A stretch of 64,000 bases of DNA from contig NZ_CP055153.1 of NCBI RefSeq assembly GCF_014075995.1, positions 5,394,001-5,458,000 of the forward strand, in the 5' to 3' direction. The notes beneath the pieces are model-generated. The model was not told the DNA's origin. It ran no database searches and saw only the letters and a list, made by a program, of their open reading frames with translations. This DNA is from Adhaeribacter radiodurans (GTDB lineage Bacteria; Bacteroidota; Bacteroidia; Cytophagales; Hymenobacteraceae). This document shows positions 1 to 64,000 of the stretch, piece after piece; the stretch's first letter is position 1, and each line of letters begins with the position of its first letter. The translations under genes were made by a program, and so were the position numbers.

Positions 1-188
1 GTAAAACCTCTAACTAGGCCAACCTCGCAATTTTCTCCCCGGTACCAGATTTCAGCAAAGAACTTATCCACCGAGTACAGTTTAATAACATAATAGTTAC
101 TAACCCGAACCGCTAAGAATTCACCTTGCGTTCTAATTAATGCTATTCGTTTTTCGTGGTTTTTATGGTTAAAGTCGTACAGGTTCAT
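1..188 (-). CDS. partial small hypothetical protein (C-terminus off the left edge)
   Basis: A reading frame opens with ATG at 188 (minus) and stays open to base 1, giving 62 codons without a stop, so the C-terminus lies outside the window. The product starts MNLYDFNHKN and is soluble-looking, with alternating hydrophobic and charged residues that suggest beta-strands. No domain is recognised. The sequence reads like real protein (Trp, Tyr, Cys and Gly in a balanced mix, typical local codons). It may be one of the short uncharacterised proteins common in this family of bacteria. No operon partner is visible, because the gene on its 5' side (410 onward) runs in the opposite direction. Confidence 0.5.
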   Translation of the reverse strand, partial: MNLYDFNHKNHEKRIALIRTQGEFLAVRVSNYYVIKLYSVDKFFAEIWYRGENCEVGLVRGF

Positions 189-409
189 AACACATGGATA
201 TAACATTATAAATTATAAATATTGTGCCAGATTATGAGGAAGTTATGGAATTAAGGTTTTGGAGAATAATTCGGTGTATTTGCTCTCTAATAGCAGCTAT
301 AATCTCCGTATTTATACTATAAGCTAGTAAATATTATATAAGTATGCTGGATTGTTGCTATTTTAATCTCAGGTTACTAAGTATAAAGTGTAGACGAAGT
401 TAACTCGAA

Positions 410-796
410 ATGAATTCATTAAATAAGATTTTAATAGTAGATGATGATGATGTATCCCGCTTCTTAATAACCAGGGTAGTTAGAAGCGTGGCCCAGGCAA
501 ATCAAATTCAAACAGCAGGCAATGGCGAGGAAGCATTACTGCTGTTAAATCAGGGCTGTTCATCCAATAACTGTCCGGAACTAATCCTGTTGGATATTAA
601 TATGCCAATTATGAATGGGTTGGAATTTTTACAGGAACTACAAAACTCACCCATTGTTACTTGTGCTTTAAAGATTGCTGTTCTAACCACTTCTAATAAC
701 CCCCTAGATTATCTGTTAGCGCACGAGTATCCGATTATTGCTTTTTTAGAAAAGCCCTTAACCGAGGACATGTTTAAAACTGTATTGGCTGCTTAA
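410..796 (+). CDS. single-domain response regulator (CheY-like receiver)
   Basis: This 128-residue protein is a complete receiver domain and nothing more. The acidic cluster D11-D14 binds Mg2+, D62 in LLDINMP is the phosphoacceptor, T93/T94 form the switch position and K115 in EKP completes the active site, so the phosphorylation machinery is intact. There is no output domain, so it should act by protein-protein contact, for example as a phosphorelay intermediate downstream of a hybrid kinase. No histidine kinase lies nearby, so the partner is unknown. The gene stands alone, with about 220 bp of AT-rich DNA upstream and a long spacer after it. Receiver identity is secure; the pathway is not. 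Confidence 0.9.
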   Translation: MNSLNKILIVDDDDVSRFLITRVVRSVAQANQIQTAGNGEEALLLLNQGCSSNNCPELILLDINMPIMNGLEFLQELQNSPIVTCALKIAVLTTSNNPLDYLLAHEYPIIAFLEKPLTEDMFKTVLAA

Positions 797-901
797 AAAA
801 TATACTTTCCTAACCAAATAAAAAGGTATTCTCCCTATAAACAGCTTTTTAATTGGTTAGTTTACGGTTGGTTTGCCCATGATTTTGAATTGAATTCCCA
901 T

Positions 902-1054
902 CTAAACTTGTGCTACCTTTTTGGGATTGCTTTTGCCTGTATCTATCCGGAACTGCTTCCGAATGGCTAATACATCTTTTAATAATATTCCTGTACTTTC
1001 AAGACCGGTAGCACCTAAGGCTAAATGAAACAGAGGATTAAAGAGAACCTGCAT
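902..1054 (-). CDS. possible 50-residue small protein
   Basis: A minus-strand ATG at 1054 opens a 50-codon frame ending in TAG at 902. The product (MQVLFNPLFH..., basic C-terminal half with several Lys and Arg) has a hydrophobic first third and a charged second half. No family is recognised. It sits alone in a 1.25 kb spacer, and its reality rests only on an open frame with sensible composition. It could equally be a remnant of a longer gene or chance. Confidence 0.25.
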   Translation of the reverse strand: MQVLFNPLFHLALGATGLESTGILLKDVLAIRKQFRIDTGKSNPKKVAQV

Positions 1055-1245
1055 ATCGATTAGTATTTAGAATTAAATACGTTGCGCTTTTATTGAGCAG
1101 AAGGTTTCACTTTTTGAAAGCACCAATACTAATCCAAAACCTATTATATCAGCTACTTATATAAGTACAACAAAATAATTCCGTTTACTACTGGTAACAA
1201 TTCTTTCCTTCAAGGTATTTAGAGGTAATACTGAGAAAGGAAAAA

Positions 1246-1427
1246 CGCTTCCTGCGACGGGCACATGCCGGAAGCGAGTAAAAATTCTAAGAAAACCGGC
1301 AGAGACCCTCCGCCGGCTTAATATTGAAGTTTGTTGTATCTCAAAACTAATAGAATTTTTATAAGAATTATTCTTTCAGGGTATTAAAATAAAAACCGGT
1401 AAAGTAGGGTCTCTTTACCGGTTTTTT
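1246..1427 (+). ncRNA. candidate structured RNA with complementary hairpin loops
   Basis: Three GC-rich hairpins stand out in AT-rich intergenic DNA. Hairpin A pairs CGCTTCC (1246-1252) with GGAAGCG (1270-1276) and has an inner GGC/GCC. Hairpin B pairs CCGGC (1296-1300) with GCCGG (1312-1316) around an 11-nt loop. Hairpin C (1391-1426) has a 14-bp perfect stem followed by a T-run and looks like an intrinsic terminator on the plus strand. The loop of B contains AGAGACCCT (1301-1309), the exact reverse complement of AGGGTCTCT (1406-1414) in and next to the loop of C, which would allow a kissing interaction or an alternative fold. No known RNA family is recognised. The minus strand could also form terminator-like hairpins, so the direction is a preference rather than proven. 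Confidence 0.35.
1391..1427 (+). terminator. intrinsic terminator with no protein gene directly upstream
   Basis: A perfect 14-bp stem (1391-1404 with 1413-1426) and an 8-nt loop are followed by a run of T to 1427. No plus-strand protein gene ends within 500 bp upstream, which suggests that it ends a non-coding transcript. Confidence 0.6.
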
Positions 1428-1939
1428 AACTTTTACAAAATATTGCAAATAAGCCCTTGATTTAATCAATCAAGAGCTATCTGTATTTATTACATTGTTA
1501 CACTAAGTATACATCTATAGTTTAAAAGCATCGGAAAACAAAACTTATTGAGGATTTAAACCATGAATAAATACGCTCCTTCAGAATCTACAAGATAATT
1601 GGATCAAAAAAGTTTGAGGCCACCTTCTCTTCCGAATCAGTTACTGTAAGTTAAGCATTGCTATTGCATCATGTCTGTTTGCTTAGGTATTAATTCACTT
1701 ATTTCTTTACTCTTTCTTAGCCAAACCTTCCTCAGAGGTTAAACTTGTACTTACCGATGTTTTAAATAATTTAATAAAGAATAATCGTTAGGCTTTCTAG
1801 AAGCATAAAACATTTAAAATTTCTAATTAAAGCATCCACTACTTTATTTTAAGAAAACTATTTCCTTCTATTACTCTTTCGTTTTTTCGGTTTAGGCCAG
1901 GAGCAAATGTGTAATTTCTTTAAATAAGAAATAAAATAA

Positions 1940-1947
1940 TATCTTTG
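1940..1947 (+). promoter_or_regulatory. Bacteroidota-type -7 element upstream of the symporter
   Basis: TATCTTTG matches the TAnnTTTG -7 consensus and would leave a leader of about 100 nt before the ATG at 2051. A clear TTTG -33 box at the expected spacing is missing, so this is tentative. Confidence 0.35.
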
Positions 1948-2050
1948 TTCTTATAAAAGATACGTCTGTCCGGGCTTGTTGGTAAGACTAAATAATGGTT
2001 AAATGGCCTTTTAGTAAAATTCTCCGGCAGATTGGCTTACTCCTTTTTCT

Positions 2051-3436
2051 ATGCAGAAATCCCGCTTAGTTTTACTCATTATTTTAATTTTTACGGCCGT
2101 TCTAAGCCTTTCGCTGCTTAATGAATACGGTTTTATTTCTATTGCCCCGGCGGTTTTAACAACAGTACGGTGGATGGCCATAGCCTTGCTCCTGTATTAT
2201 GCTTACTTAAAACGTTCGCTAACTACCTGGATTTTAGCCAGCATGGTAATAGGAGCCGAGATTGGCTATGATTTTCCGGTTTTTGCTCAGAACCTGAATG
2301 TATTAAGTAAAGTATTCCTGAAATTAGTAAAAACTATTATTGCGCCGCTCTTATTCGGCACTTTGGTAGTAGGTATTGCCGGCCACTCTAATTTAAAACA
2401 AGTAGGCAGCATGGGTATAAAAGCCCTGATCTACTTTGAGATAGTAACTACCTTAGCCTTGTTTATTGGATTAGCGGCCATTAACATCAGCAAAGCCGGC
2501 GAGGGAATTCAACTAAAAGTAAATGCCACCGACGAAATAAAGAAGCCGGAGCCGCAAACTATTTCCGATATAATCCTGCATATTTTCCCGGAAAATATTG
2601 CCCAATCGGTAGCAGAAGGACAGGTTTTGCAAATTGTAGTATTTAGCATTTTATTCGGGATTGCTCTGGCCATGCTGAGCGAGGCTAAGCGCCGTCCTAT
2701 GCTTGAGTTTGCCGAAAGCCTTTCCGAAACTATGTTTAAGTTTACCAACATTATCATGTATTTTGCTCCAATTGCGGTAGGAGCAGCTATTGCTTACACG
2801 GTAGGTCACATGGGTTTTGGAATTTTAGTAAATTTATTTAAGCTGTTAGCTACCTTGTACGTTTCGCTGGTGGCCTTTGTGTTATTGGTATTATTACCGG
2901 TAGCGTACTTCTTCCGGATTCCGGTGAAAAAATTTGTGGCGGCTGTTGCCGAACCCGTTTCTATTGCGTTTGCTACCACTAGTTCGGAAGCCGCTTTACC
3001 GCGCGCCATGGAAGCTATGGAAAGTATTGGCGTACCCCGTAAAATTATTGCCTTTGTGATGCCTATGGGTTATTCATTTAACCTCGATGGCACTACCTTA
3101 TACCTTTCGTTAGCGTCAGTATTTGTGGCTCAAGCCGCGGGTATTGACATGCCCTGGGAACAACAATTGCTAATGGTATTTACTTTAATGCTTACCAGCA
3201 AGGGCGTAGCCGGTGTACCTCGCGCTTCGTTAGTAATTTTATTGGGTACAGCAGCTTCCTTTAATTTACCGATTGAACCCATATTTATTATTTTAGGCAT
3301 TGACGAATTAATGGATATGGCTCGTACGGCGGTAAATGTTACCGGTAACTGTTTAGCCTCTGCCGTAATTGCCCGTTGGGAAGGCGAGTTTAACGATAAT
3401 CCAACTCCCGAGCAGTTAATGGTTGAAGAAGTATAA
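2051..3436 (+). CDS. dicarboxylate/amino acid:cation symporter (DAACS family)
   Basis: This 461-residue inner-membrane protein couples uptake of C4-dicarboxylates or acidic amino acids (glutamate, aspartate) to Na+ or H+. Family marks are the serine-rich hairpin motif TTSSEAALPRAM, the NLDGTTLY substrate/cation segment and the C-terminal MDMARTAVNVTGN block; all are intact. The N-terminus carries two hydrophobic segments before the conserved PLLFGTLVVGI start of the transport domain, and the total length is a little above the usual 400-440. The ATG at 2051 is chosen because the only in-frame upstream ATG (2003) runs directly into TAG. The gene appears monocistronic, with a HEAT-like gene 76 bp downstream. 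The exact substrate cannot be read from the sequence. Confidence 0.93.
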   Translation: MQKSRLVLLIILIFTAVLSLSLLNEYGFISIAPAVLTTVRWMAIALLLYYAYLKRSLTTWILASMVIGAEIGYDFPVFAQNLNVLSKVFLKLVKTIIAPLLFGTLVVGIAGHSNLKQVGSMGIKALIYFEIVTTLALFIGLAAINISKAGEGIQLKVNATDEIKKPEPQTISDIILHIFPENIAQSVAEGQVLQIVVFSILFGIALAMLSEAKRRPMLEFAESLSETMFKFTNIIMYFAPIAVGAAIAYTVGHMGFGILVNLFKLLATLYVSLVAFVLLVLLPVAYFFRIPVKKFVAAVAEPVSIAFATTSSEAALPRAMEAMESIGVPRKIIAFVMPMGYSFNLDGTTLYLSLASVFVAQAAGIDMPWEQQLLMVFTLMLTSKGVAGVPRASLVILLGTAASFNLPIEPIFIILGIDELMDMARTAVNVTGNCLASAVIARWEGEFNDNPTPEQLMVEEV

Positions 3437-3512
3437 TGTTGACAGCTTGATAAAACAAAGCTTAAAATAAGTATTATCTAGCAGTAAGAAAAAATTAACC
3501 GATCAATCCCAA

Positions 3513-4043
3513 ATGCATCCTCTGCTTGCTCAATTAATGGCCCCGGGTAAGAAATACGCCGAACGAGCAAAAGATTTAGTAGAAGAAGTGGGTGATGACC
3601 CGGATAAATTTGCTGTTTTTCTCACTGCCATGCTAAATTCTGATATGCCAGCAGATACCGCCCGGTACGCGGCTGATATTTCTGAAAAGATCAGTCAGCG
3701 CCATCCGCATTTATTGTTGCCGTACCAGGATGTTTTACTGGCTGCTTTGCCGCATACGCAAAAACCAATTATCCGCTGGCATTTGGCTTTAATCCTATCC
3801 TACTTGCCTTTTTCTGACGACGATCAATTAGCCGAGGTAATTGAATATATACTAACCTGGTTGCGTACCGATCCAAATAAATTCTTGAAAGCACATTGCC
3901 TGCAAGCTTTAGCAAATCTGGCTCAAAAACACGATTGGTTACGCCGGGAAACCATTTTAATCGTGCAAGAAGAAATGGCAAAAGGCGGCGCGGCGGTAAA
4001 TGCCCGGGGTAGAATGTTATTGCGCCAACTTGCCGGTAAATAA
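3513..4043 (+). CDS. HEAT-repeat-like alpha-helical protein
   Basis: This 176-residue soluble protein is built almost entirely from amphipathic helices. Two or three repeats of HEAT/ARM type are visible, for example around residues 85-145 (WHLALILSYLPF, then a helix with LTWLRTDPNKFLKAHCLQAL and the next with LANLAQKH). Such folds usually serve as protein-binding scaffolds. No catalytic motif is seen. It follows the symporter on the same strand with a 76-bp gap, so co-transcription is possible. The specific role is unknown. Confidence 0.75.
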   Translation: MHPLLAQLMAPGKKYAERAKDLVEEVGDDPDKFAVFLTAMLNSDMPADTARYAADISEKISQRHPHLLLPYQDVLLAALPHTQKPIIRWHLALILSYLPFSDDDQLAEVIEYILTWLRTDPNKFLKAHCLQALANLAQKHDWLRRETILIVQEEMAKGGAAVNARGRMLLRQLAGK

Positions 4044-4386
4044 CAGCTGTATTTCTTGTTTACTGAATTCACACTTGGAAATAGGTTTACAATCACGTTC
4101 TTCTATTTTACTTTTTCCCAGATTAACTACTTTCCAATAAACAGACTACTTGCTATCATTATATTAGAATAGTCATAATTACACTATTCCATTATTGTTA
4201 TTTGCGTTATAGTTTTGCCTCGTCTTAAACAATTAGTCAACCAACTGTAATGCTTATTAGAATAAAACATTTACGCTTATTTTCCTCTTATTATTTTACT
4301 AATTCCCTTCATTTATTTGTTGCTGCTAACCAGCCTTTAGGTGAGTTTTCTTTAAATTCTTCTACAGTTTACTAGTCTTCCTTTAC
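4044..4386. other. intergenic region before the serine hydrolase
   Basis: About 340 bp of AT-rich sequence. No gene, clear hairpin or convincing promoter was recognised. Confidence 0.5.
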
Positions 4387-5784
4387 ATGAAAACAGGAAG
4401 ACTAGCCATGCTGGTGCTTGTATTATTTATATTTGGCTGCCAGAAAGAAGATAATAGCGTAATTGCACCCAATGCTCAAAATTATTTAAGTGCCTTTAGG
4501 TTTTTGAAAGTTCTTAATCCGGAATTATCAGAAGATTTAACAGGTAATGTAATGGAACAAAGAATTACATTACAGGCTCCAGCAGGATTATATTTAAATA
4601 ATCTTATTGCCTCTTTCGATAATGAACCTGAATCTAATATTTACGTCGGGAATAATGAGCCAACCAGTAGAAAAACTAATAACAATTTTTCGGCTCCACT
4701 TGTCTATCGGGTACTCGCCTCTAACGAATCCGCTAACTATAAGGGAGTAGAAATACATCCAATGTTTCCGGAACTGGACCAGGCTCTGGAAACCGTAATG
4801 CAACAATACCAGGTACCCGGATTAACAGTAGCCATTGTTAAAAACGAGAAGTTAGTATTTGCTAAAGGGTATGGTTACGCGAATAAAGAAACCCATCAAC
4901 CCGTTGATAATGAAAGTTTATTCCGGATTGCCAGTATTTCTAAACCTATTACGGCTGTTGCCATTTTAAAATTAGCCCAGGACGGTAAATTAAAATTATC
5001 GGATAAAGTTTTTGGTTCGGCCGGCATTCTTAGAAATGAATTTGGTAATGTACCTGCTGGTTCCAACCTCGAAGCTATTACCGTGCAAAATTTGCTGGAA
5101 CACAAGTCAGGCTGGATAAATCAACCCAATGACCCCATGATGGCCAATTTAAATCTTTCGCACCAAGAGTTAATTGCCGATATTGTTCAACATCGCCCCT
5201 TAGCATATTCACCGGGCAGCACTTATTACTATTCTAATTTCGGCTATTGTGTTTTGGGGCGGATCATCGAGAAAGTAAGCGGAAAAACGTATTCCAGTTA
5301 TGTTCAATCGGCCATACTGCAACCTTTAGGAATTATTGATATGCGCCTGGCAAGTAATACCCAAGCCCAAAGTGCCCTTAACGAAGTAACCTACTACCAG
5401 GAAAATGACAATCCTTATGCTTACAATATAAACCGAATGGATGCGCACGGTGGTTGGTTGGCTACTGCCACTGATTTAATGCGCTTGATGGTTCACATCG
5501 ACCGCAACACCAAAGCCGCCGATATTGTATCGAGTGATATGTTAAACCAAACGTACATGGGATATTATAATTGGTTTCATACCGGTTCTTTCCCGGGAAC
5601 TTCAGCTATTCTTACCCGCTTAGACGATGAATATAGTTTTGCCGTATTAGCCAATACCCGCAATAATGATCAGCCTTTTGCTATAACCGATGCCTTGTAC
5701 GCCGCCATTAAAGAGCAACTTTTACTTAAAACTAATTGGCCTGAAGCAGATTTATTTACGCAAAACAGACAGGGAACTCAGTAA
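4387..5784 (+). CDS. serine hydrolase lipoprotein (beta-lactamase/PBP4-like)
   Basis: This 465-residue protein has a lipoprotein signal peptide with a lipobox ending at C18, so it should be anchored in the envelope. The hydrolase domain (about 128-455) belongs to the class C beta-lactamase / D-aminopeptidase superfamily: S183-x-x-K186 holds the nucleophile, Y282-S-N284 the second motif and H354-G-G replaces the KTG box, as in the esterase/peptidase branch. Residues 30-115 form an extra N-terminal beta-sandwich-like domain similar in style to DUF5018 surface modules. The likely role is hydrolysis of a peptidoglycan-derived peptide or an ester; beta-lactam resistance cannot be inferred. Single gene, with more than 300 bp upstream. 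Confidence 0.88.
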   Translation: MKTGRLAMLVLVLFIFGCQKEDNSVIAPNAQNYLSAFRFLKVLNPELSEDLTGNVMEQRITLQAPAGLYLNNLIASFDNEPESNIYVGNNEPTSRKTNNNFSAPLVYRVLASNESANYKGVEIHPMFPELDQALETVMQQYQVPGLTVAIVKNEKLVFAKGYGYANKETHQPVDNESLFRIASISKPITAVAILKLAQDGKLKLSDKVFGSAGILRNEFGNVPAGSNLEAITVQNLLEHKSGWINQPNDPMMANLNLSHQELIADIVQHRPLAYSPGSTYYYSNFGYCVLGRIIEKVSGKTYSSYVQSAILQPLGIIDMRLASNTQAQSALNEVTYYQENDNPYAYNINRMDAHGGWLATATDLMRLMVHIDRNTKAADIVSSDMLNQTYMGYYNWFHTGSFPGTSAILTRLDDEYSFAVLANTRNNDQPFAITDALYAAIKEQLLLKTNWPEADLFTQNRQGTQ

Positions 5785-5971
5785 ATAAAGAGACACCAGT
5801 ATTTAGATGCTAGATGTTAGACTTTTGGTGTTTCAGTCATTAAATATCAAGTAATTTTAAACAATAGCCGCATCAATTATATTACATAAATTTTGTCCGG
5901 TTACTTAACAGCGATCTTGATTCTCAGATTTCTTGAAATAAGATAATTTTAACAGACAAACCTAGATAAAC

Positions 5972-5999
5972 AAAAAAGCCGGCTAAAAAGCCGGCTTTT
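5972..5999 (-). terminator. intrinsic terminator of tRNA-Leu
   Basis: AAAAGCCGGC (5974-5983) pairs with GCCGGCTTTT (5990-5999) around a 6-nt loop. On the minus strand the stem is followed by T residues and starts 7 nt past the tRNA 3' end. Confidence 0.75.
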
Positions 6000-6006
6000 G
6001 CCTTAG

Positions 6007-6090
6007 TGCGCACGGGGAGACTCGAACTCCCACGGGACAACTCCCACAGGCTTCTGAGACCTGCACGTCTACCAGTTCCGCCACGTGCGC
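6007..6090 (-). tRNA. tRNA-Leu (anticodon CAG)
   Basis: An 84-nt class II tRNA on the minus strand. The acceptor GCGCACG pairs with CGTGCGC and the discriminator is A. The anticodon stem is CAGGT/GCCTG around the loop CTCAGAA, giving anticodon CAG, which reads CUG codons. A long variable arm and a GTTCGAGTC T-loop region are present, as expected for leucine tRNAs. The CCA end is not encoded. A -7-like element lies just upstream and a terminator just downstream, so it is probably transcribed as a single unit. Confidence 0.95.
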
Positions 6091-6105
6091 TCATTTTTCG
6101 AAGGG

Positions 6106-6113
6106 CAAATGTA
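6106..6113 (-). promoter_or_regulatory. -7 element of the tRNA-Leu gene
   Basis: On the minus strand this reads TACATTTG, an exact TAnnTTTG match, placed 15 nt upstream of the mature tRNA 5' end. No clear -33 TTTG partner is present. Confidence 0.5.
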
Positions 6114-6363
6114 AAATAAATATTCTATTTTCGGATGAAAGCTGCTTATTATTTTTCCGAATTTACTTTTATAGCAACTTACTTTATTTTTAATTGTGCC
6201 TCTACTACTAATTTTTCCTCAGTTCCACTACAAGTAAATAGCCAGTAACTGCTACCTTAACCCAACGCTGCTTACTTATTACTCCCATTTAATTAAAAAT
6301 TAATAGAAACTATAACTCTTTATTTGTGAGTGAGTATTTTGTATTGGTAAGTATTTCCATTTT

Positions 6364-6924
6364 ATGACTGAAACCCGACGATTATTTATTGCGGTTCCCG
6401 TGCCTGATAACCTGCAAGATTTTTTTAATCAACAACAATCCGCGTTCGAGCATGAAGCCGTTCGGTTTGTTCCGGCAGCCAATTTGCACCTTACCGTTTA
6501 CTTTTTAGGAGAAGTACCAACCAGCCACCTGGAAAATATAATGACGGCCTTGCAACAAGTTGCTAGCCATACAACTCCCTTTCACTTAGAATTAGAACGC
6601 CTAGAACCGGGACCTAAACCAAAATCGCCGCGGCTTATTTGGGCCCGGTTTGCTACCCATCCGACCTTTACTCAATTATGTACTGCCTTTACTACTCAAT
6701 TAGGCATTTCTTCTTCTAACCAAGCCAACTATATTCCTCACATTACTTTGGCCCGCTTCCGGAAGGGAACCAAACCACCTCTATTATCTTCGGTAACAGT
6801 ACCTCCACAACAAATTACTTTACCGGTCTCTTCGGTGGCCTTGTGGGAATCTAAATTAGCAAGTCCCCATCCCATTTATCAGAGTTTGATACTTTACCCA
6901 TTAACTGGCCCGGAAGGAGCATAA
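6364..6924 (+). CDS. thpR: RNA 2',3'-cyclic phosphodiesterase (2H / LigT family)
   Basis: This 186-residue protein belongs to the two-histidine phosphoesterase superfamily. Both catalytic HxTx motifs are present and evenly placed, H42-L-T44-V and H126-I-T128-L. Family members open 2',3'-cyclic phosphates on RNA ends and were first described as 2'-5' RNA ligases. The length and the start MTETRRLFIAVPVP match the standard family start. The gene lies 48 bp upstream of a CinA-type gene on the same strand; thpR/ligT next to cinA/pncC suggests a small operon for nucleotide and RNA repair chemistry. Confidence 0.9.
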   Translation: MTETRRLFIAVPVPDNLQDFFNQQQSAFEHEAVRFVPAANLHLTVYFLGEVPTSHLENIMTALQQVASHTTPFHLELERLEPGPKPKSPRLIWARFATHPTFTQLCTAFTTQLGISSSNQANYIPHITLARFRKGTKPPLLSSVTVPPQQITLPVSSVALWESKLASPHPIYQSLILYPLTGPEGA

Positions 6925-6972
6925 ACCTAGGAGAGTAAAAAACAGTATAGGTAGCTACAAACTAAATTACCC

Positions 6973-7467
6973 ATGAACGCAACTGACTTAACCCGCATTG
7001 TTACCAAACTACGAGACAAAAAGTTGACGCTTGCTTTTGCCGAAAGCGTAACGGGCGGTCTCTTAATTTCGGAATTTGTAAAAGCAAAAGGAGCAAGCGA
7101 TGTGCTACTGGGCAGTATTGTAACGTATGCAGAAGAAGTAAAACAAAAAGTTTTAGGCGTAAAAAAGCAGACCTTAAAACTCTACACTGCTGAATCGCAA
7201 CAGGTAACCAACGAGATGGTGTTAGGTTTGTTTAAACTGCTGAAAGCCGAAATGTGCGTAGCCGTTACGGGTTTAAGCGGGCAAGGAGCTTCTGAAACGA
7301 GCGAAAAGCCCATTGGCACCGTATTTTTTTCGATTTATTGCAAAAACAAGGTAGAGGAGTTTCGCCAGGAATTCTCGAAAGAAGATGGCGATATCCGGAA
7401 GCAAGCCGCAGATTTTATCTTCCAGAAAATTGAAACTACCGTCGACCGTCATTTTGAAAGAGAGTAG
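6973..7467 (+). CDS. pncC: CinA C-terminal-type nicotinamide-nucleotide amidohydrolase
   Basis: A 164-residue stand-alone CinA C-terminal domain. The signature ESVTGG (24-29) and the VTGLSGQG loop (98-105) frame the active site. This enzyme class deamidates nicotinamide mononucleotide to nicotinic acid mononucleotide in pyridine-nucleotide recycling. The usual ESCTGG carries Val instead of Cys here, and the glycine-rich loop has Ser-Gly-Gln rather than Ala-Gly-Pro, so activity is probable rather than certain. It is co-directional with thpR, 48 bp away. Confidence 0.85.
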   Translation: MNATDLTRIVTKLRDKKLTLAFAESVTGGLLISEFVKAKGASDVLLGSIVTYAEEVKQKVLGVKKQTLKLYTAESQQVTNEMVLGLFKLLKAEMCVAVTGLSGQGASETSEKPIGTVFFSIYCKNKVEEFRQEFSKEDGDIRKQAADFIFQKIETTVDRHFERE

Positions 7468-7548
7468 TTTTTAGTAAATCATCCTAAAGTAAATTAACAG
7501 GAATAAGAAGGTAAACTTATTTTAGGTGGATTCAAGTTTGCGTTTAAC

Positions 7549-8436
7549 TTAACCTTCTTCCGGCAGATTTTTCAGGAACAGGTAAACCGATTTAATTTCG
7601 TTATCTGTAAATTCCTTGGTCATGGTCCAGGGCATGTTTTTTGGGTTCATTTTCTTACCTTCGGGGGTTACGCCGGTACGTAAAGTATGAATAAATTGGT
7701 CTTCCGTCCATTTACCAATATTACCGGTTTTAGTAATATTTGGCACAGGCGGAGACCCTGGCACTAATGCTTCTCCACCTTTATAATTCGTCCGGTGACA
7801 GCCTACGCAACCAGCTGCTACATACTGACCATAATTAGCCGATATTTCAGACTTTATTGTTGCCAGGCTTTGTTTGCTATGATCAACTCGCTCAGCAGGC
7901 AGCAACGGAAACTTGTCTAAAAAAGTTAACACCCGCAGCAATGGTTTTATTTCGTTTTCAGGAAGTTCCCGGTCCACGGGCCGTAAACTTTTAAGGTATG
8001 ACATTAAGGCTCCCATATCTTCTACGGACAATGCATTATATTCATCCGATGGCATTAGAATAACAGATTTACCATCTTTACGAACGCCGTGCTTCAAGGC
8101 CCGGGTTAAATCGGCTTTGGTATACTCGCGCATAATACCACCTCGCCCTTGCGTTAGATTTGCACCCACTAACCTACCTAATTGCGGATCATCTATAAAT
8201 ACTTTACCACCTAAATCCTCTCCATGACATTCCCGGCAACCTTTAATTTGTACTAAATGTTCTCCCTGGGCTAGCGCCTCCGCACTTTGCGTTACCGCAA
8301 TTTTCTGCACATTTACCGTATACGTTTTATTAATGCGGCTTTCCGTTTTAAAATACACAACAACGTACGCTGCTATTAATAGTAGCACGAAACACCCTAA
8401 AACAATACCAGTCCATTTAAGTACTTTTCTTACCAT
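7549..8436 (-). CDS. membrane-anchored dihaem cytochrome c
   Basis: This 295-residue protein has an N-terminal membrane anchor (about 8-28) and two c-type haem sites, C67-R-E-C70-H71 and C210-V-G-C213-H214, each heading a cytochrome-c-like domain. Methionines that could be axial ligands lie in both halves (around 127-129 and in the C-terminal NPKNMPW block). It should carry electrons in the periplasm, probably between a dehydrogenase and the terminal oxidase chain. No dehydrogenase partner is adjacent, so the donor is unknown. The gene is transcribed alone and divergently from the methyltransferase at 8563. Confidence 0.9.
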   Translation of the reverse strand: MVRKVLKWTGIVLGCFVLLLIAAYVVVYFKTESRINKTYTVNVQKIAVTQSAEALAQGEHLVQIKGCRECHGEDLGGKVFIDDPQLGRLVGANLTQGRGGIMREYTKADLTRALKHGVRKDGKSVILMPSDEYNALSVEDMGALMSYLKSLRPVDRELPENEIKPLLRVLTFLDKFPLLPAERVDHSKQSLATIKSEISANYGQYVAAGCVGCHRTNYKGGEALVPGSPPVPNITKTGNIGKWTEDQFIHTLRTGVTPEGKKMNPKNMPWTMTKEFTDNEIKSVYLFLKNLPEEG

Positions 8437-8562
8437 AAGATTATTTTGTTATTTTGTTGTAATATAATTACCCATAAAGCAAATATCTAAAATAAACTAT
8501 CATTTACAAGTATTTCATTTAAATAATTTTACGTTTTTGAAACAAACTTTTTAATTACACGT

Positions 8563-9222
8563 ATGCGCGCTTCTTTCGACCGGGTGAGCTGGTTTTACGA
8601 TCCTTTAGCCAAGCTTATTTTTGGCGGGGCTATCCAAAAGTCGCAGGTTGTTCTTTTACCTTTTATTCCGGCTCAGACATCGGTTTTAATTTTAGGTGGG
8701 GGCACGGGTTGGTTGCTTCGCGACTTAGCCAGGCTGCAATTGCCCTTGAAAATAACGTACTTAGAAATATCTCCCCGCATGTTAACAAAAGCTAAAAAAA
8801 CCTTAGCTGGGATTTCAAATCATTTTTTGCAAGTAGATTTCCGGCAGGGCAATGAGGCAAGTTTAGCAAAGAGCGAAATGTTTGATGTTATTTTTACGCC
8901 CTTTGTTTTAGACTTATATCCTGAGCACTTAGCTGCTGCCATGGTAGAGCATTTACAACAACATTTAAAATTAAACGGAAAATGGCTGGTAGCCGATTTT
9001 TACTTAAATTTTAACCAAGCACACTGGCAGAAATGGTGGCAGCAAAGTTTATTAAAGGCGATGTACGCCTTTTTTAGTAAGTTATGCCAATTAGAAACAA
9101 GTACTTTGCCCAACTTTGATCAGCTGTTTCAAAATACACCTCTTACTTTAGTTAAAACCGAGTACTTTTTTCAAGGGTTTATCCGGTCGCAGGTGTATCA
9201 CCATATTCTTAAACCACTTTAG
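8563..9222 (+). CDS. class I SAM-dependent methyltransferase
   Basis: A 219-residue methyltransferase of the Rossmann type. Motif I is LILGGGTGW (42-50), followed by the acidic end of strand 2 (YLEIS) that binds the SAM ribose, and a DVIFTPFVLDLY motif IV/post-I region. The N-terminus (FDRVSWFYDPLAKLIFGG) resembles UbiE-like enzymes. The substrate is unknown. It converges with the TolC gene at 9273, so it is not part of the peptide-export unit. No hairpin terminator is obvious in the 50-bp gap. Confidence 0.85.
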   Translation: MRASFDRVSWFYDPLAKLIFGGAIQKSQVVLLPFIPAQTSVLILGGGTGWLLRDLARLQLPLKITYLEISPRMLTKAKKTLAGISNHFLQVDFRQGNEASLAKSEMFDVIFTPFVLDLYPEHLAAAMVEHLQQHLKLNGKWLVADFYLNFNQAHWQKWWQQSLLKAMYAFFSKLCQLETSTLPNFDQLFQNTPLTLVKTEYFFQGFIRSQVYHHILKPL

Positions 9223-9272
9223 CTTACTAATTGAAAAGTTATTTTTATTTAATTGTAACGAGTTGTTAATTT

Positions 9273-10598
9273 TTAATTGGCTTTTAACAAAAGCAAAAGC
9301 TGATAGCGGAAAAATAATTGAAGTTTAGATTGCAAGTAATTGGCGGCCGAAGCATTTAAAATATCGCGAGCGGTTAATAGCTCTACAGAACTGATTTGCC
9401 CTAATTTATATTTTTCGGCGTATAGATTATAAGATAAGCTGTTTTGTTGCCAGGCGGCCAAAGTAGCTTTGTACTTTTGCTTAGCCGAATTAAATTCATT
9501 AATAAACTGCAGGGTATTATTAATTACGGCATTCTCTGCTTCCTTGGTTGCTAATTGAGCATTCGAAACATTAATCTTTTCTTTTTTTACACTGTTAATA
9601 AACTCCTTTTTGGAAAATATAGGGATATCCAGGCTAATACCAATGTTTTGGCCCAAGTTATCATTTAGCTGCTGATTTATAGGTATTTTGGCTCCATCGG
9701 TTACTTTTTCGTTACTATTATAGTTTGATACCAGATTTCCTCCGGCGGAGAGCGAAGGCAGCAAACTACTTTTTGCAACTTTAACTCCTAACCGGGCTAC
9801 CTGCTCGTTCATTTGAGCCTGTTTAATAGCTGGATGCGTTTGTATAACTGATTCTACAAATTCGTTGGCTACAATAGAAGTGTTGTAAATATCAGCTAGT
9901 AGAGAAGTATCAATAGCAGCAATGGTAAAATAATCTTTATAAGAGATATTTAGAAATTGTTTTAACTCCTGTAAAGCCAACAATGAATCGTTTAATACGG
10001 TAATTAAATCAGCCTTTTCGCTATTTAGGCGGGCATTAAAAGTATAGTGCTCGTATTTAGTAAGCCGGCCGGTTTTTATTTTTTCTTGTATTATAGCCAG
10101 CGTTTTAGTAGTAGTTAAAATATTGTTGCGGGCAATGGTTGCTTGTTCTTTATCCAGTAGCAAACGAGCATAACTCAGCGTAATATTAGATAATACTTCC
10201 AGCTCTGTTCTTTTTTTAGCGTAGCCGGCCGATTTAAGGTTAAACGCACTTTGCTTAATAGTATTTAATTTTTTCAATCCTGAAAACAATTCCAGATTTA
10301 AGTCTAACCCGGTGGAGCCGCCACTAAATCGCTCGAAAACAAAATCATTGGTAACCGGGTCAATATTTTTACCAAAAGAAAAATAATGATTTACCGAATA
10401 GGCCAGCGAAGGCAATAAACTGTATTGAGCCGTTTTTCGGTCCAGCGCATTTGAGTTAATATCGTTTTGAGCTTGTTTAACGGCAATATTATTTTCTAAA
10501 GCAATTTGATAACAATCATCTAAAGTGAATTGCTTTTGGCCACAGCAAGGCCAGGTAACCAGCAGCATGATCGGCAGAAAAACGAACCAGCATTTCAT
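9273..10598 (-). CDS. TolC-family outer-membrane channel of the peptide-export unit
   Basis: This 441-residue protein has a signal peptide (about 1-20, ending near CCGQ) and two outer-membrane efflux repeats rich in long amphipathic helices (about 25-215 and 235-435), typical of TolC-like trimers. It is the last gene of the leftward unit and overlaps the adaptor gene by 4 bp (ATGA type), implying translational coupling. In type I export it would form the outer-membrane exit for the peptide cleaved by the C39 exporter. Length and helix pattern are normal for the family. Confidence 0.9.
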   Translation of the reverse strand: MKCWFVFLPIMLLVTWPCCGQKQFTLDDCYQIALENNIAVKQAQNDINSNALDRKTAQYSLLPSLAYSVNHYFSFGKNIDPVTNDFVFERFSGGSTGLDLNLELFSGLKKLNTIKQSAFNLKSAGYAKKRTELEVLSNITLSYARLLLDKEQATIARNNILTTTKTLAIIQEKIKTGRLTKYEHYTFNARLNSEKADLITVLNDSLLALQELKQFLNISYKDYFTIAAIDTSLLADIYNTSIVANEFVESVIQTHPAIKQAQMNEQVARLGVKVAKSSLLPSLSAGGNLVSNYNSNEKVTDGAKIPINQQLNDNLGQNIGISLDIPIFSKKEFINSVKKEKINVSNAQLATKEAENAVINNTLQFINEFNSAKQKYKATLAAWQQNSLSYNLYAEKYKLGQISSVELLTARDILNASAANYLQSKLQLFFRYQLLLLLKAN

Positions 10599-11815
10599 AC
10601 CTTGTCGAACCGTTTAAAAATCTTTTTAATAAAGAATTTATAGAGAGGCAGCCGCTGTACTACAATTTCGCCGTGAATGGTATAACCAGATTTTAACTTG
10701 TACCGGTCATTTTGCAGGAGTTGCACCAACGCATAAAACTTTTCACTTTCTTTTCTTTCGGCCAGGTACAGTACTTTGCCCCGAATCATGCCATACTCTA
10801 ACCGTTGGTAAGCATCCAGTTTCAAACGGGCTTCCTGCCCGGCTTTTACGTAGGGCATATCTTTTTCCGGCACAATAACTTTTGCGTAATACGACCGGGA
10901 ATCGGGAGCAACGCTAACCAGCAAATCACCCCGGGAAATTAAATTACTAGTTAATTTGGTACTAAATAAAAAATTAACAATGCCGGAATTTGCCGCAATT
11001 ACGTATTGCTTTTGCAGCTCCTTATCTACTTTCCGCAAAGTTTCCCTGGTCTGTAAGAGCTGGCCTTCCAGGTCGTTTTTGGTTTGCAGCAGTTCCTGGG
11101 TATTTTCGTCGAGTTGCAGTTTACTGAGCAATAAATTATTTTGCTCATTCGTAAAATTGTTATAACTCAGGTTTCTTTCGGCGAGTAATTTATTTTGCTC
11201 GTTTTTAAGGCTGGTTAAATTTTCTTTTAGAGATAGGTAAGCATCTTTCGTAGAGTTGTACTCATATTTACTGAGCATATCTTTTTTAAACAAGGCCGCA
11301 TCGCCCAGGTATTTTTCTTGCGCTGAAGCCAGCCGTTCTTTCTGTAAAGCAAATTGCTCTTTTAAAGTTTTTAAATCCGTAATCAACCGATTATTGTCTA
11401 ACTCATATTTTCGGGCATTAATAGTACTGGTTTGTTCTACGGCCGCCTTCTTTTTTTGCACCGCGTCTAAGAGTACCGAAACAGATTGAATTTTCTTCTG
11501 GAGATATTCTATTTCGGTGCTGGTTTTAGCTTGCTGTTCCCCAAAGTCCAAATTATTCATTACCAACAGCGTGTCGCCCGCTTTTACCGGTTGCCCTTCT
11601 TTCACGTAAATTTTTACAATCTGGGCCTCAAAAGGAGCTTTATAATCCGACTGCGGATTAGTAGCTACTATTTCCCCTTCTCTAATGGCTACCGAATCGT
11701 TTATCTGCAGGGCAAAGACCAAGATGATAAGCGTAGCCGCAATCCCCATCAGCAACCGGAAAAACCAAATGGTAAAATTATACTCCTTGATATTGTAGTT
11801 GCTCAATGCTTCCAT
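10595..11815 (-). CDS. HlyD-family membrane-fusion (adaptor) protein
   Basis: This 406-residue protein has one N-terminal transmembrane helix (about 17-37), a lipoyl/barrel-sandwich half motif (YKAPFEAQIVKIYVKEG, about 59-75), a long coiled coil of roughly 200 residues (about 85-285) and a C-terminal beta-barrel region. It bridges the inner-membrane ABC exporter and the TolC channel. Its ATG lies 38 bp inside the 3' end of the exporter gene and its 3' end overlaps the TolC gene by 4 bp, so the three are tightly coupled. The family also serves bacteriocin and RTX export; the neighbourhood here points to a peptide substrate. Confidence 0.92.
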   Translation of the reverse strand: MEALSNYNIKEYNFTIWFFRLLMGIAATLIILVFALQINDSVAIREGEIVATNPQSDYKAPFEAQIVKIYVKEGQPVKAGDTLLVMNNLDFGEQQAKTSTEIEYLQKKIQSVSVLLDAVQKKKAAVEQTSTINARKYELDNNRLITDLKTLKEQFALQKERLASAQEKYLGDAALFKKDMLSKYEYNSTKDAYLSLKENLTSLKNEQNKLLAERNLSYNNFTNEQNNLLLSKLQLDENTQELLQTKNDLEGQLLQTRETLRKVDKELQKQYVIAANSGIVNFLFSTKLTSNLISRGDLLVSVAPDSRSYYAKVIVPEKDMPYVKAGQEARLKLDAYQRLEYGMIRGKVLYLAERKESEKFYALVQLLQNDRYKLKSGYTIHGEIVVQRLPLYKFFIKKIFKRFDKV

Positions 11816-14201
11816 TTTGCATGATTATAGTATTTGAAAATCGTAAACGGTAAAGCGGCTCGTGCGACACAATGATGAAAGAACGATTCGTCTGGTTATT
11901 AATGTAGTTTTCAATTTTCTCCTTCGATTCTACATCAATACCCGACAAGGTTTCATCTAAAATAATCAGCTCCGCTTCGGACAGAAAAGCCCGCATCATG
12001 AGTATTTTTTTTCGCTGACCCGTGGATAAATTGCTGCCTTGTTCGTTTATTACAAAATCAAGACCTTCGGCTTTTTCGGTAATAAACTCGTACAAGCCAA
12101 TTTCTTTGGCTAAGGCTAAAACCCGGGCAGTATTAACCGAATAAGAAAAAGCCATATTAAAGCCCAGAGTGTCGTTAAACACAATATCCTCGTTGCTGAC
12201 CAGCAATATCTTTTTGCGTAAAGAACTTGGGTTATAGAAAGAGAATTTTTCGTTGTTTATCAGTATTTCTCCTTGGTCGGGCGTATATAACAGCGAAAGT
12301 AACTTGCAAAAAGTACTCTTACCTGCCCCGTTGCTTCCTTCCAGCTTAATGATTTCGCCTTTGTTAATAACAATATTTAGATTGGAAAAAACCGGGCGTT
12401 GTGGGATATAATGAAAACCTACATTACGGAAAGTAACTGTTTGAATTTCAACTCCTCTTATTTTACTATGAAAAGTTGCCGCTGTAGTTTGCGCCTCCTT
12501 ACTGCCAAAATCAAAATAACGGGAAAGAATAATTTGGTTTTCCTGAATATCCAAGTTTTGATCCAAAAGGCTACTAACCGAAGAAAACACTTGAGAGGAG
12601 AAAGCGATGAAGGTAATTACCTGTCCCATGGAAATGTTCCGGGTGGTAATGGCATTTTGAGACAGAAACACCAGAATAAGAATACTGGCGATAATCATTA
12701 TAAAATTAATAACCCCCGAATTAATTAAACTCACGTATTTCACCCGGCGCTGAATGCCCAGAATATTTTTAATGCGCGGCCCTAATCGTTGCATAAATAA
12801 ACCTTCCAACCGAAACGATTTAATTACCTGTAAGCCATCGATATTTTCGAAGAGAGAAGAAAACAAATTTGATTTTTCGAGGAACCTTCGGTTTTCGTTT
12901 TCGCGGATATAGGGCGTAATCAGGAAAAACCAAACTATAAAAATAACTAAGATGCCAACAACGATAAACGTAATTTTAAAATCGAGAATAAATAAAACCA
13001 CCAATGAGTATACTGTTACAATAGAATCGATGAGGATACCGGTAAAAAACCGCATAAAAAAAGTTTTAAGCTTCAGGCTATCCTGTATCCGTTCGGTTAA
13101 ATCGCCGCGGCTAAAAGTATGAATGTAGCGGATAGAGTACGTGTTGAGCTTTTCAATAAAAGAAGTCAGAAAAAAGTTATCCAGAATATTGGCCAGGTGA
13201 ATGGAAATAAAACTTTTATATAGCGACAGGATAAGATTGAAAACCTTAAAAAGACCTAATCCTAAAGCAAATAACACCAGCAAACTCAAATTATAATCGG
13301 GCAAAACGTAATCAATCAGAATCTGGCTACTAAAGATGGTAAGCTGCCCCAGCAAGGCGGCAAAAACCGCAGTTGCAATGTAAATACCCCAAAGCTTATG
13401 GTAAGGCTTCAATTCTTTGAAAAGTCGGCGGTACGGATTGATTGGTTTTTCCGAGACAATAGCGCTGGTACTGGGTAACTGAACTTCTGCTGTTTTTTTT
13501 ACCGTTAGAACCACGGGAGCTGTAATGCGCAAAACAGCTTCTCTTAGTTTTAAAGTCCTAAATTGTTTTGGCAGAACACTTAACTCCTGATTAAAGAGCA
13601 GATCTACTAAAAAGTTTTTTTCGGCGGTACTATCAGCAAAACCAAAATTTTCTTTTAAATAAGAAAAATAAGTAAGTTTATTAATTACATCCCCTTCATT
13701 TTGATCTTCTACTTTTTCCGGATTAAGTTGGTAAGCAATAAGTTCTTCCCGGATAATTTGTTGTAAAACTTTACTGTTACTTACATAATCGTAATTAGCC
13801 GTGGCGGTATAAGCGTTATTCATTAACTCCGATAGGGTCCAGAGATAAGACTGACCGATGCCTGGATCCAGAATTTGTAATTTATTTTTACGGAAACCTT
13901 TAATCACCACATAATGCAGCCCTTGGGTATTTTTAACCGGCAAAATGCAGGGAACTAAAGCCTTTAATTTATCGCTGTTAAACTTTAAACTATTTAAATC
14001 CAGCAAATTAAAGTCAGCCTGAAAATGTTGTTTGTCAAAAAAATCTTTGATATCGTGCAGGCTAGAGCCGTTTTCGGTAACGTATATGTTTTCTTCTAAA
14101 TAATTTCGGTTAATATGAATGTTGTGCAGGTTATAGATAATTTTGACTGCACTAATACCACAATCGTTATGCTTTAGTTGTTGTTCAATATCGCTATGCA
14201 T
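11778..14201 (-). CDS. C39-peptidase ABC exporter (PCAT) for double-glycine peptides
   Basis: An 807-residue fusion of protease, membrane domain and ATPase. The C39 cysteine protease (1-125) has oxyanion Q8, catalytic C14, H96 and D112, all intact, and should cut the precursor after Gly-Gly. About 140 residues without an obvious domain (125-262) separate it from the six-helix membrane domain (about 268-545), which is longer than in common PCATs. The ATPase has Walker A GSNGAGKST (622-630), signature LSTGQ (725-729), Walker B LIILDE (745-750) and H-loop H780. The usual Q-loop Gln appears as Asn670 and the signature has Thr for Gly. It starts 9 bp after the kinase gene and overlaps the HlyD gene by 38 bp. 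Confidence 0.93.
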   Translation of the reverse strand: MHSDIEQQLKHNDCGISAVKIIYNLHNIHINRNYLEENIYVTENGSSLHDIKDFFDKQHFQADFNLLDLNSLKFNSDKLKALVPCILPVKNTQGLHYVVIKGFRKNKLQILDPGIGQSYLWTLSELMNNAYTATANYDYVSNSKVLQQIIREELIAYQLNPEKVEDQNEGDVINKLTYFSYLKENFGFADSTAEKNFLVDLLFNQELSVLPKQFRTLKLREAVLRITAPVVLTVKKTAEVQLPSTSAIVSEKPINPYRRLFKELKPYHKLWGIYIATAVFAALLGQLTIFSSQILIDYVLPDYNLSLLVLFALGLGLFKVFNLILSLYKSFISIHLANILDNFFLTSFIEKLNTYSIRYIHTFSRGDLTERIQDSLKLKTFFMRFFTGILIDSIVTVYSLVVLFILDFKITFIVVGILVIFIVWFFLITPYIRENENRRFLEKSNLFSSLFENIDGLQVIKSFRLEGLFMQRLGPRIKNILGIQRRVKYVSLINSGVINFIMIIASILILVFLSQNAITTRNISMGQVITFIAFSSQVFSSVSSLLDQNLDIQENQIILSRYFDFGSKEAQTTAATFHSKIRGVEIQTVTFRNVGFHYIPQRPVFSNLNIVINKGEIIKLEGSNGAGKSTFCKLLSLLYTPDQGEILINNEKFSFYNPSSLRKKILLVSNEDIVFNDTLGFNMAFSYSVNTARVLALAKEIGLYEFITEKAEGLDFVINEQGSNLSTGQRKKILMMRAFLSEAELIILDETLSGIDVESKEKIENYINNQTNRSFIIVSHEPLYRLRFSNTIIMQNGSIEQLQYQGV

Positions 14202-14210
14202 AAGAAAGAA

Positions 14211-15425
14211 TTAAAAGATTAATGCTTCATTTTCCAAGGCTACTTTTTTAAATTCTTTTAACAGGGAAGTAGCAGTTGCGTACCGCCTTGAAGGCTTCTT
14301 TTGCAAGCAATTTTCTATAATTTGAATTATCTGTTCGGATACCCGAAAATTAAAGATGGAAAGAGTAGGATACATGACCTCCTTTCTTTTGATATTCTCC
14401 GAAAATTCTTCCCATATAAAGCCGATAAATGGTTCTTTCTGGTAAAAAATGAAATATAATATTAGACCAATTTGGTATACATCAGAATAGTAATCAGGCT
14501 CTTTAGAAAATTTATGCAAGCTGGTAGTATTGATTCGTTCGGGAGGCATATAATAAAGTACCCCTCCAAATTTTAGTACTTCATCCGCCTCAATTGTTAC
14601 CTCAAATGAAAATCCCAAATCAATAATCTTAATGCTTTTATCATCGTTTACCATTATGTTAGAGGGGTGAATATCGCCATGAATCAAATGGCTTTCATGT
14701 AGCATAGAAAATGCTTGCAAGATGTTATGAATAATAGTAAGACAATCGTGCAGAGTTAAAGTATCAACCTGCTTCAAAAAACGAGATAATGGTTTACCTT
14801 TAATATATTCCAATAAAATATACGCGTTCTGATCACTATCTTTTCGAAAAGTATAGGCTTGGCAGATAGAAGGTATATGTTTAATTTTTTGGAGCATTTG
14901 ATATTCATGTTCCAGGTCCAGAAGTTCTTCTTTATATTTAGTTTTATCAGATATTTTTTTCTGGTTTAATAATTTTACAACATATTTGGTGGCAGTAACT
15001 TTATTTTGGACCAGGTATATATCTACATAATCCTTGTTAGAAATAATTTCCAGAACTAGTAAATTATCAAAGCAATCTCCTTCTTTATAAAGCGGTTGTT
15101 TTTCTTTTTTTGGTTCAACCCAATTCTCCGGAACCACAATTTTCCTTCGGCACAAAAACTTAAAAAAGGACGCACATTTTTGTTCTATTTTCTTTTCTTC
15201 GGTTTGTACATCCAAAGCTACTTCTTGTAAGACTTCGGCTTGTGTTTTAGGATTAGAAAATTTGTCTATAAAATATTTAACAGTTTCATTAATTAAAAAC
15301 TCCTTCCCTTTGTTTTGATCCAACAAAATATAATGTCCATGCAGATTCTCTGACAGAGGATTTATCTCAGGAAAATCAGAAGGATTGAGGATACTTATAT
15401 TGTGGGATATCCGGTACTTCACCAT
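14211..15425 (-). CDS. Ser/Thr protein-kinase-like protein with PqqD-like N-terminus
   Basis: A 404-residue soluble protein of two parts. Residues 1-100 look like a PqqD/RRE-type winged-helix fold (NPSDFPEINPLSENLHGHYILLD, then a helical stretch with KCASFFKFLCRRKIV), the domain class that binds RiPP leader peptides. Residues 115-395 form a Hanks-type kinase: Lys in YVVK151, Glu172/174 in the C-helix, hinge LLEYIKGKPL, HGD251 with N256, DLG (D269) and PPE296. The catalytic residues are present, but the glycine-rich loop is degenerate. No lyase or cyclase domain is attached, unlike class III/IV lanthipeptide synthetases. Lying between the precursor and exporter genes, it is the best candidate for modifying the Ser-rich core. 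The gene looks more AT-rich than its flanks. Confidence 0.82.
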   Translation of the reverse strand: MVKYRISHNISILNPSDFPEINPLSENLHGHYILLDQNKGKEFLINETVKYFIDKFSNPKTQAEVLQEVALDVQTEEKKIEQKCASFFKFLCRRKIVVPENWVEPKKEKQPLYKEGDCFDNLLVLEIISNKDYVDIYLVQNKVTATKYVVKLLNQKKISDKTKYKEELLDLEHEYQMLQKIKHIPSICQAYTFRKDSDQNAYILLEYIKGKPLSRFLKQVDTLTLHDCLTIIHNILQAFSMLHESHLIHGDIHPSNIMVNDDKSIKIIDLGFSFEVTIEADEVLKFGGVLYYMPPERINTTSLHKFSKEPDYYSDVYQIGLILYFIFYQKEPFIGFIWEEFSENIKRKEVMYPTLSIFNFRVSEQIIQIIENCLQKKPSRRYATATSLLKEFKKVALENEALIF

Positions 15426-15445
15426 TCTCGATTATTTTAAAAGGA

Positions 15446-15478
15446 ATAAGGAGTGATGGAAATTACCCCACTCCTTAT
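15446..15478 (-). promoter_or_regulatory. intercistronic hairpin between precursor and kinase genes
   Basis: ATAAGGAGTG (15446-15455) and CACTCCTTAT (15469-15478) form a perfect 10-bp stem with a 13-nt loop, in the 100-bp gap after the precursor stop codon. Read on the minus strand, only a short CCTTTT stretch follows, so it looks like a leaky terminator or an RNA-stabilising element that would make the peptide message more abundant than the kinase/export message. The strand-matched GGAGTG/AAGGAGTG also lies about 40 nt before the kinase ATG. Confidence 0.5.
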
Positions 15479-15525
15479 AGTTTAGCAGAATTTACTTAAG
15501 CATACTTTATAGTCAGCCTTGCTGA

Positions 15526-15723
15526 TTAGTACTTGCACTTCTTATTTTTTCTTCTTTTTTTGCCATGGTGGCTATGACTTCTACTCTTGCTCTTGCTACA
15601 GCTTCTGCTATGGCTTTTGCTATAACTGCAGCTAGGTGGAGTGTAGCAACCATATGTACCACCAACAATCTCATTTAGAGATTCGCCTTTTAGGTCAGTT
15701 AAGATTTTTTCTAAAGTGATCAT
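15526..15723 (-). CDS. double-glycine precursor peptide with alternating-serine core
   Basis: A 65-residue precursor. The leader (1-22, MITLEKILTDLKG...LNEIVGG) has the hydrophobic spacing and Gly-Gly end recognised by C39 exporters. The predicted 43-residue core starts with TYGCYTPP and then has Ser at every odd position from 31 to 51, alternating with C, Y, K, H, R, C, K, K, R, H and H, followed by HHG and a KKRRKNKK-type basic tail. Four Cys (26, 32, 42, 63) could form two disulfides or thioether bridges. All eleven repeat serines use AGC or AGT, while the leader Ser uses TCT, so the repeat is a hexanucleotide array. The gene heads the exporter unit. No homologue is recognised; the function (antimicrobial, adhesive, mineral- or nucleic-acid-binding) is open. 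Confidence 0.8.
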   Translation of the reverse strand: MITLEKILTDLKGESLNEIVGGTYGCYTPPSCSYSKSHSRSCSKSKSRSHSHHGKKRRKNKKCKY

Positions 15724-15851
15724 GACTTAAAAAATTAAAAAATGAATAAATAGGCTACTCTGTTGCTAGGGTTTTCGCCTTCTCCCTATCAGTCCGCGGT
15801 ACTGAATATCTTAAAAACCAATGAATGGTTTATTGATTTAGTATAATTTAG

Positions 15852-15884
15852 GCATAGCTTTCCTATTGGCTATGCTACATAGCA
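15852..15884. repeat. imperfect direct repeat with nested hairpins, copy 1
   Basis: Begins GCATAGCTTTCCT and ends CATAGCA. GCATAGC (15852-15858) can pair with GCTATGC (15869-15875), and TATGCT (15871-15876) can alternatively pair with AGCATA (15881-15886), so two hairpins compete. It lies 130-160 bp upstream of the precursor start and may belong to its promoter or leader region. Confidence 0.4.
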
Positions 15885-15988
15885 TAATACAATTATATAA
15901 TCCGTTATTTAGAAGTTCTTATTTAGAATATTATAATTATAAAATTTAAATAAAATATATAATATTTCTATTTTCATTTACCTTACAG

Positions 15989-16026
15989 GCACTAGCTTTC
16001 CTGTTACTATTTATAGCAGCATAGCA
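15989..16026. repeat. imperfect direct repeat, copy 2
   Basis: Shares the AGCTTTCCT core and the CATAGCA end with the element at 15852-15884, with a few substitutions and a slightly longer middle. The hairpins are weaker in this copy. Confidence 0.35.
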
Positions 16027-16152
16027 AAAAACATAATTAATTTAATATATATTATGACTTAACAAACAAGAACTTACTAACTAATCATGGTAATCTCAAG
16101 CTCTTATTTTTTAAGAACGCACTTAAAATATTAGTAAATTATAAAGTTTAAA

Positions 16153-16263
16153 ATGACTGTATTTTCAGGTTTTATGAACCTGAAGCTAGATCATATTAAA
16201 TCTAATATCCGTAAAAAGATTAAGTTTGCCAGCAGAATTAAAAAGGCAAAGAAGTTGCGCTAA
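16153..16263 (+). CDS. possible 36-residue cationic peptide
   Basis: ATG at 16153 opens 36 codons ending in TAA at 16261-16263. Twelve of the 36 residues are Lys or Arg, mostly in the second half (IRKKIKFASRIKKAKKLR), which could form an amphipathic basic helix. An 8-bp inverted repeat TTCAGGTT/AACCTGAA (16164-16171 with 16177-16184) lies inside the frame and may be the real feature. It is divergent from the precursor gene. The A-rich composition alone would give many Lys codons, so this may be chance. Confidence 0.2.
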   Translation: MTVFSGFMNLKLDHIKSNIRKKIKFASRIKKAKKLR

Positions 16264-17094
16264 TAAGTACGGGAATAGAAAATTAGCTTCCTAGCTAAAG
16301 AAAATCTATAGCAAGCTATCCTCTGTTGTATATTACACCTTTAAGAGAAAGGGCGTTAAGCAATAAAACAATAAGTACAGGTTGAGTTATTGGAGTTATG
16401 TAAGTATTAAAAGACCTACATTTAAATTTTACATTAATCAAGTTACCCTCATTTAATTTAATAACTAAAATTAAATTAACACATCACATCTACACTTGTA
16501 AAATCTCTTATTGCCTGTTGCTCAATAAGCGTTGGAATTAGCTGATTGGATTATAAAACTAAAAATTTGTTTTTTACCTATTTGATAGTGACTAAAGTAA
16601 CTTCTTTTTAAATAAGATACAAATGTTTTTACAAATTTCTTAACATTTTTTTAACATTTAATTCTTACATGATTTAAATGTTTATTGGCTATAAAATACT
16701 ATTCAATAAGGATTAACTCCGCCTAAAATAAGATTATTATTTTTAATCAAATAAAATTAACAATTGCACCAATGTTTAATAAAAAACACTGTCTTTAAAT
16801 ACCAAAACTGTTAGGAAAGTTTAAAAGTAAGTTATTCGAAAAAGCTAAGAGAAAAATTTATAAAAGATAAATCTGAGTTAAAACTTTACTCAAAGAAGAA
16901 GAACAGATTATAGAAACCGGAATACCGCCAATCATCTATTTTCTGTTAATAGAAAAAGTTTTTTAATACCGGCATTTGCTAAAAGAAACAACTTCCTTGG
17001 GAATAATTCTGTATCATAATCTATTATTCTTCTTTTATGGCTAATTTTTAACTTAAACCGGTGGGCAATTTTATCCGGTAAATACTTGATTCTG

Positions 17095-17125
17095 TTTGGA
17101 GCGGATTTAAAAAAAACTATTTTTG
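17095..17125 (+). promoter_or_regulatory. housekeeping promoter of sucD
   Basis: TTTG (17095-17098), a 19-nt spacer and TATTTTTG (17118-17125) match the Bacteroidota sigma consensus (TTTG -33, TAnnTTTG -7). Transcription would begin about 35-40 nt before the ATG at 17169. Confidence 0.7.
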
Positions 17126-17168
17126 CATCACCTATTACATACGTACCCACATTTTTAACCTGACTGAC

Positions 17169-18059
17169 ATGAGTGTTTTAGTAAATAAAGATTCAAGAGT
17201 GATTGTACAGGGCTTTACCGGCTCCGAAGGTTCGTTTCATGCCCAACAAATGATTGAATATGGCACGAACGTAGTAGGCGGAGTTACTCCGGGTAAAGGG
17301 GGCAGCACCCACCTGGATCGGCCTGTATTTAATACGGTAGCCGAAGCCGTGCGCGAAACCAGCGCTAATGTTACTATTATTTTTGTACCGCCCGCTTTTG
17401 CTGCCGATGCTATTATGGAAGCGGCCGATGCGGGAATTAACGTAATTGTAACCATTACCGAAGGTATTCCTACGAAAGACATGATCTACGTGAAAGAATA
17501 TGTGAAGGATAAACCGCTTACTTTAATTGGCCCGAATTGCCCTGGCGTTATTACCCCAGGCGAAGCTAAAGTAGGTATTATGCCGGGTTTTGTGTTTGAG
17601 CCGGGCCGCATTGGTATTGTATCTAAATCCGGAACCTTAACGTACGAGGCGGCCGACCAAATTGTAAAAGCTGGTTTAGGCATTTCTACAGCTATTGGCA
17701 TTGGTGGTGACCCAATTATTGGTACGCCTACCAAAAACGCGGTAGAATTATTAATGAATGACCCAGACACCGACGCTATTGTAATGATTGGCGAAATTGG
17801 TGGTAATTACGAAGCAATGGCCTCGCAATACATTAAAGAAACGGGTAACAAAAAACCGGTAGTTGGTTTTATTGCCGGCCAAACCGCACCTAAAGGTCGC
17901 CGGATGGGCCACGCTGGGGCTATTATTGGCGGCGCCGACGATACCGCTGAAGCCAAGATGCGGATTATGCAGGAGTGCGGTATTTACGTAGTAAAATCAC
18001 CGGCTGATATTGGCGAAACCATGGCCAAAGTACTAAAAGGTGAAAGTATTGAAGCGTAA
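17169..18059 (+). CDS. sucD: succinate-CoA ligase, alpha subunit
   Basis: This 296-residue protein is the CoA-binding, phosphohistidine-carrying subunit of succinyl-CoA synthetase in the TCA cycle. The CoA-binding Rossmann part begins with [13 protein letters not shown]. The phosphohistidine lies in [10 protein letters not shown] (H248). The GPNCPGVI and [10 protein letters not shown] motifs are complete, and length and start are standard. The beta subunit gene (sucC) is not adjacent, which is usual in this group. It has a consensus promoter and an intrinsic terminator, so it is monocistronic. Confidence 0.97.
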
Positions 18060-18113
18060 GTGTAGCTGCTAGTACCTAGATGCTAAACACAAGACTTACT
18101 TTATAAATTTAAA

Positions 18114-18146
18114 AAGAGATGTCCTAAAAGGCATCTCTTTTTTTTT
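18114..18146 (+). terminator. intrinsic terminator of sucD
   Basis: AAGAGATG pairs with CATCTCTT (extended by G:U and C:G pairs), followed by a run of nine T. Confidence 0.8.
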
Positions 18147-18266
18147 GCTCTTGCTAAAAGTAATTCGTCCAGAAAGTTTTCTTAAACTTTATAGGGTATT
18201 TGCAAGTTTAAAAAGTACATAAAACAGCAAATGAAGAAATCTTATAAGAAGTAATTCTATAAAACT

Positions 18267-18743
18267 ATGCAAGACTTAACTATAACCGGACTCGAAAAAA
18301 AAAGTAATCAGGAATTAGCCACTAAGCTAAACGAACTCCTGGCGAACTACCACATTTACTACCAGAACGTGCGCGGGTTTCACTGGAACATCAAAGGCAG
18401 CAACTTTTTTCAGTTGCACGCTAAGTTCGAAGAACTGTATACCAATGCTTTAACCCGCATCGATGAAATTGCCGAACGAATTTTAACATTGGGTTATACG
18501 CCGTTACACAGTTTTTCGGATTTTATTAAAAATGCCCAGATTAAAGAAACCCATAACCTTACCTCTGATCGCGATACTGTAGGCACTACCATCGAAAACA
18601 TCACCTACATCATTCAGTTGGAGCGGGACATTTTGAAATTGGCCGATGAAAGCAATGATGAAGGTACCGAAGGCCTGATTAGCACTGACCTGAACGAAAA
18701 CGAAAAAACCTTCTGGATGCTGAATGCTTTCCTGAATGGGTAA
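18267..18743 (+). CDS. dps: Dps-family ferritin-like DNA-protection protein
   Basis: A 158-residue four-helix-bundle protein that forms 12-mers, oxidises Fe2+ with H2O2 and stores iron, protecting DNA in stress or stationary phase. The inter-subunit ferroxidase ligands H39, H51, D66 and E70 match the classic Dps set with the right spacing. The N-terminal tail is short with two Lys (KK at 11-12), so DNA binding is uncertain. The gene is single, between the sucD terminator and a strong bidirectional terminator. Confidence 0.95.
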   Translation: MQDLTITGLEKKSNQELATKLNELLANYHIYYQNVRGFHWNIKGSNFFQLHAKFEELYTNALTRIDEIAERILTLGYTPLHSFSDFIKNAQIKETHNLTSDRDTVGTTIENITYIIQLERDILKLADESNDEGTEGLISTDLNENEKTFWMLNAFLNG

Positions 18744-18760
18744 AACAATTTTGATAAATA

Positions 18761-18807
18761 AACCAAACAAAAAAGCTGGAAAAATCTTCCAGCTTTTTTG
18801 TTTGGTT
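18761..18807. terminator. bidirectional terminator between dps and the T9SS protein gene
   Basis: A perfect 21-bp inverted repeat (18761-18781 with 18787-18807) has a 5-nt loop and A/T-rich flanks on both sides. It serves the two convergent genes. Confidence 0.85.
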
Positions 18808-18825
18808 TTTAGAGTTGTTTACACA

Positions 18826-20340
18826 TTATTGTATCACCACTTTTCGGCTGTAAAAATGGCCAGCGCCCGCAACAGTTAATAGATACACGCCTGACGGCAA
18901 ATATCGGTTCTGGTTTATTAAGAAAGTATGATAGGTAAGCTCAGTTTTTACTTTTTTGTTGTAGTAACGCTGCCCTACCATGTCAGTTAATAATAAAGTG
19001 TATTCTTTATCATCGTCGCCGCCAATAAATATATTTATTGTTCCTTCTGTTGGGTTAGGGAAAACACGCACGGCAAAAACTGAATTTTCAATTAAATTAA
19101 TCGCCACTACTTCTGAGTAATAAGTCTTTTTGTTTAAGTCTGTTTGCTTTAAACGGTAGTACGATACACCACTGTACGGTTGAGCATCCTGCGCATTATA
19201 AGTTATTATTTGTTTACTAGTACCTGCCGCTTTAACCGTAGCAACGGTTTGGTAGTTTTTTAAATCGCGGGTTTTCTCTACGGTAAAAAAGTCGGTATTA
19301 GTTTCCGAAACCGTTTTCCAGTGCAAATTTACCTGCGCATTGTTTAGAGTAGCGGTAAAAGTTAACAGTTGTATAGGCAAAGGTGAATTATTACCCGATA
19401 AAGTCCAGGGCGAAAAAGCCGTTACATCCGGTACGGTTGCTGAAGTAGCTGTATTACTTTGGCCAGGTAAAGGAAACTCCCAGATAGCTTGGGCTGCGTT
19501 CCAGCGCTGGGCCTGCAACATAGTTATTTCTCCTACCTCTTCCGGACTGGCGGTAAACGTAAGAGTTGCGGTGCCGCTGGGTCCATCTTTATCAATCTGC
19601 CAAAAACGGTCTACGGTGTTGGCACTGTTATCTTTGCCATCCCAGCCGTTTACATTGGTTACCAGGTCGGGTGTGGTAGGATAAGGTTGATTGTTGTTGC
19701 CGGTTGCATAGGTGGCAACGGCTACATTACCTATATTTCCGGAAGTTAGGTTAAGAACAAAGGGTATGTAACTGCCCGAGGCGGTACCAAATGGAAAAAT
19801 GTGCGTTCCAGTACTATTGCCTATGTTCCAGTTTACCCGCCCGGAATTATTAGTTTGCTCGCTTACAATATAACCATTGGTGCGGGTAATAGCAGCGGGA
19901 GCATTACTCGTTACAGATAAAGTCTGGGCATTTAAATACAAAGGACCGGTACTTAAAGTAAGAACTTCGGTAATTACATTTTGCTGTAAAGTAAGCCCCG
20001 TTGCATTATTTACCGTAAACCTCTCAAATTTAGTAGGGGATGGCCCCATTACTGCCTGACCAGTAATACCGGTAAATACTATTTCTCCTACTCCGTTGGG
20101 ATTAATAAATAAATTGTTCCCGGCATTATTGATTAAATTACCCTGCAGGCGGATAGTGCCATTATTATCAAAAGTGCCGTCAGTAGTGGCAGTAGTGTTA
20201 TTAGTTAAGTGGCTATTATTACCCGAAATAGTAAAAAAAGACCCGGTTCCCACTACTATTTTTCCGCCATTATTTACGACTCCCTGGGCTTGCAGTAAGA
20301 ATGGTAACATTAAAAATAAAAGGGATAGTATATTTTTCAT
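18826..20340 (-). CDS. T9SS type A sorting-domain surface protein
   Basis: This 504-residue secreted protein has a signal peptide (1-19, ending in QAQ). Residues 20-150 have a repetitive Asn/Gly-rich beta-helix-like stretch with many NNGT/NNAG turns, residues 150-320 a beta-sandwich region, residues 325-415 a fibronectin-like segment (NNAQVNLHWKT) common before T9SS tails, and the C-terminal 80 residues (VFPNPTEGTINI...PSGVYLLTV) a type A sorting domain. It should be exported through the T9SS and attached to the cell surface. The binding target is unknown. Convergent with dps; the next gene (20392) runs in the same direction 51 bp upstream. Confidence 0.88.
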   Translation of the reverse strand: MKNILSLLFLMLPFLLQAQGVVNNGGKIVVGTGSFFTISGNNSHLTNNTTATTDGTFDNNGTIRLQGNLINNAGNNLFINPNGVGEIVFTGITGQAVMGPSPTKFERFTVNNATGLTLQQNVITEVLTLSTGPLYLNAQTLSVTSNAPAAITRTNGYIVSEQTNNSGRVNWNIGNSTGTHIFPFGTASGSYIPFVLNLTSGNIGNVAVATYATGNNNQPYPTTPDLVTNVNGWDGKDNSANTVDRFWQIDKDGPSGTATLTFTASPEEVGEITMLQAQRWNAAQAIWEFPLPGQSNTATSATVPDVTAFSPWTLSGNNSPLPIQLLTFTATLNNAQVNLHWKTVSETNTDFFTVEKTRDLKNYQTVATVKAAGTSKQIITYNAQDAQPYSGVSYYRLKQTDLNKKTYYSEVVAINLIENSVFAVRVFPNPTEGTINIFIGGDDDKEYTLLLTDMVGQRYYNKKVKTELTYHTFLINQNRYLPSGVYLLTVAGAGHFYSRKVVIQ

Positions 20341-20391
20341 AAGATCTTCCTTAAATAAATTTTAGATTAAAATTTTTATTTAAGTAGAGAC

Positions 20392-23229
20392 TTAGTCGTC
20401 CATTCTACGCCAGTTCGTTCCATCAGAAATCAGCTCTACAGCAGCACCCGCATTTAAACTGGTTGCGGTAGTATTATATCCTACTATAATAGAAGTTGAA
20501 AAAGTAAGCGTTCCGGAACCATGGTTAATTACCCGGTAAATTCTGCCTTTACAACTATTTGCCGCTGGTAAGGCCCAGGTTGCAGTCCCATTAGTAGTAT
20601 TGATTATAACATGGTCGGTAGCGCTTAAGGTAGTCCCCCCAGATACATTGCGTACCGCCATACTGAGAGTTCCATTAACGGATAAAGTTGAATTTGGCGC
20701 ATTATTGGCAATACCTACCCGTTCTCCAGCGCCCGTAATGCGCATGGCTTCGTTGGTAGTAGCAGTTCCACCAACGGTAAAAATCATATCTTTGGTAGGA
20801 TTATTATTAACAATGTAAAAATCTTGCCCCGCTGAAAGAATATAGCCATCATTTTTTTTACCCGTTTCTATAACATTTCCATTTTGATATAGATAACCAG
20901 AATTATTGATTCCCATATTAATAAAATTGGTAGTTTCGGTACCATTATCGGCTGTTGCTACAACATCAGAACTGGCTTGGCTACCCGTGGATAGATTTTG
21001 AATATTGGTTTGGAAATAACTATTTATATTTCCTCTTGCTACAATAGCGTTATAGGTATTAGTGTTCGCTTCTACTAATAATTGTTCGGGACTATCCTGG
21101 TCAAAAGTAGTGGCACCAATACCTACATTCCCTGCCGGAGAAATTATCATGCGGGTATTTAAAGAAGCAGGTTGTGCTTCTGCGTTGGCTAAGCTACTAG
21201 TACCATCCGCATTAAAGTTTTGAAAACGGATTTCTTCCGCTACCATGCGTATCCGGTCAGGGCCGAAAGCATTAGCTGGGTCATTACCTACGTAAAACAG
21301 CATTTCCTGCTGCTCCGGAGAACCACCCGGGCGTACTTCTATGGCTGCATCCGGGTCCGAGCCGGTGTTGGCAAACATTATTCTTCTGGGGGTAGTATTA
21401 GAGGTAGCACTTAGTCTGATATTTCCGTTTACATCTAATTTCTCTGCGGGTGCTGTAAGCCCTATTCCTATATTACCATTCGCTAAAACGCGCATTTTTT
21501 CGGCGTTATTAGTAATAATAGGTAAATCAAAGTTAGATGTGGTTCCTAAACTATTTAATGCAGCTACGCTGTTACCTCCTAAAGCCCAACTAGAAGAAGC
21601 ACCGGCGGTTACCCATACCGGTGATGCATTCGCACCCGCAGACTGTAAAACTTGGCCGGCCGTACCAGCATTGCCATTGGGCATAAAAGCTCCGTTTAAT
21701 TTAAAATTGCCTAAAACATCTAGTTTTTGAGTGGGTGTTAATCCAATTCCTAAATTGCGGGCAGCGGTTAAGCGCATGGCTTCGTTGGTAGTAGCAGTAC
21801 CCCCCGTAGTAAAAACAATGTCTTTAGTGGCGTTACTGTTTACAATATGAAAATTATTGCCTGCCGAAAGCAAATAGCCGTCGTTAGCTGCTCCCGCTGC
21901 TATTAAATTATTCGCTTGGCTATACACAAACCCACTGCCATTTATGCCTAAGTTTACAAAAAAAGAAGTTTCAGTACCGTTGTTAGCCGTAGCTACAATA
22001 TCGGAGCTAGCTTGGTTTCCGGTTGATAAGTTTTGAATATTGGTTTGAAAGTACTTATTAATATTACCCCTAGCTACAATAGCATTCACTGAAGTAGTAG
22101 TACCAGTGTTCACCAATAACTTCTCTGGATTGGTTGCATCGAAAGTAGTGGAACCAATACCTACGTTACCGGTAGCAGAAATCCGCATTTTTTCGGTATT
22201 GTTAGTAATAAAAGGCAAATCAAAGTTAGTGGTAGTTCCTAAAGTTTTAATACCTGCAAGGTTGTTGCCTCCCAAAGCCCAGTTTAAATTATTGGTAGCA
22301 GTACTTAAATCTACCCAGGTTGGGTATGCATTTGCCCCGGCCGATTGTAAAATTTGCCCGGCTGTTCCCGGCGCATTGTTGGGCATAAAAGCCCCTGATA
22401 AATTAATATTTCCGGCTACATCTAATTTTTGAGTTGGAGTTGTAACACCAAGGCCTAAATTCCCGGCACTACTTACTACATTAATTGCGGTGCCCGTTGC
22501 ATTTAGCCATTCGGTTAAATTAGCAGTTTGAGAAGAAGAATTACCCTGAATAGATAAAGGTATACTGGCATTGCGCGAGCTTCTTACTAAAACTGACCGG
22601 TTTGGAATAGTAGAACCAGTAATAAAAGCTGGGAATGCTGCAGATTGGCGGTCCCCGGTTAATATGGTCGTCCAGAAGGAACCCATTTGAAGCGATTGTC
22701 CTCCTCCTCCTTGCCAAAATATATCGCCACCATCACCGCCAATCCTAAAATTCCCTTGATTAGCTGTGTTCGAAAAAATAAGTTGTGAAATGTCCGTAGC
22801 AGTACCAGTACGCCTGATTTCCAGATTATTATTTACAACCAATTGGTTTCTGGGATTAGTTACGCCTACTCCTACAAAACCAGAATTATAGTAAATATTA
22901 GAAGTAGAGGGCTCCAGGGTCCAACGGCTTCCGCTGCCCGAGGCAATGGGCGTCCAGGTAGTGCCGGTATAATAATAGAAACCGGGAGTAGCGCCATCAG
23001 TCTGATAAACGAGCAAACCTATGGCCGGACTAGCAATGGCGGTACGTTGGGCTTCGTTTAAGCGGGGCACCAGTACTCCTTTAGAAGTAGAATAAACATC
23101 CAGCACGGCAGAAGCATCTGGCGTTCGGTTAACATCACTAATACCAGTATTTTGAGCAAAAGTGCAGGTATGGTAAACAGAGAAGAGAAACAACAATCCA
23201 ATTTGCAGTTTTAAAGAACGCATAACCAT
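20392..23229 (-). CDS. large repetitive secreted protein (tail-fibre-like beta repeats)
   Basis: The open frame reaches 23331, but a signal peptide (MRSLKLQIGLLFLFSVYHTCTFAQ) begins only at Met 35/37 of that frame, so the start at 23229 (or 23223) is preferred, giving about 945 residues. The mature part begins NTGISDVNRTPDASAVLDV, a start common in Bacteroidota tail-fibre-like surface proteins. Internal duplications are visible: a KLDV...GAFMPN...QSAGAN module occurs twice (a third KLDV lacks the rest), and a block of about 120 residues (IVARGNIN...NEAMR) occurs twice. There is no T9SS sorting domain and no S74 chaperone domain. Role unknown, probably an extracellular structural protein co-transcribed with the downstream T9SS gene. 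Confidence 0.8.
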   Translation of the reverse strand: MVMRSLKLQIGLLFLFSVYHTCTFAQNTGISDVNRTPDASAVLDVYSTSKGVLVPRLNEAQRTAIASPAIGLLVYQTDGATPGFYYYTGTTWTPIASGSGSRWTLEPSTSNIYYNSGFVGVGVTNPRNQLVVNNNLEIRRTGTATDISQLIFSNTANQGNFRIGGDGGDIFWQGGGGQSLQMGSFWTTILTGDRQSAAFPAFITGSTIPNRSVLVRSSRNASIPLSIQGNSSSQTANLTEWLNATGTAINVVSSAGNLGLGVTTPTQKLDVAGNINLSGAFMPNNAPGTAGQILQSAGANAYPTWVDLSTATNNLNWALGGNNLAGIKTLGTTTNFDLPFITNNTEKMRISATGNVGIGSTTFDATNPEKLLVNTGTTTSVNAIVARGNINKYFQTNIQNLSTGNQASSDIVATANNGTETSFFVNLGINGSGFVYSQANNLIAAGAANDGYLLSAGNNFHIVNSNATKDIVFTTGGTATTNEAMRLTAARNLGIGLTPTQKLDVLGNFKLNGAFMPNGNAGTAGQVLQSAGANASPVWVTAGASSSWALGGNSVAALNSLGTTSNFDLPIITNNAEKMRVLANGNIGIGLTAPAEKLDVNGNIRLSATSNTTPRRIMFANTGSDPDAAIEVRPGGSPEQQEMLFYVGNDPANAFGPDRIRMVAEEIRFQNFNADGTSSLANAEAQPASLNTRMIISPAGNVGIGATTFDQDSPEQLLVEANTNTYNAIVARGNINSYFQTNIQNLSTGSQASSDVVATADNGTETTNFINMGINNSGYLYQNGNVIETGKKNDGYILSAGQDFYIVNNNPTKDMIFTVGGTATTNEAMRITGAGERVGIANNAPNSTLSVNGTLSMAVRNVSGGTTLSATDHVIINTTNGTATWALPAANSCKGRIYRVINHGSGTLTFSTSIIVGYNTTATSLNAGAAVELISDGTNWRRMDD

Positions 23230-23331
23230 TTTATAAAAAAATCCAACATCCAATTGATTGTAAAAAAGACCAACAACGCAGTGCCTTTTAAATGGATAAG
23301 ATAAAGAATTTATATGATTTACAAAACCCAA

Positions 23332-24054
23332 AACTGTGATAGCAGCATTTTTCTTCTGTATACAAACTTATTAAACCGACTTATACGGCATCGTAAAACA
23401 ACCAGAAGGAAGTAGAACACCAATTAATATTGTAGAAATACCATACAAATTATGTAAAGGCCAAAATTTATTTAATTTCTTTAATCCATTATTTTTTAAT
23501 ACCTTAATTTTATCTTGTATTTAATTGTGAGTTCTGCCAGTATTAATTAAATCATTCAAACCAGTGGCAGCATAACTAACCAAAATTTAGTAAACTGCTT
23601 TTTGGAATTAGAAATATATGTCAACTAACAAAGCCTCCTTTTAAGATAGGGTTCATTCATACTTTGTAACCCAGGTTATACCCTCTTGCTTTTAGGTGTT
23701 TAGATAATGTATAGTCTTGTATGTTGCTTTGATCTTGCTACCCGATCTGCTCTTTCAACCATTACATTTTAGAAAACTTTTACTTATAATCAGTGGCTAC
23801 GCTGTTAGATCTTTGAAGAACAAGATTTTACTTTAAAAAAGTACGCTGGGTTTTATTATCTTTAATAAGATATGTGTAACTTCATTTACGCAACAGAAAA
23901 TACTGCCTCCCGCATTTTCCTTTTACTTAATAAAGTAAAAAGGAAAACAAATCGAATAATGTTAAACAAATAGGTAGCTAAAAAAGTAAGAACATAATAG
24001 CTTAGCAGGGCTTTTAGCACTTTATGGTTGTTTTCTTAATTTTTTCAAATTTTT
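23332..24054. other. divergent intergenic region between two secreted-protein genes
   Basis: About 720 bp, AT-rich. TATGGTTG near 24022 resembles a -7 box with one mismatch for the gene at 24055. No other feature was recognised. Confidence 0.4.
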
Positions 24055-26850
24055 ATGATCAAACTTTACTTTTTTAAGATCCGGAAACCACAAACGAGGT
24101 TTCCTCTTACCGCTCGCGTTCTGTTACTGTTTATTTTTCTGTTTCAAATTCAGGTAACATACGCCCAATGGACCCGCCAGAAAAATGCTAATAAAAGACG
24201 CGCCGAAATGATGAATATATTATACCAAGGTAAAATGTATAGTTTCGGTGGAATTGGCAACTGGCCACTGGTAGAACCCGTACCCGAGGTTTACGATCCA
24301 GTTCGCGATAAATGGACAATGTTGGCTCCCATGCCCGCCGGAAAAACTGTTACTCACCAAGGAATTGTGGTGGTAGGTGACCAAGTTTGGCACATTGGCG
24401 GACGTTTAGAAAGTACCGAAGGCCCCCTCACGCACGAAGTCTGGATATATGATATCAGCCAGAACAAATGGTTTAAAGGCCCGGATTTAAAACACCCTGT
24501 TACCGGCAAACCTGTACCTTGGGGCGGTGGTGGGGCGGCTTTAGTCGGGCGTACGATTCACCTGGTAGGAGGCTTTGCCATGACCACCTGCAACAGCGAC
24601 CAGGATCAATTTCACCTGACTTTGGACGTAGATAAGTGGGCCGCTAATCCTAAACGCACCACTTGGGAAAACAAGCTTGCCCCTATGCCTATTAAACGCA
24701 ATCACATGAGCACCATTGTTTTAGGAGGCAAAATATATGTTCTCGGCGGACAATTTGGACACGATTGCGGGGGCGGACAGGACAAGAGATACTCCCACGT
24801 GTATAATCCGCTTACGAATACCTGGACCCGTTTAACAGATTTACCCATGGATCGCTCGCACTGCGAAGCCAGCGTTTTTGCTACCGGAGGTAAAATATAC
24901 ATGGTAGGTGGCGATGGCGGCCCGGATAAAGTTACCCGCTTTAACCCGGAAGCAAATGGCGGTCGCGGTTCCTGGAGCAATCTTTCTGCTTTAAATTTAC
25001 CCCGGCCTTATATTGCCGTAACGGCGAAAGCTGTACATAACAAACTAATCGTAACTGGTGGCCGGTTCGAGAACTCCCATACTACCCGTTTAGAAACCTA
25101 CAGCGCTCCTTTTCCGCAGAACGTAGCCTATAAATTTGGTTTTTCAGAAGATTGCTTTAGCCGCACGGTAATTTCTAACGAAAAAATTACGGTAAAAAAC
25201 TTACTGTACACCCTAGAAGGAGAAAAAAATTACCGCTTAACTTCAAATGCACCTTGGGTAAAAATTAGTAAAAATGCTTCCGGTTTAGCAGCTCCATCGG
25301 GAGTTTACGTAGAAGCTACTATTCAGGCAGAAGGTTTACCAGCTGGTAACTACAAAGCTACTATCACGGCTAAAGGAACCGGTAAAGGCCGAAACTTTAC
25401 CAGTGCCAGCTTCTGCGTAACTTTAAAAGTTACTAAAGGTTCTTCGGTTTTAACCATTACTAAAACCGGTAATGGCTCTGTTACTAAAAATCCCGACAAA
25501 GCTTATTATAGCTACGGCGAAAGGGTACAGGTAACGGCAAAACCTGCCAGCGGTTACCGGTTTGCTGGCTGGTCTGGAGATGTATCTGGTTCCGCTAACC
25601 CACTTAAAGTAATCATGAAAGGTAATCGCCGCATAACTGCTAATTTCCGCCGGAAAGAAACAGATGTAACCGTGGTACGAATTAATGCCGGTGGCAGCAA
25701 CCAAACAATTAAGGGCGTAACCTGGCGCGGCTGTGCTTCGGAAAACGGCTGCCGCGATTACGTGGATGGTGGTTTTGCTTATACCGAAAGACCTTCTCCT
25801 GGCATTATCGGCGCTAATTATAATAACTTGAACCAGGCCATTTACCAAACTGAGTGGACCGGCGGTGAAACCGGACCTAATTCTGTACCGAAAGGTGCTA
25901 CGGCCTTTTCGTATCACATACCCGTAAAAAATGGTCAGTACCTGGTGCGCTTGTACTTTGTGGAATTGAATAAAAATGGTCGTGATTTGCGCAAGTTTGA
26001 TATTAAGCTGGAAGGGCAGTTCATTCAGAAAAACTTCGATATTTATGACGCTGCTAACGGTATCCACAAAGCCATTTACCGGGAATATCCGGTTACCATA
26101 TCCGATGGAGCGGTTAATCTTGCTTTTATTCGCCAGGTTCAGAATGCCAAGGTAAGCGCTATTGAGATTGCACCTTTAGGAACGGCTACTTTTAATAGTA
26201 AACCTACTCCAAATGCGGGTAAAGTTCAAACAGTAACCGCTAATTCCAATGGCTATGCCAACGTAACCTTAAACGGCGGCGCTTCTTTTGATACAGATGG
26301 TTATTTAGTTTTATATCATTGGCTTCGTAATGAACAGCATTTAGCTAACGGCGAAAAACCAACGGTACGATTAAGAGTTGGAACGCACCAAATTAAACTG
26401 GTTATAAAAGACAATGCCGGAGCTTACCGCACTGATTACACTACTGTTATTGTAAAAGCCGGTACTATTCCGGTTAAAGCTGATTCTATAGGAGAAGCAG
26501 TAATTGCAACTAACAATAACCCGGGAAAAGTAAGCCGAAAAGCTACCACTCCTTCCGAAGTTAAGACACCAGCGCTGGGTAATTCTTTAACTGTAAAACT
26601 GTATCCTAACCCGGGCGTTTCCGGCGAACGGACTTTTGTAGAAGTTACGAATGGCGGCCAGCAGGAAAACATTGCACTTACGTTATTTGATGTTACTGGC
26701 AAGCTTGTTCAAACAACTAACCTCATAACCAATGAACAGGGTACCGCACGCACCGAATGGGAACTAGCCGGCAAATTACGTACGGGTACCTATCTGATTC
26801 GGGCGGCAGGTAAGGCCGGAACTACCCAAGCAAAACTGATGCTACGGTAA
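24055..26850 (+). CDS. Kelch - BACON-like - malectin T9SS surface protein
   Basis: This 931-residue multidomain protein has a signal peptide (1-38). Kelch-type repeats (about 40-355: YSFGGIGNW, WHIGGRL, HLVGGFA, YVLGGQF, YMVGGDG, LIVTGGRF) form a six-bladed propeller. A BACON-like Ig domain (about 360-460) follows, then a bacterial repeat (YRFAGWSGDVSG, about 465-538), a malectin carbohydrate-binding domain (541-708), a PKD-like domain (about 718-812) and a type A T9SS sorting domain (from about 845). It is probably a cell-surface glycan-binding protein. The Kelch-malectin-PKD order is usual in Cytophagales secretomes. Single gene with a strong terminator. Confidence 0.88.
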   Translation: MIKLYFFKIRKPQTRFPLTARVLLLFIFLFQIQVTYAQWTRQKNANKRRAEMMNILYQGKMYSFGGIGNWPLVEPVPEVYDPVRDKWTMLAPMPAGKTVTHQGIVVVGDQVWHIGGRLESTEGPLTHEVWIYDISQNKWFKGPDLKHPVTGKPVPWGGGGAALVGRTIHLVGGFAMTTCNSDQDQFHLTLDVDKWAANPKRTTWENKLAPMPIKRNHMSTIVLGGKIYVLGGQFGHDCGGGQDKRYSHVYNPLTNTWTRLTDLPMDRSHCEASVFATGGKIYMVGGDGGPDKVTRFNPEANGGRGSWSNLSALNLPRPYIAVTAKAVHNKLIVTGGRFENSHTTRLETYSAPFPQNVAYKFGFSEDCFSRTVISNEKITVKNLLYTLEGEKNYRLTSNAPWVKISKNASGLAAPSGVYVEATIQAEGLPAGNYKATITAKGTGKGRNFTSASFCVTLKVTKGSSVLTITKTGNGSVTKNPDKAYYSYGERVQVTAKPASGYRFAGWSGDVSGSANPLKVIMKGNRRITANFRRKETDVTVVRINAGGSNQTIKGVTWRGCASENGCRDYVDGGFAYTERPSPGIIGANYNNLNQAIYQTEWTGGETGPNSVPKGATAFSYHIPVKNGQYLVRLYFVELNKNGRDLRKFDIKLEGQFIQKNFDIYDAANGIHKAIYREYPVTISDGAVNLAFIRQVQNAKVSAIEIAPLGTATFNSKPTPNAGKVQTVTANSNGYANVTLNGGASFDTDGYLVLYHWLRNEQHLANGEKPTVRLRVGTHQIKLVIKDNAGAYRTDYTTVIVKAGTIPVKADSIGEAVIATNNNPGKVSRKATTPSEVKTPALGNSLTVKLYPNPGVSGERTFVEVTNGGQQENIALTLFDVTGKLVQTTNLITNEQGTARTEWELAGKLRTGTYLIRAAGKAGTTQAKLMLR

Positions 26851-26927
26851 TGAAAATCTGATGATTGATAGGGAAAGGATTTCAGAAATAAAAGTTTCCT
26901 TCCCGTTTTAAATTTACGGATAGTTTT

Positions 26928-27050
26928 ATACCCAATAGTGTTTAGAGTTTCCCTATTAAAATAAAGGTTAAAACATAGGGGTATAACCTCGGCAGGTTTT
27001 GAAAACCTGCCGGGGTTGAACTAAAAAAGGTGCTTTTTACTATTTGGTAT
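26928..27050. mobile_element. MITE-like element, copy 1
   Basis: A 123-bp non-coding element with near-perfect terminal inverted repeats: ATACCCAATAGT at the left, ACTATTTGGTAT at the right (reverse complement ATACCAAATAGT). It has an internal palindrome, CGGCAGGTTTT/AAAACCTGCCG. A second copy lies at 33276-33397. It holds no coding sequence, so movement would need a transposase elsewhere. Confidence 0.65.
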
Positions 27051-27093
27051 TAGTTAAGGAAGCTATCTATCTAAAATGGGATATTCTTTTACA

Positions 27094-27125
27094 GAAAAAG
27101 GCTTACAGAATTGTAAGCCTTTTTC
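27094..27125. terminator. bidirectional terminator
   Basis: A perfect 13-bp stem (27094-27106 with 27113-27125) and a 6-nt loop with A/T tracts on both sides, between the convergent genes ending at 26850 and 27151. Confidence 0.85.
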
Positions 27126-27150
27126 TTTTTACTTCTGGTTATATTTTTTT

Positions 27151-28146
27151 TTACCAGACCAACATTTTTTTACCTAAATTTTTAAATGGAAGGGGTACCA
27201 GGTTATAGGTTATAGCAATTTCGTTGCTGCTGGCGTTTAAACGTCGGGCATCTTGTGTTACAGATTCGTAGGTGTAGTTTAAAAAGATTTGTTTTAACCG
27301 GAAACCACCCGTAAAAGTATAAGCCAGATTAGAGCGGTAACCCACTCCTGCCCAAAAAGTATTTTGAAACACTCCTTTCACCTGGCCTTCTATAGTCTCT
27401 TTTAGCTTAGGATCGTAGCGGAAAAGGCCGTTTACCGTTAACCCAAATTGTTCGGAAAAGCCTTGCCGGTAACCCGCCTGCACAATATGCTGTCGCGGAA
27501 AAGTATTCGTAAAGTAGTTTTTGTTAGAAGTTAGTTTACCTTCGGCGGCATCCTGCAAAGCATATCCCACATAAAAGTTCTGGCCAGCTAAAGCCACTCC
27601 AACATTTACGTCTATTTTATTAATTTCATTATTATCTGCTTCAATTAAATTCTGCAATTCCGGATCGTTGCTCTGGTCTAAAGTAAGTCGCAGGTAATCC
27701 AGAAAAATGTTATTGTACGTAGCTGCAACGCCGGCCCGCAGAGTTAATTTTTCGGAAAGGTATACCTGCCTGCTGTAACCTAATAACAATTGATTTTCGC
27801 GGTACGGGCCAAAAGAATCGTGCAATAAAGTAACTCCTAGCCCATCTTTAGCGCCCAGATACGGATCAGGTCTTTCTTCCTGCAACACTCCGGGCCGTTT
27901 GCTGCGGCTCCAGGCACCTACATCCGCCAAATCAAACTCAGTCGAAAAGAACAAAGTACGCGGCGCATCTTCAAAACCAGTCCACTGGTCGCGGTAAATA
28001 CCTTTAAGCTGAGAGCCGTTTAGTCCGGTTAAAGCGGGGTTAAAATAATGCTGCACTTGCGAAAAACTGGCCAGATGTTTTCTGCTTTGCGCCTGAATTT
28101 CTCCGGCTATAGTTACTAAAAAGATAAAGAATAAATATTTTCTCAT
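27151..28146 (-). CDS. PorP/SprF-family T9SS outer-membrane protein
   Basis: This 331-residue protein has a signal peptide (1-19) and a beta-barrel pattern typical of PorP/SprF: QVQHYFNPALTGLNG, YRDQWTGF, then alternating strands to the C-terminus. In gliding Bacteroidota, SprF-like proteins are needed for secretion of type B CTD adhesins such as SprB. The gene immediately upstream (28153-32451) encodes just such a protein, 6 bp away, so this is very likely its dedicated secretion partner. Confidence 0.92.
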   Translation of the reverse strand: MRKYLFFIFLVTIAGEIQAQSRKHLASFSQVQHYFNPALTGLNGSQLKGIYRDQWTGFEDAPRTLFFSTEFDLADVGAWSRSKRPGVLQEERPDPYLGAKDGLGVTLLHDSFGPYRENQLLLGYSRQVYLSEKLTLRAGVAATYNNIFLDYLRLTLDQSNDPELQNLIEADNNEINKIDVNVGVALAGQNFYVGYALQDAAEGKLTSNKNYFTNTFPRQHIVQAGYRQGFSEQFGLTVNGLFRYDPKLKETIEGQVKGVFQNTFWAGVGYRSNLAYTFTGGFRLKQIFLNYTYESVTQDARRLNASSNEIAITYNLVPLPFKNLGKKMLVW

Positions 28147-28152
28147 GCTCTC

Positions 28153-31100
28153 TTACTTTTTAAGGACCGTTACCACTCCCTTTTTCGTCAGGTTAATATC
28201 TGCCACTTGAATAATAAACAAGTAAGAACCGGGTAAAACCTTTCCGTTTGCATTTTGGCCATTCCAACCTTTTTCCGGATCAGTGGTGTAAAAAAGCCGC
28301 ACCCCAGACCGGTCGAATACTTCAATCTGAACCTGGTTGTAAAATTTAAGCTCGGGTATAGTCCACTCATCGTTTATGCCATCGCCGTTGGGCGAGAAAG
28401 CATTTACTATTTTAAGTTGGTCAGCCGTTATTGGGTAGGCGGCTTTGGTTAAGGTAAAACTTTGCTCGATGCTATTATTAAACGAATCGGTAGATTTTAC
28501 CCGAATAGTAAATTGAGTTTGCCCCGATAAGCCTGCATTTGATTTCAGAAATAACTGGTCTCCCACTATATTAAATAACCCGTTATGGGTATCTCCCTGA
28601 CCGGTAACTAACGTGTACGTAAATTGCGTATCGTCGGCATCGGCGGTTTCTAATTTCCCAATTGCGTCGGAAGGCGTTACGTTGGGACTGAAAGTAGTAT
28701 TGCTTAGAGTAATAGCTGTAGGAACTTGATTAGATTCTACGGATACAATTATTTTGGCCGGTATATTATTCAGGTTGGTAGTACCGGAGCTTAACGTAAG
28801 AATACCAGTTAATTCGTATTGCCCGGTAGCATCCGGATTATAAGAACCTGGTTGCCAAGTTACCGGAACTTCTTCTTTCTCCCCGGAAGAATACGTAACT
28901 TCTAAGGTAACCGGCAGGGGTAATTGTTGAAAAGGTGTACCGAGGGGCACTCTTATATTATCCGATTGTTTAATGGCAACAACATCTTTCGTATTCTTGA
29001 TAATCTGGTTTGTAATTGTTTCACCTTGATTACCGGCCGCATCAACCAAATAAAGCGAAACTGTAACCGGGCCATTAGGCAGTTCAGTCAGATTTAAAGC
29101 AGTAATATCAAATTGCGCTTGTTCCACTAGTCCGGTGCCGGTAACTGGGGTACCACTGTTTTCGCCGGTTATGGTATAAAAATAAGTAGTACCTATTTCC
29201 GCTCCGGTTATTTTTAAAGTAATGTTTCCCTGATTCGTAACATCTATTTGCGGTTGTTCAAAACTTACTGCGTAACCAGTTGGTTTGGTAGCATCAAAAA
29301 TAATTTTCAGTTCATTAGAAGCTACATTACCAGAATTAGATCCATCCTGCGCTACGGCTGCGGCAACGTTTACTGTTACTTCACCGTCGGCTATGGGGGC
29401 GATAACTGCCGTGTAAATTTGCTTACTTACCGCAGTAAAAGCAGTCGCAGTGGCATTTTTTAAAGTAAGGTCCGTTGCGTCGAAGTTATTAACCTCTTCG
29501 CTAAAAGTTATAGTTACTTCAAAAGGAACATTAATAGGCGTTGGCGCGGTGGTAGAAATAGTTACTGTTGGCGCATTTAAATCTATCGTCCAGGTATGAC
29601 TAGCTGGAGTAACATCTATATTTCCGGCTTTATCCAGGGCACGCACCTTTAATTCGTGGGTTCCTTCCGCCAGGCTAGTTAAAGTTAATCGATTAGTAGA
29701 TGTTACGTAAGCAGCATTATCCAAGCTTACTTCAAATCCAGATTCTGCCTCACTACTGGCAAAATCAAAGATGGCTGCCGTACTGCTCGAGTTAGCTAAA
29801 GGAGCAGATAAAATAGTAGTTTCCGGCGCTTTTGTATCTATTTCTACGCGAAAAGGAGCGCTAAACGGCCCATCTTGGTTAGCAGCATTAATAGCGTTTG
29901 CAGTGAAGGAGTAAACACCATCAGGTAAAACATTAGCAAAAGTAAAAGCCCAGTTGCCGGCTCCATCGCTGGTAGTGGTGCCCATGTCGCCGAGTCCTGT
30001 TGCTACTATTTTTACGGTTACTTCAGACTGAGCAGTACCCCTAAGAATTAAGGAATTATCAGCGGTAATACCATCCGTGTTATTACCGGTATCTTCTGTA
30101 ACTCCCACAATAACCGGAGCAAGCGGCAATAAACCTACCGTAATAGTAAAGGTTTGATCTAAAGTAATCTTACCATCGGTTACCCGCAAAGTAACCGGGT
30201 GCGTACCCGCATCGGTTTGTTTCGGAATGCCGCTTAAAACACCTGTAGCAGCATTAAAGCTTAACCATCCGGGTAGAATAGGAGCCGAGAAAATCAACTT
30301 ATCTGTAACATCCGCATCGGTAGCGGTTAAAGTATACGCATAGTTGTTGCCCTCAGAAGCAGAGCTAATCGGTGTAGAGGTTATAACCGGAATATCATTA
30401 ATTGGCTCTACAATTACAGTAATAGTAAGCGAACTAATCTTACTTCCGCCTGCCCCGGCTAAGCCATTATCGTTAAGGGTAAGAACAAGATTATCCGTTC
30501 CGCTATAATTGGCATTGGGAGCATAAATTAACCCATTCTTGGCTAAGGTTTCGTTTATAGCTGCCAGAGGTGCATTAATAGTAACTGCGTTTGAATTGTT
30601 AGTGGTAATATCGCCGGCCGCTATGCCATTACTTACGTCATTCTTAATTTTTATTATTCCATTGGCAACGTTAAGCGTTAAGGTTATTTTTTCGGAACCA
30701 GCATCAGGGTCAGAAACTTGTACTCCGGTAATCATATGCTCCGTATCTTCGGGAGTAGTAACGGATGTTACCGGGAAAGCCTCTACTGCCCAGGTGGCTC
30801 CTTCGTGAATAGTACCATTTTTACCATTAGTAGTAGCATCTGTTAGCGTAGTACCGGTACCTTCGGCAAATTTATAGTACACTTCTAAACCTTCTTCATT
30901 GCCCGCCAATTGCAGGTCTTTACTCTCCTGAATCTGAGTTTGCGTACGCGCTACATCCCAGATTCGTACTTCGCGCATTTTACCGTTAAAATAAGCATCA
31001 TTGGCCCAGTTACTTTTAGCTAAATAATTAAGCGCCCGAACTGCATCCCGAGGCACATTCTGGTTACCGGAACCTACCAACAAGCCATCGATATACAAAG

Positions 31101-32451
31101 TACCGGTACCAGCTCCGTTATTCACAACAGCTACGTGTTTCCAAACCCCGGTCGGGAAAGCGGAATTCGCAGCCAAAGAACTACCCTGATTGCCGCCAAT
31201 AAACGTTTGCATTTCCAAATGCTGAGCAGTATTAAAGGTAGCTAGAATATTATCCTGATTGGGCCCATTACCTAAATCAGCAACACGCGCCCAAGTTTGA
31301 TGTTGGGCTACATTCACCCAGGCTTCAATAGTATAATCGCCTTCTAAATTTAACTCCGGAATAGATACATACCCTTTAGTACCATCAAAGTTCAGCCCGT
31401 TTACTCTTATTGAACTAGTAATTACCGGCTCATCATTAACGGCGGATACTGTAATAGTAGCAGTGCCTGAGGCAGCACTATAGGCCGTAGTGTCTCCAGT
31501 AGTAATATCCGCTACGGAATAGGCAGTACCAGCACTTTGATCCCAGGCTCGAAAAGTGAAGGAAGCGGTTCCGTTAAAATTAGCGGTCGGCACAAACCGG
31601 ATTTTAGCAGTCGGCGGCAACAACAAGGCGTTAGCATCGGCAGGAGTATTACTTAAATCAAAAGTATACCAGGTATTATTCTGAAAAAATTCCCAGGTTC
31701 CATTGGTAACATCCCTTCCGGTAACGGCAATACCTATTTCCAAACCCTCCGGCGAAGAAACGGCACCAGCTAGTAAACTAGAAATTTCCGCCCCTAAATT
31801 TTGCTCTTTTGCTAAATCTTCGGCAATGGCCGGAATTGTAATTTTGGGTTGGGTAATAACGGGAACGCGTTTAGTTATAGTTAATACTGCGTTGTCGGAA
31901 GTAACCACCTCCCCATCGCTAATTTGTACCCGGTAAGTGTAGTTGTTCATCGAATACGGAGCACTGGTAATGGTAAGGGTGGCCGTAGTAGCACCGCTAT
32001 AAACTTCATTGTTCGTTATGTTAGCAAATGTACCATTGCCGGTATCTACCTGCCATTGGTAAGATAATGGATCGCCGGAAGCAACAACGGTAAAGCTGGC
32101 ATTTTCATCGCTATTTATTGTAACCGATACGGGCTGAGTAGTAATTTCAGGAGTTTCATTCGCCTTAGTTGGGATAAGAGCAAAATTATTACTGCTACTG
32201 TAGGCTTGATTATATATAATGCCGAAAGGTGATAAAGTTATTTTTTCCGGAAATGCTGTTTTTTCGGAGATTCCTTCTAAATGAATATTTCTATCGAAAA
32301 TATTGTGGGGCGCTGTGTCAGTCTTTTTGGGTGGGGTAAAAGTAGAAGTAAAAAGTGTGGTAGTAGTTGAATTTAATAATATATGTGCCCAACCCTGTTG
32401 CCAATGGGCAAACAGAAAACAGAAGGTAATATATAGTATACTTTTGCTCAT
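28153..32451 (-). CDS. giant LamG/Ig-repeat surface protein with T9SS type B tail
   Basis: This 1432-residue protein has a signal peptide (1-23). In order come an Ig-like domain (about 100-195), a cadherin/Ig-like region (about 200-340), a LamG/concanavalin-like lectin domain (about 345-515), several Ig, cadherin and bacterial Big-type repeats (about 530-1330), and a gliding-motility-associated type B sorting domain (NAFSPNGDGINDEW..., last 90 residues). It should be a long adhesin displayed through the T9SS. Its neighbour at 27151 is a PorP/SprF protein, the usual partner of type B cargo. Ligand unknown. No reading-frame defect is seen. Confidence 0.9.
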   Translation of the reverse strand: MSKSILYITFCFLFAHWQQGWAHILLNSTTTTLFTSTFTPPKKTDTAPHNIFDRNIHLEGISEKTAFPEKITLSPFGIIYNQAYSSSNNFALIPTKANETPEITTQPVSVTINSDENASFTVVASGDPLSYQWQVDTGNGTFANITNNEVYSGATTATLTITSAPYSMNNYTYRVQISDGEVVTSDNAVLTITKRVPVITQPKITIPAIAEDLAKEQNLGAEISSLLAGAVSSPEGLEIGIAVTGRDVTNGTWEFFQNNTWYTFDLSNTPADANALLLPPTAKIRFVPTANFNGTASFTFRAWDQSAGTAYSVADITTGDTTAYSAASGTATITVSAVNDEPVITSSIRVNGLNFDGTKGYVSIPELNLEGDYTIEAWVNVAQHQTWARVADLGNGPNQDNILATFNTAQHLEMQTFIGGNQGSSLAANSAFPTGVWKHVAVVNNGAGTGTLYIDGLLVGSGNQNVPRDAVRALNYLAKSNWANDAYFNGKMREVRIWDVARTQTQIQESKDLQLAGNEEGLEVYYKFAEGTGTTLTDATTNGKNGTIHEGATWAVEAFPVTSVTTPEDTEHMITGVQVSDPDAGSEKITLTLNVANGIIKIKNDVSNGIAAGDITTNNSNAVTINAPLAAINETLAKNGLIYAPNANYSGTDNLVLTLNDNGLAGAGGSKISSLTITVIVEPINDIPVITSTPISSASEGNNYAYTLTATDADVTDKLIFSAPILPGWLSFNAATGVLSGIPKQTDAGTHPVTLRVTDGKITLDQTFTITVGLLPLAPVIVGVTEDTGNNTDGITADNSLILRGTAQSEVTVKIVATGLGDMGTTTSDGAGNWAFTFANVLPDGVYSFTANAINAANQDGPFSAPFRVEIDTKAPETTILSAPLANSSSTAAIFDFASSEAESGFEVSLDNAAYVTSTNRLTLTSLAEGTHELKVRALDKAGNIDVTPASHTWTIDLNAPTVTISTTAPTPINVPFEVTITFSEEVNNFDATDLTLKNATATAFTAVSKQIYTAVIAPIADGEVTVNVAAAVAQDGSNSGNVASNELKIIFDATKPTGYAVSFEQPQIDVTNQGNITLKITGAEIGTTYFYTITGENSGTPVTGTGLVEQAQFDITALNLTELPNGPVTVSLYLVDAAGNQGETITNQIIKNTKDVVAIKQSDNIRVPLGTPFQQLPLPVTLEVTYSSGEKEEVPVTWQPGSYNPDATGQYELTGILTLSSGTTNLNNIPAKIIVSVESNQVPTAITLSNTTFSPNVTPSDAIGKLETADADDTQFTYTLVTGQGDTHNGLFNIVGDQLFLKSNAGLSGQTQFTIRVKSTDSFNNSIEQSFTLTKAAYPITADQLKIVNAFSPNGDGINDEWTIPELKFYNQVQIEVFDRSGVRLFYTTDPEKGWNGQNANGKVLPGSYLFIIQVADINLTKKGVVTVLKK

Positions 32452-33275
32452 GAAATCGACTTTAAGTAAAATATAAAATTAGCAATATTTATATAGCGTG
32501 TTTCATTCTTTAGTTCTGATGATTCCTGCTGGTATCCCCGAACCAGTTTTTAGAATATGGCGAGATAAGATAGTACAAGCATTCCAGGCAATTATTTTAT
32601 TAACTAAGTTAAAGCGAGTTAAACGAAACTAACAAAGATTTTACTATTTTCAGGGTTCATCCGAAAATCTAATTCTTTAATTATGGTACTTATACTTAGT
32701 AAACTAGTACTTACTGATCAAATATTAATAAGCAACTTCATTCAGAAAGTAGCATTATTTACTTATTGTTTACTACTTCAAGTAAAAAGATTTCAATATC
32801 AGCCTATCAGCTATTAAGCTTTTGGGTGCATAAGTAATGAAATATTAATTGCTTTTTACTACGAACCCGATATCCAGTTTAGTAAATTACTTTTGTCCAG
32901 TCACTTATATTAAAAATATAGAAAAGAGTTCTAAGTAAACATAGATTTCACGATATTTATTCTTAGTTATTTATATAATATTTTGACTATTTATTGTTGT
33001 GAGAACAAATTCTGGTAGAACTATTCTGGCTTAAAAATCATAATTTTTGGCAAGAGAAACAGCAATAATTTTTAAGCTGGATGGTTAATGTATACGAAAC
33101 ACATTTACTAATAGACCTATTTATATTTCTTTTATAATGAAATATTTTAGAAGCAAATTTTTATTCTTTATAATCCCTTCCCCTTCCTCTTTAATAAACA
33201 AAATAAGGCTAGTTTTAAAACACGCTCTAAAGGGTCTTCTTGAACCACTATTTTTACTTTAATGGCATACCTCTT

Positions 33276-33397
33276 ATACCCCATAGTATTTAACGGTTCC
33301 CTATTCAAATTAAGGTTAAACCATAATGGTAAAACCCGGCAGGTTTTAAAAATCTACCGGGTTTGAACGAAGGAAGATTCTTTTTACTATTTGGTAT
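33276..33397. mobile_element. MITE-like element, copy 2
   Basis: This 122-bp copy of the element at 26928-27050 has the same terminal inverted repeats (ATACCCCATAGT and ACTATTTGGTAT), the same TTCCCTATT and AGGTTAAA blocks, and a decayed internal palindrome. It sits just downstream of a gene, as does copy 1. Confidence 0.65.
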
Positions 33398-33420
33398 AAC
33401 TTATAGGATACAACTAAAAT

Positions 33421-33455
33421 AAAAAAGGAACTGCCACTTACGTAACAGTTCCTTG
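33421..33455 (-). terminator. terminator of quinoprotein-like copy 1
   Basis: AAGGAACTG (33425-33433) pairs with CAGTTCCTT (33446-33454), followed on the minus strand by a T-run. The third paralogue has almost the same hairpin. Confidence 0.7.
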
Positions 33456-33476
33456 GTAATAAAAAAGCTAAACGTG

Positions 33477-36457
33477 TTATTCTATAACTACCTTGGTTTG
33501 CGTATTACCCGAAATGCCCGAAGCCTTTAAAATATAAATGCCTTGTAACATTTGGTTTCCTAAAACTATATCTTGTCTACCAGTTCCTTGTTCATCGGTT
33601 ACCAGAGTAGAAGTTTGTATAATTTGCCCTACGGCATCGTGCAAAGTTAGAGTAACAGATTCCTGCGCACTAAAATTTTTCACTTCTGCGTGCAAGTTGT
33701 CGCCCTGGGTCGGATTAGGATAAACGGCTACACTTAAACCAGTTTCCTCGCTGCTAAATTCCGTAAACGGATCGGTAACTACTCTTTCTGCTATGGCACT
33801 GCCACTAGTTGCAGGTTTATCGGCTTTTAGTAAAGTAATGCGCGGCTGGCCATCACCATTGCCATCGTAATATTCAGACAAGTACAGGTTACCGGTTTTT
33901 ACATCTTCTATTACATCAAGTGGGTTAGAGAATGGCCTGCGTAAACCTGGTACTTGAATACCCTCGGTAGCGGTGATGCTGTTTGGATTAGTAGAACTTG
34001 GCGCTAATATCATTAAATCATCACCCCCGCTAAAGCGGCACACCAGCATTTTGCCTCTTAGTTTACCGCCAAAAGCGTTGCTTCTGTATTCAATGATACC
34101 ATTCGGTGACTTGTTTAAACCGAAGTTGTAAATATAACCCCGATAATTTGGTTCTTTTGGGGTACCTACTTTGTAGGCTACTATCTCGCCCGGATCAGTA
34201 TTGCTGGTTGGGTTACCGCCATTTAAAATAAACTCGTGGCGTAAAATGTTGGGGTGTCCGTAATACCCACCTTTTACTACTCTAAATAAGTAATCGTTCA
34301 TAGTTTGGCGCACATCCGTCATAGACGAAATACTGGAGCCTGTATACTTGGCCCCACTAGACCATAAGGTACCCGATGGTAAACCCGGAGTATTGCCACC
34401 AGCAGCCGAACCATTACCCGGAACGTACAACGAGCCATTTGAATGCCACACTAAATCATAGGCATTACGCACGCCGGTTGCGTAAATAGTTAATGGAGCG
34501 CTGCTGGAATATGGATTATACGAACCACCGTCCTGGGTTTTTACATTGATGGGTAAACCTTGTTTTTGAGCCTTATTAATATCTAACCGTAAAATAGCCG
34601 CATTTAGCAGTCTTTCGGCCCGGTTCCCCCAAGCTCCGTCCTGCAAACCCATAGCCGAGTTACTACCCTGCGGGAAATACAAAGCGCCATCCGGCCCAAA
34701 AGTAAGACTGTTGGTAGAATGGTCTTTATACGAACGAGGTAAGTTTACTACGTAATCAATCACCTGCGGACTAGACGGATTGTTTAGATTAATCCGCGAG
34801 ATTTTACCCGACCAATCCGGCGCATTAATAAACACCGGCGAAGAATGGCTGATCCAGGCAATTAAGTTGCTGGAAGTAGACGAAGGAGCAAAACGTAGAC
34901 CAATCAGCAAGCGGCGACTAGAGCCAAATGGCGAAATCCGGACGTGGTTGGTAATGGTACCATCTGCCTTTATATCCCAACGTTCAATCTTACCGCCCGA
35001 AGTAGTAGCATATAAACGATGATCCGGACCCACTACTAGCGAGGTAAAACCATCGCTGCCGAAAGAAGTTGTAATTAAAGTTTTTTCGGTAAAGGATACT
35101 CCGCTTAAATTACCAGTAGGCTGGGGAGTAGTGCCGCTGGTTTTAAAGCGGGAGGTAAATGGAATAAAGGCATGACCTTTATCATCTTTCACGCCATCGC
35201 TAATCTGAAATTCGTACGTAGTATTGGCTTTTAAAGGAGCCGATAGGGTAATGGCATCGCCGGCCGCTGAGGCATTAACGGCAGTACCACTTACTTGCGC
35301 TTTACTGCCGGTAGAACTAACCGTATATAATTTAACGGTGCTAGTATTAACCGTATTTCCGTTAATGGCGTTACCCCCGGATACGTTAAATCTACGGAAA
35401 CAGATTGATCTAAAGACACATTAGTAGCACCATCTGCCGGACGTACGGCTGTAGCATATGGCCGTACGTTGGGAGTACTACCCGCCTTTACTACTACAAT
35501 GTACGTATTTTTAGAACCAATTGCCGGACTAGCCAGGTTGCCGCCTAATGTAACAGTACCTGCCGCAAAAGATTTGCTGTAAACTTGTAAATAACTAATT
35601 CGGGGATCATTAATTCCAATCCTTTCCGAAAGCTTCTGCCAACCGTTCATCCAGGATGGCAATTGGGTAGCTAAGGGGTCGTAAGCTACATAAACAGTTG
35701 CACTCTGGCTAATCTTAAAAGAAACTGCCTTGGTGCCGGTAAAATATTTATCATCGTTGGGGGTTTTTATAGAAGCTTGCTTACTTAATAAAGCCGGAAC
35801 AGAAGTTATCTGATAAGTTCGATCGGTGTAGAAAGCTGTACCTGTATTTAAAGTAGATAGAGCATATTTATTACCTGTATAAGACTGAATATTACTAACC
35901 AAGCTGGTGCTTGTTGTTTGGTTAGTTACTTTAAAGGTAATAGTTAAAGCCGTACCAGCCGTACCAGAGCCATCCGGTCCGGAGTAAGGAGTGCATTTTA
36001 AAGTATAGCTACCATTAGCTGGTTTCCAGGAATAATAATCGCCTTTACTATCGCCAAATAAAGCATAAGGCTTTTCGGTTTGCATTTGAGTATGTGCCTG
36101 TGTACCACTCAAATTAAATATTACGCTACCTACAGTAGATGGATCGGTATCTGCCCGAATACTAAGATTTTGGGTAGGTAAATTTGCCAGGTTTAAAGTA
36201 GCGCCGTTGGCAATTTTCTGAATCTCTCCGTTTGTATTTGCATTTATTAAGGTGAAACTAGTTACTCTCTCTCCGGCGAAAGGGGCAGGGTTATTAATAG
36301 TAGAAGAATTTGTTTTTTTTACCTTGGCGGTTTCTTTTAGATTAAACGCCAAAACATGATTTTGCCAACCAATTACTGAACTTAGAAGCAGAACTACAAG
36401 CCACTTCTTTTTTAAGAACTCTCCAGATTTTAAATAAAAAGTAAATTTCTTTTTCAT
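33477..36457 (-). pseudogene. frameshifted sorbosone/glucose-dehydrogenase-like T9SS protein, copy 1
   Basis: Two frames, 36457-35291 (388 aa) and 35192-33477 (571 aa), together match the intact paralogue at 40484-43459. Aligning the DNA shows one base missing in a C-run at about 35371-35382; restoring it gives about 993 residues, against 991 in the paralogue. The order is signal peptide, N-terminal Ig-like domain, a second beta domain (LVSNIQSYTGNKYALS...), an SbsA-type Ig domain, a six-bladed propeller of the sorbosone/glucose dehydrogenase family and a type A T9SS tail. The break falls in the Ig domain before the propeller, so the downstream part would lack a signal peptide and could not be secreted. 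It may be a true pseudogene or a homopolymer sequencing error. Confidence 0.8.
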
Positions 36458-36541
36458 AATAGTAAATAAAACAGAATGGTAAAAGTGATGAGATAGAATT
36501 GGAAAACATCTGATTCAGGTAAACAAAATATTTACTCTTGA

Positions 36542-36568
36542 AAATCAGTCAGGCAGAAGGGAATTGAA
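36542..36568 (-). repeat. conserved upstream element of quinoprotein-like copy 1
   Basis: The core GTCAGGCAGAA followed by GGRATTGAA is shared with 43551-43578 upstream of copy 3, at a similar distance (about 85-90 bp) from the start codon. It is not seen upstream of copy 2. It may be a regulatory site or just residual homology from duplication. Confidence 0.35.
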
Positions 36569-37341
36569 ATTATGCTGAGGCTACGCTTTGACAACCCTCA
36601 GGAGAGATATAAATTGAACGATAAAAATAATCTGCTACCCTAATAATTCTAGTTAAGAAATCAATTGTAAGCATAATCTTTTGTAGTGTTAAGAAATTAT
36701 TCTGAATCGCAAAATTTGCAAATCTCTTAATTACATAGTCAATCTATTTATAAATATAATGCTATAGTTTAAACGAACAAATATTTATAGTTCTATTTAG
36801 TATTCAAATGACAATTATCAGTATTTGTACCTGAATTAAAATAAATAGCATTATACTCTGTACATTTATTATTTAATTAATACAGACCTCTGAAAGTAAG
36901 CTTTATATACTTAGTTAAACCTGTAAACAGGCAGTTACTTTTTAGGCGTTTTCGGATGGAAAGAAGATAGTTTATTTCTCAAGCCTGGTTGCATTTTTTA
37001 GAATTAAAATCTGCCGAAGAGTGTAATAGGGCTTTATTAAGATTTTGAAATACTCGTTTTAATAAATACCTCTTTTATCCAATCTATGTATATATCTTAT
37101 TAATAAACAGATTGTTACCTGATAATTAAGAAAACTTTATAATAACTATTATAGCAAATTGGTTTTTGGGCTAGCATTAGAGCATTTTAAGATTAAGTAC
37201 CGTAATTAACAGCTATTTTATTAGCAGTGGAAAAGCAAACTTCTATAAAATAGGGAAAGAAGTATTTCATGGAATGGCCACCAGAAAAGGGATATAATCA
37301 GAAAATAATAGGTAGAAAAATTACTATATTACTATGAAAAT

Positions 37342-37372
37342 AAAAAGGACTACCCTTTACAAGGTAGTCCCT
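37342..37372 (-). terminator. terminator of quinoprotein-like copy 2
   Basis: GGACTACC (37347-37354) pairs with GGTAGTCC (37363-37370), followed on the minus strand by five T. Confidence 0.7.
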
Positions 37373-37394
37373 TAATAAGAAAATACGTTAAAAT

Positions 37395-39938
37395 TTATTC
37401 AATTACTACTTTGGTCTGGGTATTACCCGAAGCACTGGCTGCTTTCAGAATATAAACGCCTCGCAGTACTTGCTGATGCAAAGCTATATCCTGGCTTCCT
37501 GCACCCTGATCATCTGTAACCAAGGTAGAGGTTTGAATTACCTGGCCCACTGCATCATGTAAAGTCAACGTAACTTTTTCCTGGAAGCCAAAGTTTTTCA
37601 CTTCTGTGTGCAAATTATCTCCTGTACTCGGATTAGGAAAAACGGCTACACTTAAACCAGTTTCCTCGCTGCTAAATTCTGTAAACGGATCGGTAACTAC
37701 TCTTTCTGCTATGGCACTGCCACTAGTAGCAGGTTTATCGGCTTTCAGTAAAGTAATGCGCGGCTGACCATCGCCATTCGCATCGTAATACTCAGACAAG
37801 TACAGGTTACCAGTTTTCACATCTTCTATTACATCTAAAGGATTGGCAAATGGCCGGCGTAAACCTGGCACTTTAATACCTTCGGTAACAGTAATGCTGT
37901 TCGGATTAGTAGAACTTGGCGCTAATACCATTAGATCATCGCCCCCGCTAAAGCGGCACACCAGCATTTTACCTCTTAGTTTCCCACCAAAAGCGTTGCT
38001 TTTGTATTCAATAATACCGTTTGGTGACTTGTTTGTTCCAAAATTATAGATATAGCCTCGGTAATTCGGTTCTTTAGGAGTACCTACTTTATATGCGGTT
38101 ACTTCGCCGGGATCACTTCCGCTAGTTGGGTTACCACCATTTAAAATAAACTCGTGGCGTAAAATGTTGGGGTGTCCGTAATACCCTCCTTTTACTACTC
38201 TAAATAAGTAATCGTTCATAGTTTGGCGTACATCTGTCATCACTGGTATACTGGAGCCTGTATACTTCGCCCCGTTCGACCATACAGTACCAGATGGCAA
38301 AGCTGGAGTATTACCACCCGCCGCTGAACCGTTAGTGGGTACGTACAAAGCCCCGTTCGAATGCCACACCAGATCATACGCATTCCGCACCCCGGTCGCG
38401 TAAATAGTTAATGGAGCGCTGCTGGAATATGGATTATAAGTTCCTCCTTCCTGAGTCTTCACGTTAACCGGCAAACCTTGTTGCTGTGCTTTGGTAATAT
38501 CTAAACGTAACACAGCACCATTTAAAATTTTCTCTGGCCGGTTACCCCAGGCTCCGTCCAAAGAACCCATGGCAGTAGCACTACCTTGAGTAAAATATAA
38601 CGCACCGTCTGATCCGAAATCAATACTGTTGGTAGAATGGTCTTTGTACGAACGCGGTAAGTTAATTACGTAATCAACCACCTGTGGGCTGGATGGATTG
38701 TTTAAGTTAATCCGCGAAATCTTGCCCGACCACTCGGGAGCACTTGTAAATAACGGAGAAGAATGGCTAATAAAAGCAATTAAGTTACTAGCTGTTGCGG
38801 AAGGAGCAAAATGAAAACCAATCAGCAATCGGCGGCTCGATCCAAAAGGCGAAATAGTTTTATGGTTGGTAATAGTGCCATCTGTCCGAATGTCCCAACG
38901 TTCAATTTTACCGCCCGAAGTAGCTGCGTATAAGCGGTGGTCTGGTCCGATCACGAGGGTAGTAAAGCCATCGCTTCCGAAAGAAGTAGTAATTAAAGTT
39001 TTCTCGGTGAAAGACACGCCATCTAAGTTTCCGGGTGGGGTTGCTGTACTGGTAGTTTTAAAACGTGAAGTAAACGGAATCAAAGAATTACCATTATCAT
39101 CTTTTACCCCACTCGTAATCTGGAATTCGTAAGTGGTGCTTAATTTAAGAGGAGCCGATAAAGTTACAGCATCGCCGGCCGCCGTTGAATTAACGGTAGT
39201 ACCGCTTACCTGGGTTTTAGTACCGGTAGAACTCACCGAATATAATTTAACAGTACTAGTGTTTACCGTAGTGGTTCTTATGTAATTACCGCCTGGGTAT
39301 CTTAAATCAACGGATACAGACTGATCTAACGCTATATTAGTAGCACCATTGGCTGGCCGCACCGCGGTTACATACGGACGTATACTGGTTGTGCCGGTTT
39401 CTACAGTAAAGGAAATAGTTAAAGCTGTACCTGCTGTACCAGAACCTGCCCCACCCGTGTAGGGCGTACATACGAGTTTGTAACTACCATTGGTAGGTAC
39501 CCAAGGATAATAATCCCCACCCGAATCACCAAATAAAGCATAAGGCTTTTCGGTTTGCATTTGAGTTAAAGACTGAGAACCACTTAAAACAAATCTAACA
39601 CTACCTACTGTAGCCGGGTCGGTATTAGCCCGGATATTCAGGTTTCTGGTAGGCAAACTGGAAAGCTTTAAAACAGCACCATTGGCAATTGTTTGAATAG
39701 GCTGCTCATTATCCGCATTTATTAACGTAAAACTAACAACTCTTTGTAGGGCGTAAGCAGCACGCGTTACAGAGGTAGAATGGGTGTTAGGCGCAGTAGC
39801 ACTATTTGCTTTAGCGAGAGAAGTGGAGCCATTGGCCTGCATTCCCCACACCAAACTGAGGAGTAAAGTTACCGACCATTTTCTAATAAATAAATCCGTG
39901 AACTTTTGATAATAAGTAGATACTTTTTTCATAAACAA
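37395..39938 (-). CDS. sorbosone/glucose-dehydrogenase-like T9SS protein, copy 2 (short form)
   Basis: This 847-residue secreted protein has a signal peptide within the first 40 residues, an N-terminal beta domain (about 60-175), an SbsA-type Ig domain (about 185-295, RPYVTAVRPANGATN), a propeller related to soluble PQQ-dependent glucose/sorbosone dehydrogenases (about 305-745; key stretch TGVRNAYDLVWHSNG) and a type A T9SS tail (about 770-847). Compared with its neighbours it lacks the second beta domain of about 140 residues (SYTG...TYIVVVK). Sugar oxidation with PQQ is possible by family, but PQQ and calcium ligands were not checked individually. Next to two paralogues in tandem. Confidence 0.85.
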   Translation of the reverse strand: MFMKKVSTYYQKFTDLFIRKWSVTLLLSLVWGMQANGSTSLAKANSATAPNTHSTSVTRAAYALQRVVSFTLINADNEQPIQTIANGAVLKLSSLPTRNLNIRANTDPATVGSVRFVLSGSQSLTQMQTEKPYALFGDSGGDYYPWVPTNGSYKLVCTPYTGGAGSGTAGTALTISFTVETGTTSIRPYVTAVRPANGATNIALDQSVSVDLRYPGGNYIRTTTVNTSTVKLYSVSSTGTKTQVSGTTVNSTAAGDAVTLSAPLKLSTTYEFQITSGVKDDNGNSLIPFTSRFKTTSTATPPGNLDGVSFTEKTLITTSFGSDGFTTLVIGPDHRLYAATSGGKIERWDIRTDGTITNHKTISPFGSSRRLLIGFHFAPSATASNLIAFISHSSPLFTSAPEWSGKISRINLNNPSSPQVVDYVINLPRSYKDHSTNSIDFGSDGALYFTQGSATAMGSLDGAWGNRPEKILNGAVLRLDITKAQQQGLPVNVKTQEGGTYNPYSSSAPLTIYATGVRNAYDLVWHSNGALYVPTNGSAAGGNTPALPSGTVWSNGAKYTGSSIPVMTDVRQTMNDYLFRVVKGGYYGHPNILRHEFILNGGNPTSGSDPGEVTAYKVGTPKEPNYRGYIYNFGTNKSPNGIIEYKSNAFGGKLRGKMLVCRFSGGDDLMVLAPSSTNPNSITVTEGIKVPGLRRPFANPLDVIEDVKTGNLYLSEYYDANGDGQPRITLLKADKPATSGSAIAERVVTDPFTEFSSEETGLSVAVFPNPSTGDNLHTEVKNFGFQEKVTLTLHDAVGQVIQTSTLVTDDQGAGSQDIALHQQVLRGVYILKAASASGNTQTKVVIE

Positions 39939-40483
39939 ATAATAAATAGGAACTATTACTTAACAATTAATTATAAACTGATTAAAAGGCAACTTTCTAA
40001 TTTTGGATCTATCGCGTTTTCAACTCTCTTTAATTAACCTGGCTGATTAAAAGGATTAAATTTAAGTTAGGATATGTTGCTTGAAAATGGAATAAGCCAT
40101 TTCATTTTTTTTTACTAAACAGATGCCGCATATAATTTAGCTTAGATGTTTATTTAAGAAAAATTTTTCAAAAGTATAAAAGTTAAAACTTTAAACAACA
40201 TTATTTTGGCGCAATATACTTTATAAATATAATAGTATCTAAAGTAAATACAAATTTTTGCACAACTATATTTAGATTTTATTACTTAAACCAGGAATAC
40301 AATCTAAAGAAGAATAAATTTGAATTTTAAAATTTGTTAGATCAAAATTGGATTAAATATAAACTGGCACATATCCCAATCAAGCTAATAATTGGTTTTT
40401 AGTACCATTAAAAATAAAGGGAACTGCCCCTTAAATGGACAGTTCCCTTGTACTATAATAGTTTATAGAAGAAAAAGCAGCGT
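39939..40483. other. intergenic region between quinoprotein-like copies 2 and 3
   Basis: AT-rich; holds only the terminator of copy 3 at 40411-40449. Confidence 0.45.
40411..40449 (-). terminator. terminator of quinoprotein-like copy 3
   Basis: AAGGGAACTG (40417-40426) pairs with CAGTTCCCTT (40440-40449), followed by A/T tracts; nearly the same hairpin as for copy 1. Confidence 0.7.
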
Positions 40484-43459
40484 TTATTCTATCACTACCT
40501 TTGTTTGGGTATTTCCTGAAATTCCGGCTGCTTTTATTATGTAAACGCCGCGCACTAATTGCGTCTTATTTAAGGCTATATCCGCGCTGCTATTTCCTTG
40601 TTCGTCTGTAACCACCGAAGTAGCATGTACCACCTGGCCGACTACATCGTGCAAGGTAAGCGTAATACCTTCCTGCGCCGAGAAATTTTTTACTTCTACG
40701 TGCAGGTTATTGCCTGAATTTGGATTTGGATACACACTTACGGCTAAACCCGATTCTTTTATAACCTCCGTGTCTATAACGCTTGCTACTCTTTTGGCAA
40801 CGGTACCGCTGGTAGCAGGTTTATCGGCTTTTAGTAAAGTAATGCGCGGCTGACCATCGCCATTGCCATCGTAATACTCAGATAAATATAGGTTACCAGT
40901 TTTTACATCTTCTATTACATCAAGTGGGTTAGAGAATGGCCGACGGAAACCTGGTATTTTAATACCTTCGGTAGCGGTAATGCTGTTCGGATTAGTTGAA
41001 CTTGGTGCTAACACAATTAAATCGTCGCCCCCGCTAAAGCGGCAAACCAGCATTTTACCTCTTAACTTACCCCCAAAAGCGTTGCTCTTATACTCAATAG
41101 CTCCGTTTGGAGAAATGTTCAAGCCAAAATTATAAATGAAGCCCCGGTAATTTGGTTCTATAGGTGTTCCTACTGGGTAACCTACTAACTCTCCCGGATC
41201 AGTATTGCTGGTTGGGTTACCCCCGTTCATAATGTATTCGTGTCGTAGAGCATTGGGGTGCCCATAATAACCGCCTTGTACTACTCTAAACAAATAATCG
41301 CTTTGGGTTTGACGCACATCGTTCATAGCCGGGATACCTGGGCCTGTATACGTTTTGCCATTCGACCATATTGTGCCATTAGGTAAAGCAGGCGTATTGC
41401 CACCAGCAGCCGAACCATTAGCCGGAATGTACAACGAGCCATTCGAGTGCCACACTAAATCATAGGCATTGCGCACTCCGGTTGCGTAAAGAGTTAAAGG
41501 CGCGCCGCTAGCGTATGGGTTATAAATACCGCCTTCTTGGGTTTTTACATTAATCGGCAATCCTTGCTGTTGGGCCTTATTAATATCTAACCGTAAAATA
41601 GCGGCGTTTAGCAGTCTTTCGGCCCGGTTCCCCCAAGCTCCGTCCAGAGAACCCATGGCAGAATTACTACCCTGCGGGAAATACAAAGCACCATCGGGTC
41701 CAAAATCCAGGCTGTTAGTAGAATGATCTTTATACGAACGAGGTAAGTTCACTACGTAATCAATCACCTGCGGACTAGACGGATTGTTTAAGTTAATCCG
41801 GGAGATTTTACCCGACCAATCCGGCGCATTGGTAAACACCGGCGAAGAATGGCTGATCCAGGCGATTAAGTTGCTGGAGGTAGACGAAGGAGCAAAACGT
41901 AGACCAATCAGCAAACGGCGACTGGTTCCAAATGGCGAAATCCGGACGTGGTTAGTAATGGTACCATCTGCTTTTATGTCCCAACGTTCAATCTTACCGC
42001 CCGAAGTAGTAGCATATAAACGATGATCCGGACCCACTACTAGCGAGGTAAAACCATCGCTGCCGAAAGAAGTTGTAATTAAAGTTTTTTCGGTAAAAGA
42101 TACTCCGCTTAAATCACCGGGATCATTTGGGGTTGCACTAGTAGTAGTAAACCGAGAAGCAAAAGGAACCAAAGCATTACCATTATCATCTTTCACGCCA
42201 TCGCTAATCTGAAACTCGTACGTAGTACTGGCTTTTAAGGCCGCGGACAAGGTAATAGCATCGCCAGCCGCCGTAGAGTTAACCGCAGTGCCGCTTACTA
42301 AGGCTTTAACGCCCGTAGAACTAACTGTATATAATTTAACAGTATTGGTATTTACTGTACTTCCGTTAATGGAATTGCCACCCGGATACTTTAAATCTAC
42401 AGAAACAGACTGATCTAGTAAAACGTTGGTAGCTTCATCAGCAGGACGCACCGCCGTTACATAAGGGCGAACATTAGTAACTCCGGATGGTTTTACTACT
42501 ACAATGTATGTATTCTTAGAACCAACTGCCGGACTAGCCAGGTTGCCGCCTAAAGTAACGGTACCTGCCGCAAAAGTTTTGCTGTAAACGTCTAAATAAC
42601 TAATACGAGGGTCATTAATTCCAATTCGGTCAAATGATTTTTGCCAGCCGGTCATCCAGCCTGGTAATTTAGTAGCTACCGGATCATAAGCCACGTAAAC
42701 CGTAGAACTCTGGCCAAGCTGAAAGGTGAATGCCGTAGAACCAGTAAAGTATTTATCGTCGTTAGGCGTTTTAATAAATGCCTCTCCGTTTAAGGAAGCG
42801 GGCAAAGAGGTAATTTTATAAGTCCGATCGGTATAGAAAGGAACCCCTACCGCTAAATTAGACTGGGCATAGCTATGACCAGTATACGATTTAATGTTAC
42901 TTATTAAACTGGTTGAACTCTGGCTTACTACTTTAAAAGTAATAGTTAAAGTAGTACCGGCCGTTCCGGAAGCCGCACTGCCCACATAAGGAGTACATCT
43001 AAGGGTATAGCTTCCTAGAGTAGGAATCCATGGATTATAATCGCCACCGGCATCGCCAAATAAGGCGTATGGCTTACCAGTTTGCGTTTCTGTCCGAATT
43101 TGAGCGCCGGTTAACTCAAACTTTACACTTCCTACTGTAACGGGGTCAGTATCGGCTCGAATATTAAGATTTTTGGTTGGTAAAGTAGATAAATTTAAAG
43201 TTGCACCGTTGGCAATTTTTTGAATAGGCTGTTCCGTATCGGCATTAATCAGGGTAAAGCTTATTATTCTTTGGCCCGCGAAAGCAATACCATTTTTAGT
43301 AGTTGAGTAATAGTTTTTGCTGTTCCCTTTGGCTGCACTGGCAGCATAACTGGTTACGTTTAACTGGATACCGAATATCAAGGCGAAAAGAAGCGTAGTA
43401 AGTAACCTTCTATTTGATAATTCTATAAACCTTTGATAAGGGGTAATTTCTTTTTTCAT
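40484..43459 (-). CDS. sorbosone/glucose-dehydrogenase-like T9SS protein, copy 3 (full form)
   Basis: This 991-residue intact member of the tandem family has a signal peptide (about 1-42), an N-terminal Ig-like domain (about 60-175), the extra beta domain (about 178-325, SNIKSYTGHSYAQSNL to NTYIVVVK), an SbsA-type Ig domain (about 332-445), a six-bladed propeller of the sorbosone/glucose dehydrogenase family (about 455-890) and a type A sorting domain (about 915-991). It is likely surface-attached and active on, or binding, carbohydrate. Long stretches are nearly identical at the DNA level to copy 1 and much less so to copy 2, which suggests recent gene conversion. Each copy has its own terminator. 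Confidence 0.87.
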   Translation of the reverse strand: MKKEITPYQRFIELSNRRLLTTLLFALIFGIQLNVTSYAASAAKGNSKNYYSTTKNGIAFAGQRIISFTLINADTEQPIQKIANGATLNLSTLPTKNLNIRADTDPVTVGSVKFELTGAQIRTETQTGKPYALFGDAGGDYNPWIPTLGSYTLRCTPYVGSAASGTAGTTLTITFKVVSQSSTSLISNIKSYTGHSYAQSNLAVGVPFYTDRTYKITSLPASLNGEAFIKTPNDDKYFTGSTAFTFQLGQSSTVYVAYDPVATKLPGWMTGWQKSFDRIGINDPRISYLDVYSKTFAAGTVTLGGNLASPAVGSKNTYIVVVKPSGVTNVRPYVTAVRPADEATNVLLDQSVSVDLKYPGGNSINGSTVNTNTVKLYTVSSTGVKALVSGTAVNSTAAGDAITLSAALKASTTYEFQISDGVKDDNGNALVPFASRFTTTSATPNDPGDLSGVSFTEKTLITTSFGSDGFTSLVVGPDHRLYATTSGGKIERWDIKADGTITNHVRISPFGTSRRLLIGLRFAPSSTSSNLIAWISHSSPVFTNAPDWSGKISRINLNNPSSPQVIDYVVNLPRSYKDHSTNSLDFGPDGALYFPQGSNSAMGSLDGAWGNRAERLLNAAILRLDINKAQQQGLPINVKTQEGGIYNPYASGAPLTLYATGVRNAYDLVWHSNGSLYIPANGSAAGGNTPALPNGTIWSNGKTYTGPGIPAMNDVRQTQSDYLFRVVQGGYYGHPNALRHEYIMNGGNPTSNTDPGELVGYPVGTPIEPNYRGFIYNFGLNISPNGAIEYKSNAFGGKLRGKMLVCRFSGGDDLIVLAPSSTNPNSITATEGIKIPGFRRPFSNPLDVIEDVKTGNLYLSEYYDGNGDGQPRITLLKADKPATSGTVAKRVASVIDTEVIKESGLAVSVYPNPNSGNNLHVEVKNFSAQEGITLTLHDVVGQVVHATSVVTDEQGNSSADIALNKTQLVRGVYIIKAAGISGNTQTKVVIE

Positions 43460-44547
43460 ACAAATTTAAAATACACTATGATTAAACAATAAGCTAAAAA
43501 ACAGGATTCATCAGATAAAATAGGATAAGGTACGTAGCATATACCTCTCCAAATCTGTCAGGCAGAATGGATATTGAAGTGACTTATAAACATCGAAAAG
43601 TTTGGATGTTTTAATGCAGAAACTGTCGTTTTCGGAGAAACTTTAACTAGCTGTTACTCTAACACTTCTAGTAATAATTTTTATGTATGCTCAGGACGTA
43701 TTTATAGATTGAAAAATTATTTGGAACATTTGAACATTTCTAATTTAACCATTATAATATAATTAGCTGGTTATAGCTAAGTCAATATAAATTTAAATAT
43801 AATGCGGACATTATGAGGCACAAACTTTACAATATTATTTTTTTACTACTAATTGAATAAACAAGGTTTAGAATTAGTAATAACTCATTTAATTTTAAGC
43901 AAATTCACTAAAAACCGAGACTTTATTTTATCTTCTTTTAGAGCAAGAAGTCTAAATTATGCATATATATCTTATTCACTATTAATATTTTATTGCCTTA
44001 ATATTTTTTTCTGAATTCTAGGTTTAATGTATCTTTTACTATAGCTAAAATGAATAAAAGCTAAAAGGTTCAACTATTACTTAGCGTTTTAACAATTTTT
44101 TGTTCTTTCAGCTATAGTTAAATTAAATATTAAATTCACACTATAGATTTATTAATATATAGATTCATTTTAAATTAATATATGCAAGTTGCAGTACTAT
44201 CCAGGAAAAAACAATACCTATTTTTAGGTATTTGTAAGTTACGCTCCTAAAAGCTGATAAATATTTATACAAAATTTACAATATTTAATATAAATCCTTA
44301 TACGGACAGTAACTAAAAACAGGTTGCCTAATTATTAAACTAAATTTTATAAAAATATATCTTTATTTGTTTGTACTTTATAATAATAAGTCAGCTTTAC
44401 GTATAAAGTACAAAATTGTATTTGACCCTTATCTAGGTACTAAAAATTTTATCTTAATAGAATCTAATTTAAAACAATTAACTGCTAGTCCAAACTTATT
44501 TACGGTATAACTAGTACTTTTACTTCGGAACCGGTTTATACTACTTT
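43460..44547. other. 1.1 kb AT-rich divergent intergenic region
   Basis: Between copy 3 (leftward) and the Mla operon (rightward). It holds the conserved element at 43551-43578; otherwise very AT-rich, with no gene or convincing promoter. Confidence 0.45.
43551..43578 (-). repeat. conserved upstream element of quinoprotein-like copy 3
   Basis: Partner of the element at 36542-36568; the shared core is GTCAGGCAGAA with GGA and ATTGAA after it. Confidence 0.35.
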
Positions 44548-45363
44548 ATGGCTCTTACCGACGAAAATACTGACACTAAAAATTCACGCAAGTACGTGCT
44601 GTCTAAACGGATGGACCGCTTGTTTCTGGAACTATATTCTATTTACAAGTTCATCGCCCGCTTTTTCCGGGAAGTGTTTGTACCACCTTACGAAGGCAAA
44701 GAAATTATAAAGCAATGTTTTGAAATAGGGGTAAAATCATTGCCGCTTATTTCTTTAACCGGGTTTATTATTGGTATTGTTTTCACCAATCAGTCGCGGG
44801 TATCTTTAGCCGAATTTGGGGCTACTTCTTGGTTACCAGCGCTTATTTCGGTGGCTATTGTTCGAGCCATGGGGCCTTTGGTAACCGCTTTAATTGCCGC
44901 CGGACGAGTAGGCTCCAGCATTGGCGCCGAGCTAGGTTCCATGAAAGTAACCGAACAAATAGAGGCTATGGAAGTATCGGCCACTAACCCGTTCCGTTTC
45001 TTAGTGGTAAGTCGGGTACTGGCAACTACTTTTATGGTTCCTTCTTTAATGATGTATATGGTTTTAGTGGCTCTACTGGGGGCCTATGTAAATGTTCATA
45101 AAAACGAATTAACCAGTTTTACTACTTATTTCGTACAGGTCTTTAATGCAATAACTTTTTTAGATATTTTTTCTTCTATTATAAAATCATTTGTGTTTGG
45201 TTTTACCATTGGCGTAGTAGGTTGCTATAAAGGATACAACTCTTCGAAAGGAACCGAAGGAGTAGGAAAAGCAGCAAACTCCTCGGTAGTAACCGGCATG
45301 TTCCTGATTTTTATTGAAGAATTAATTTCGCTGCAAATAATTACCGCGTTAAGAACCATGTAA
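44548..45363 (+). CDS. mlaE: MlaE-family lipid ABC transporter permease
   Basis: A 271-residue inner-membrane protein with five or six hydrophobic helices and the MlaE signature region GPLVTALIAAGRVGSSIGAELGSM. With the ATPase and MCE protein encoded directly downstream it forms an inner-membrane complex moving phospholipids between the inner and outer membrane, keeping outer-membrane asymmetry. First gene of a three- or four-gene operon (19 bp to the next gene). Start and length agree with the family. Confidence 0.93.
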   Translation: MALTDENTDTKNSRKYVLSKRMDRLFLELYSIYKFIARFFREVFVPPYEGKEIIKQCFEIGVKSLPLISLTGFIIGIVFTNQSRVSLAEFGATSWLPALISVAIVRAMGPLVTALIAAGRVGSSIGAELGSMKVTEQIEAMEVSATNPFRFLVVSRVLATTFMVPSLMMYMVLVALLGAYVNVHKNELTSFTTYFVQVFNAITFLDIFSSIIKSFVFGFTIGVVGCYKGYNSSKGTEGVGKAANSSVVTGMFLIFIEELISLQIITALRTM

Positions 45364-45382
45364 TTCGGCTAGTATAATTTTT

Positions 45383-46156
45383 ATGAAAAAAATAAATCCG
45401 AATATTGATAAAAATAATAGAGTAATTTCCATCAGGAATTTAAAGAAATCTTTTGATGATTTTGATGTATTGAAAGGAGTAGACCTGGACTTGTACCAAG
45501 GCGAAAACTTAGTAGTTTTGGGCCGGTCTGGTACCGGTAAATCGGTTTTAATTAAAATAATTGCCGGCTTGCTAAAGGCCGATTCAGGGGATATTAATGT
45601 TTTAGGCAGTAATTTAAATAACCTTACGCCGGTAGAATTAGATCAGCTTCGTTTAAAAATTGGTTTCTCCTTTCAGAATAGTGCCTTGTACGATAGCATG
45701 ACTATTCGTGAAAATCTGGAGTTTCCGTTAGTCCGGAATCAGAAGAACTTAAGCCGGCACGAAATTGACCGGATCGTGAATATTGTTTTGGAAGCAGTTG
45801 AGCTCTCGCATACCATTAATCAAATGCCATCTGAATTATCGGGAGGCCAGCGCAAGCGAATCGGAATTGCCCGGACTTTGATTCTGAAGCCGGAAATTAT
45901 GCTTTACGACGAACCAACGGCAGGTCTGGACCCTATTACCAGTATTGAAATTAATAAATTGATTAATGGGGTGCAGAAAAGATTTAATACTTCTTCCATT
46001 ATTATTACCCACGATTTAACCTGTGCCCGCTCCGTAGGCGACCGGATTGTAATGCTGCTAGATGGGAAATTCCAATACGAAGGTTCATTTGAAGAAGTAT
46101 TTGCAGCAGCCGATGATCGGGTTAAAGCATTTTACGATTATAATTTTATCGAATAA
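45383..46156 (+). CDS. mlaF: MlaF-family lipid ABC transporter ATPase
   Basis: A 257-residue ABC ATPase. Walker A is GRSGTGKS (47-54), signature LSGGQRKRIGIART, Walker B IMLYDEPTAGLDP and H-loop IIITHD. The sequence between Walker A and signature (FSFQNSALYDSMTIRENLEFPL) is typical of the Mla/Ttg2A branch. It powers the MlaE permease encoded 19 bp upstream. Confidence 0.94.
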   Translation: MKKINPNIDKNNRVISIRNLKKSFDDFDVLKGVDLDLYQGENLVVLGRSGTGKSVLIKIIAGLLKADSGDINVLGSNLNNLTPVELDQLRLKIGFSFQNSALYDSMTIRENLEFPLVRNQKNLSRHEIDRIVNIVLEAVELSHTINQMPSELSGGQRKRIGIARTLILKPEIMLYDEPTAGLDPITSIEINKLINGVQKRFNTSSIIITHDLTCARSVGDRIVMLLDGKFQYEGSFEEVFAAADDRVKAFYDYNFIE

Positions 46157-46262
46157 CTTTATTAACCATTAAAAAGTAAAATAGCGGGTCGGGATTAATA
46201 GGAGGGCATTCTTCTTTTACCTGGCTCATCACTAACAAACTAAATATTTACCACTTACTTAA

Positions 46263-47291
46263 ATGGGTGTAGCAGAGAACAAACGTTCCGTAATCGTAGG
46301 CATATTTATCTTACTGGCCATTATTATTTTTATCAGCGGTGTCTTTCTGTTAGGTGGCCAGCAAAAGCGGTTTGTAAACAGTATCAACATTAAAGCCGTT
46401 TTCGACGATGTAGCCGGTTTAAAACCGGGTAATAATGTCTGGTTTTCCGGAGTTAAAATTGGTACGGTTAAAACCATTAATTTCTACGGCGAGTCGCAAG
46501 TAGAAATCACCATGAGTATTGAAGAAAAAGTAAGGCAGTTCGTCCGGAAAGACTCTAAAGCTCGGATTAGTTCCGAAAGCTTAATTGGTAACCGTATTAT
46601 TGTTTTGTTTGGTGGCAGTCCGCAGGCAGCTCCCGTAGAAGAAAACGACCGGGTACTAGCCGAAAACCCACTCGACACCGATGATGTAGTAGAAACTTTA
46701 CAGGAAAATAACAAGAATTTAGTAAATATAACCCGCGATTTTAAAACGCTTAGTTCCCGGCTGGTACAAGGCCAGGGCACGATGGGAGCTATCCTGAAAG
46801 ACTCTACTATGGCGGATAATTTTCAGGCAGTGGTAAATAATTTAAGACAAGCTTCTGCTACTACCTTAAAGGCAACCGGTGCTTTGGCCACTTTTACCAA
46901 CAAACTCAATACATCAAACGGGTTAGCGAGTAAATTTTTAACGGATACAGTAGTTTTCCGGCGTTTAGAGCAATCCGTGGGGAAAATACAACAAAGCACC
47001 GCTGCTGCCGCCGATATTACCAGTAACTTAAAACAGGTTAGCGGTAAATTAAACAGCGATTCCAACGCCGTAGGTGTCTTTTTAAACGATGAAGTCTTTG
47101 CCGATCAACTTCGCAATACTATGACAAATCTCGAATCCAGCACCGATGAATTGGATGAGACCTTAAAAGCTATTCAAAATAATTTTTTCCTGAAAGGTTA
47201 CTTCAAACGAAAAGCAGTGCGGGAAGCACGGGAAGCAGCTAAACAAAAAGAAGAGGCAGCCAAACAAAAGGAAAAAATTCAAACCAATTAA
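46263..47291 (+). CDS. mlaD: MCE-domain lipid-binding protein (MlaD type)
   Basis: A 342-residue protein with one N-terminal transmembrane helix (about 10-29) and an MCE domain (about 38-115, FDDVAGLKPGNNVWFSGVKIG), followed by a long helical tail with Ser/Thr/Asn-rich and finally Ala/Lys/Glu-rich coiled-coil sequence. MCE proteins form hexameric rings that pass lipids across the periplasm. It is 106 bp after mlaF on the same strand. The C-terminal helical extension is longer than in E. coli MlaD, as usual for Bacteroidota. Confidence 0.92.
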   Translation: MGVAENKRSVIVGIFILLAIIIFISGVFLLGGQQKRFVNSINIKAVFDDVAGLKPGNNVWFSGVKIGTVKTINFYGESQVEITMSIEEKVRQFVRKDSKARISSESLIGNRIIVLFGGSPQAAPVEENDRVLAENPLDTDDVVETLQENNKNLVNITRDFKTLSSRLVQGQGTMGAILKDSTMADNFQAVVNNLRQASATTLKATGALATFTNKLNTSNGLASKFLTDTVVFRRLEQSVGKIQQSTAAAADITSNLKQVSGKLNSDSNAVGVFLNDEVFADQLRNTMTNLESSTDELDETLKAIQNNFFLKGYFKRKAVREAREAAKQKEEAAKQKEKIQTN

Positions 47292-47341
47292 CAAAATCTC
47301 GGCGCCCGGTCGTTCTAGCGAGGCTTGTCAGCTACTATATT

Positions 47342-48235
47342 ATGGCTTCTAATTCTACTACTATTAATGAAGAGCAAAGCGTTGGAACCGCGATAAAAAA
47401 TATTGTTCTTATTATTTGCGGCATTTTAGCCGCAGCATTTGGCCTAAAAGGTTTTTTGCTTTCCAGCCATTTTATTGATGGGGGTGTTACGGGAATCTCC
47501 ATGTTGTTGGCTCAAGTATCGGGCTTTCCGCTGTACGTACTTATTTTATTTATTAATCTACCCTTTATTATTTTGGGTTATCGGCAAATGGGCTGGCGCT
47601 TTTCTTTTAAAAGTGCGATAGCTATTGCTGGTTTAGCGGTTTGTCTGGCTATAATGCCTTTTCCGGATATTACTCCCGACAGACTATTAACGGCTGTGTT
47701 TGGGGGTGTTTTTATTGGCGTCGGAATTGGTTTAGCCATGCGCGGCGGAGCAGTATTAGATGGTACCGAAATAGCAGCTTTAATTGTAAGCAAGAAATAT
47801 CCGCTGTTAAAAGTAAGCGATTTTATCTTGTTATTGAACATCTTTATCTTTTCGGCCGCTGCCTTTTTACTCAGCATCGAATCAGCTTTATACTCTATTT
47901 TAACTTACTTTGCTGCTTCTAAAATGATTGATTTTCTTATTTCGGGTATTGAACAATACACCGGAGTAACCATTGTTTCGGAACAAAGCGAAGAAATCAG
48001 GCAAAGTATTACCGAAAAATTAGGCCGGGGTGTTACTATTTACCAGGGCAAGCGCGGTTATGGCAAACGCGGCGATCGTAGTTTAGGTATTGATATTATT
48101 TTTACTGTTGTAACTCGTTTCGAAATTCCAGACTTGCGTAATGAAGTAAAACGCATCGACCCAAACGCTTTTTTAATCCAGCACAGCATTGATGATACCG
48201 AAGGTGGTATGGTAAAAAAGAAACCTTTGCATTAA
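47342..48235 (+). CDS. YitT-family membrane protein (DUF161/DUF2179)
   Basis: A 297-residue protein with five or six transmembrane helices in the N-terminal 200 residues (YitT/DUF161) and a C-terminal cytosolic DUF2179 domain (about 215-290, GVTIYQGKRGYGKRGDR). The transported substrate is unknown for the family. It follows mlaD by 50 bp on the same strand and may share the transcript, although a link to lipid transport is only positional. Confidence 0.87.
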   Translation: MASNSTTINEEQSVGTAIKNIVLIICGILAAAFGLKGFLLSSHFIDGGVTGISMLLAQVSGFPLYVLILFINLPFIILGYRQMGWRFSFKSAIAIAGLAVCLAIMPFPDITPDRLLTAVFGGVFIGVGIGLAMRGGAVLDGTEIAALIVSKKYPLLKVSDFILLLNIFIFSAAAFLLSIESALYSILTYFAASKMIDFLISGIEQYTGVTIVSEQSEEIRQSITEKLGRGVTIYQGKRGYGKRGDRSLGIDIIFTVVTRFEIPDLRNEVKRIDPNAFLIQHSIDDTEGGMVKKKPLH

Positions 48236-48651
48236 TAACTTGGCTTTCCATTAGCCCTTTACGTACCCACTTCATTTACTCCTATTTATTTTTTTTGCAG
48301 TAGCCTTAATCTTAAAATTGAAATCAAATTTTTGCTCGTTCGTAGCCCTGCTTTTATCCCACTTGCGGAAGAATTTTATTTAGTTTTTCTAAACTATTCA
48401 GGCTTTTTTGCCAGGCTCCGTCACCTAAAGGATCCTCCTCAAATTAAAATAGGTTAGTAAAACTACGCTGTTTTAAAATAGATCTAGGCCGTTTTAAAAG
48501 CAGTTAGCTGTTTAAAACTCAGGAAATAATTTATCTATTTACTTTTAGCTAACTTTTACTTTTTGTACTACCTAATTATAGGCTACAATATAATTTATGA
48601 GCAAATAATCAGTTATATACAGAAAAACTATATTCTGCCTAAATCAACACT
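48236..48651. other. intergenic region before lepB
   Basis: About 415 bp of AT-rich DNA. No gene, hairpin or strong promoter was recognised. Confidence 0.45.
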
Positions 48652-49749
48652 ATGAGAATATTTTTCCGGAACAAAAAATCAAACCATAAACCAGCTCCTA
48701 CTAAAAGTATTATCCGCGAGTGGGGCGATGCGCTCATGTTTGCCGTAGTAGCAGCTACTTTAATTCGTTGGGCAACTTTCGAAGCATACGCTATTCCTTC
48801 TTCATCGATGGAAAAATCTTTATTGACCGGGGATTATTTGTTTGTAAGTAAACTGCATTACGGCTCCCGTACTCCGGCTACTCCTTTGCAAGTGCCCTTA
48901 ACGCACCAGACTCTTTGGGGAACAGAACTACCCTCCTATTCTGATTTAATTACTTTACCATCGTTCCGGTTGCCTGGTTTTTCCGAAATCAAGCGCAACG
49001 ACGCCGTAGTTTTTAACCTTCCCTCCGAAGACCAGCACCCCTTTGACTTAAAAACGCATTACATAAAACGCTGCGTGGGCTTGGCCGGCGATTCTTTTAG
49101 TATTAAAAACGCACAGATATATATTAATAATCAACCTATCTCTAATCCGGAGAAAGAGCAATTCCAGTATTACCTTGTTACCGATATGGCATTAAACGAA
49201 GAGTTTTTCGCTGATCGGGATATAACAGATTACTTCTCGGCTCCAAATGGTTATGCGGTACATACAAGTCCGGCTAAAGCGAAAGAATTAGCTTCATTGG
49301 ATTTTATTAAAGAAGTACGGTTTTTACTTTCTCCTGCCGGCGAAGTAGAAGCCGATGTTTTTCCGCAAGCACCAACTATCTACCAATGGAATAAAGATAA
49401 TTATGGCCCTTTATTCATTCCTAAAAAAGGCACCACTGTTACCATCTCTCCTACTACCCTACCTTTGTATGCCCGCGTTATTACCAAGTACGAGCACAAT
49501 AAAGATGCGGAAGTATCTAACGGAAAACTTTTTATTCAGGGTAAAGAAACAAAGCTATATACCTTTCAGCAAAACTATTATTTCATGATGGGTGATAACC
49601 GGCATAACTCCGAAGACTCGCGTTACTGGGGTTTTGTACCCGAAGACCATGTAGTGGGCAAGGCCGTATTTGTTTGGATGTCAGTAGATCCTAAAGGTGG
49701 TTTAACCGATAAAATCCGCTGGAACCGCATATTTACAACCATAGATTAA
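48652..49749 (+). CDS. lepB: signal peptidase I
   Basis: A 365-residue inner-membrane protease that removes signal peptides from exported proteins. One membrane helix lies at about 26-42. Box B IPSSSM holds the nucleophile S52, and box D YIKRCVGLAGD holds the general base K139. The MGDNRHNSEDSRYWGFV box E is complete. A long insertion between boxes D and E (about 155-300) gives the larger size typical of Bacteroidota. Monocistronic as far as can be seen. Confidence 0.95.
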   Translation: MRIFFRNKKSNHKPAPTKSIIREWGDALMFAVVAATLIRWATFEAYAIPSSSMEKSLLTGDYLFVSKLHYGSRTPATPLQVPLTHQTLWGTELPSYSDLITLPSFRLPGFSEIKRNDAVVFNLPSEDQHPFDLKTHYIKRCVGLAGDSFSIKNAQIYINNQPISNPEKEQFQYYLVTDMALNEEFFADRDITDYFSAPNGYAVHTSPAKAKELASLDFIKEVRFLLSPAGEVEADVFPQAPTIYQWNKDNYGPLFIPKKGTTVTISPTTLPLYARVITKYEHNKDAEVSNGKLFIQGKETKLYTFQQNYYFMMGDNRHNSEDSRYWGFVPEDHVVGKAVFVWMSVDPKGGLTDKIRWNRIFTTID

Positions 49750-49758
49750 AAAATAAAA

Positions 49759-50004
49759 TCATGAATTTAGCTGAGCCTTGCTGATAAATCTAGCTTGAGC
49801 AATAATAGAAGAAATGTAGCAATTCGCTTTAAATTCTGGTTTATAAAAGTTACTAATTACATTCATGTTTTCTGGAGGCGAAACTTCTCCGAAGCTATCG
49901 TCTTCAGAAAACATAATTACAGATTTAGGTAACCGTTTCGCTAGATCAAACCTCAGACAATCAATTTTCTTTTTCCAAATCCAGTAGCCACTTCTTGCTA
50001 CCAC
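49759..50004 (-). CDS. doubtful 81-residue hypothetical protein
   Basis: A minus-strand frame fills most of the gap between lepB and the oxidoreductase. Its product has a basic Trp/Lys-rich start and a mixed hydrophobic end, with no domain. It faces the lepB stop codon closely (9 bp) and has no recognisable promoter, so it may be chance. Confidence 0.25.
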   Translation of the reverse strand: MVARSGYWIWKKKIDCLRFDLAKRLPKSVIMFSEDDSFGEVSPPENMNVISNFYKPEFKANCYISSIIAQARFISKAQLNS

Positions 50005-50093
50005 TCCTATAACTAAATGAAAACTGTTATTTTAGTAGCGCCTTGATTTTTTGAACTTATATTTACAGAACACAAATCTATAGCCACTCGCTT

Positions 50094-51227
50094 ATGAATT
50101 CTGTTAGTGCCTTTTTCGGTTTCCTTCTTGTTTTTCTTTTTTGCCAAAATATAGCTGCTTTAAGCCAGGTAAAATCATCCAAACCCTTGCGAGTTGGAGT
50201 AGCAGGTCTGGTACACGGTCACGTAGGTTGGGTATTTGAAAGTAACAAACGCGGCGATATCGAGATTATTGGCATTGCCGAACCGGATGCCGAATTGGCT
50301 CAACGCTATATTAAAAAATATAATTTACCAGCGAGCTTGATTTATTCTGATTTAAATGTGATGCTTACTAAAACCAAACCCGAAGCGGTTACGGCTTTTA
50401 ATTCCATTTACAATCATTTAGCGGTAGTTCAGGCTTGCGCGCCGCGCGGCATTCACGTGATGGTAGAAAAACCCTTGGCGGTAAGCCTGGATCATGCCCG
50501 CCAGATGGAAGTGCTCGTCCGCAAGCACCCGATTCATTTGCTTACCAATTACGAGACTACCTGGTACGGCAGCAATCACAAAGCTTACGACATTATTCAT
50601 ACCGATAAATCACTTGGTTCTATCCGGAAAATGGTGGTACACGATGGTCACCAAGGACCTAAAGAAATTGGAGTGGGTCCCGAGTTCCTGGCCTGGTTAA
50701 CAGACCCGGTACAAAACGGGGGCGGAGCGCTTATCGACTTTGGCTGCTACGGGGCAAACTTAATTACCTGGCTCATGCAAGGCCAGCGCCCATTATCGGT
50801 TACAGCAGTTACCCAACAACTTAAACCCGAAATTTATCCTAAAGTAGACGATGAAGCTACTATTTTGGTAACGTATCCGGGAGCGCAGGGCATTATTCAA
50901 GCTTCCTGGAACTGGCCGTACAGCCGCAAAGATTTAGAAATTTACGGACAAGCCGGGGCCGTATTTGCCTTAGATAATACGCATATGCAATTGCGCTTAA
51001 AGCCCGATGAACCTGCTAAACCCTATCAGACCGCTTCTTTACAAGCACCCTATAACGATCCGTTCCGGTATTTAACGGCTGTAGTCCGCAACGATATAAA
51101 ACCTAATGATGATTATAATTTATCTTCTTTGGCTAATAATGTAATAGTAGTAGAAATTTTGGATGCTGCGCGCCGTTCAGCACAATCGGGTAAAACTATT
51201 TTACTGGAAAAGGAAAAGACAAAGTAA
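50094..51227 (+). CDS. exported Gfo/Idh/MocA-family oxidoreductase
   Basis: A 377-residue protein with an N-terminal signal peptide (about 1-24) ahead of a Rossmann fold. GVAGLVHGH (35-43) binds the dinucleotide, and E125-K126-P127 is the conserved EKP motif with catalytic Lys. The C-terminal domain is the usual alpha/beta sugar-binding part. Exported family members oxidise or isomerise sugars in the periplasm with a tightly bound NAD(P). Near an SGNH hydrolase and a LacI regulator, which fits carbohydrate metabolism. Substrate unknown. Confidence 0.9.
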   Translation: MNSVSAFFGFLLVFLFCQNIAALSQVKSSKPLRVGVAGLVHGHVGWVFESNKRGDIEIIGIAEPDAELAQRYIKKYNLPASLIYSDLNVMLTKTKPEAVTAFNSIYNHLAVVQACAPRGIHVMVEKPLAVSLDHARQMEVLVRKHPIHLLTNYETTWYGSNHKAYDIIHTDKSLGSIRKMVVHDGHQGPKEIGVGPEFLAWLTDPVQNGGGALIDFGCYGANLITWLMQGQRPLSVTAVTQQLKPEIYPKVDDEATILVTYPGAQGIIQASWNWPYSRKDLEIYGQAGAVFALDNTHMQLRLKPDEPAKPYQTASLQAPYNDPFRYLTAVVRNDIKPNDDYNLSSLANNVIVVEILDAARRSAQSGKTILLEKEKTK

Positions 51228-51418
51228 ACTAAATTTATTGTTCTATATTTTACGGCCTAACTTTCACCAGTATTGTTTTCTAGATGATTTATCAAATTCT
51301 ACGGAGCTATCAAACAGATTCTTTCTCCTAATTAAAACGTAAAATTACTATAAATTTAAAGGCAATATTTTTTAGTAGAAAGAATAAGACGAGCTTGATA
51401 CTGAGTTGTTAGGTTAAA

Positions 51419-51757
51419 TTAAGCTACTTCTTTAAGAGTAAGTTCGCTGGTTAACTGGCGAAGTAATTTACTCCACAAATCCGCAATCTCCTCGAGCCGG
51501 GTTAAATCTAACTTAGGATTAACTAATAACCGGATTTTCCAAAAAGTAGCCATTTCTTCAGCAAACCGGGCTATATCGCCAAAGCTATAGAATGGAGTTA
51601 AGTCTGAATCAGACAAAAATTCTTCAGAAAAAGACTTATTGGTATCAAAGGGGCTTTCACAAGATAATACTAAATAATAGTTACCATTGCACTGGCTGTT
51701 ATTTGTATTATTCTTTTCTACTCTGAGGCTAAAGCTAAAAGTTCTAACTTCGATCAT
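51419..51757 (-). CDS. hypothetical protein
   Basis: A 112-residue soluble protein of unknown family. The first half is beta-rich (EVRTFSFSLRV, YYLVLSCES), the second half helical (FAEEMATFWKIRLL, LEEIADLWSKLLRQL). Composition and codon use look like a real gene. It stands alone between AT-rich spacers. Confidence 0.6.
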   Translation of the reverse strand: MIEVRTFSFSLRVEKNNTNNSQCNGNYYLVLSCESPFDTNKSFSEEFLSDSDLTPFYSFGDIARFAEEMATFWKIRLLVNPKLDLTRLEEIADLWSKLLRQLTSELTLKEVA

Positions 51758-52133
51758 TTTCTTTGTTCTTACTAATTAAATTTGCTATTAATCAAACAAA
51801 TGTAATACCGTTCTAGTTATTTAGCAAAAATAATGCAATTTTAATTAGAAAAATACAAAATATACCTAGTTAAACCTTATTATGCTCGTTCTCTGTAGGA
51901 AATTCCAGCTGTTTATTATCAGCAAAAATAGTCGGCTTTAGAGTTAATAATTTTAATGAACGAATATCATTTTTTCAATAATTACTTTATTTAAACTTAA
52001 CTTTTTAGAAAATTTTGTCTTAAAAAAATTATTTTATACTATTAAATATTAATTATTTTCTATAAAAGCTAGTTAACAACTTACAAATGCAGCAATTTTC
52101 TGACGTAATCTAAAGATAGAAATAAGCAAGCTT
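51758..52133. other. AT-rich intergenic region
   Basis: About 375 bp of very AT-rich sequence upstream of the gene at 51419 and downstream of the SGNH hydrolase. Nothing was recognised. Confidence 0.45.
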
Positions 52134-52799
52134 CTACTTTAATACCGGACGCACCGCTTCTGCCCAAATGCGATAGCCCGCATCCGTCATGTGTAAGCTA
52201 TCAGCGCGATAGAGAGATGGATTAAACTTACCGGATGGTAATAACATTCGGCTGTACACATCCACATAAGTAGCGTGTTTTTGTGCAGCCAGGTATTGTT
52301 GGATGAGCTGATTGGTTTGGGTAATAACTGGGATTAAGTTTTTGCGGGATGGGCTAGGTTTTATTGAAATAAAGGTGATGTTAGTCTTTCGATTATTTTC
52401 TCTGATTTTTTGAAACAAAGATTTAAAATCAGCCATAACCTGTTCGGGAGTCTTACCGGCGGCCAAGTCGTTATCGCCTACGTAAATTACTACTTGCTTC
52501 GGATGATAAGGCAAAATCAAACGATCGGCAAAGTGTACTACTTCAAAAGTCTGAGAACCTCCAAAACCCCGGTTTAAAATCTTTTTACCCGGAAAATCCT
52601 GATTGAGGGTTTTCCAAAGCCGAATAGACGAACTACCAGTAAACACAATAGGTTTGCGCGGAGGCGCACTTAGTTTATCTTGCTGCTCTAAAGTTGAAAT
52701 TTCTTTTTCCCATTTCTGAAAATCCTGCGCTTGCAGAGAGCCAACAAACAATAATAAGCTAATAAACAAAGACAGAATTAAACTTTTCAGGCGGTACAT
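52134..52799 (-). CDS. secreted SGNH/GDSL-type hydrolase
   Basis: A 221-residue protein with a signal peptide (1-24). The SGNH blocks are present: catalytic S56 in GSSSIR (block I), G80 in GFGGSQTF (block II), N110 in VGDNDL (block III) and D200/H203 in DSLHMTD (block V). Such enzymes deacetylate or de-esterify carbohydrates in the periplasm. It lies 26 bp after a LacI-type regulator and is probably co-transcribed with it. Confidence 0.9.
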   Translation of the reverse strand: MYRLKSLILSLFISLLLFVGSLQAQDFQKWEKEISTLEQQDKLSAPPRKPIVFTGSSSIRLWKTLNQDFPGKKILNRGFGGSQTFEVVHFADRLILPYHPKQVVIYVGDNDLAAGKTPEQVMADFKSLFQKIRENNRKTNITFISIKPSPSRKNLIPVITQTNQLIQQYLAAQKHATYVDVYSRMLLPSGKFNPSLYRADSLHMTDAGYRIWAEAVRPVLK

Positions 52800-52825
52800 A
52801 AGCGTAGTGATTCTTTAAACAATTC

Positions 52826-53863
52826 CTATTTTATCAGGCTTCTATCTGAAGATTTATTTACTAATAATTTAGTTTCTAATACAATAGTTTGCGGAGTAAA
52901 ATCCTCCGGGTCTGCTTCTATTTGCTCTAAAAACAAACGGGCGGCTGCTCTTCCCATGTCTACGGGATACTGCATAACGGTAGTTAACGCCGGATCTAAA
53001 ATAGATGAAGTAGCTTCGTTCCCAAAACCCACCAAAGCAATATCCTGCGGAATACGTAATCCGGCGGCTTTTATTGCCAGCATCGCCCCAATAGCTACCC
53101 GGTCGCTAATAGCAAAAATTCCATCGGGCGGGTTTTCTGATTGAATCCAATGGTTAGTAGCATCTATGGATTTCTGCCGGTCAAAATCTACGTGCTTCAC
53201 TAAGGTTTCCTCCACCGGAATATTATTCTGGCGCAAGGCGTCGAGGTAGCCATTTTTGCGGTTAGCGGTAATCTGTAGTTTTTCTGGCCCAGCTAGGTGA
53301 GCAATCCGTTTACAACCAACGGCTATTAAATGATTAACAGCAGCTAGGGCTCCCTGATAATCATCTACAATTACTTTTGAGGCTTCAATATCATCGCATA
53401 CCCGGTCGAATAAAATTAAAGGAATTCCTTTTTTCTGGAGCATTTTAAAATGTTCGGTACTAACCGTACTCCCAGACACCGACACAATTAATCCCGCTAC
53501 CCGGCTCGATAGCAAAGCCTGAATATTATTTATTTCTGTTTGTTCTGACTCGTTCGACTGACAAATCATTACGTTAAAACCAGCCGCCGAAGCAACTTCC
53601 TGAATGCCACTTATAGCCGAAGCAAAAAACTGGACAGCTATATCCGGAATAATAACCCCTAAAATATTAGTACGACTTTTTACTAAACTTAAAGCAATAG
53701 AATTAGGCTGGTAATCTAACTCGGCGGCTAAATCCAATACAGCTTTTTTTGTATCCGCATTAATATCCGGCGAACCCCGTAAAGCCCTAGAAACTGTAGA
53801 AACCGATATATTTAACTGCTGCGCAATATCTTTAATGGTAACCGGTCTGTTTTTCATACACAA
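52826..53863 (-). CDS. LacI-family transcriptional regulator
   Basis: A 345-residue regulator. The N-terminal helix-turn-helix (8-55, TIKDIAQQLNISVSTVSRAL) is followed by the hinge (PNSIALSLVKSRTNILGVIIP) and a periplasmic-binding-protein-like sensor. It should repress or activate sugar genes in response to a sugar or sugar phosphate. The likely target is its own operon with the SGNH hydrolase and possibly the oxidoreductase at 50094. The operator was not identified. Confidence 0.92.
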   Translation of the reverse strand: MCMKNRPVTIKDIAQQLNISVSTVSRALRGSPDINADTKKAVLDLAAELDYQPNSIALSLVKSRTNILGVIIPDIAVQFFASAISGIQEVASAAGFNVMICQSNESEQTEINNIQALLSSRVAGLIVSVSGSTVSTEHFKMLQKKGIPLILFDRVCDDIEASKVIVDDYQGALAAVNHLIAVGCKRIAHLAGPEKLQITANRKNGYLDALRQNNIPVEETLVKHVDFDRQKSIDATNHWIQSENPPDGIFAISDRVAIGAMLAIKAAGLRIPQDIALVGFGNEATSSILDPALTTVMQYPVDMGRAAARLFLEQIEADPEDFTPQTIVLETKLLVNKSSDRSLIK

Positions 53864-53969
53864 TGAGCTTTATCCTGAGGTCGGAAACCCAAGATTCAAT
53901 TCTCACAAAAATGAACAAAATTTCGTATAAAAAACAACCTAACCCGTGATAATAACTATACTAATAAAA

Positions 53970-55651
53970 TTAAGATTTTATATACCTGGGTGGAGTACCT
54001 GCGAGAAAATAACAGCGATATTCTTCGGGATGATTACTATCGGGTAGGGGAATACGTTCCAACATACAAGCGGTGGCAGCGGGTAAGTCACTTATTCGCA
54101 TTACCATTAAGCCATCCAGCGCATTCGAGAATTTAGGATCAATATTAAAGCCAATAATACGGGCATTTTGCTTCAGGTATTGCTTTAGTAAAATAGGTAT
54201 TCCTATGTGCTTCGGTTCTATTTCGGCAATTAAATCGTCGAGAGAATGTAAGTTTTGTACATTTTTTTGCAGCAAGGTTTCCGGATAATGGTTTGCTAAT
54301 CGGTACCTAAACTTCTTTCGGGGCTTGATATACTGCGCTAACTCGGCATCAAAAAAATACTGGGTAATAAAATTAACCATTAGAGCTTTAGATACCTGGG
54401 AGAAATAATTGCTTATACTTACCGGCCCTAAAATATACTGATAGCTCAATTTACCGGCTAAATAAGTAGAAAAGCCTTTTTTACCAAATTTCCGGTAAAT
54501 TTCTTTTCCTTTTCTTAACCTGTAGGCTCCCACAATCAGGTGGTTCTGGTGGTCGTATAAAAACAGATGATAGTAATGAGCATCATATTGATCCAGATCG
54601 GTTGCCTGGTTGGTGCCCTCGCCCACTTGCCGGAAAGTAAGTTCACGCAAACGCCCAATTTCCCGAATAACACAAGGCATTTCTGCTTGACGAGCCATAT
54701 AAACCGCGTATTGATGATGGGAGAACAAATGGCTGGCGGGTTTTAAATTTTTAATATCGTTTAAAATGGACTCATTATCTGTTTCTGGCAGCAATGGCTT
54801 AGGCGCAGAGACGTATTTAAACACCGTAGGCACAGCTGGCCGGAAAAAAGAAGATCCAAGGGCATATGTTTTAGCGCGGAGGTAAGCCAATAAATCTGGA
54901 TTAGACAAACCATGTAAGCTAGTATAAGATATTGGCTTACCAATTCGGATTTTAATACAAACGCCTTGCTTGTTAAATAATTCGGCGGGTAAACGGGCCG
55001 TGCGTAACAAAGGATGAACCAAGCCTAATAAATTAAACGAGAAGCTGTTACTTCCGGTAAAATAAACGGGTAATACAGGTACTTTCGCTTTACTAATAAG
55101 CCGACCAACGGCAGGTTGCCAGGTCGGATCACTCACGTTATACTCTTCCACAGCTTGTAAGCTCGACACTTCTCCGCCCGGAAAAATACCCAATGGACCA
55201 TCGTTATGAATGAGATCTAAGGCATTGCGTAAACCTGGCACATTAAACAGATCGTGGGTTTTAAAAGGATTTACCGGTATAAAATAATCTTCGATATTCG
55301 TTATTTTTTGTAATAGTTTATTCGCCAGAATTTTGAAATCGGGCCGTACGCTAGCCAGATTTTTAGTAAGATAAGGCCATCAATACCACCGTACGGATGA
55401 TTGGCAATAGCGATAAAGGCTCCGTGTACCGGTATATTTTGCAGCTCTTTCGCGTCTACTTCAAACTGAATACCTAGTTGCTCTAACACAACATCAATAA
55501 AATCTAAGCCATTTAAATGTTGGGTGGCCGCGTAAACAGCGTTAAGCTGATGCAATTTAAGTAGTCGCATAAGCACAGGAGCTAAAAACCGGGTATTGGT
55601 TTTATCTAATTTTGTTGCCGAAGCAAAATCATTTGCTGAAGTAATATCCAT
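53970..55651 (-). pseudogene. olsF: frameshifted bifunctional acyltransferase, OlsF-like
   Basis: Two frames, 55651-55301 (116 aa) and 55241-53970 (423 aa), belong to one gene of about 560 codons. The N-terminal part has the PlsC-type motif NHPYGGIDGL, and the second part continues it (GIFPGGEVSS) and ends in an OlsB/hemolysin-type N-acyltransferase domain (DLDQYDAHYYHL). This is the arrangement of bifunctional ornithine-lipid synthase OlsF. Reading the DNA in the other frame between them restores conserved protein (LASVRPDFKILANKLL), so one base is missing near 55359-55364 at an A/T run. As written the enzyme would be inactive; a sequencing error is possible. Confidence 0.8.
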
Positions 55652-55871
55652 AGTAAAGTAGATAGTAGCCGCAACCTTTTATTCTAAATTAATCTTGGCA
55701 ATTTTGACACAAACCGACTTCAGCAAATATGGATTAGGGATATTACTTTTATATTATGCAGATATTATAAAATAGTTAATACTACTATTTTTGATGCTTT
55801 TACAAGAAAAACGAGAGGAAGTATTTAGAGGTCTAACTTTGCTATTTAATTTACTAAATGGCTATAAAAAT

Positions 55872-55896
55872 AAAAGGAGCATTTTCTGCTCCTTTT
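55872..55896 (-). terminator. terminator of the mini T9SS-domain gene
   Basis: AAAAGGAGCA (55872-55881) pairs with TGCTCCTTTT (55887-55896) around a 5-nt loop, with A/T tracts. Confidence 0.75.
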
Positions 55897-55930
55897 GTAC
55901 TACTTTAAAAGTGATAAAATACTTTAAGTT

Positions 55931-56311
55931 TTAATTAATTATAACTTTTCTAATTTCGCTGTATTCGTCAGCTTCCAGTTTTACGTAATACAAACCACTC
56001 GCGAATTTACTTAAATCTAATACCTTAGTAGTTTTATCTTCTGTTTCGTAAAAGTTTTCGTGGAGTACTACATTACCAATTACATTTAACACCCGAAGTT
56101 CGGTCCGATGGCCTTTAAAACCGGAAAGTTCTAAAAAAACTTTACCGGTACTAGGATTAGGAAAAATTGTTATTCCCTTATCTGATTCTTTATTTGCTGG
56201 TGCTGGAGCCGCAACCTGTAATTTTGCCGGCTCTGAATCCGGTGCTTTAACTTGAGCACCAATATTCAGGCAGAGCAACCAGGCACCAAACAAAAGTATA
56301 ATTTTTTTCAT
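55931..56311 (-). CDS. mini-protein consisting of a signal peptide and a T9SS type A sorting domain
   Basis: This 126-residue protein has a signal peptide (1-19, ending IGAQ), a short Ala/Pro/Glu linker (20-46) and then directly a type A sorting domain (ITIFPNPSTGKVFLE to the C-terminal EIRKVIIN, about 47-126). There is no cargo domain. Its role is unclear: it may be a surface-attached peptide, a remnant, or a competitor for the sorting machinery. Single gene with its own terminator. Confidence 0.88.
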   Translation of the reverse strand: MKKIILLFGAWLLCLNIGAQVKAPDSEPAKLQVAAPAPANKESDKGITIFPNPSTGKVFLELSGFKGHRTELRVLNVIGNVVLHENFYETEDKTTKVLDLSKFASGLYYVKLEADEYSEIRKVIIN

Positions 56312-56470
56312 ATATTCTATTTATCAAAATCAAGTTGCATGAATATGTCTACTTTGTGAAGTAACGCATTGTAAATAAATTAGTTTTTGTATTTTAGCTA
56401 GTATTACTTGCTCAAAATCTAAAAACAAACTTGTCCTTCAAAAAGTCAGGTTAAATTACAATCAAGTACT

Positions 56471-57586
56471 TTGAAAAATATAATTATTATTGGCGGCGGC
56501 CTTGCCGGATTAATTACCAGTCTGCAATTACAACGTACCGGCGCCCACATAACTTTAATTGAACGGAAACAATATCCGTTTCACCGGGTTTGCGGCGAGT
56601 ATATTTCTAACGAAGTAAAACCATTTTTAAAGAAACTTGAGGTTGATTTAGATGCGCTACAACCGGCTACAATTAATCAATTTTTACTAAGCTCACCGGC
56701 TGGTAAAACGCTTAGAGCTCCGCTCGATTTAGGCGGGTTTGGCATAAGCCGGTATTCTCTGGATAATTACTTATTTCAACTGGCCCAAAAACGGGGAGTG
56801 GAGTTTATTTTAAACACCAGTGTTTCAGATGTAAAATTTAACGATGATCAGTTTTCAGTGTTATTAACCGATAATCGTAAAATTACTGCTGATTTAGTAA
56901 TTGGCGCTTACGGTAAGCGGGCAAATCTCGACCGGAACTTACAGCGAACCTTTTTTCAGAAGCGTTCGCCTTACTTAGCCGTTAAATACCATATCCGTAC
57001 CGATTTTCCGCGCAATTTAATTGCGTTGCATAACTTTAATGATGGCTACGCCGGAATTTCGGCCATTGAAAACGATAAATATTGTTTTTGCTACCTGACA
57101 ACCCGCTCTAACCTGAAAAAGCACGGCACTATTGCCCAAATGGAAAAAATTGTGTTGCAGCAAAACCCTTACTTAAAGCACATATTTAACGAAAGCGATT
57201 TTTTGTACGAACAACCCGAAGTAATTAACGAAATTTCTTTTGCCCCGAAGAGTTGCCTTGAAAATCATATTTTAATGTGCGGCGATGCAGCCGGCCTGAT
57301 TACGCCCTTATGTGGCAATGGTATGGCTATGGCTATTCACGGAGCAAAAATTATCAGCGATCGGGTTACGCATTACCTGCAAGGCCACTACTCCCGTTTA
57401 CAATTAGAACAAGCCTATAGCCAACAATGGAAAAAGCAATTTAATAGCCGGTTGCAGGTGGGCCGGTTAATTCAAGGTTTGTTTGGTAGACCTATTTTAT
57501 CTGAAGCAACGGTAACCTTATTAAAGCAAATGCCCCAGGCTGTACATTTTTTAATGAAAAACACGCACGGAAAAGCTTTTGAGTAA
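56471..57586 (+). CDS. FAD-dependent oxidoreductase of the type III PKS operon
   Basis: A 371-residue flavoprotein of the geranylgeranyl-reductase / aromatic-hydroxylase superfamily. The N-terminal GGGLAGL motif (8-14 region) binds FAD, and CGDAAGLITPLCGNGMAMAIHG is the second FAD motif. The start is a TTG at 56471 directly before KNIIIIGGGLAG; no better upstream start is seen. It leads a three-gene operon with a type III polyketide synthase (63 bp) and a methyltransferase. It probably hydroxylates or reduces the polyketide product. Confidence 0.9.
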   Translation: MKNIIIIGGGLAGLITSLQLQRTGAHITLIERKQYPFHRVCGEYISNEVKPFLKKLEVDLDALQPATINQFLLSSPAGKTLRAPLDLGGFGISRYSLDNYLFQLAQKRGVEFILNTSVSDVKFNDDQFSVLLTDNRKITADLVIGAYGKRANLDRNLQRTFFQKRSPYLAVKYHIRTDFPRNLIALHNFNDGYAGISAIENDKYCFCYLTTRSNLKKHGTIAQMEKIVLQQNPYLKHIFNESDFLYEQPEVINEISFAPKSCLENHILMCGDAAGLITPLCGNGMAMAIHGAKIISDRVTHYLQGHYSRLQLEQAYSQQWKKQFNSRLQVGRLIQGLFGRPILSEATVTLLKQMPQAVHFLMKNTHGKAFE

Positions 57587-57649
57587 ATATTTATATCTGG
57601 CGAAATAAGTAATAAAACAATTTCCCATTTTTTTGCTTATACTACCACG

Positions 57650-58762
57650 ATGAATAGCTTTATCTGTGCGATTGGTACCGCTACGCCCCCTCACAAAATA
57701 GCGCAAATGCGAACAGCCGAATTTATGGCTACCGCCTTGCAATTACCTGCGGAAGAAAACCGGAAATTAAAGGCTTTATACCGGGTAACAGGCATTGCCC
57801 ACCGTTACACCGTATTACCCGACTTTGCCACTACGAACGGCCAATTTACTTTTTTTCCTAATACTCCCGATTTAGAACCTTTTCCAACAGTGCGGCAGCG
57901 GATGGAAATGTATCAGCAAGAAGCATTGCCGCTTTCGGTAGCGGCCGTTACAGATTGTCTGGATCAAATAAAAAACTTTGACCGGAGCTCTATTACGCAT
58001 TTAATTACGGTTTCCTGCACAGGGATGTATGCACCGGGCTTGGATATTGACTTAATTCAGGCATTAGATTTACCTTCTACTACCCAGCGTACTTCGGTAA
58101 ATTTTATGGGCTGTTACGCCGCTTTTAACGGTTTAAAAGTAGCCGATGCCTTTTGCCAGACTAATCCGGAGGCTAAGGTGTTAGTGGTATGCACCGAACT
58201 ATGTACCCTTCATTTTCAGAAGTATCAGGAGTACGATCATTTAGTATCTAATGCTATTTTCGGCGATGGTTCGGCTGCTGTGCTGGTTCAAAGTAAACCC
58301 ATCCCTAAACACAAAAATTTAGAACTGGCTGCATTCCATTGCGAGTTAGCCTCAGCCGGTAAAAAAGAAATGGCCTGGCACATTGCCAATCATGGCTTTG
58401 AGATGACCTTATCCTCGTACGTGCCCGATTTAATCCAACAAGGTATTAAATCTCTTACTCAAAGCTTATTGCAAAAGTTAAATTTAGAGTTATCTACCGT
58501 AGATTTATTTGCTATTCATCCGGGTGGGCGGAAAATACTGGAAGCAATTGAAAAAGCATTAGATTTACAGCCCGAACATAATTGTTTTGCCTACGAGATT
58601 TTGCGCGATTATGGCAATATGTCGTCGGCTACGGTACTATTTGTTTTAAAAGCAATATTACAGACCCTCTCACCGGCTCACCACAACCAGCCGATACTGA
58701 GCTTTGCTTTTGGTCCTGGATTAACATTAGAATCAATGCTTTTAAGAGTGTGCTATGTTTAA
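57650..58762 (+). CDS. type III polyketide synthase (chalcone-synthase-like)
   Basis: A 370-residue homodimeric ketosynthase. The catalytic triad is intact: C123 in VSCTGMYAPG, H290 in FAIHPGGRKI and N323 in YGNMSSAT. Such enzymes extend an acyl-CoA starter with malonyl-CoA to make alkylpyrones, resorcinols or similar phenolics. The next gene, a methyltransferase, overlaps it by 8 bp, and a flavoprotein precedes it, the same three enzyme classes as in phenolic-lipid (srs-type) clusters. The starter unit cannot be told from the sequence. Confidence 0.94.
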   Translation: MNSFICAIGTATPPHKIAQMRTAEFMATALQLPAEENRKLKALYRVTGIAHRYTVLPDFATTNGQFTFFPNTPDLEPFPTVRQRMEMYQQEALPLSVAAVTDCLDQIKNFDRSSITHLITVSCTGMYAPGLDIDLIQALDLPSTTQRTSVNFMGCYAAFNGLKVADAFCQTNPEAKVLVVCTELCTLHFQKYQEYDHLVSNAIFGDGSAAVLVQSKPIPKHKNLELAAFHCELASAGKKEMAWHIANHGFEMTLSSYVPDLIQQGIKSLTQSLLQKLNLELSTVDLFAIHPGGRKILEAIEKALDLQPEHNCFAYEILRDYGNMSSATVLFVLKAILQTLSPAHHNQPILSFAFGPGLTLESMLLRVCYV

Positions 58763-59474
58763 GAACCGTTCAATTACCCCCGAGTTAATGGACGATCCGA
58801 ATGTAGATGGATCTGCCTTACGGCGTAACTTAGAAGAGCTGGAGTTTATTAACAAATGGCTGGGTGGCAATGAAGTAGTAACCCAAGCTTTAAATACTTT
58901 ATGGAACAACGGGCAAATTAATCCGGAACTCCAAAGTAATTTAACTATTGCCGATTTAGGTTGTGGTGGGGGCGATATCTTACGCGATGTAGCTGATTGG
59001 GCATTCGAAAAAAATGTAAATGCTACTTTAATTGGCGTAGATGCTAATCCGGTAATGATTAAGTATGCCCAGCAAAAATGTGCGGGTGTATCTAATATTC
59101 ATTTTTTACAGGCAGATGTTTTTGCGCCTGATTTTCAGGAAACCCACTACGATATTGTTATCTGCAGTTTATTCTGTCACCATTTTACCGATGCCCAATT
59201 GCAGCAGTTGCTCCAACGGCTAAAACAGCAAGCCCGGTTAGCCATTATTATAAACGACATTCATCGACATCCATTTGCCTACTACTCTATTAAATGGTTA
59301 ACTCACTTTTTTTCGCGCTCGTATTTAGTAAAAAATGATGCGCCACTTTCGGTACTTAGGGCTTTTAAACGCACCGAATTGATTCGTTTATTTAAAGCTA
59401 CCGGGTTCTTTAAGTACCAGTTGCGCTGGCAATGGGCCTTTCGCTGGCAAGCTATTCTCTACACCAACCGATAG
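58755..59474 (+). CDS. SAM methyltransferase of the type III PKS operon
   Basis: A 239-residue class I methyltransferase. Motif I is ADLGCGGGDILRD, followed by GVDANPVMI (acidic residue binding the SAM ribose) and DIVICSLFCHHF. It overlaps the polyketide synthase gene by 8 bp, implying coupled translation and action on the polyketide or its hydroxylated form. Confidence 0.9.
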   Translation: MFKNRSITPELMDDPNVDGSALRRNLEELEFINKWLGGNEVVTQALNTLWNNGQINPELQSNLTIADLGCGGGDILRDVADWAFEKNVNATLIGVDANPVMIKYAQQKCAGVSNIHFLQADVFAPDFQETHYDIVICSLFCHHFTDAQLQQLLQRLKQQARLAIIINDIHRHPFAYYSIKWLTHFFSRSYLVKNDAPLSVLRAFKRTELIRLFKATGFFKYQLRWQWAFRWQAILYTNR

Positions 59475-59621
59475 TAAAGTTTCTCATTATTTTGTTTTAA
59501 CGCCAGCTTAAAAGTAAAAAGCAGCCTATTTGTGGCACTTTTAAACCTCGGCAGCTTTTACTAAAAATAATTACGTAAGCCAACTTAGTGGAACATATTA
59601 GTAACACTCGTAAGTTTTAAA

Positions 59622-60524
59622 TTAAAAGTATACATACTGAGCTAGCCGAAAGGTATTAGCATGCGCTTCCACTATCGTGGCAATCCGTTCCGAATACCCT
59701 CCTCCCATGCTCACCGCAACCGGAATGTGGTTCTGTTTACAAGTTTCCAACACATAGCGGTCGCGTCTTTTACAACCTTCCATTGATACTTTTAATCTAC
59801 CTAATTTATCTGTAGCCAGTATATCTACTCCCGCCTGATAAAAAATAAAATCGGGCTTCACCTGATCTATAAGACGTGGTAGATGATCAAATAATTGCTG
59901 CAGATAGGCATCGTCTTCTATTCCATCAGGTAAAGGCACATCTAAATCAGACTTTTCTTTTTGCAACGGATAATTGTGGCTCCCGTGCATACTAAAAGTA
60001 AATACTTGCGGTTCTGTCTGGAAAATTTGTGCTGTTCCATTACCTTGGTGCACATCCAGATCAACAATTAATATTTGCTTAGCGAGGTGGTGCTGCAATA
60101 AATAATTAGCCGCTATTGCCATATCGTTTAAAAGGCAAAAGCCTTCGCCCCGGTTCGTAAAGGCATGGTGCGTGCCACCAGCTACATTCATGGCAATACC
60201 ATATTGCAAAGCAAATAAAGCGGCCTGTACCGTTCCGTTCATAATTACTACTTCGCGATTTACTAATTCCTGGCTCAACGGAAAACCAGTTTTCCTGATT
60301 TCACTGGGAGTAAGTTGTAAATCACGAAGACGTTGCCAGTATACAGGATCATGCGTAGTAAGAATAATACTATCCGGCAACGGTTCAGGCCGAAATAAAT
60401 TCGCAGATTCAATAGTTCCTTCGTGTAATAATTGATCCGGCAGTAAATCATATTTCAGCATCGGAAAACGATGCCCCGGGGGTAAAGCATGGGCATATTG
60501 TTCTGTCCAGGCGATTTTTAGCAT
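59622..60524 (-). CDS. histone-deacetylase/AcuC-family amidohydrolase
   Basis: A 300-residue zinc hydrolase of the arginase/deacetylase fold. H119/H120 in GGTHHAF, D157 and H159 in VDLDVHQGNGT, and a later Asp in YQAGVDILATD form the proton relay and metal site, and GGGYSER closes the active-site loop. Bacterial members deacetylate small molecules or protein lysines (AcuC-type control of acetyl-CoA synthetase). It converges with the PKS operon and is not obviously part of it. Confidence 0.9.
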   Translation of the reverse strand: MLKIAWTEQYAHALPPGHRFPMLKYDLLPDQLLHEGTIESANLFRPEPLPDSIILTTHDPVYWQRLRDLQLTPSEIRKTGFPLSQELVNREVVIMNGTVQAALFALQYGIAMNVAGGTHHAFTNRGEGFCLLNDMAIAANYLLQHHLAKQILIVDLDVHQGNGTAQIFQTEPQVFTFSMHGSHNYPLQKEKSDLDVPLPDGIEDDAYLQQLFDHLPRLIDQVKPDFIFYQAGVDILATDKLGRLKVSMEGCKRRDRYVLETCKQNHIPVAVSMGGGYSERIATIVEAHANTFRLAQYVYF

Positions 60525-60967
60525 GCAGTAAAACAGATATTAAGAACTTTTACAAAAAAACTTTTCAAATAACGTATTCTAAAGACTTCTGGCCTATAAA
60601 TTGTTTATAGGCTTTACCTATTATTTAAACCATTAACTTTAATATAAGCCCGGCCATTTATTTTTTTAGTACTTATTCAGTCTGATAAGATTAGTGTCTG
60701 ATTCTGATTTGGGCATTGGTTTTATACTCAGTTTAATACAATTATCCTGGCTTATATTAATTTAATCAGAATCTTATATAACTTATAGAATAATAGCTTA
60801 TTTAATGGCTCTAAATGGATTTTATTACCTAATTATACAATTTATTTGTATGACAGATAAACGGAATAGCTACTTACTAAAGTACTAATATATAGCAAAT
60901 TTTGAATGTATTAACAATAGAACTACAAACCCTTAATATATTGTAAAACTTATACTTTACTATTTAC
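60525..60967. other. AT-rich intergenic region
   Basis: About 440 bp upstream of the gene at 60968 and of the deacetylase gene. No feature recognised. Confidence 0.45.
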
Positions 60968-61255
60968 ATGAACCATTTTTACGATCCAGAAGAATATTTT
61001 TTGGTTGCCGATCTTACCACTAGAAAACTTTACTTAGTCCAGACCATCTATAAGTTGTTATTTAAACATAATCGTCCTACCGATTTAATAGCGTGTTATT
61101 TATACGAAGGTCAAGGCGTTATTGCTAGCACCACCCGTGAACTTATTACAAGAGAGAATTTACATTACGCTAAAGAGATAATGCCTAAGCAAAAGCAACC
61201 CAAAGAACAAAAGCAGCAGAAACAACACCGGGAATATATGTACGCTAACTTATAG
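60968..61255 (+). CDS. hypothetical protein with Lys/Gln-rich tail
   Basis: A 95-residue soluble protein. Residues 1-72 are a compact mixed alpha/beta-looking region (EYFLVADLTTRKLYLVQTIY), and residues 73-88 are a low-complexity Lys/Gln stretch. No family is recognised. Confidence 0.55.
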   Translation: MNHFYDPEEYFLVADLTTRKLYLVQTIYKLLFKHNRPTDLIACYLYEGQGVIASTTRELITRENLHYAKEIMPKQKQPKEQKQQKQHREYMYANL

Positions 61256-61552
61256 GCATTTCGGCAATCAAAAAATAATCGTAAAATACCTTTATTCTAA
61301 TTAAGCAATCCTTTCCTAAGTATAAAAGCAACTCATTTAAGGTTGCTTGTGAAAGATTTGAATAACTAAGCCATAATTTAGACACCTGCCCTATTGTAAG
61401 ATGTTTTAAGCTGGTGAAGCAGTTACTTTATTGAAGCAAAAAACAACCGGTAATTATCTTTTTTGATCCTCCCTTTTTCTGCGTAAAATTTAATCTAAAT
61501 TTTCATATATAATTATTTATTAATATATTTAAAATAAAATATATTTAGCATC
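61256..61552. other. short AT-rich spacer
   Basis: It holds only a weak hairpin, AAGCAAC/GTTGCTT (61326-61348), possibly a terminator of the preceding gene. Confidence 0.35.
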
Positions 61553-62017
61553 ATGGGTTCTTTAATCATTTGCTTTACGGTAGCGTATATTGTTTATTAT
61601 AACTTAAATTATGGCATATGGGCTACGGCTACTTATCCTAAACCTATATCATTTAAGGTAACACCCCAGGTAAAAGCCTTGTACCATGAATTGCAGGATT
61701 TAGGTATCAGAGCAAAATTAGAGAAGTACATTAGCCAGGAGCACATCATGACGATATCTGTTCCGGAGCATAAAATAACAATTGAAATAGATGGAAGTAC
61801 TAATACAACTAATACTTCCCTTTCTGATTTACAAAGAACCCATTACTCCTTAGTAAATGGTCAATACACTATAAGAATACCCAACTCTTATGTTAAAAGT
61901 AATTTTCCGCAAGCTTTAGGCTATATCAACCGGATTATTAGTTATAAGCAAAAATCCATAGAGGAAAAGAATATTCCTTTAACGGACTACACTCTGTTAC
62001 TGGAAAGAGCAAGTTAA
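61553..62017 (+). CDS. hypothetical protein with N-terminal hydrophobic segment
   Basis: A 154-residue protein with one N-terminal hydrophobic segment (about 3-18, signal anchor), then a soluble alpha/beta domain with charged helices and two strand pairs. No domain recognised. Composition supports a real gene. Confidence 0.6.
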   Translation: MGSLIICFTVAYIVYYNLNYGIWATATYPKPISFKVTPQVKALYHELQDLGIRAKLEKYISQEHIMTISVPEHKITIEIDGSTNTTNTSLSDLQRTHYSLVNGQYTIRIPNSYVKSNFPQALGYINRIISYKQKSIEEKNIPLTDYTLLLERAS

Positions 62018-62091
62018 TAGCCTGCCAGATACATTAATTTAGAGCCTAATTGGGCTTGGATAAAACTTTTCTTAAGGCACTTTAGCTATTT

Positions 62092-62307
62092 TTATTCGAT
62101 CTCGCGCGAATGTTCATAATCCTGGAAATCATCTAGGTTTTTATATCCAGGTAATTGCTTTTCTTTCGGAATTACCATCCAGCCTTCTTCCAGAAGAGGA
62201 GTAGGTTCAATGGCATTTTCGCTTAACCACTGCGAATGCTGCTCTTCCGGAATATCTTTTAAGCTTATAGCTTTAAACTCGTCGTAAGTTAACTTATTAC
62301 CTTCCAT
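62092..62307 (-). CDS. small acidic hypothetical protein
   Basis: A 71-residue acidic protein (many Glu and Asp, several Trp/Tyr) with short helices at both ends. No family recognised. It converges with the gene at 61553. Confidence 0.5.
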   Translation of the reverse strand: MEGNKLTYDEFKAISLKDIPEEQHSQWLSENAIEPTPLLEEGWMVIPKEKQLPGYKNLDDFQDYEHSREIE

Positions 62308-62532
62308 TAAAATTTACTGTTAATCACCTTTAAGGAGTATTGTTGATATTACTTGTGCAGTTATACTTATAAGACAGGAATAGCGTTTGATAATTTTCAA
62401 TTCTTCTTTTTACGTCCTGTCTTCAGAAAACCATTAGTCATTATCTAATAGGCTATAAGAAATGCTTAGGCTTCTAATGAAGCTATAAAGCACAATCTTC
62501 TAATCCTAAAAGTATTCCTAACCTTTGCTTCT

Positions 62533-62709
62533 CTAATTCTTTTGTTTCTTTGATTCTAGTCCGTGTTTAGTTGGCATCAACTTCCGCCCGTGCCTATCTG
62601 CACTCTTCTCTAAAGCAATTAAGGTTATAACTACAAAAGCTATTACTATAGCTAAAAAGACCCAAACTGTGGTTTTATGCATTTTTAAACTAGGTCTTTT
62701 AATAGCCAT
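62533..62709 (-). CDS. small single-pass membrane protein
   Basis: ATG at 62709 opens 58 codons ending in TAG at 62533. A basic N-terminus (KRPSLKMHK) is followed by one clean transmembrane helix (about 14-33, VWVFLAIVIAFVVITLIAL) and a Lys/Arg-rich cytoplasmic-type tail. The frame and topology are very protein-like, although it is short. No family is recognised. Confidence 0.5.
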   Translation of the reverse strand: MAIKRPSLKMHKTTVWVFLAIVIAFVVITLIALEKSADRHGRKLMPTKHGLESKKQKN

Positions 62710-63335
62710 GACACTGTAATAAATTTATAACTTTATAACAATTAGTTAGTTCCTCAGAAAAGAAGCGCCTTTAAACTTAATCTAGCCTGTTTATGCGCAA
62801 TGTTGAACGGGGAATAATAAACTTTAGGTTCTTCCTGAGACATACTTGATTACAAGATTTTATGCCATTTATTCTTGCTAATTAGTTTAGATACAAAAGT
62901 AACCTGAAGGACAAACTCTCATGCAAGAAGTACGATAATGGATTACGCAAGTTACAGTGTTAATAAGTAAGTTGAACGGCCTAATATTGACTATAATGCT
63001 CTGTTTTAAAGTTTCTTTAGCCGCAAATCTTTTATATGCCCGTAGGCAAAATAGTAATAATAACAACTTTACATGATTGGATTAAAATTTAAAACAGGTA
63101 AGAAAATTAAAAGCTCTGGCCAGTTTTCTTCTTGCTGCTAACTACCCGTGGGTGGTGCCAAATAGGAATTCAGAATCGCTCTCGCTGGGTATAATTTGGT
63201 TGCAAGTTATTAGCTAGTAGTTGTAGCCGCTAAGCAGGAAGGCGAGAAATTATTACTAAATCCGAATACGGATGCATACTAGCCAAGTACTTGTTCTCGC
63301 CAAAGCAGTTCTTCATTTTATCACTTTCATTTAAC

Positions 63336-63371
63336 AAGAAAGGCGAACCTTTTTCAAGGTTCGCCTTTCTT
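63336..63371 (-). terminator. terminator of the carrier-protein gene
   Basis: A perfect 16-bp stem (63336-63351 with 63356-63371) has a 4-nt loop and A/T flanks; the strongest hairpin in this part of the window. Confidence 0.85.
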
Positions 63372-63414
63372 AATTTTATAATTATTATTTCGTTACGAAA
63401 GCTTAAAATTTGTA

Positions 63415-63666
63415 CTAGCTCGCTTTACGCAACGTTTGCGCAGAAACATAATGAATAAAATCACCAACTGTGTCAAGAGGCACTTCATCCGGAATGGTTA
63501 TTTTAAAACTTTTTTCCAGTTCCAGGATAATGTCAACAACATCCACGGTATCGAAACCAAACTCCCGGCTTAAATTAGCGTGAGCCTGTAAGCGAGAAGG
63601 TTTAATTTCTTTGGTCTTACTAATTATGTTAATGATTTGATGCTCGATGTTTTGAGTACGTGGCAT
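63415..63666 (-). CDS. acyl-carrier-protein-like protein lacking the phosphopantetheine serine
   Basis: An 83-residue four-helix acyl-carrier fold. The normal DSL motif is replaced by D39-T40-V41 in GFDTVDVVDIILELE, so the Ser that carries 4'-phosphopantetheine is Thr40. The remaining helix II and III pattern is that of an acyl carrier protein. The gene lies 12 bp after the RND pump gene on the same strand and ends at a strong terminator. It could be a non-acylated regulatory or structural carrier, or be modified on Thr. Confidence 0.8.
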   Translation of the reverse strand: MPRTQNIEHQIINIISKTKEIKPSRLQAHANLSREFGFDTVDVVDIILELEKSFKITIPDEVPLDTVGDFIHYVSAQTLRKAS

Positions 63667-63678
63667 GTCAGGATAAAA

Positions 63679-64000
63679 TTAATGTGTACTGTATTCTTCT
63701 ACTAGATGCGGTTGAGATTCGATTGGTTGCACGTGTTTCGGCTTCCGACCCATTTTTAACTTAAAGCGTTCACTAATCAAGTACATAGCAGGTACAACTA
63801 AAAGGGTTAATATAGTAGCAAAACTTAAGCCAAATATAATCGTCCAGGCAAGCGGCCCCCAGAATACTACGCTATCACCACCCAGGAAGAAGTGTGGTTC
63901 AAAGTCAGAGAACAGAGTAAAGAAGTTCAGGTTTAACCCAATAGCCAATGGAATTAAGCCCAGAATAGCAGCTGTAGCCGTTAAAATTACCGGCGTTAAA
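63679..64000 (-). CDS. RND-family efflux transporter, C-terminal part (runs off right edge)
   Basis: The frame is open to base 64000, so only the last 107 residues are visible. They include TPVILTATAAILGLIPLAIG and GPLAWTIIFGLSFATILTLLVVPAMYL, the last transmembrane helices of the AcrB/MdtB/CusA-type inner-membrane pump, followed by a His/Pro-rich tail. A TTG in the frame near 63948 is not the true start. It probably exports hydrophobic compounds or metals together with an adaptor and TolC encoded outside the window. Confidence 0.9.
   Translation of the reverse strand, partial: LTPVILTATAAILGLIPLAIGLNLNFFTLFSDFEPHFFLGGDSVVFWGPLAWTIIFGLSFATILTLLVVPAMYLISERFKLKMGRKPKHVQPIESQPHLVEEYSTH

What the first reader, a model, noticed from the sequence alone, without database searches (positions are those of the whole stretch)
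9273..15723. Kinase-containing peptide biosynthesis and export unit with no lyase or cyclase
Five tightly packed leftward genes encode a double-glycine precursor, a PqqD-like/kinase protein, a C39 ABC exporter, an HlyD adaptor and a TolC channel (gaps 100 and 9 bp, then overlaps of 38 and 4 bp). The content is that of a RiPP or bacteriocin pathway, but the only modifying enzyme visible is a protein kinase. In class III/IV lanthipeptide synthetases a kinase domain phosphorylates Ser/Thr before elimination, but there it is fused to lyase and cyclase domains. Here the outcome may be a stably phosphorylated, exported peptide. I know of no described system of this composition; that is a statement of my knowledge, not a search result.
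Basis: partly seen in the sequence, partly recalled or inferred. Interest (0 to 1): 0.92.

Follow-up and report, generated by a model that had tools for sequence, protein, structure and literature searches.

The report
Export system for heavily phosphorylated peptides
A five-gene unit that recurs across several families of Bacteroidota appears to grip a small peptide by its leader, attach phosphates to its serine- or threonine-rich tail with a dedicated kinase, and export the product; no description of such a unit turned up in the papers searched.

Summary
In detail: five leftward genes (precursor, kinase, C39 ABC exporter, HlyD, TolC) lie at 9273-15723. The kinase N-terminus is predicted to be a RiPP recognition element (RRE). 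The rest is a PknB-like Ser/Thr kinase with its key catalytic residues. I found 26 Bacteroidota loci with this kinase and readable upstream DNA. All 26 have a leader-plus-core precursor upstream and a C39 exporter next to the kinase-precursor pair. Leaders are alike; cores are hypervariable but Ser/Thr-rich (37% S+T against 14% in 19 kinase-less C39 loci). Twelve of 26 cores lack Cys, and 22 of 24 host genomes searched have no LanC above cut-off, so lanthionines are unlikely as a general product. A PP2C-type phosphatase follows the operon in six loci. Best reading: RRE-guided multisite phosphorylation of the core, then cleavage and export. Phosphorylated linear RiPPs (LPPs) were published in 2026 with a different kind of kinase, so I file this as a new variant of a known kind. 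No chemistry has been shown here.

The parts
15751..15791 (-). RNA leader element (small stem-loop with a 3-bp pseudoknot), related to Rfam DUF805b, 27 nt upstream of the precursor start
   Evidence: Rfam RF02914 below its gathering score here (17.5 against 35.6 bits). At least 61 bases around it are identical in G014. Pseudoknot pairs formed in 100% of cells on 18 sequences, with two-sided changes.
15658..15723 (-). precursor leader, 22 residues ending in GG
   Evidence: ORF; leaders alike in relatives; 82% identical in G014
15526..15657 (-). precursor core, 43 residues plus stop; 11 Ser, 2 Thr, 4 Cys; run of Ser at every second residue
   Evidence: lag-2 spacing of S/T reached by 0 of 2000 shuffles
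15108..15425 (-). RRE-like domain of the kinase protein (residues 1-106)
14226..15077 (-). Ser/Thr protein kinase domain (residues 117-400), key catalytic residues present
11778..14201 (-). C39 peptidase-containing ABC exporter
   Evidence: Pfam Peptidase_C39 9.5e-19, ABC_membrane, ABC_tran; Cys of the DCG motif present
10595..11815 (-). HlyD-family periplasmic adaptor
   Evidence: Pfam HlyD_3 3.6e-14
9273..10598 (-). TolC-family outer-membrane channel
   Evidence: Pfam OEP 1.6e-43

Best explanation
The unit makes and exports a linear peptide phosphorylated at many sites. The N-terminal RRE of the kinase protein binds the conserved leader (inferred from fold). The fused PknB-like kinase then phosphorylates several Ser/Thr residues of the repeat-like core in the cytoplasm (inferred). 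The C39 domain of the ABC exporter cuts after the GG-type motif and the peptide leaves through HlyD and TolC (inferred from the established function of these families). The leader is the recognition handle; the core is free to vary as long as it stays rich in Ser/Thr, so the product is a phosphate-rich polyampholyte or polyanion rather than a cross-linked bacteriocin. A surface, matrix or metal-binding role seems more likely to me than a lanthionine antibiotic; the final role is not known.
For: RRE fold. Catalytic Lys, helix-C Glu, HGD Asp and DFG Asp present in 26 of 26 kinases aligned (25 of the 26 loci, without L031, plus L020). Precursor upstream in 26 of 26 loci and C39 exporter next to the pair in 26 of 26. 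Cores 37% S+T (range 14-73) against 14% in 40 peptides of 19 kinase-less C39 loci, p 1.7e-6; hydrophobic residues 8% against 32%. In 14 of 24 cores tested, S/T spacing shows a lag of 1 to 4 with p below 0.01, uncorrected. Of 20 cores with at least 5 Ser, 15 mix AGY and TCN codons, which points to selection on the residue rather than DNA repeat slippage. No Cys in 12 of 26 cores. LanC above cut-off in 2 of 24 host genomes searched, not in the window genome. A PP2C-type phosphatase in 6 of 26 loci, all six from one family (one member tested). Between G000 and G014 the exporter is 94% identical, the kinase 62%, the leader 82% and the core 29% (28 aligned positions), and the core goes from Ser-rich to Thr-rich. 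Dedicated polyphosphorylation of Ser/Lys/Arg repeats is known: CotB/CotG by CotH (PMC7821199, abstract and section 2.1).
Against: No phosphopeptide has been observed. Fourteen of 26 cores contain Cys (1 to 6), so disulfides or other chemistry remain possible there. One core (Hymenobacter latericoloratus, L011) is short, not repetitive and has 7 Ser of 24; the four Spirosoma cores have 14-27% S+T, and ten of 24 cores show no spacing signal at p below 0.01. The window core uses only AGY Ser codons, so slippage is not excluded for it. Five kinases have DFD for DFG, and L020 lacks the catalytic-loop Asn. Thr-rich cores go with DFG+1 = Leu, which in other kinases is Ser-preferring or non-selective, not Thr-selective (PMC3898841, passages); the Ser/Thr match is only suggestive (Thr-majority cores with 0 of 10 F/M kinases and 5 of 15 L kinases, p 0.06, not corrected for descent). 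The fast divergence of the kinase is not unique: the neighbouring methyltransferase is 61% identical between the same two genomes. Relatives in the core statistics are not independent, so p-values are optimistic.
Confidence: 0.74

Rival explanations
1. Lanthipeptide-like route: the kinase phosphorylates Ser/Thr only as an intermediate, and elimination (in the kinase site, as in LanM, or by a lyase encoded elsewhere) gives dehydroamino acids or thioethers.
For: Kinase-LanC fusions are among the nearest non-member hits, and align over the whole profile. Kinases of classes III-V act this way. Fourteen of 26 cores contain Cys.
Against: No recurrent neighbour that I tested is a lyase or cyclase, none by Pfam among the nine window proteins scanned; LanC above cut-off in 2 of 24 genomes; 12 of 26 cores without Cys. 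A lyase elsewhere in the genomes was not searched for.
Confidence: 0.12
2. Self-protection: phosphorylation neutralises a cationic antimicrobial peptide inside the cell, and phosphatases activate it outside.
For: The window core and many others are strongly basic (17 K/R/H of 43). Phosphatase genes lie nearby in some loci.
Against: Six cores of the Cyclobacterium group have no K/R/H and are acidic. The PP2C sequence begins without an obvious signal peptide (by eye).
Confidence: 0.08
3. The kinase is a regulator of the exporter or of expression, and the peptide is an unmodified bacteriocin or pheromone.
For: The kinase domain resembles signalling kinases such as PknB; a PP2C phosphatase can pair with a regulatory kinase.
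Against: An RRE fused to the kinase and cores enriched in kinase acceptor residues are not expected of a plain regulator. The kinase also diverges faster than the exporter (62% against 94% identity), though so does a neighbouring unrelated gene.
Confidence: 0.06

Closest known systems
Linear polyphosphorylated peptides (LPP), Popov et al. 2026, PMC13381572 (passages read)
   Same: RRE-dependent phosphorylation of a linear precursor, leader removal, exporter gene in the cluster
   Different: HprK-like kinase with a separate RRE, several phosphates on a single Ser (S3), SpI-like leader peptidase, MsbA-like exporter and NTP transferase, Bacillota; here an RRE fused to a PknB-like kinase, many Ser/Thr in repeats, C39/HlyD/TolC export, Bacteroidota
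Paeninodin-type phosphorylated lasso peptides (PMC9266682, passages)
   Same: a RiPP kinase adds phosphate before leader removal
   Different: C-terminal Ser of a lasso peptide with macrolactam cyclase; kinase of another motif set (His-Lys-Asp-Asp)
Class III, IV and V lanthipeptide synthetases (PMC10604976, PMC9486802, passages)
   Same: kinase phosphorylates Ser/Thr of a precursor guided by its leader
   Different: they have lyase and cyclase activities and, for classes II-V, no identifiable RRE; here an RRE, no lyase or cyclase found, many cores without Cys
[quoted passage not shown]
   Same: dedicated kinase polyphosphorylates Ser/Lys/Arg-rich repeats
   Different: spore-coat proteins; to my knowledge (recalled) CotH is another kinase family and there is no leader, RRE or ABC export
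C39 double-glycine peptide secretion systems
   Same: GG-type leader, C39-ABC exporter, HlyD, TolC
   Different: the 19 control loci carry cores with less Ser/Thr and more hydrophobic residues, and no family kinase was found in them

Membership tests
RiPP (ribosomal peptide with leader-guided modification) | precursor with conserved leader and variable core | tested here: met
   26 precursors
RiPP (ribosomal peptide with leader-guided modification) | RRE or other leader-binding element in the modifying enzyme | tested here: met
   predicted fold matches TbiB1, lasso B1, PqqD; binding itself not tested
RiPP (ribosomal peptide with leader-guided modification) | demonstrated chemical modification of the core | not testable with these tools
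   needs mass spectrometry
Class III/IV lanthipeptide | lyase and cyclase domains fused to the kinase | tested here: not met
   the 404-aa protein is RRE plus kinase only
Class III/IV/V lanthipeptide | Cys in the core for thioether formation | tested here: not met
   12 of 26 cores have none; the window core itself has four, so this holds for the family, not for the window alone
Class V lanthipeptide | HopA1-like lyase gene nearby | tested here: inconclusive
   none by Pfam among the nine window proteins scanned, none among the recurrent neighbours tested; whole genomes not searched for it
LPP (Popov 2026) | HprK-like kinase and discrete RRE | tested here: not met
   Pkinase fold with fused RRE
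LPP (Popov 2026) | phosphorylated linear product | not testable with these tools
   inferred only
C39 double-glycine peptide export | C39-ABC exporter and GG-type leader | tested here: met
DUF805b RNA (Rfam RF02914) | score at or above the gathering threshold | tested here: not met
   window 17.5 bits against 35.6; a related element at L138 scores 46.2

The most novel reading that the evidence does not exclude
This is a new RiPP class, defined by an RRE fused to a eukaryotic-like Ser/Thr kinase, that turns hypervariable Ser/Thr repeats into secreted, densely phosphorylated peptides: bacterial counterparts of silaffins, caseins or spore-coat phosphoproteins (the first two analogies recalled), used for surface layers, adhesion or mineral and metal binding.
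Probability: 0.45. Interest if true: 0.9.

Novelty: new variant of a known kind. Interest (0 to 1): 0.79.

Why it matters
If true, kinase chemistry in RiPP pathways can end in multisite phosphorylation rather than dehydration, using a fused RRE-kinase that can be tested in a two-gene expression. It would give a small system for making phosphate-rich peptides and make it testable how an RRE directs phosphorylation of ever-changing cores. It also links an orphan cis-regulatory RNA (DUF805b) to double-glycine peptide genes.

Tried and rejected
Rejected: lanthipeptide membership of the family (no lyase or cyclase found; 12 of 26 cores without Cys). Rejected: antiphage defence kinase; the PADLOC matches (mad6, PD-T4-6) cover the kinase domain only. 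Left open: the DFG+1 residue as predictor of Ser or Thr cores (p 0.06, not corrected for descent). Led nowhere: plasmid search for the kinase (366 records, all below 60% identity); promoter and terminator scan (32 promoter-like sites against 28.1 in shuffles, 8 terminator-like against 6.5). Literature searches for such a system showed no description of an RRE fused to a PknB-like kinase with a C39 exporter; the closest was LPP. Searches naming the DUF805b RNA found no paper with that name. The library holds only open-licence papers. The whole-model fold search listed only the kinase part, so the N-terminus was folded alone. Lanthipeptide kinases do not appear among the listed rows; this does not exclude a relation.

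Rows dropped or limited. Control loci were 39 regions around C39 genes; 20 gave no peptide by the rule, leaving 19 loci and 40 peptides, a few doubtful (L177, first of L195, first of L201). Control peptides were picked by a rule; family precursors by position, rule and eye. L020 has a family kinase but its contig starts just upstream, so it is not among the 26. L031 has its kinase and exporter in several frames; it counts among the 26 loci but not in the kinase alignment. The first alignment held a wrong one-residue row and was replaced. The 13-sequence RNA alignment misplaces the stem of four sequences with a longer loop (stem cells paired 77%, pseudoknot 100%); these four (L022, L027, L030, L031) were left out of the 18-sequence one, which holds four elements of one locus (L181). 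In one search the number of pairs with a two-sided change (5) does not exceed shuffles (mean 4.3); the other four measures do, three of them in all 500 shuffles and the number of pair types in 487 of 500. In one search only 6 candidates per genome were scored.

Full report
What is there. Pfam identifies TolC (OEP), HlyD, a C39 peptidase-ABC exporter and a protein kinase; the 65-residue precursor has no family above cut-off. The genome (6.9 Mb, two contigs) holds one copy.

Distribution. A scan of the genome-contig collection with an alignment of six kinases gave 41 loci, of which L014-L032 form the family by score and context. With a 19-sequence profile, members score above 300 bits and the next hits 177 bits or less: 6 of 390 genomes in the order draw, 1 of 395 in the class draw, 6 of 196 and 1 of 150 in two families of the order, 7 of 394 in the family of Segetibacter koreensis, 0 of 22 in another order; with the window kinase alone, 7 of 200 in its own family. 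Draws overlap. Twelve genomes searched whole each hold one match; one Spirosoma bin not among them has two loci. In all there are 26 distinct loci with readable upstream sequence: the window, G014, five Hymenobacter, two Segetibacter, Ilyomonas, five further Chitinophagales bins, one Saprospiraceae bin, six of the Cyclobacterium-Lunatibacter family, and four Spirosoma (group names from record titles and, 40 groupings). All 26 have a precursor upstream of the kinase and a C39-ABC gene next to the pair, same strand in 22 and divergent in the four Spirosoma loci, where the exporter is only distantly related. Kinase and exporter trees of 21 loci share the Hymenobacter, Spirosoma, Cyclobacterium-Lunatibacter, Ilyomonas-type and window-G014 groups; the Saprospiraceae and L017 rows sit differently, with long branches. 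At E<=1e-90 the exporter was found in 2 of 148 order genomes, both with the kinase.

The peptides. Leaders are alike, cores are not: Ser-Lys/Arg runs (window, three Hymenobacter, Spirosoma), Thr-Lys/Arg runs (G014, Ilyomonas and relatives), Ser-Glu/Asp runs (Cyclobacterium and relatives). S+T averages 37% of the core (14-73) against 11% of the leader. In 19 kinase-less C39 loci of the same order (40 peptides) it is 14%, with 32% hydrophobic residues against 8% (Mann-Whitney p 1.7e-6, relatives not independent). S/T spacing shows a lag of 1 to 4 with p below 0.01 in 14 of 24 cores (lag 2 in the window, Ilyomonas and Saprospiraceae; lag 3 in two Spirosoma and in L026 and L129), and not in ten, such as L011 and L018. 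Of 20 cores with at least 5 Ser, 15 use both AGY and TCN codons; the window and L018 use only AGY, three Spirosoma only TCN. Twelve of 26 have no Cys. Between the window and G014 the leader is 82% identical, the exporter 94%, the kinase 62% and the core 29% over 28 aligned positions, with the core going from Ser to Thr and DFG+1 from Phe to Leu. In other kinases Phe goes with Ser, and Leu with Ser or no preference (PMC3898841, passages); across loci the association is only suggestive (p 0.06).

Other genes. Besides the five genes, the most widespread neighbour is in 7 of 26 loci. LanC is above cut-off in 2 of 24 host genomes searched and absent from the window genome. The six loci of the Cyclobacterium-Lunatibacter family have a PP2C-type phosphatase gene (the one tested, L026, Pfam 8.9e-14; Stp1-like below cut-off). 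A metallophosphoesterase gene stands between kinase and C39 gene in L020, and another upstream of the precursor in L009. A protein resembling a lipoprotein (7 loci) and a TPR-CHAT protein (6 loci; one tested by Pfam) are neighbours in two groups.

Mechanism. Shown by sequence or predicted structure: leader, RRE, kinase with its key catalytic residues, C39 exporter, trans-envelope channel. Inferred: RRE binds the leader; the kinase phosphorylates many core Ser/Thr before export; C39 cuts at the GG-type motif. I put 0.74 on this. The nearest functional parallel is CotH with CotB/CotG, where 30 phosphoserines were identified in the Ser/Lys/Arg repeats of CotB (PMC7821199, section 2.1). The nearest pathway parallel is LPP, where a separate RRE and an HprK-like kinase put several phosphates on one Ser (PMC13381572, passages).

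RNA leader. A stem-loop with a 3-bp pseudoknot ends 27 nt before the precursor and lies inside 61 bases identical to G014. By pattern and eye it occurs before 15 of 26 precursors, not before those of Hymenobacter, Spirosoma, L017 and L019 (one search found none there at E<=0.05). On 18 sequences the pseudoknot pairs form in 100% of cells, with 13 two-sided changes, and the covariation score is 0.634 against 0.220 in shuffles. A model of it (R1) searched over 55 sources also finds it in C39 or LanC loci without the kinase; of ten hits with E<=0.05 outside the window (one of them, L138, in the training set), nine are followed within 60 nt by an ORF with a GG-type leader. Those loci were chosen because they hold C39 or LanC genes, so how general the link is remains untested. 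L138 is a full Rfam DUF805b match (46.2 bits).

Verdict. The finding is real and stronger than stated. Phosphorylated linear RiPPs exist in print, so I call it a new variant of a known kind, with an architecture and peptide type that my searches did not find described.

Noticed in passing
window 15751-15791 (-); L138 3084-3123; L202, L181, L197, L192, L207, L189: A DUF805b-type pseudoknot RNA stands just upstream of double-glycine peptide genes in C39 and LanC loci without the kinase as well (9 of 10 non-window hits with E<=0.05 followed by a GG-leader ORF). It may be a common leader RNA for such peptides in Bacteroidota.
   Followed up: partly
L192 4160-4196 and following ORF (G000:C2:2182000-2196000): The window genome has a second C39 exporter locus with a GG-type precursor preceded by the same RNA element; no family kinase was found in the stretch.
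   Followed up: partly
L062 328-3881; also L063, L076, L080, L081, L082: Kinase-LanC fusion proteins (LanC by Pfam in L062, by motif in the others) whose N-terminus also aligns with the RRE-kinase profile; beside the one in L062 lies a 385-aa protein without Pfam or NCBIfam match. Possibly an undescribed lanthipeptide synthetase arrangement.
   Followed up: partly
L022, L027, L030, L031, L129, L130: Gene for a protein resembling a lipoprotein and gene for a TPR-CHAT protein beside the operon in two groups; in the Chitinophagaceae ones also sigma-factor-like genes (by eye).
   Followed up: partly
L020, L029: Record titles name Heimdallarchaeota and Williamsia. L029's genome is grouped with the family of Segetibacter koreensis, so its title looks wrong; L020 is a 3.6-kb contig, probably misbinned.
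   Followed up: partly
window 8563-9222 and 14211-15425, against L008: Both the kinase (62%) and the convergent methyltransferase gene (61%) diverge far more than the exporter (94%) between two genomes of one genus.
   Followed up: no
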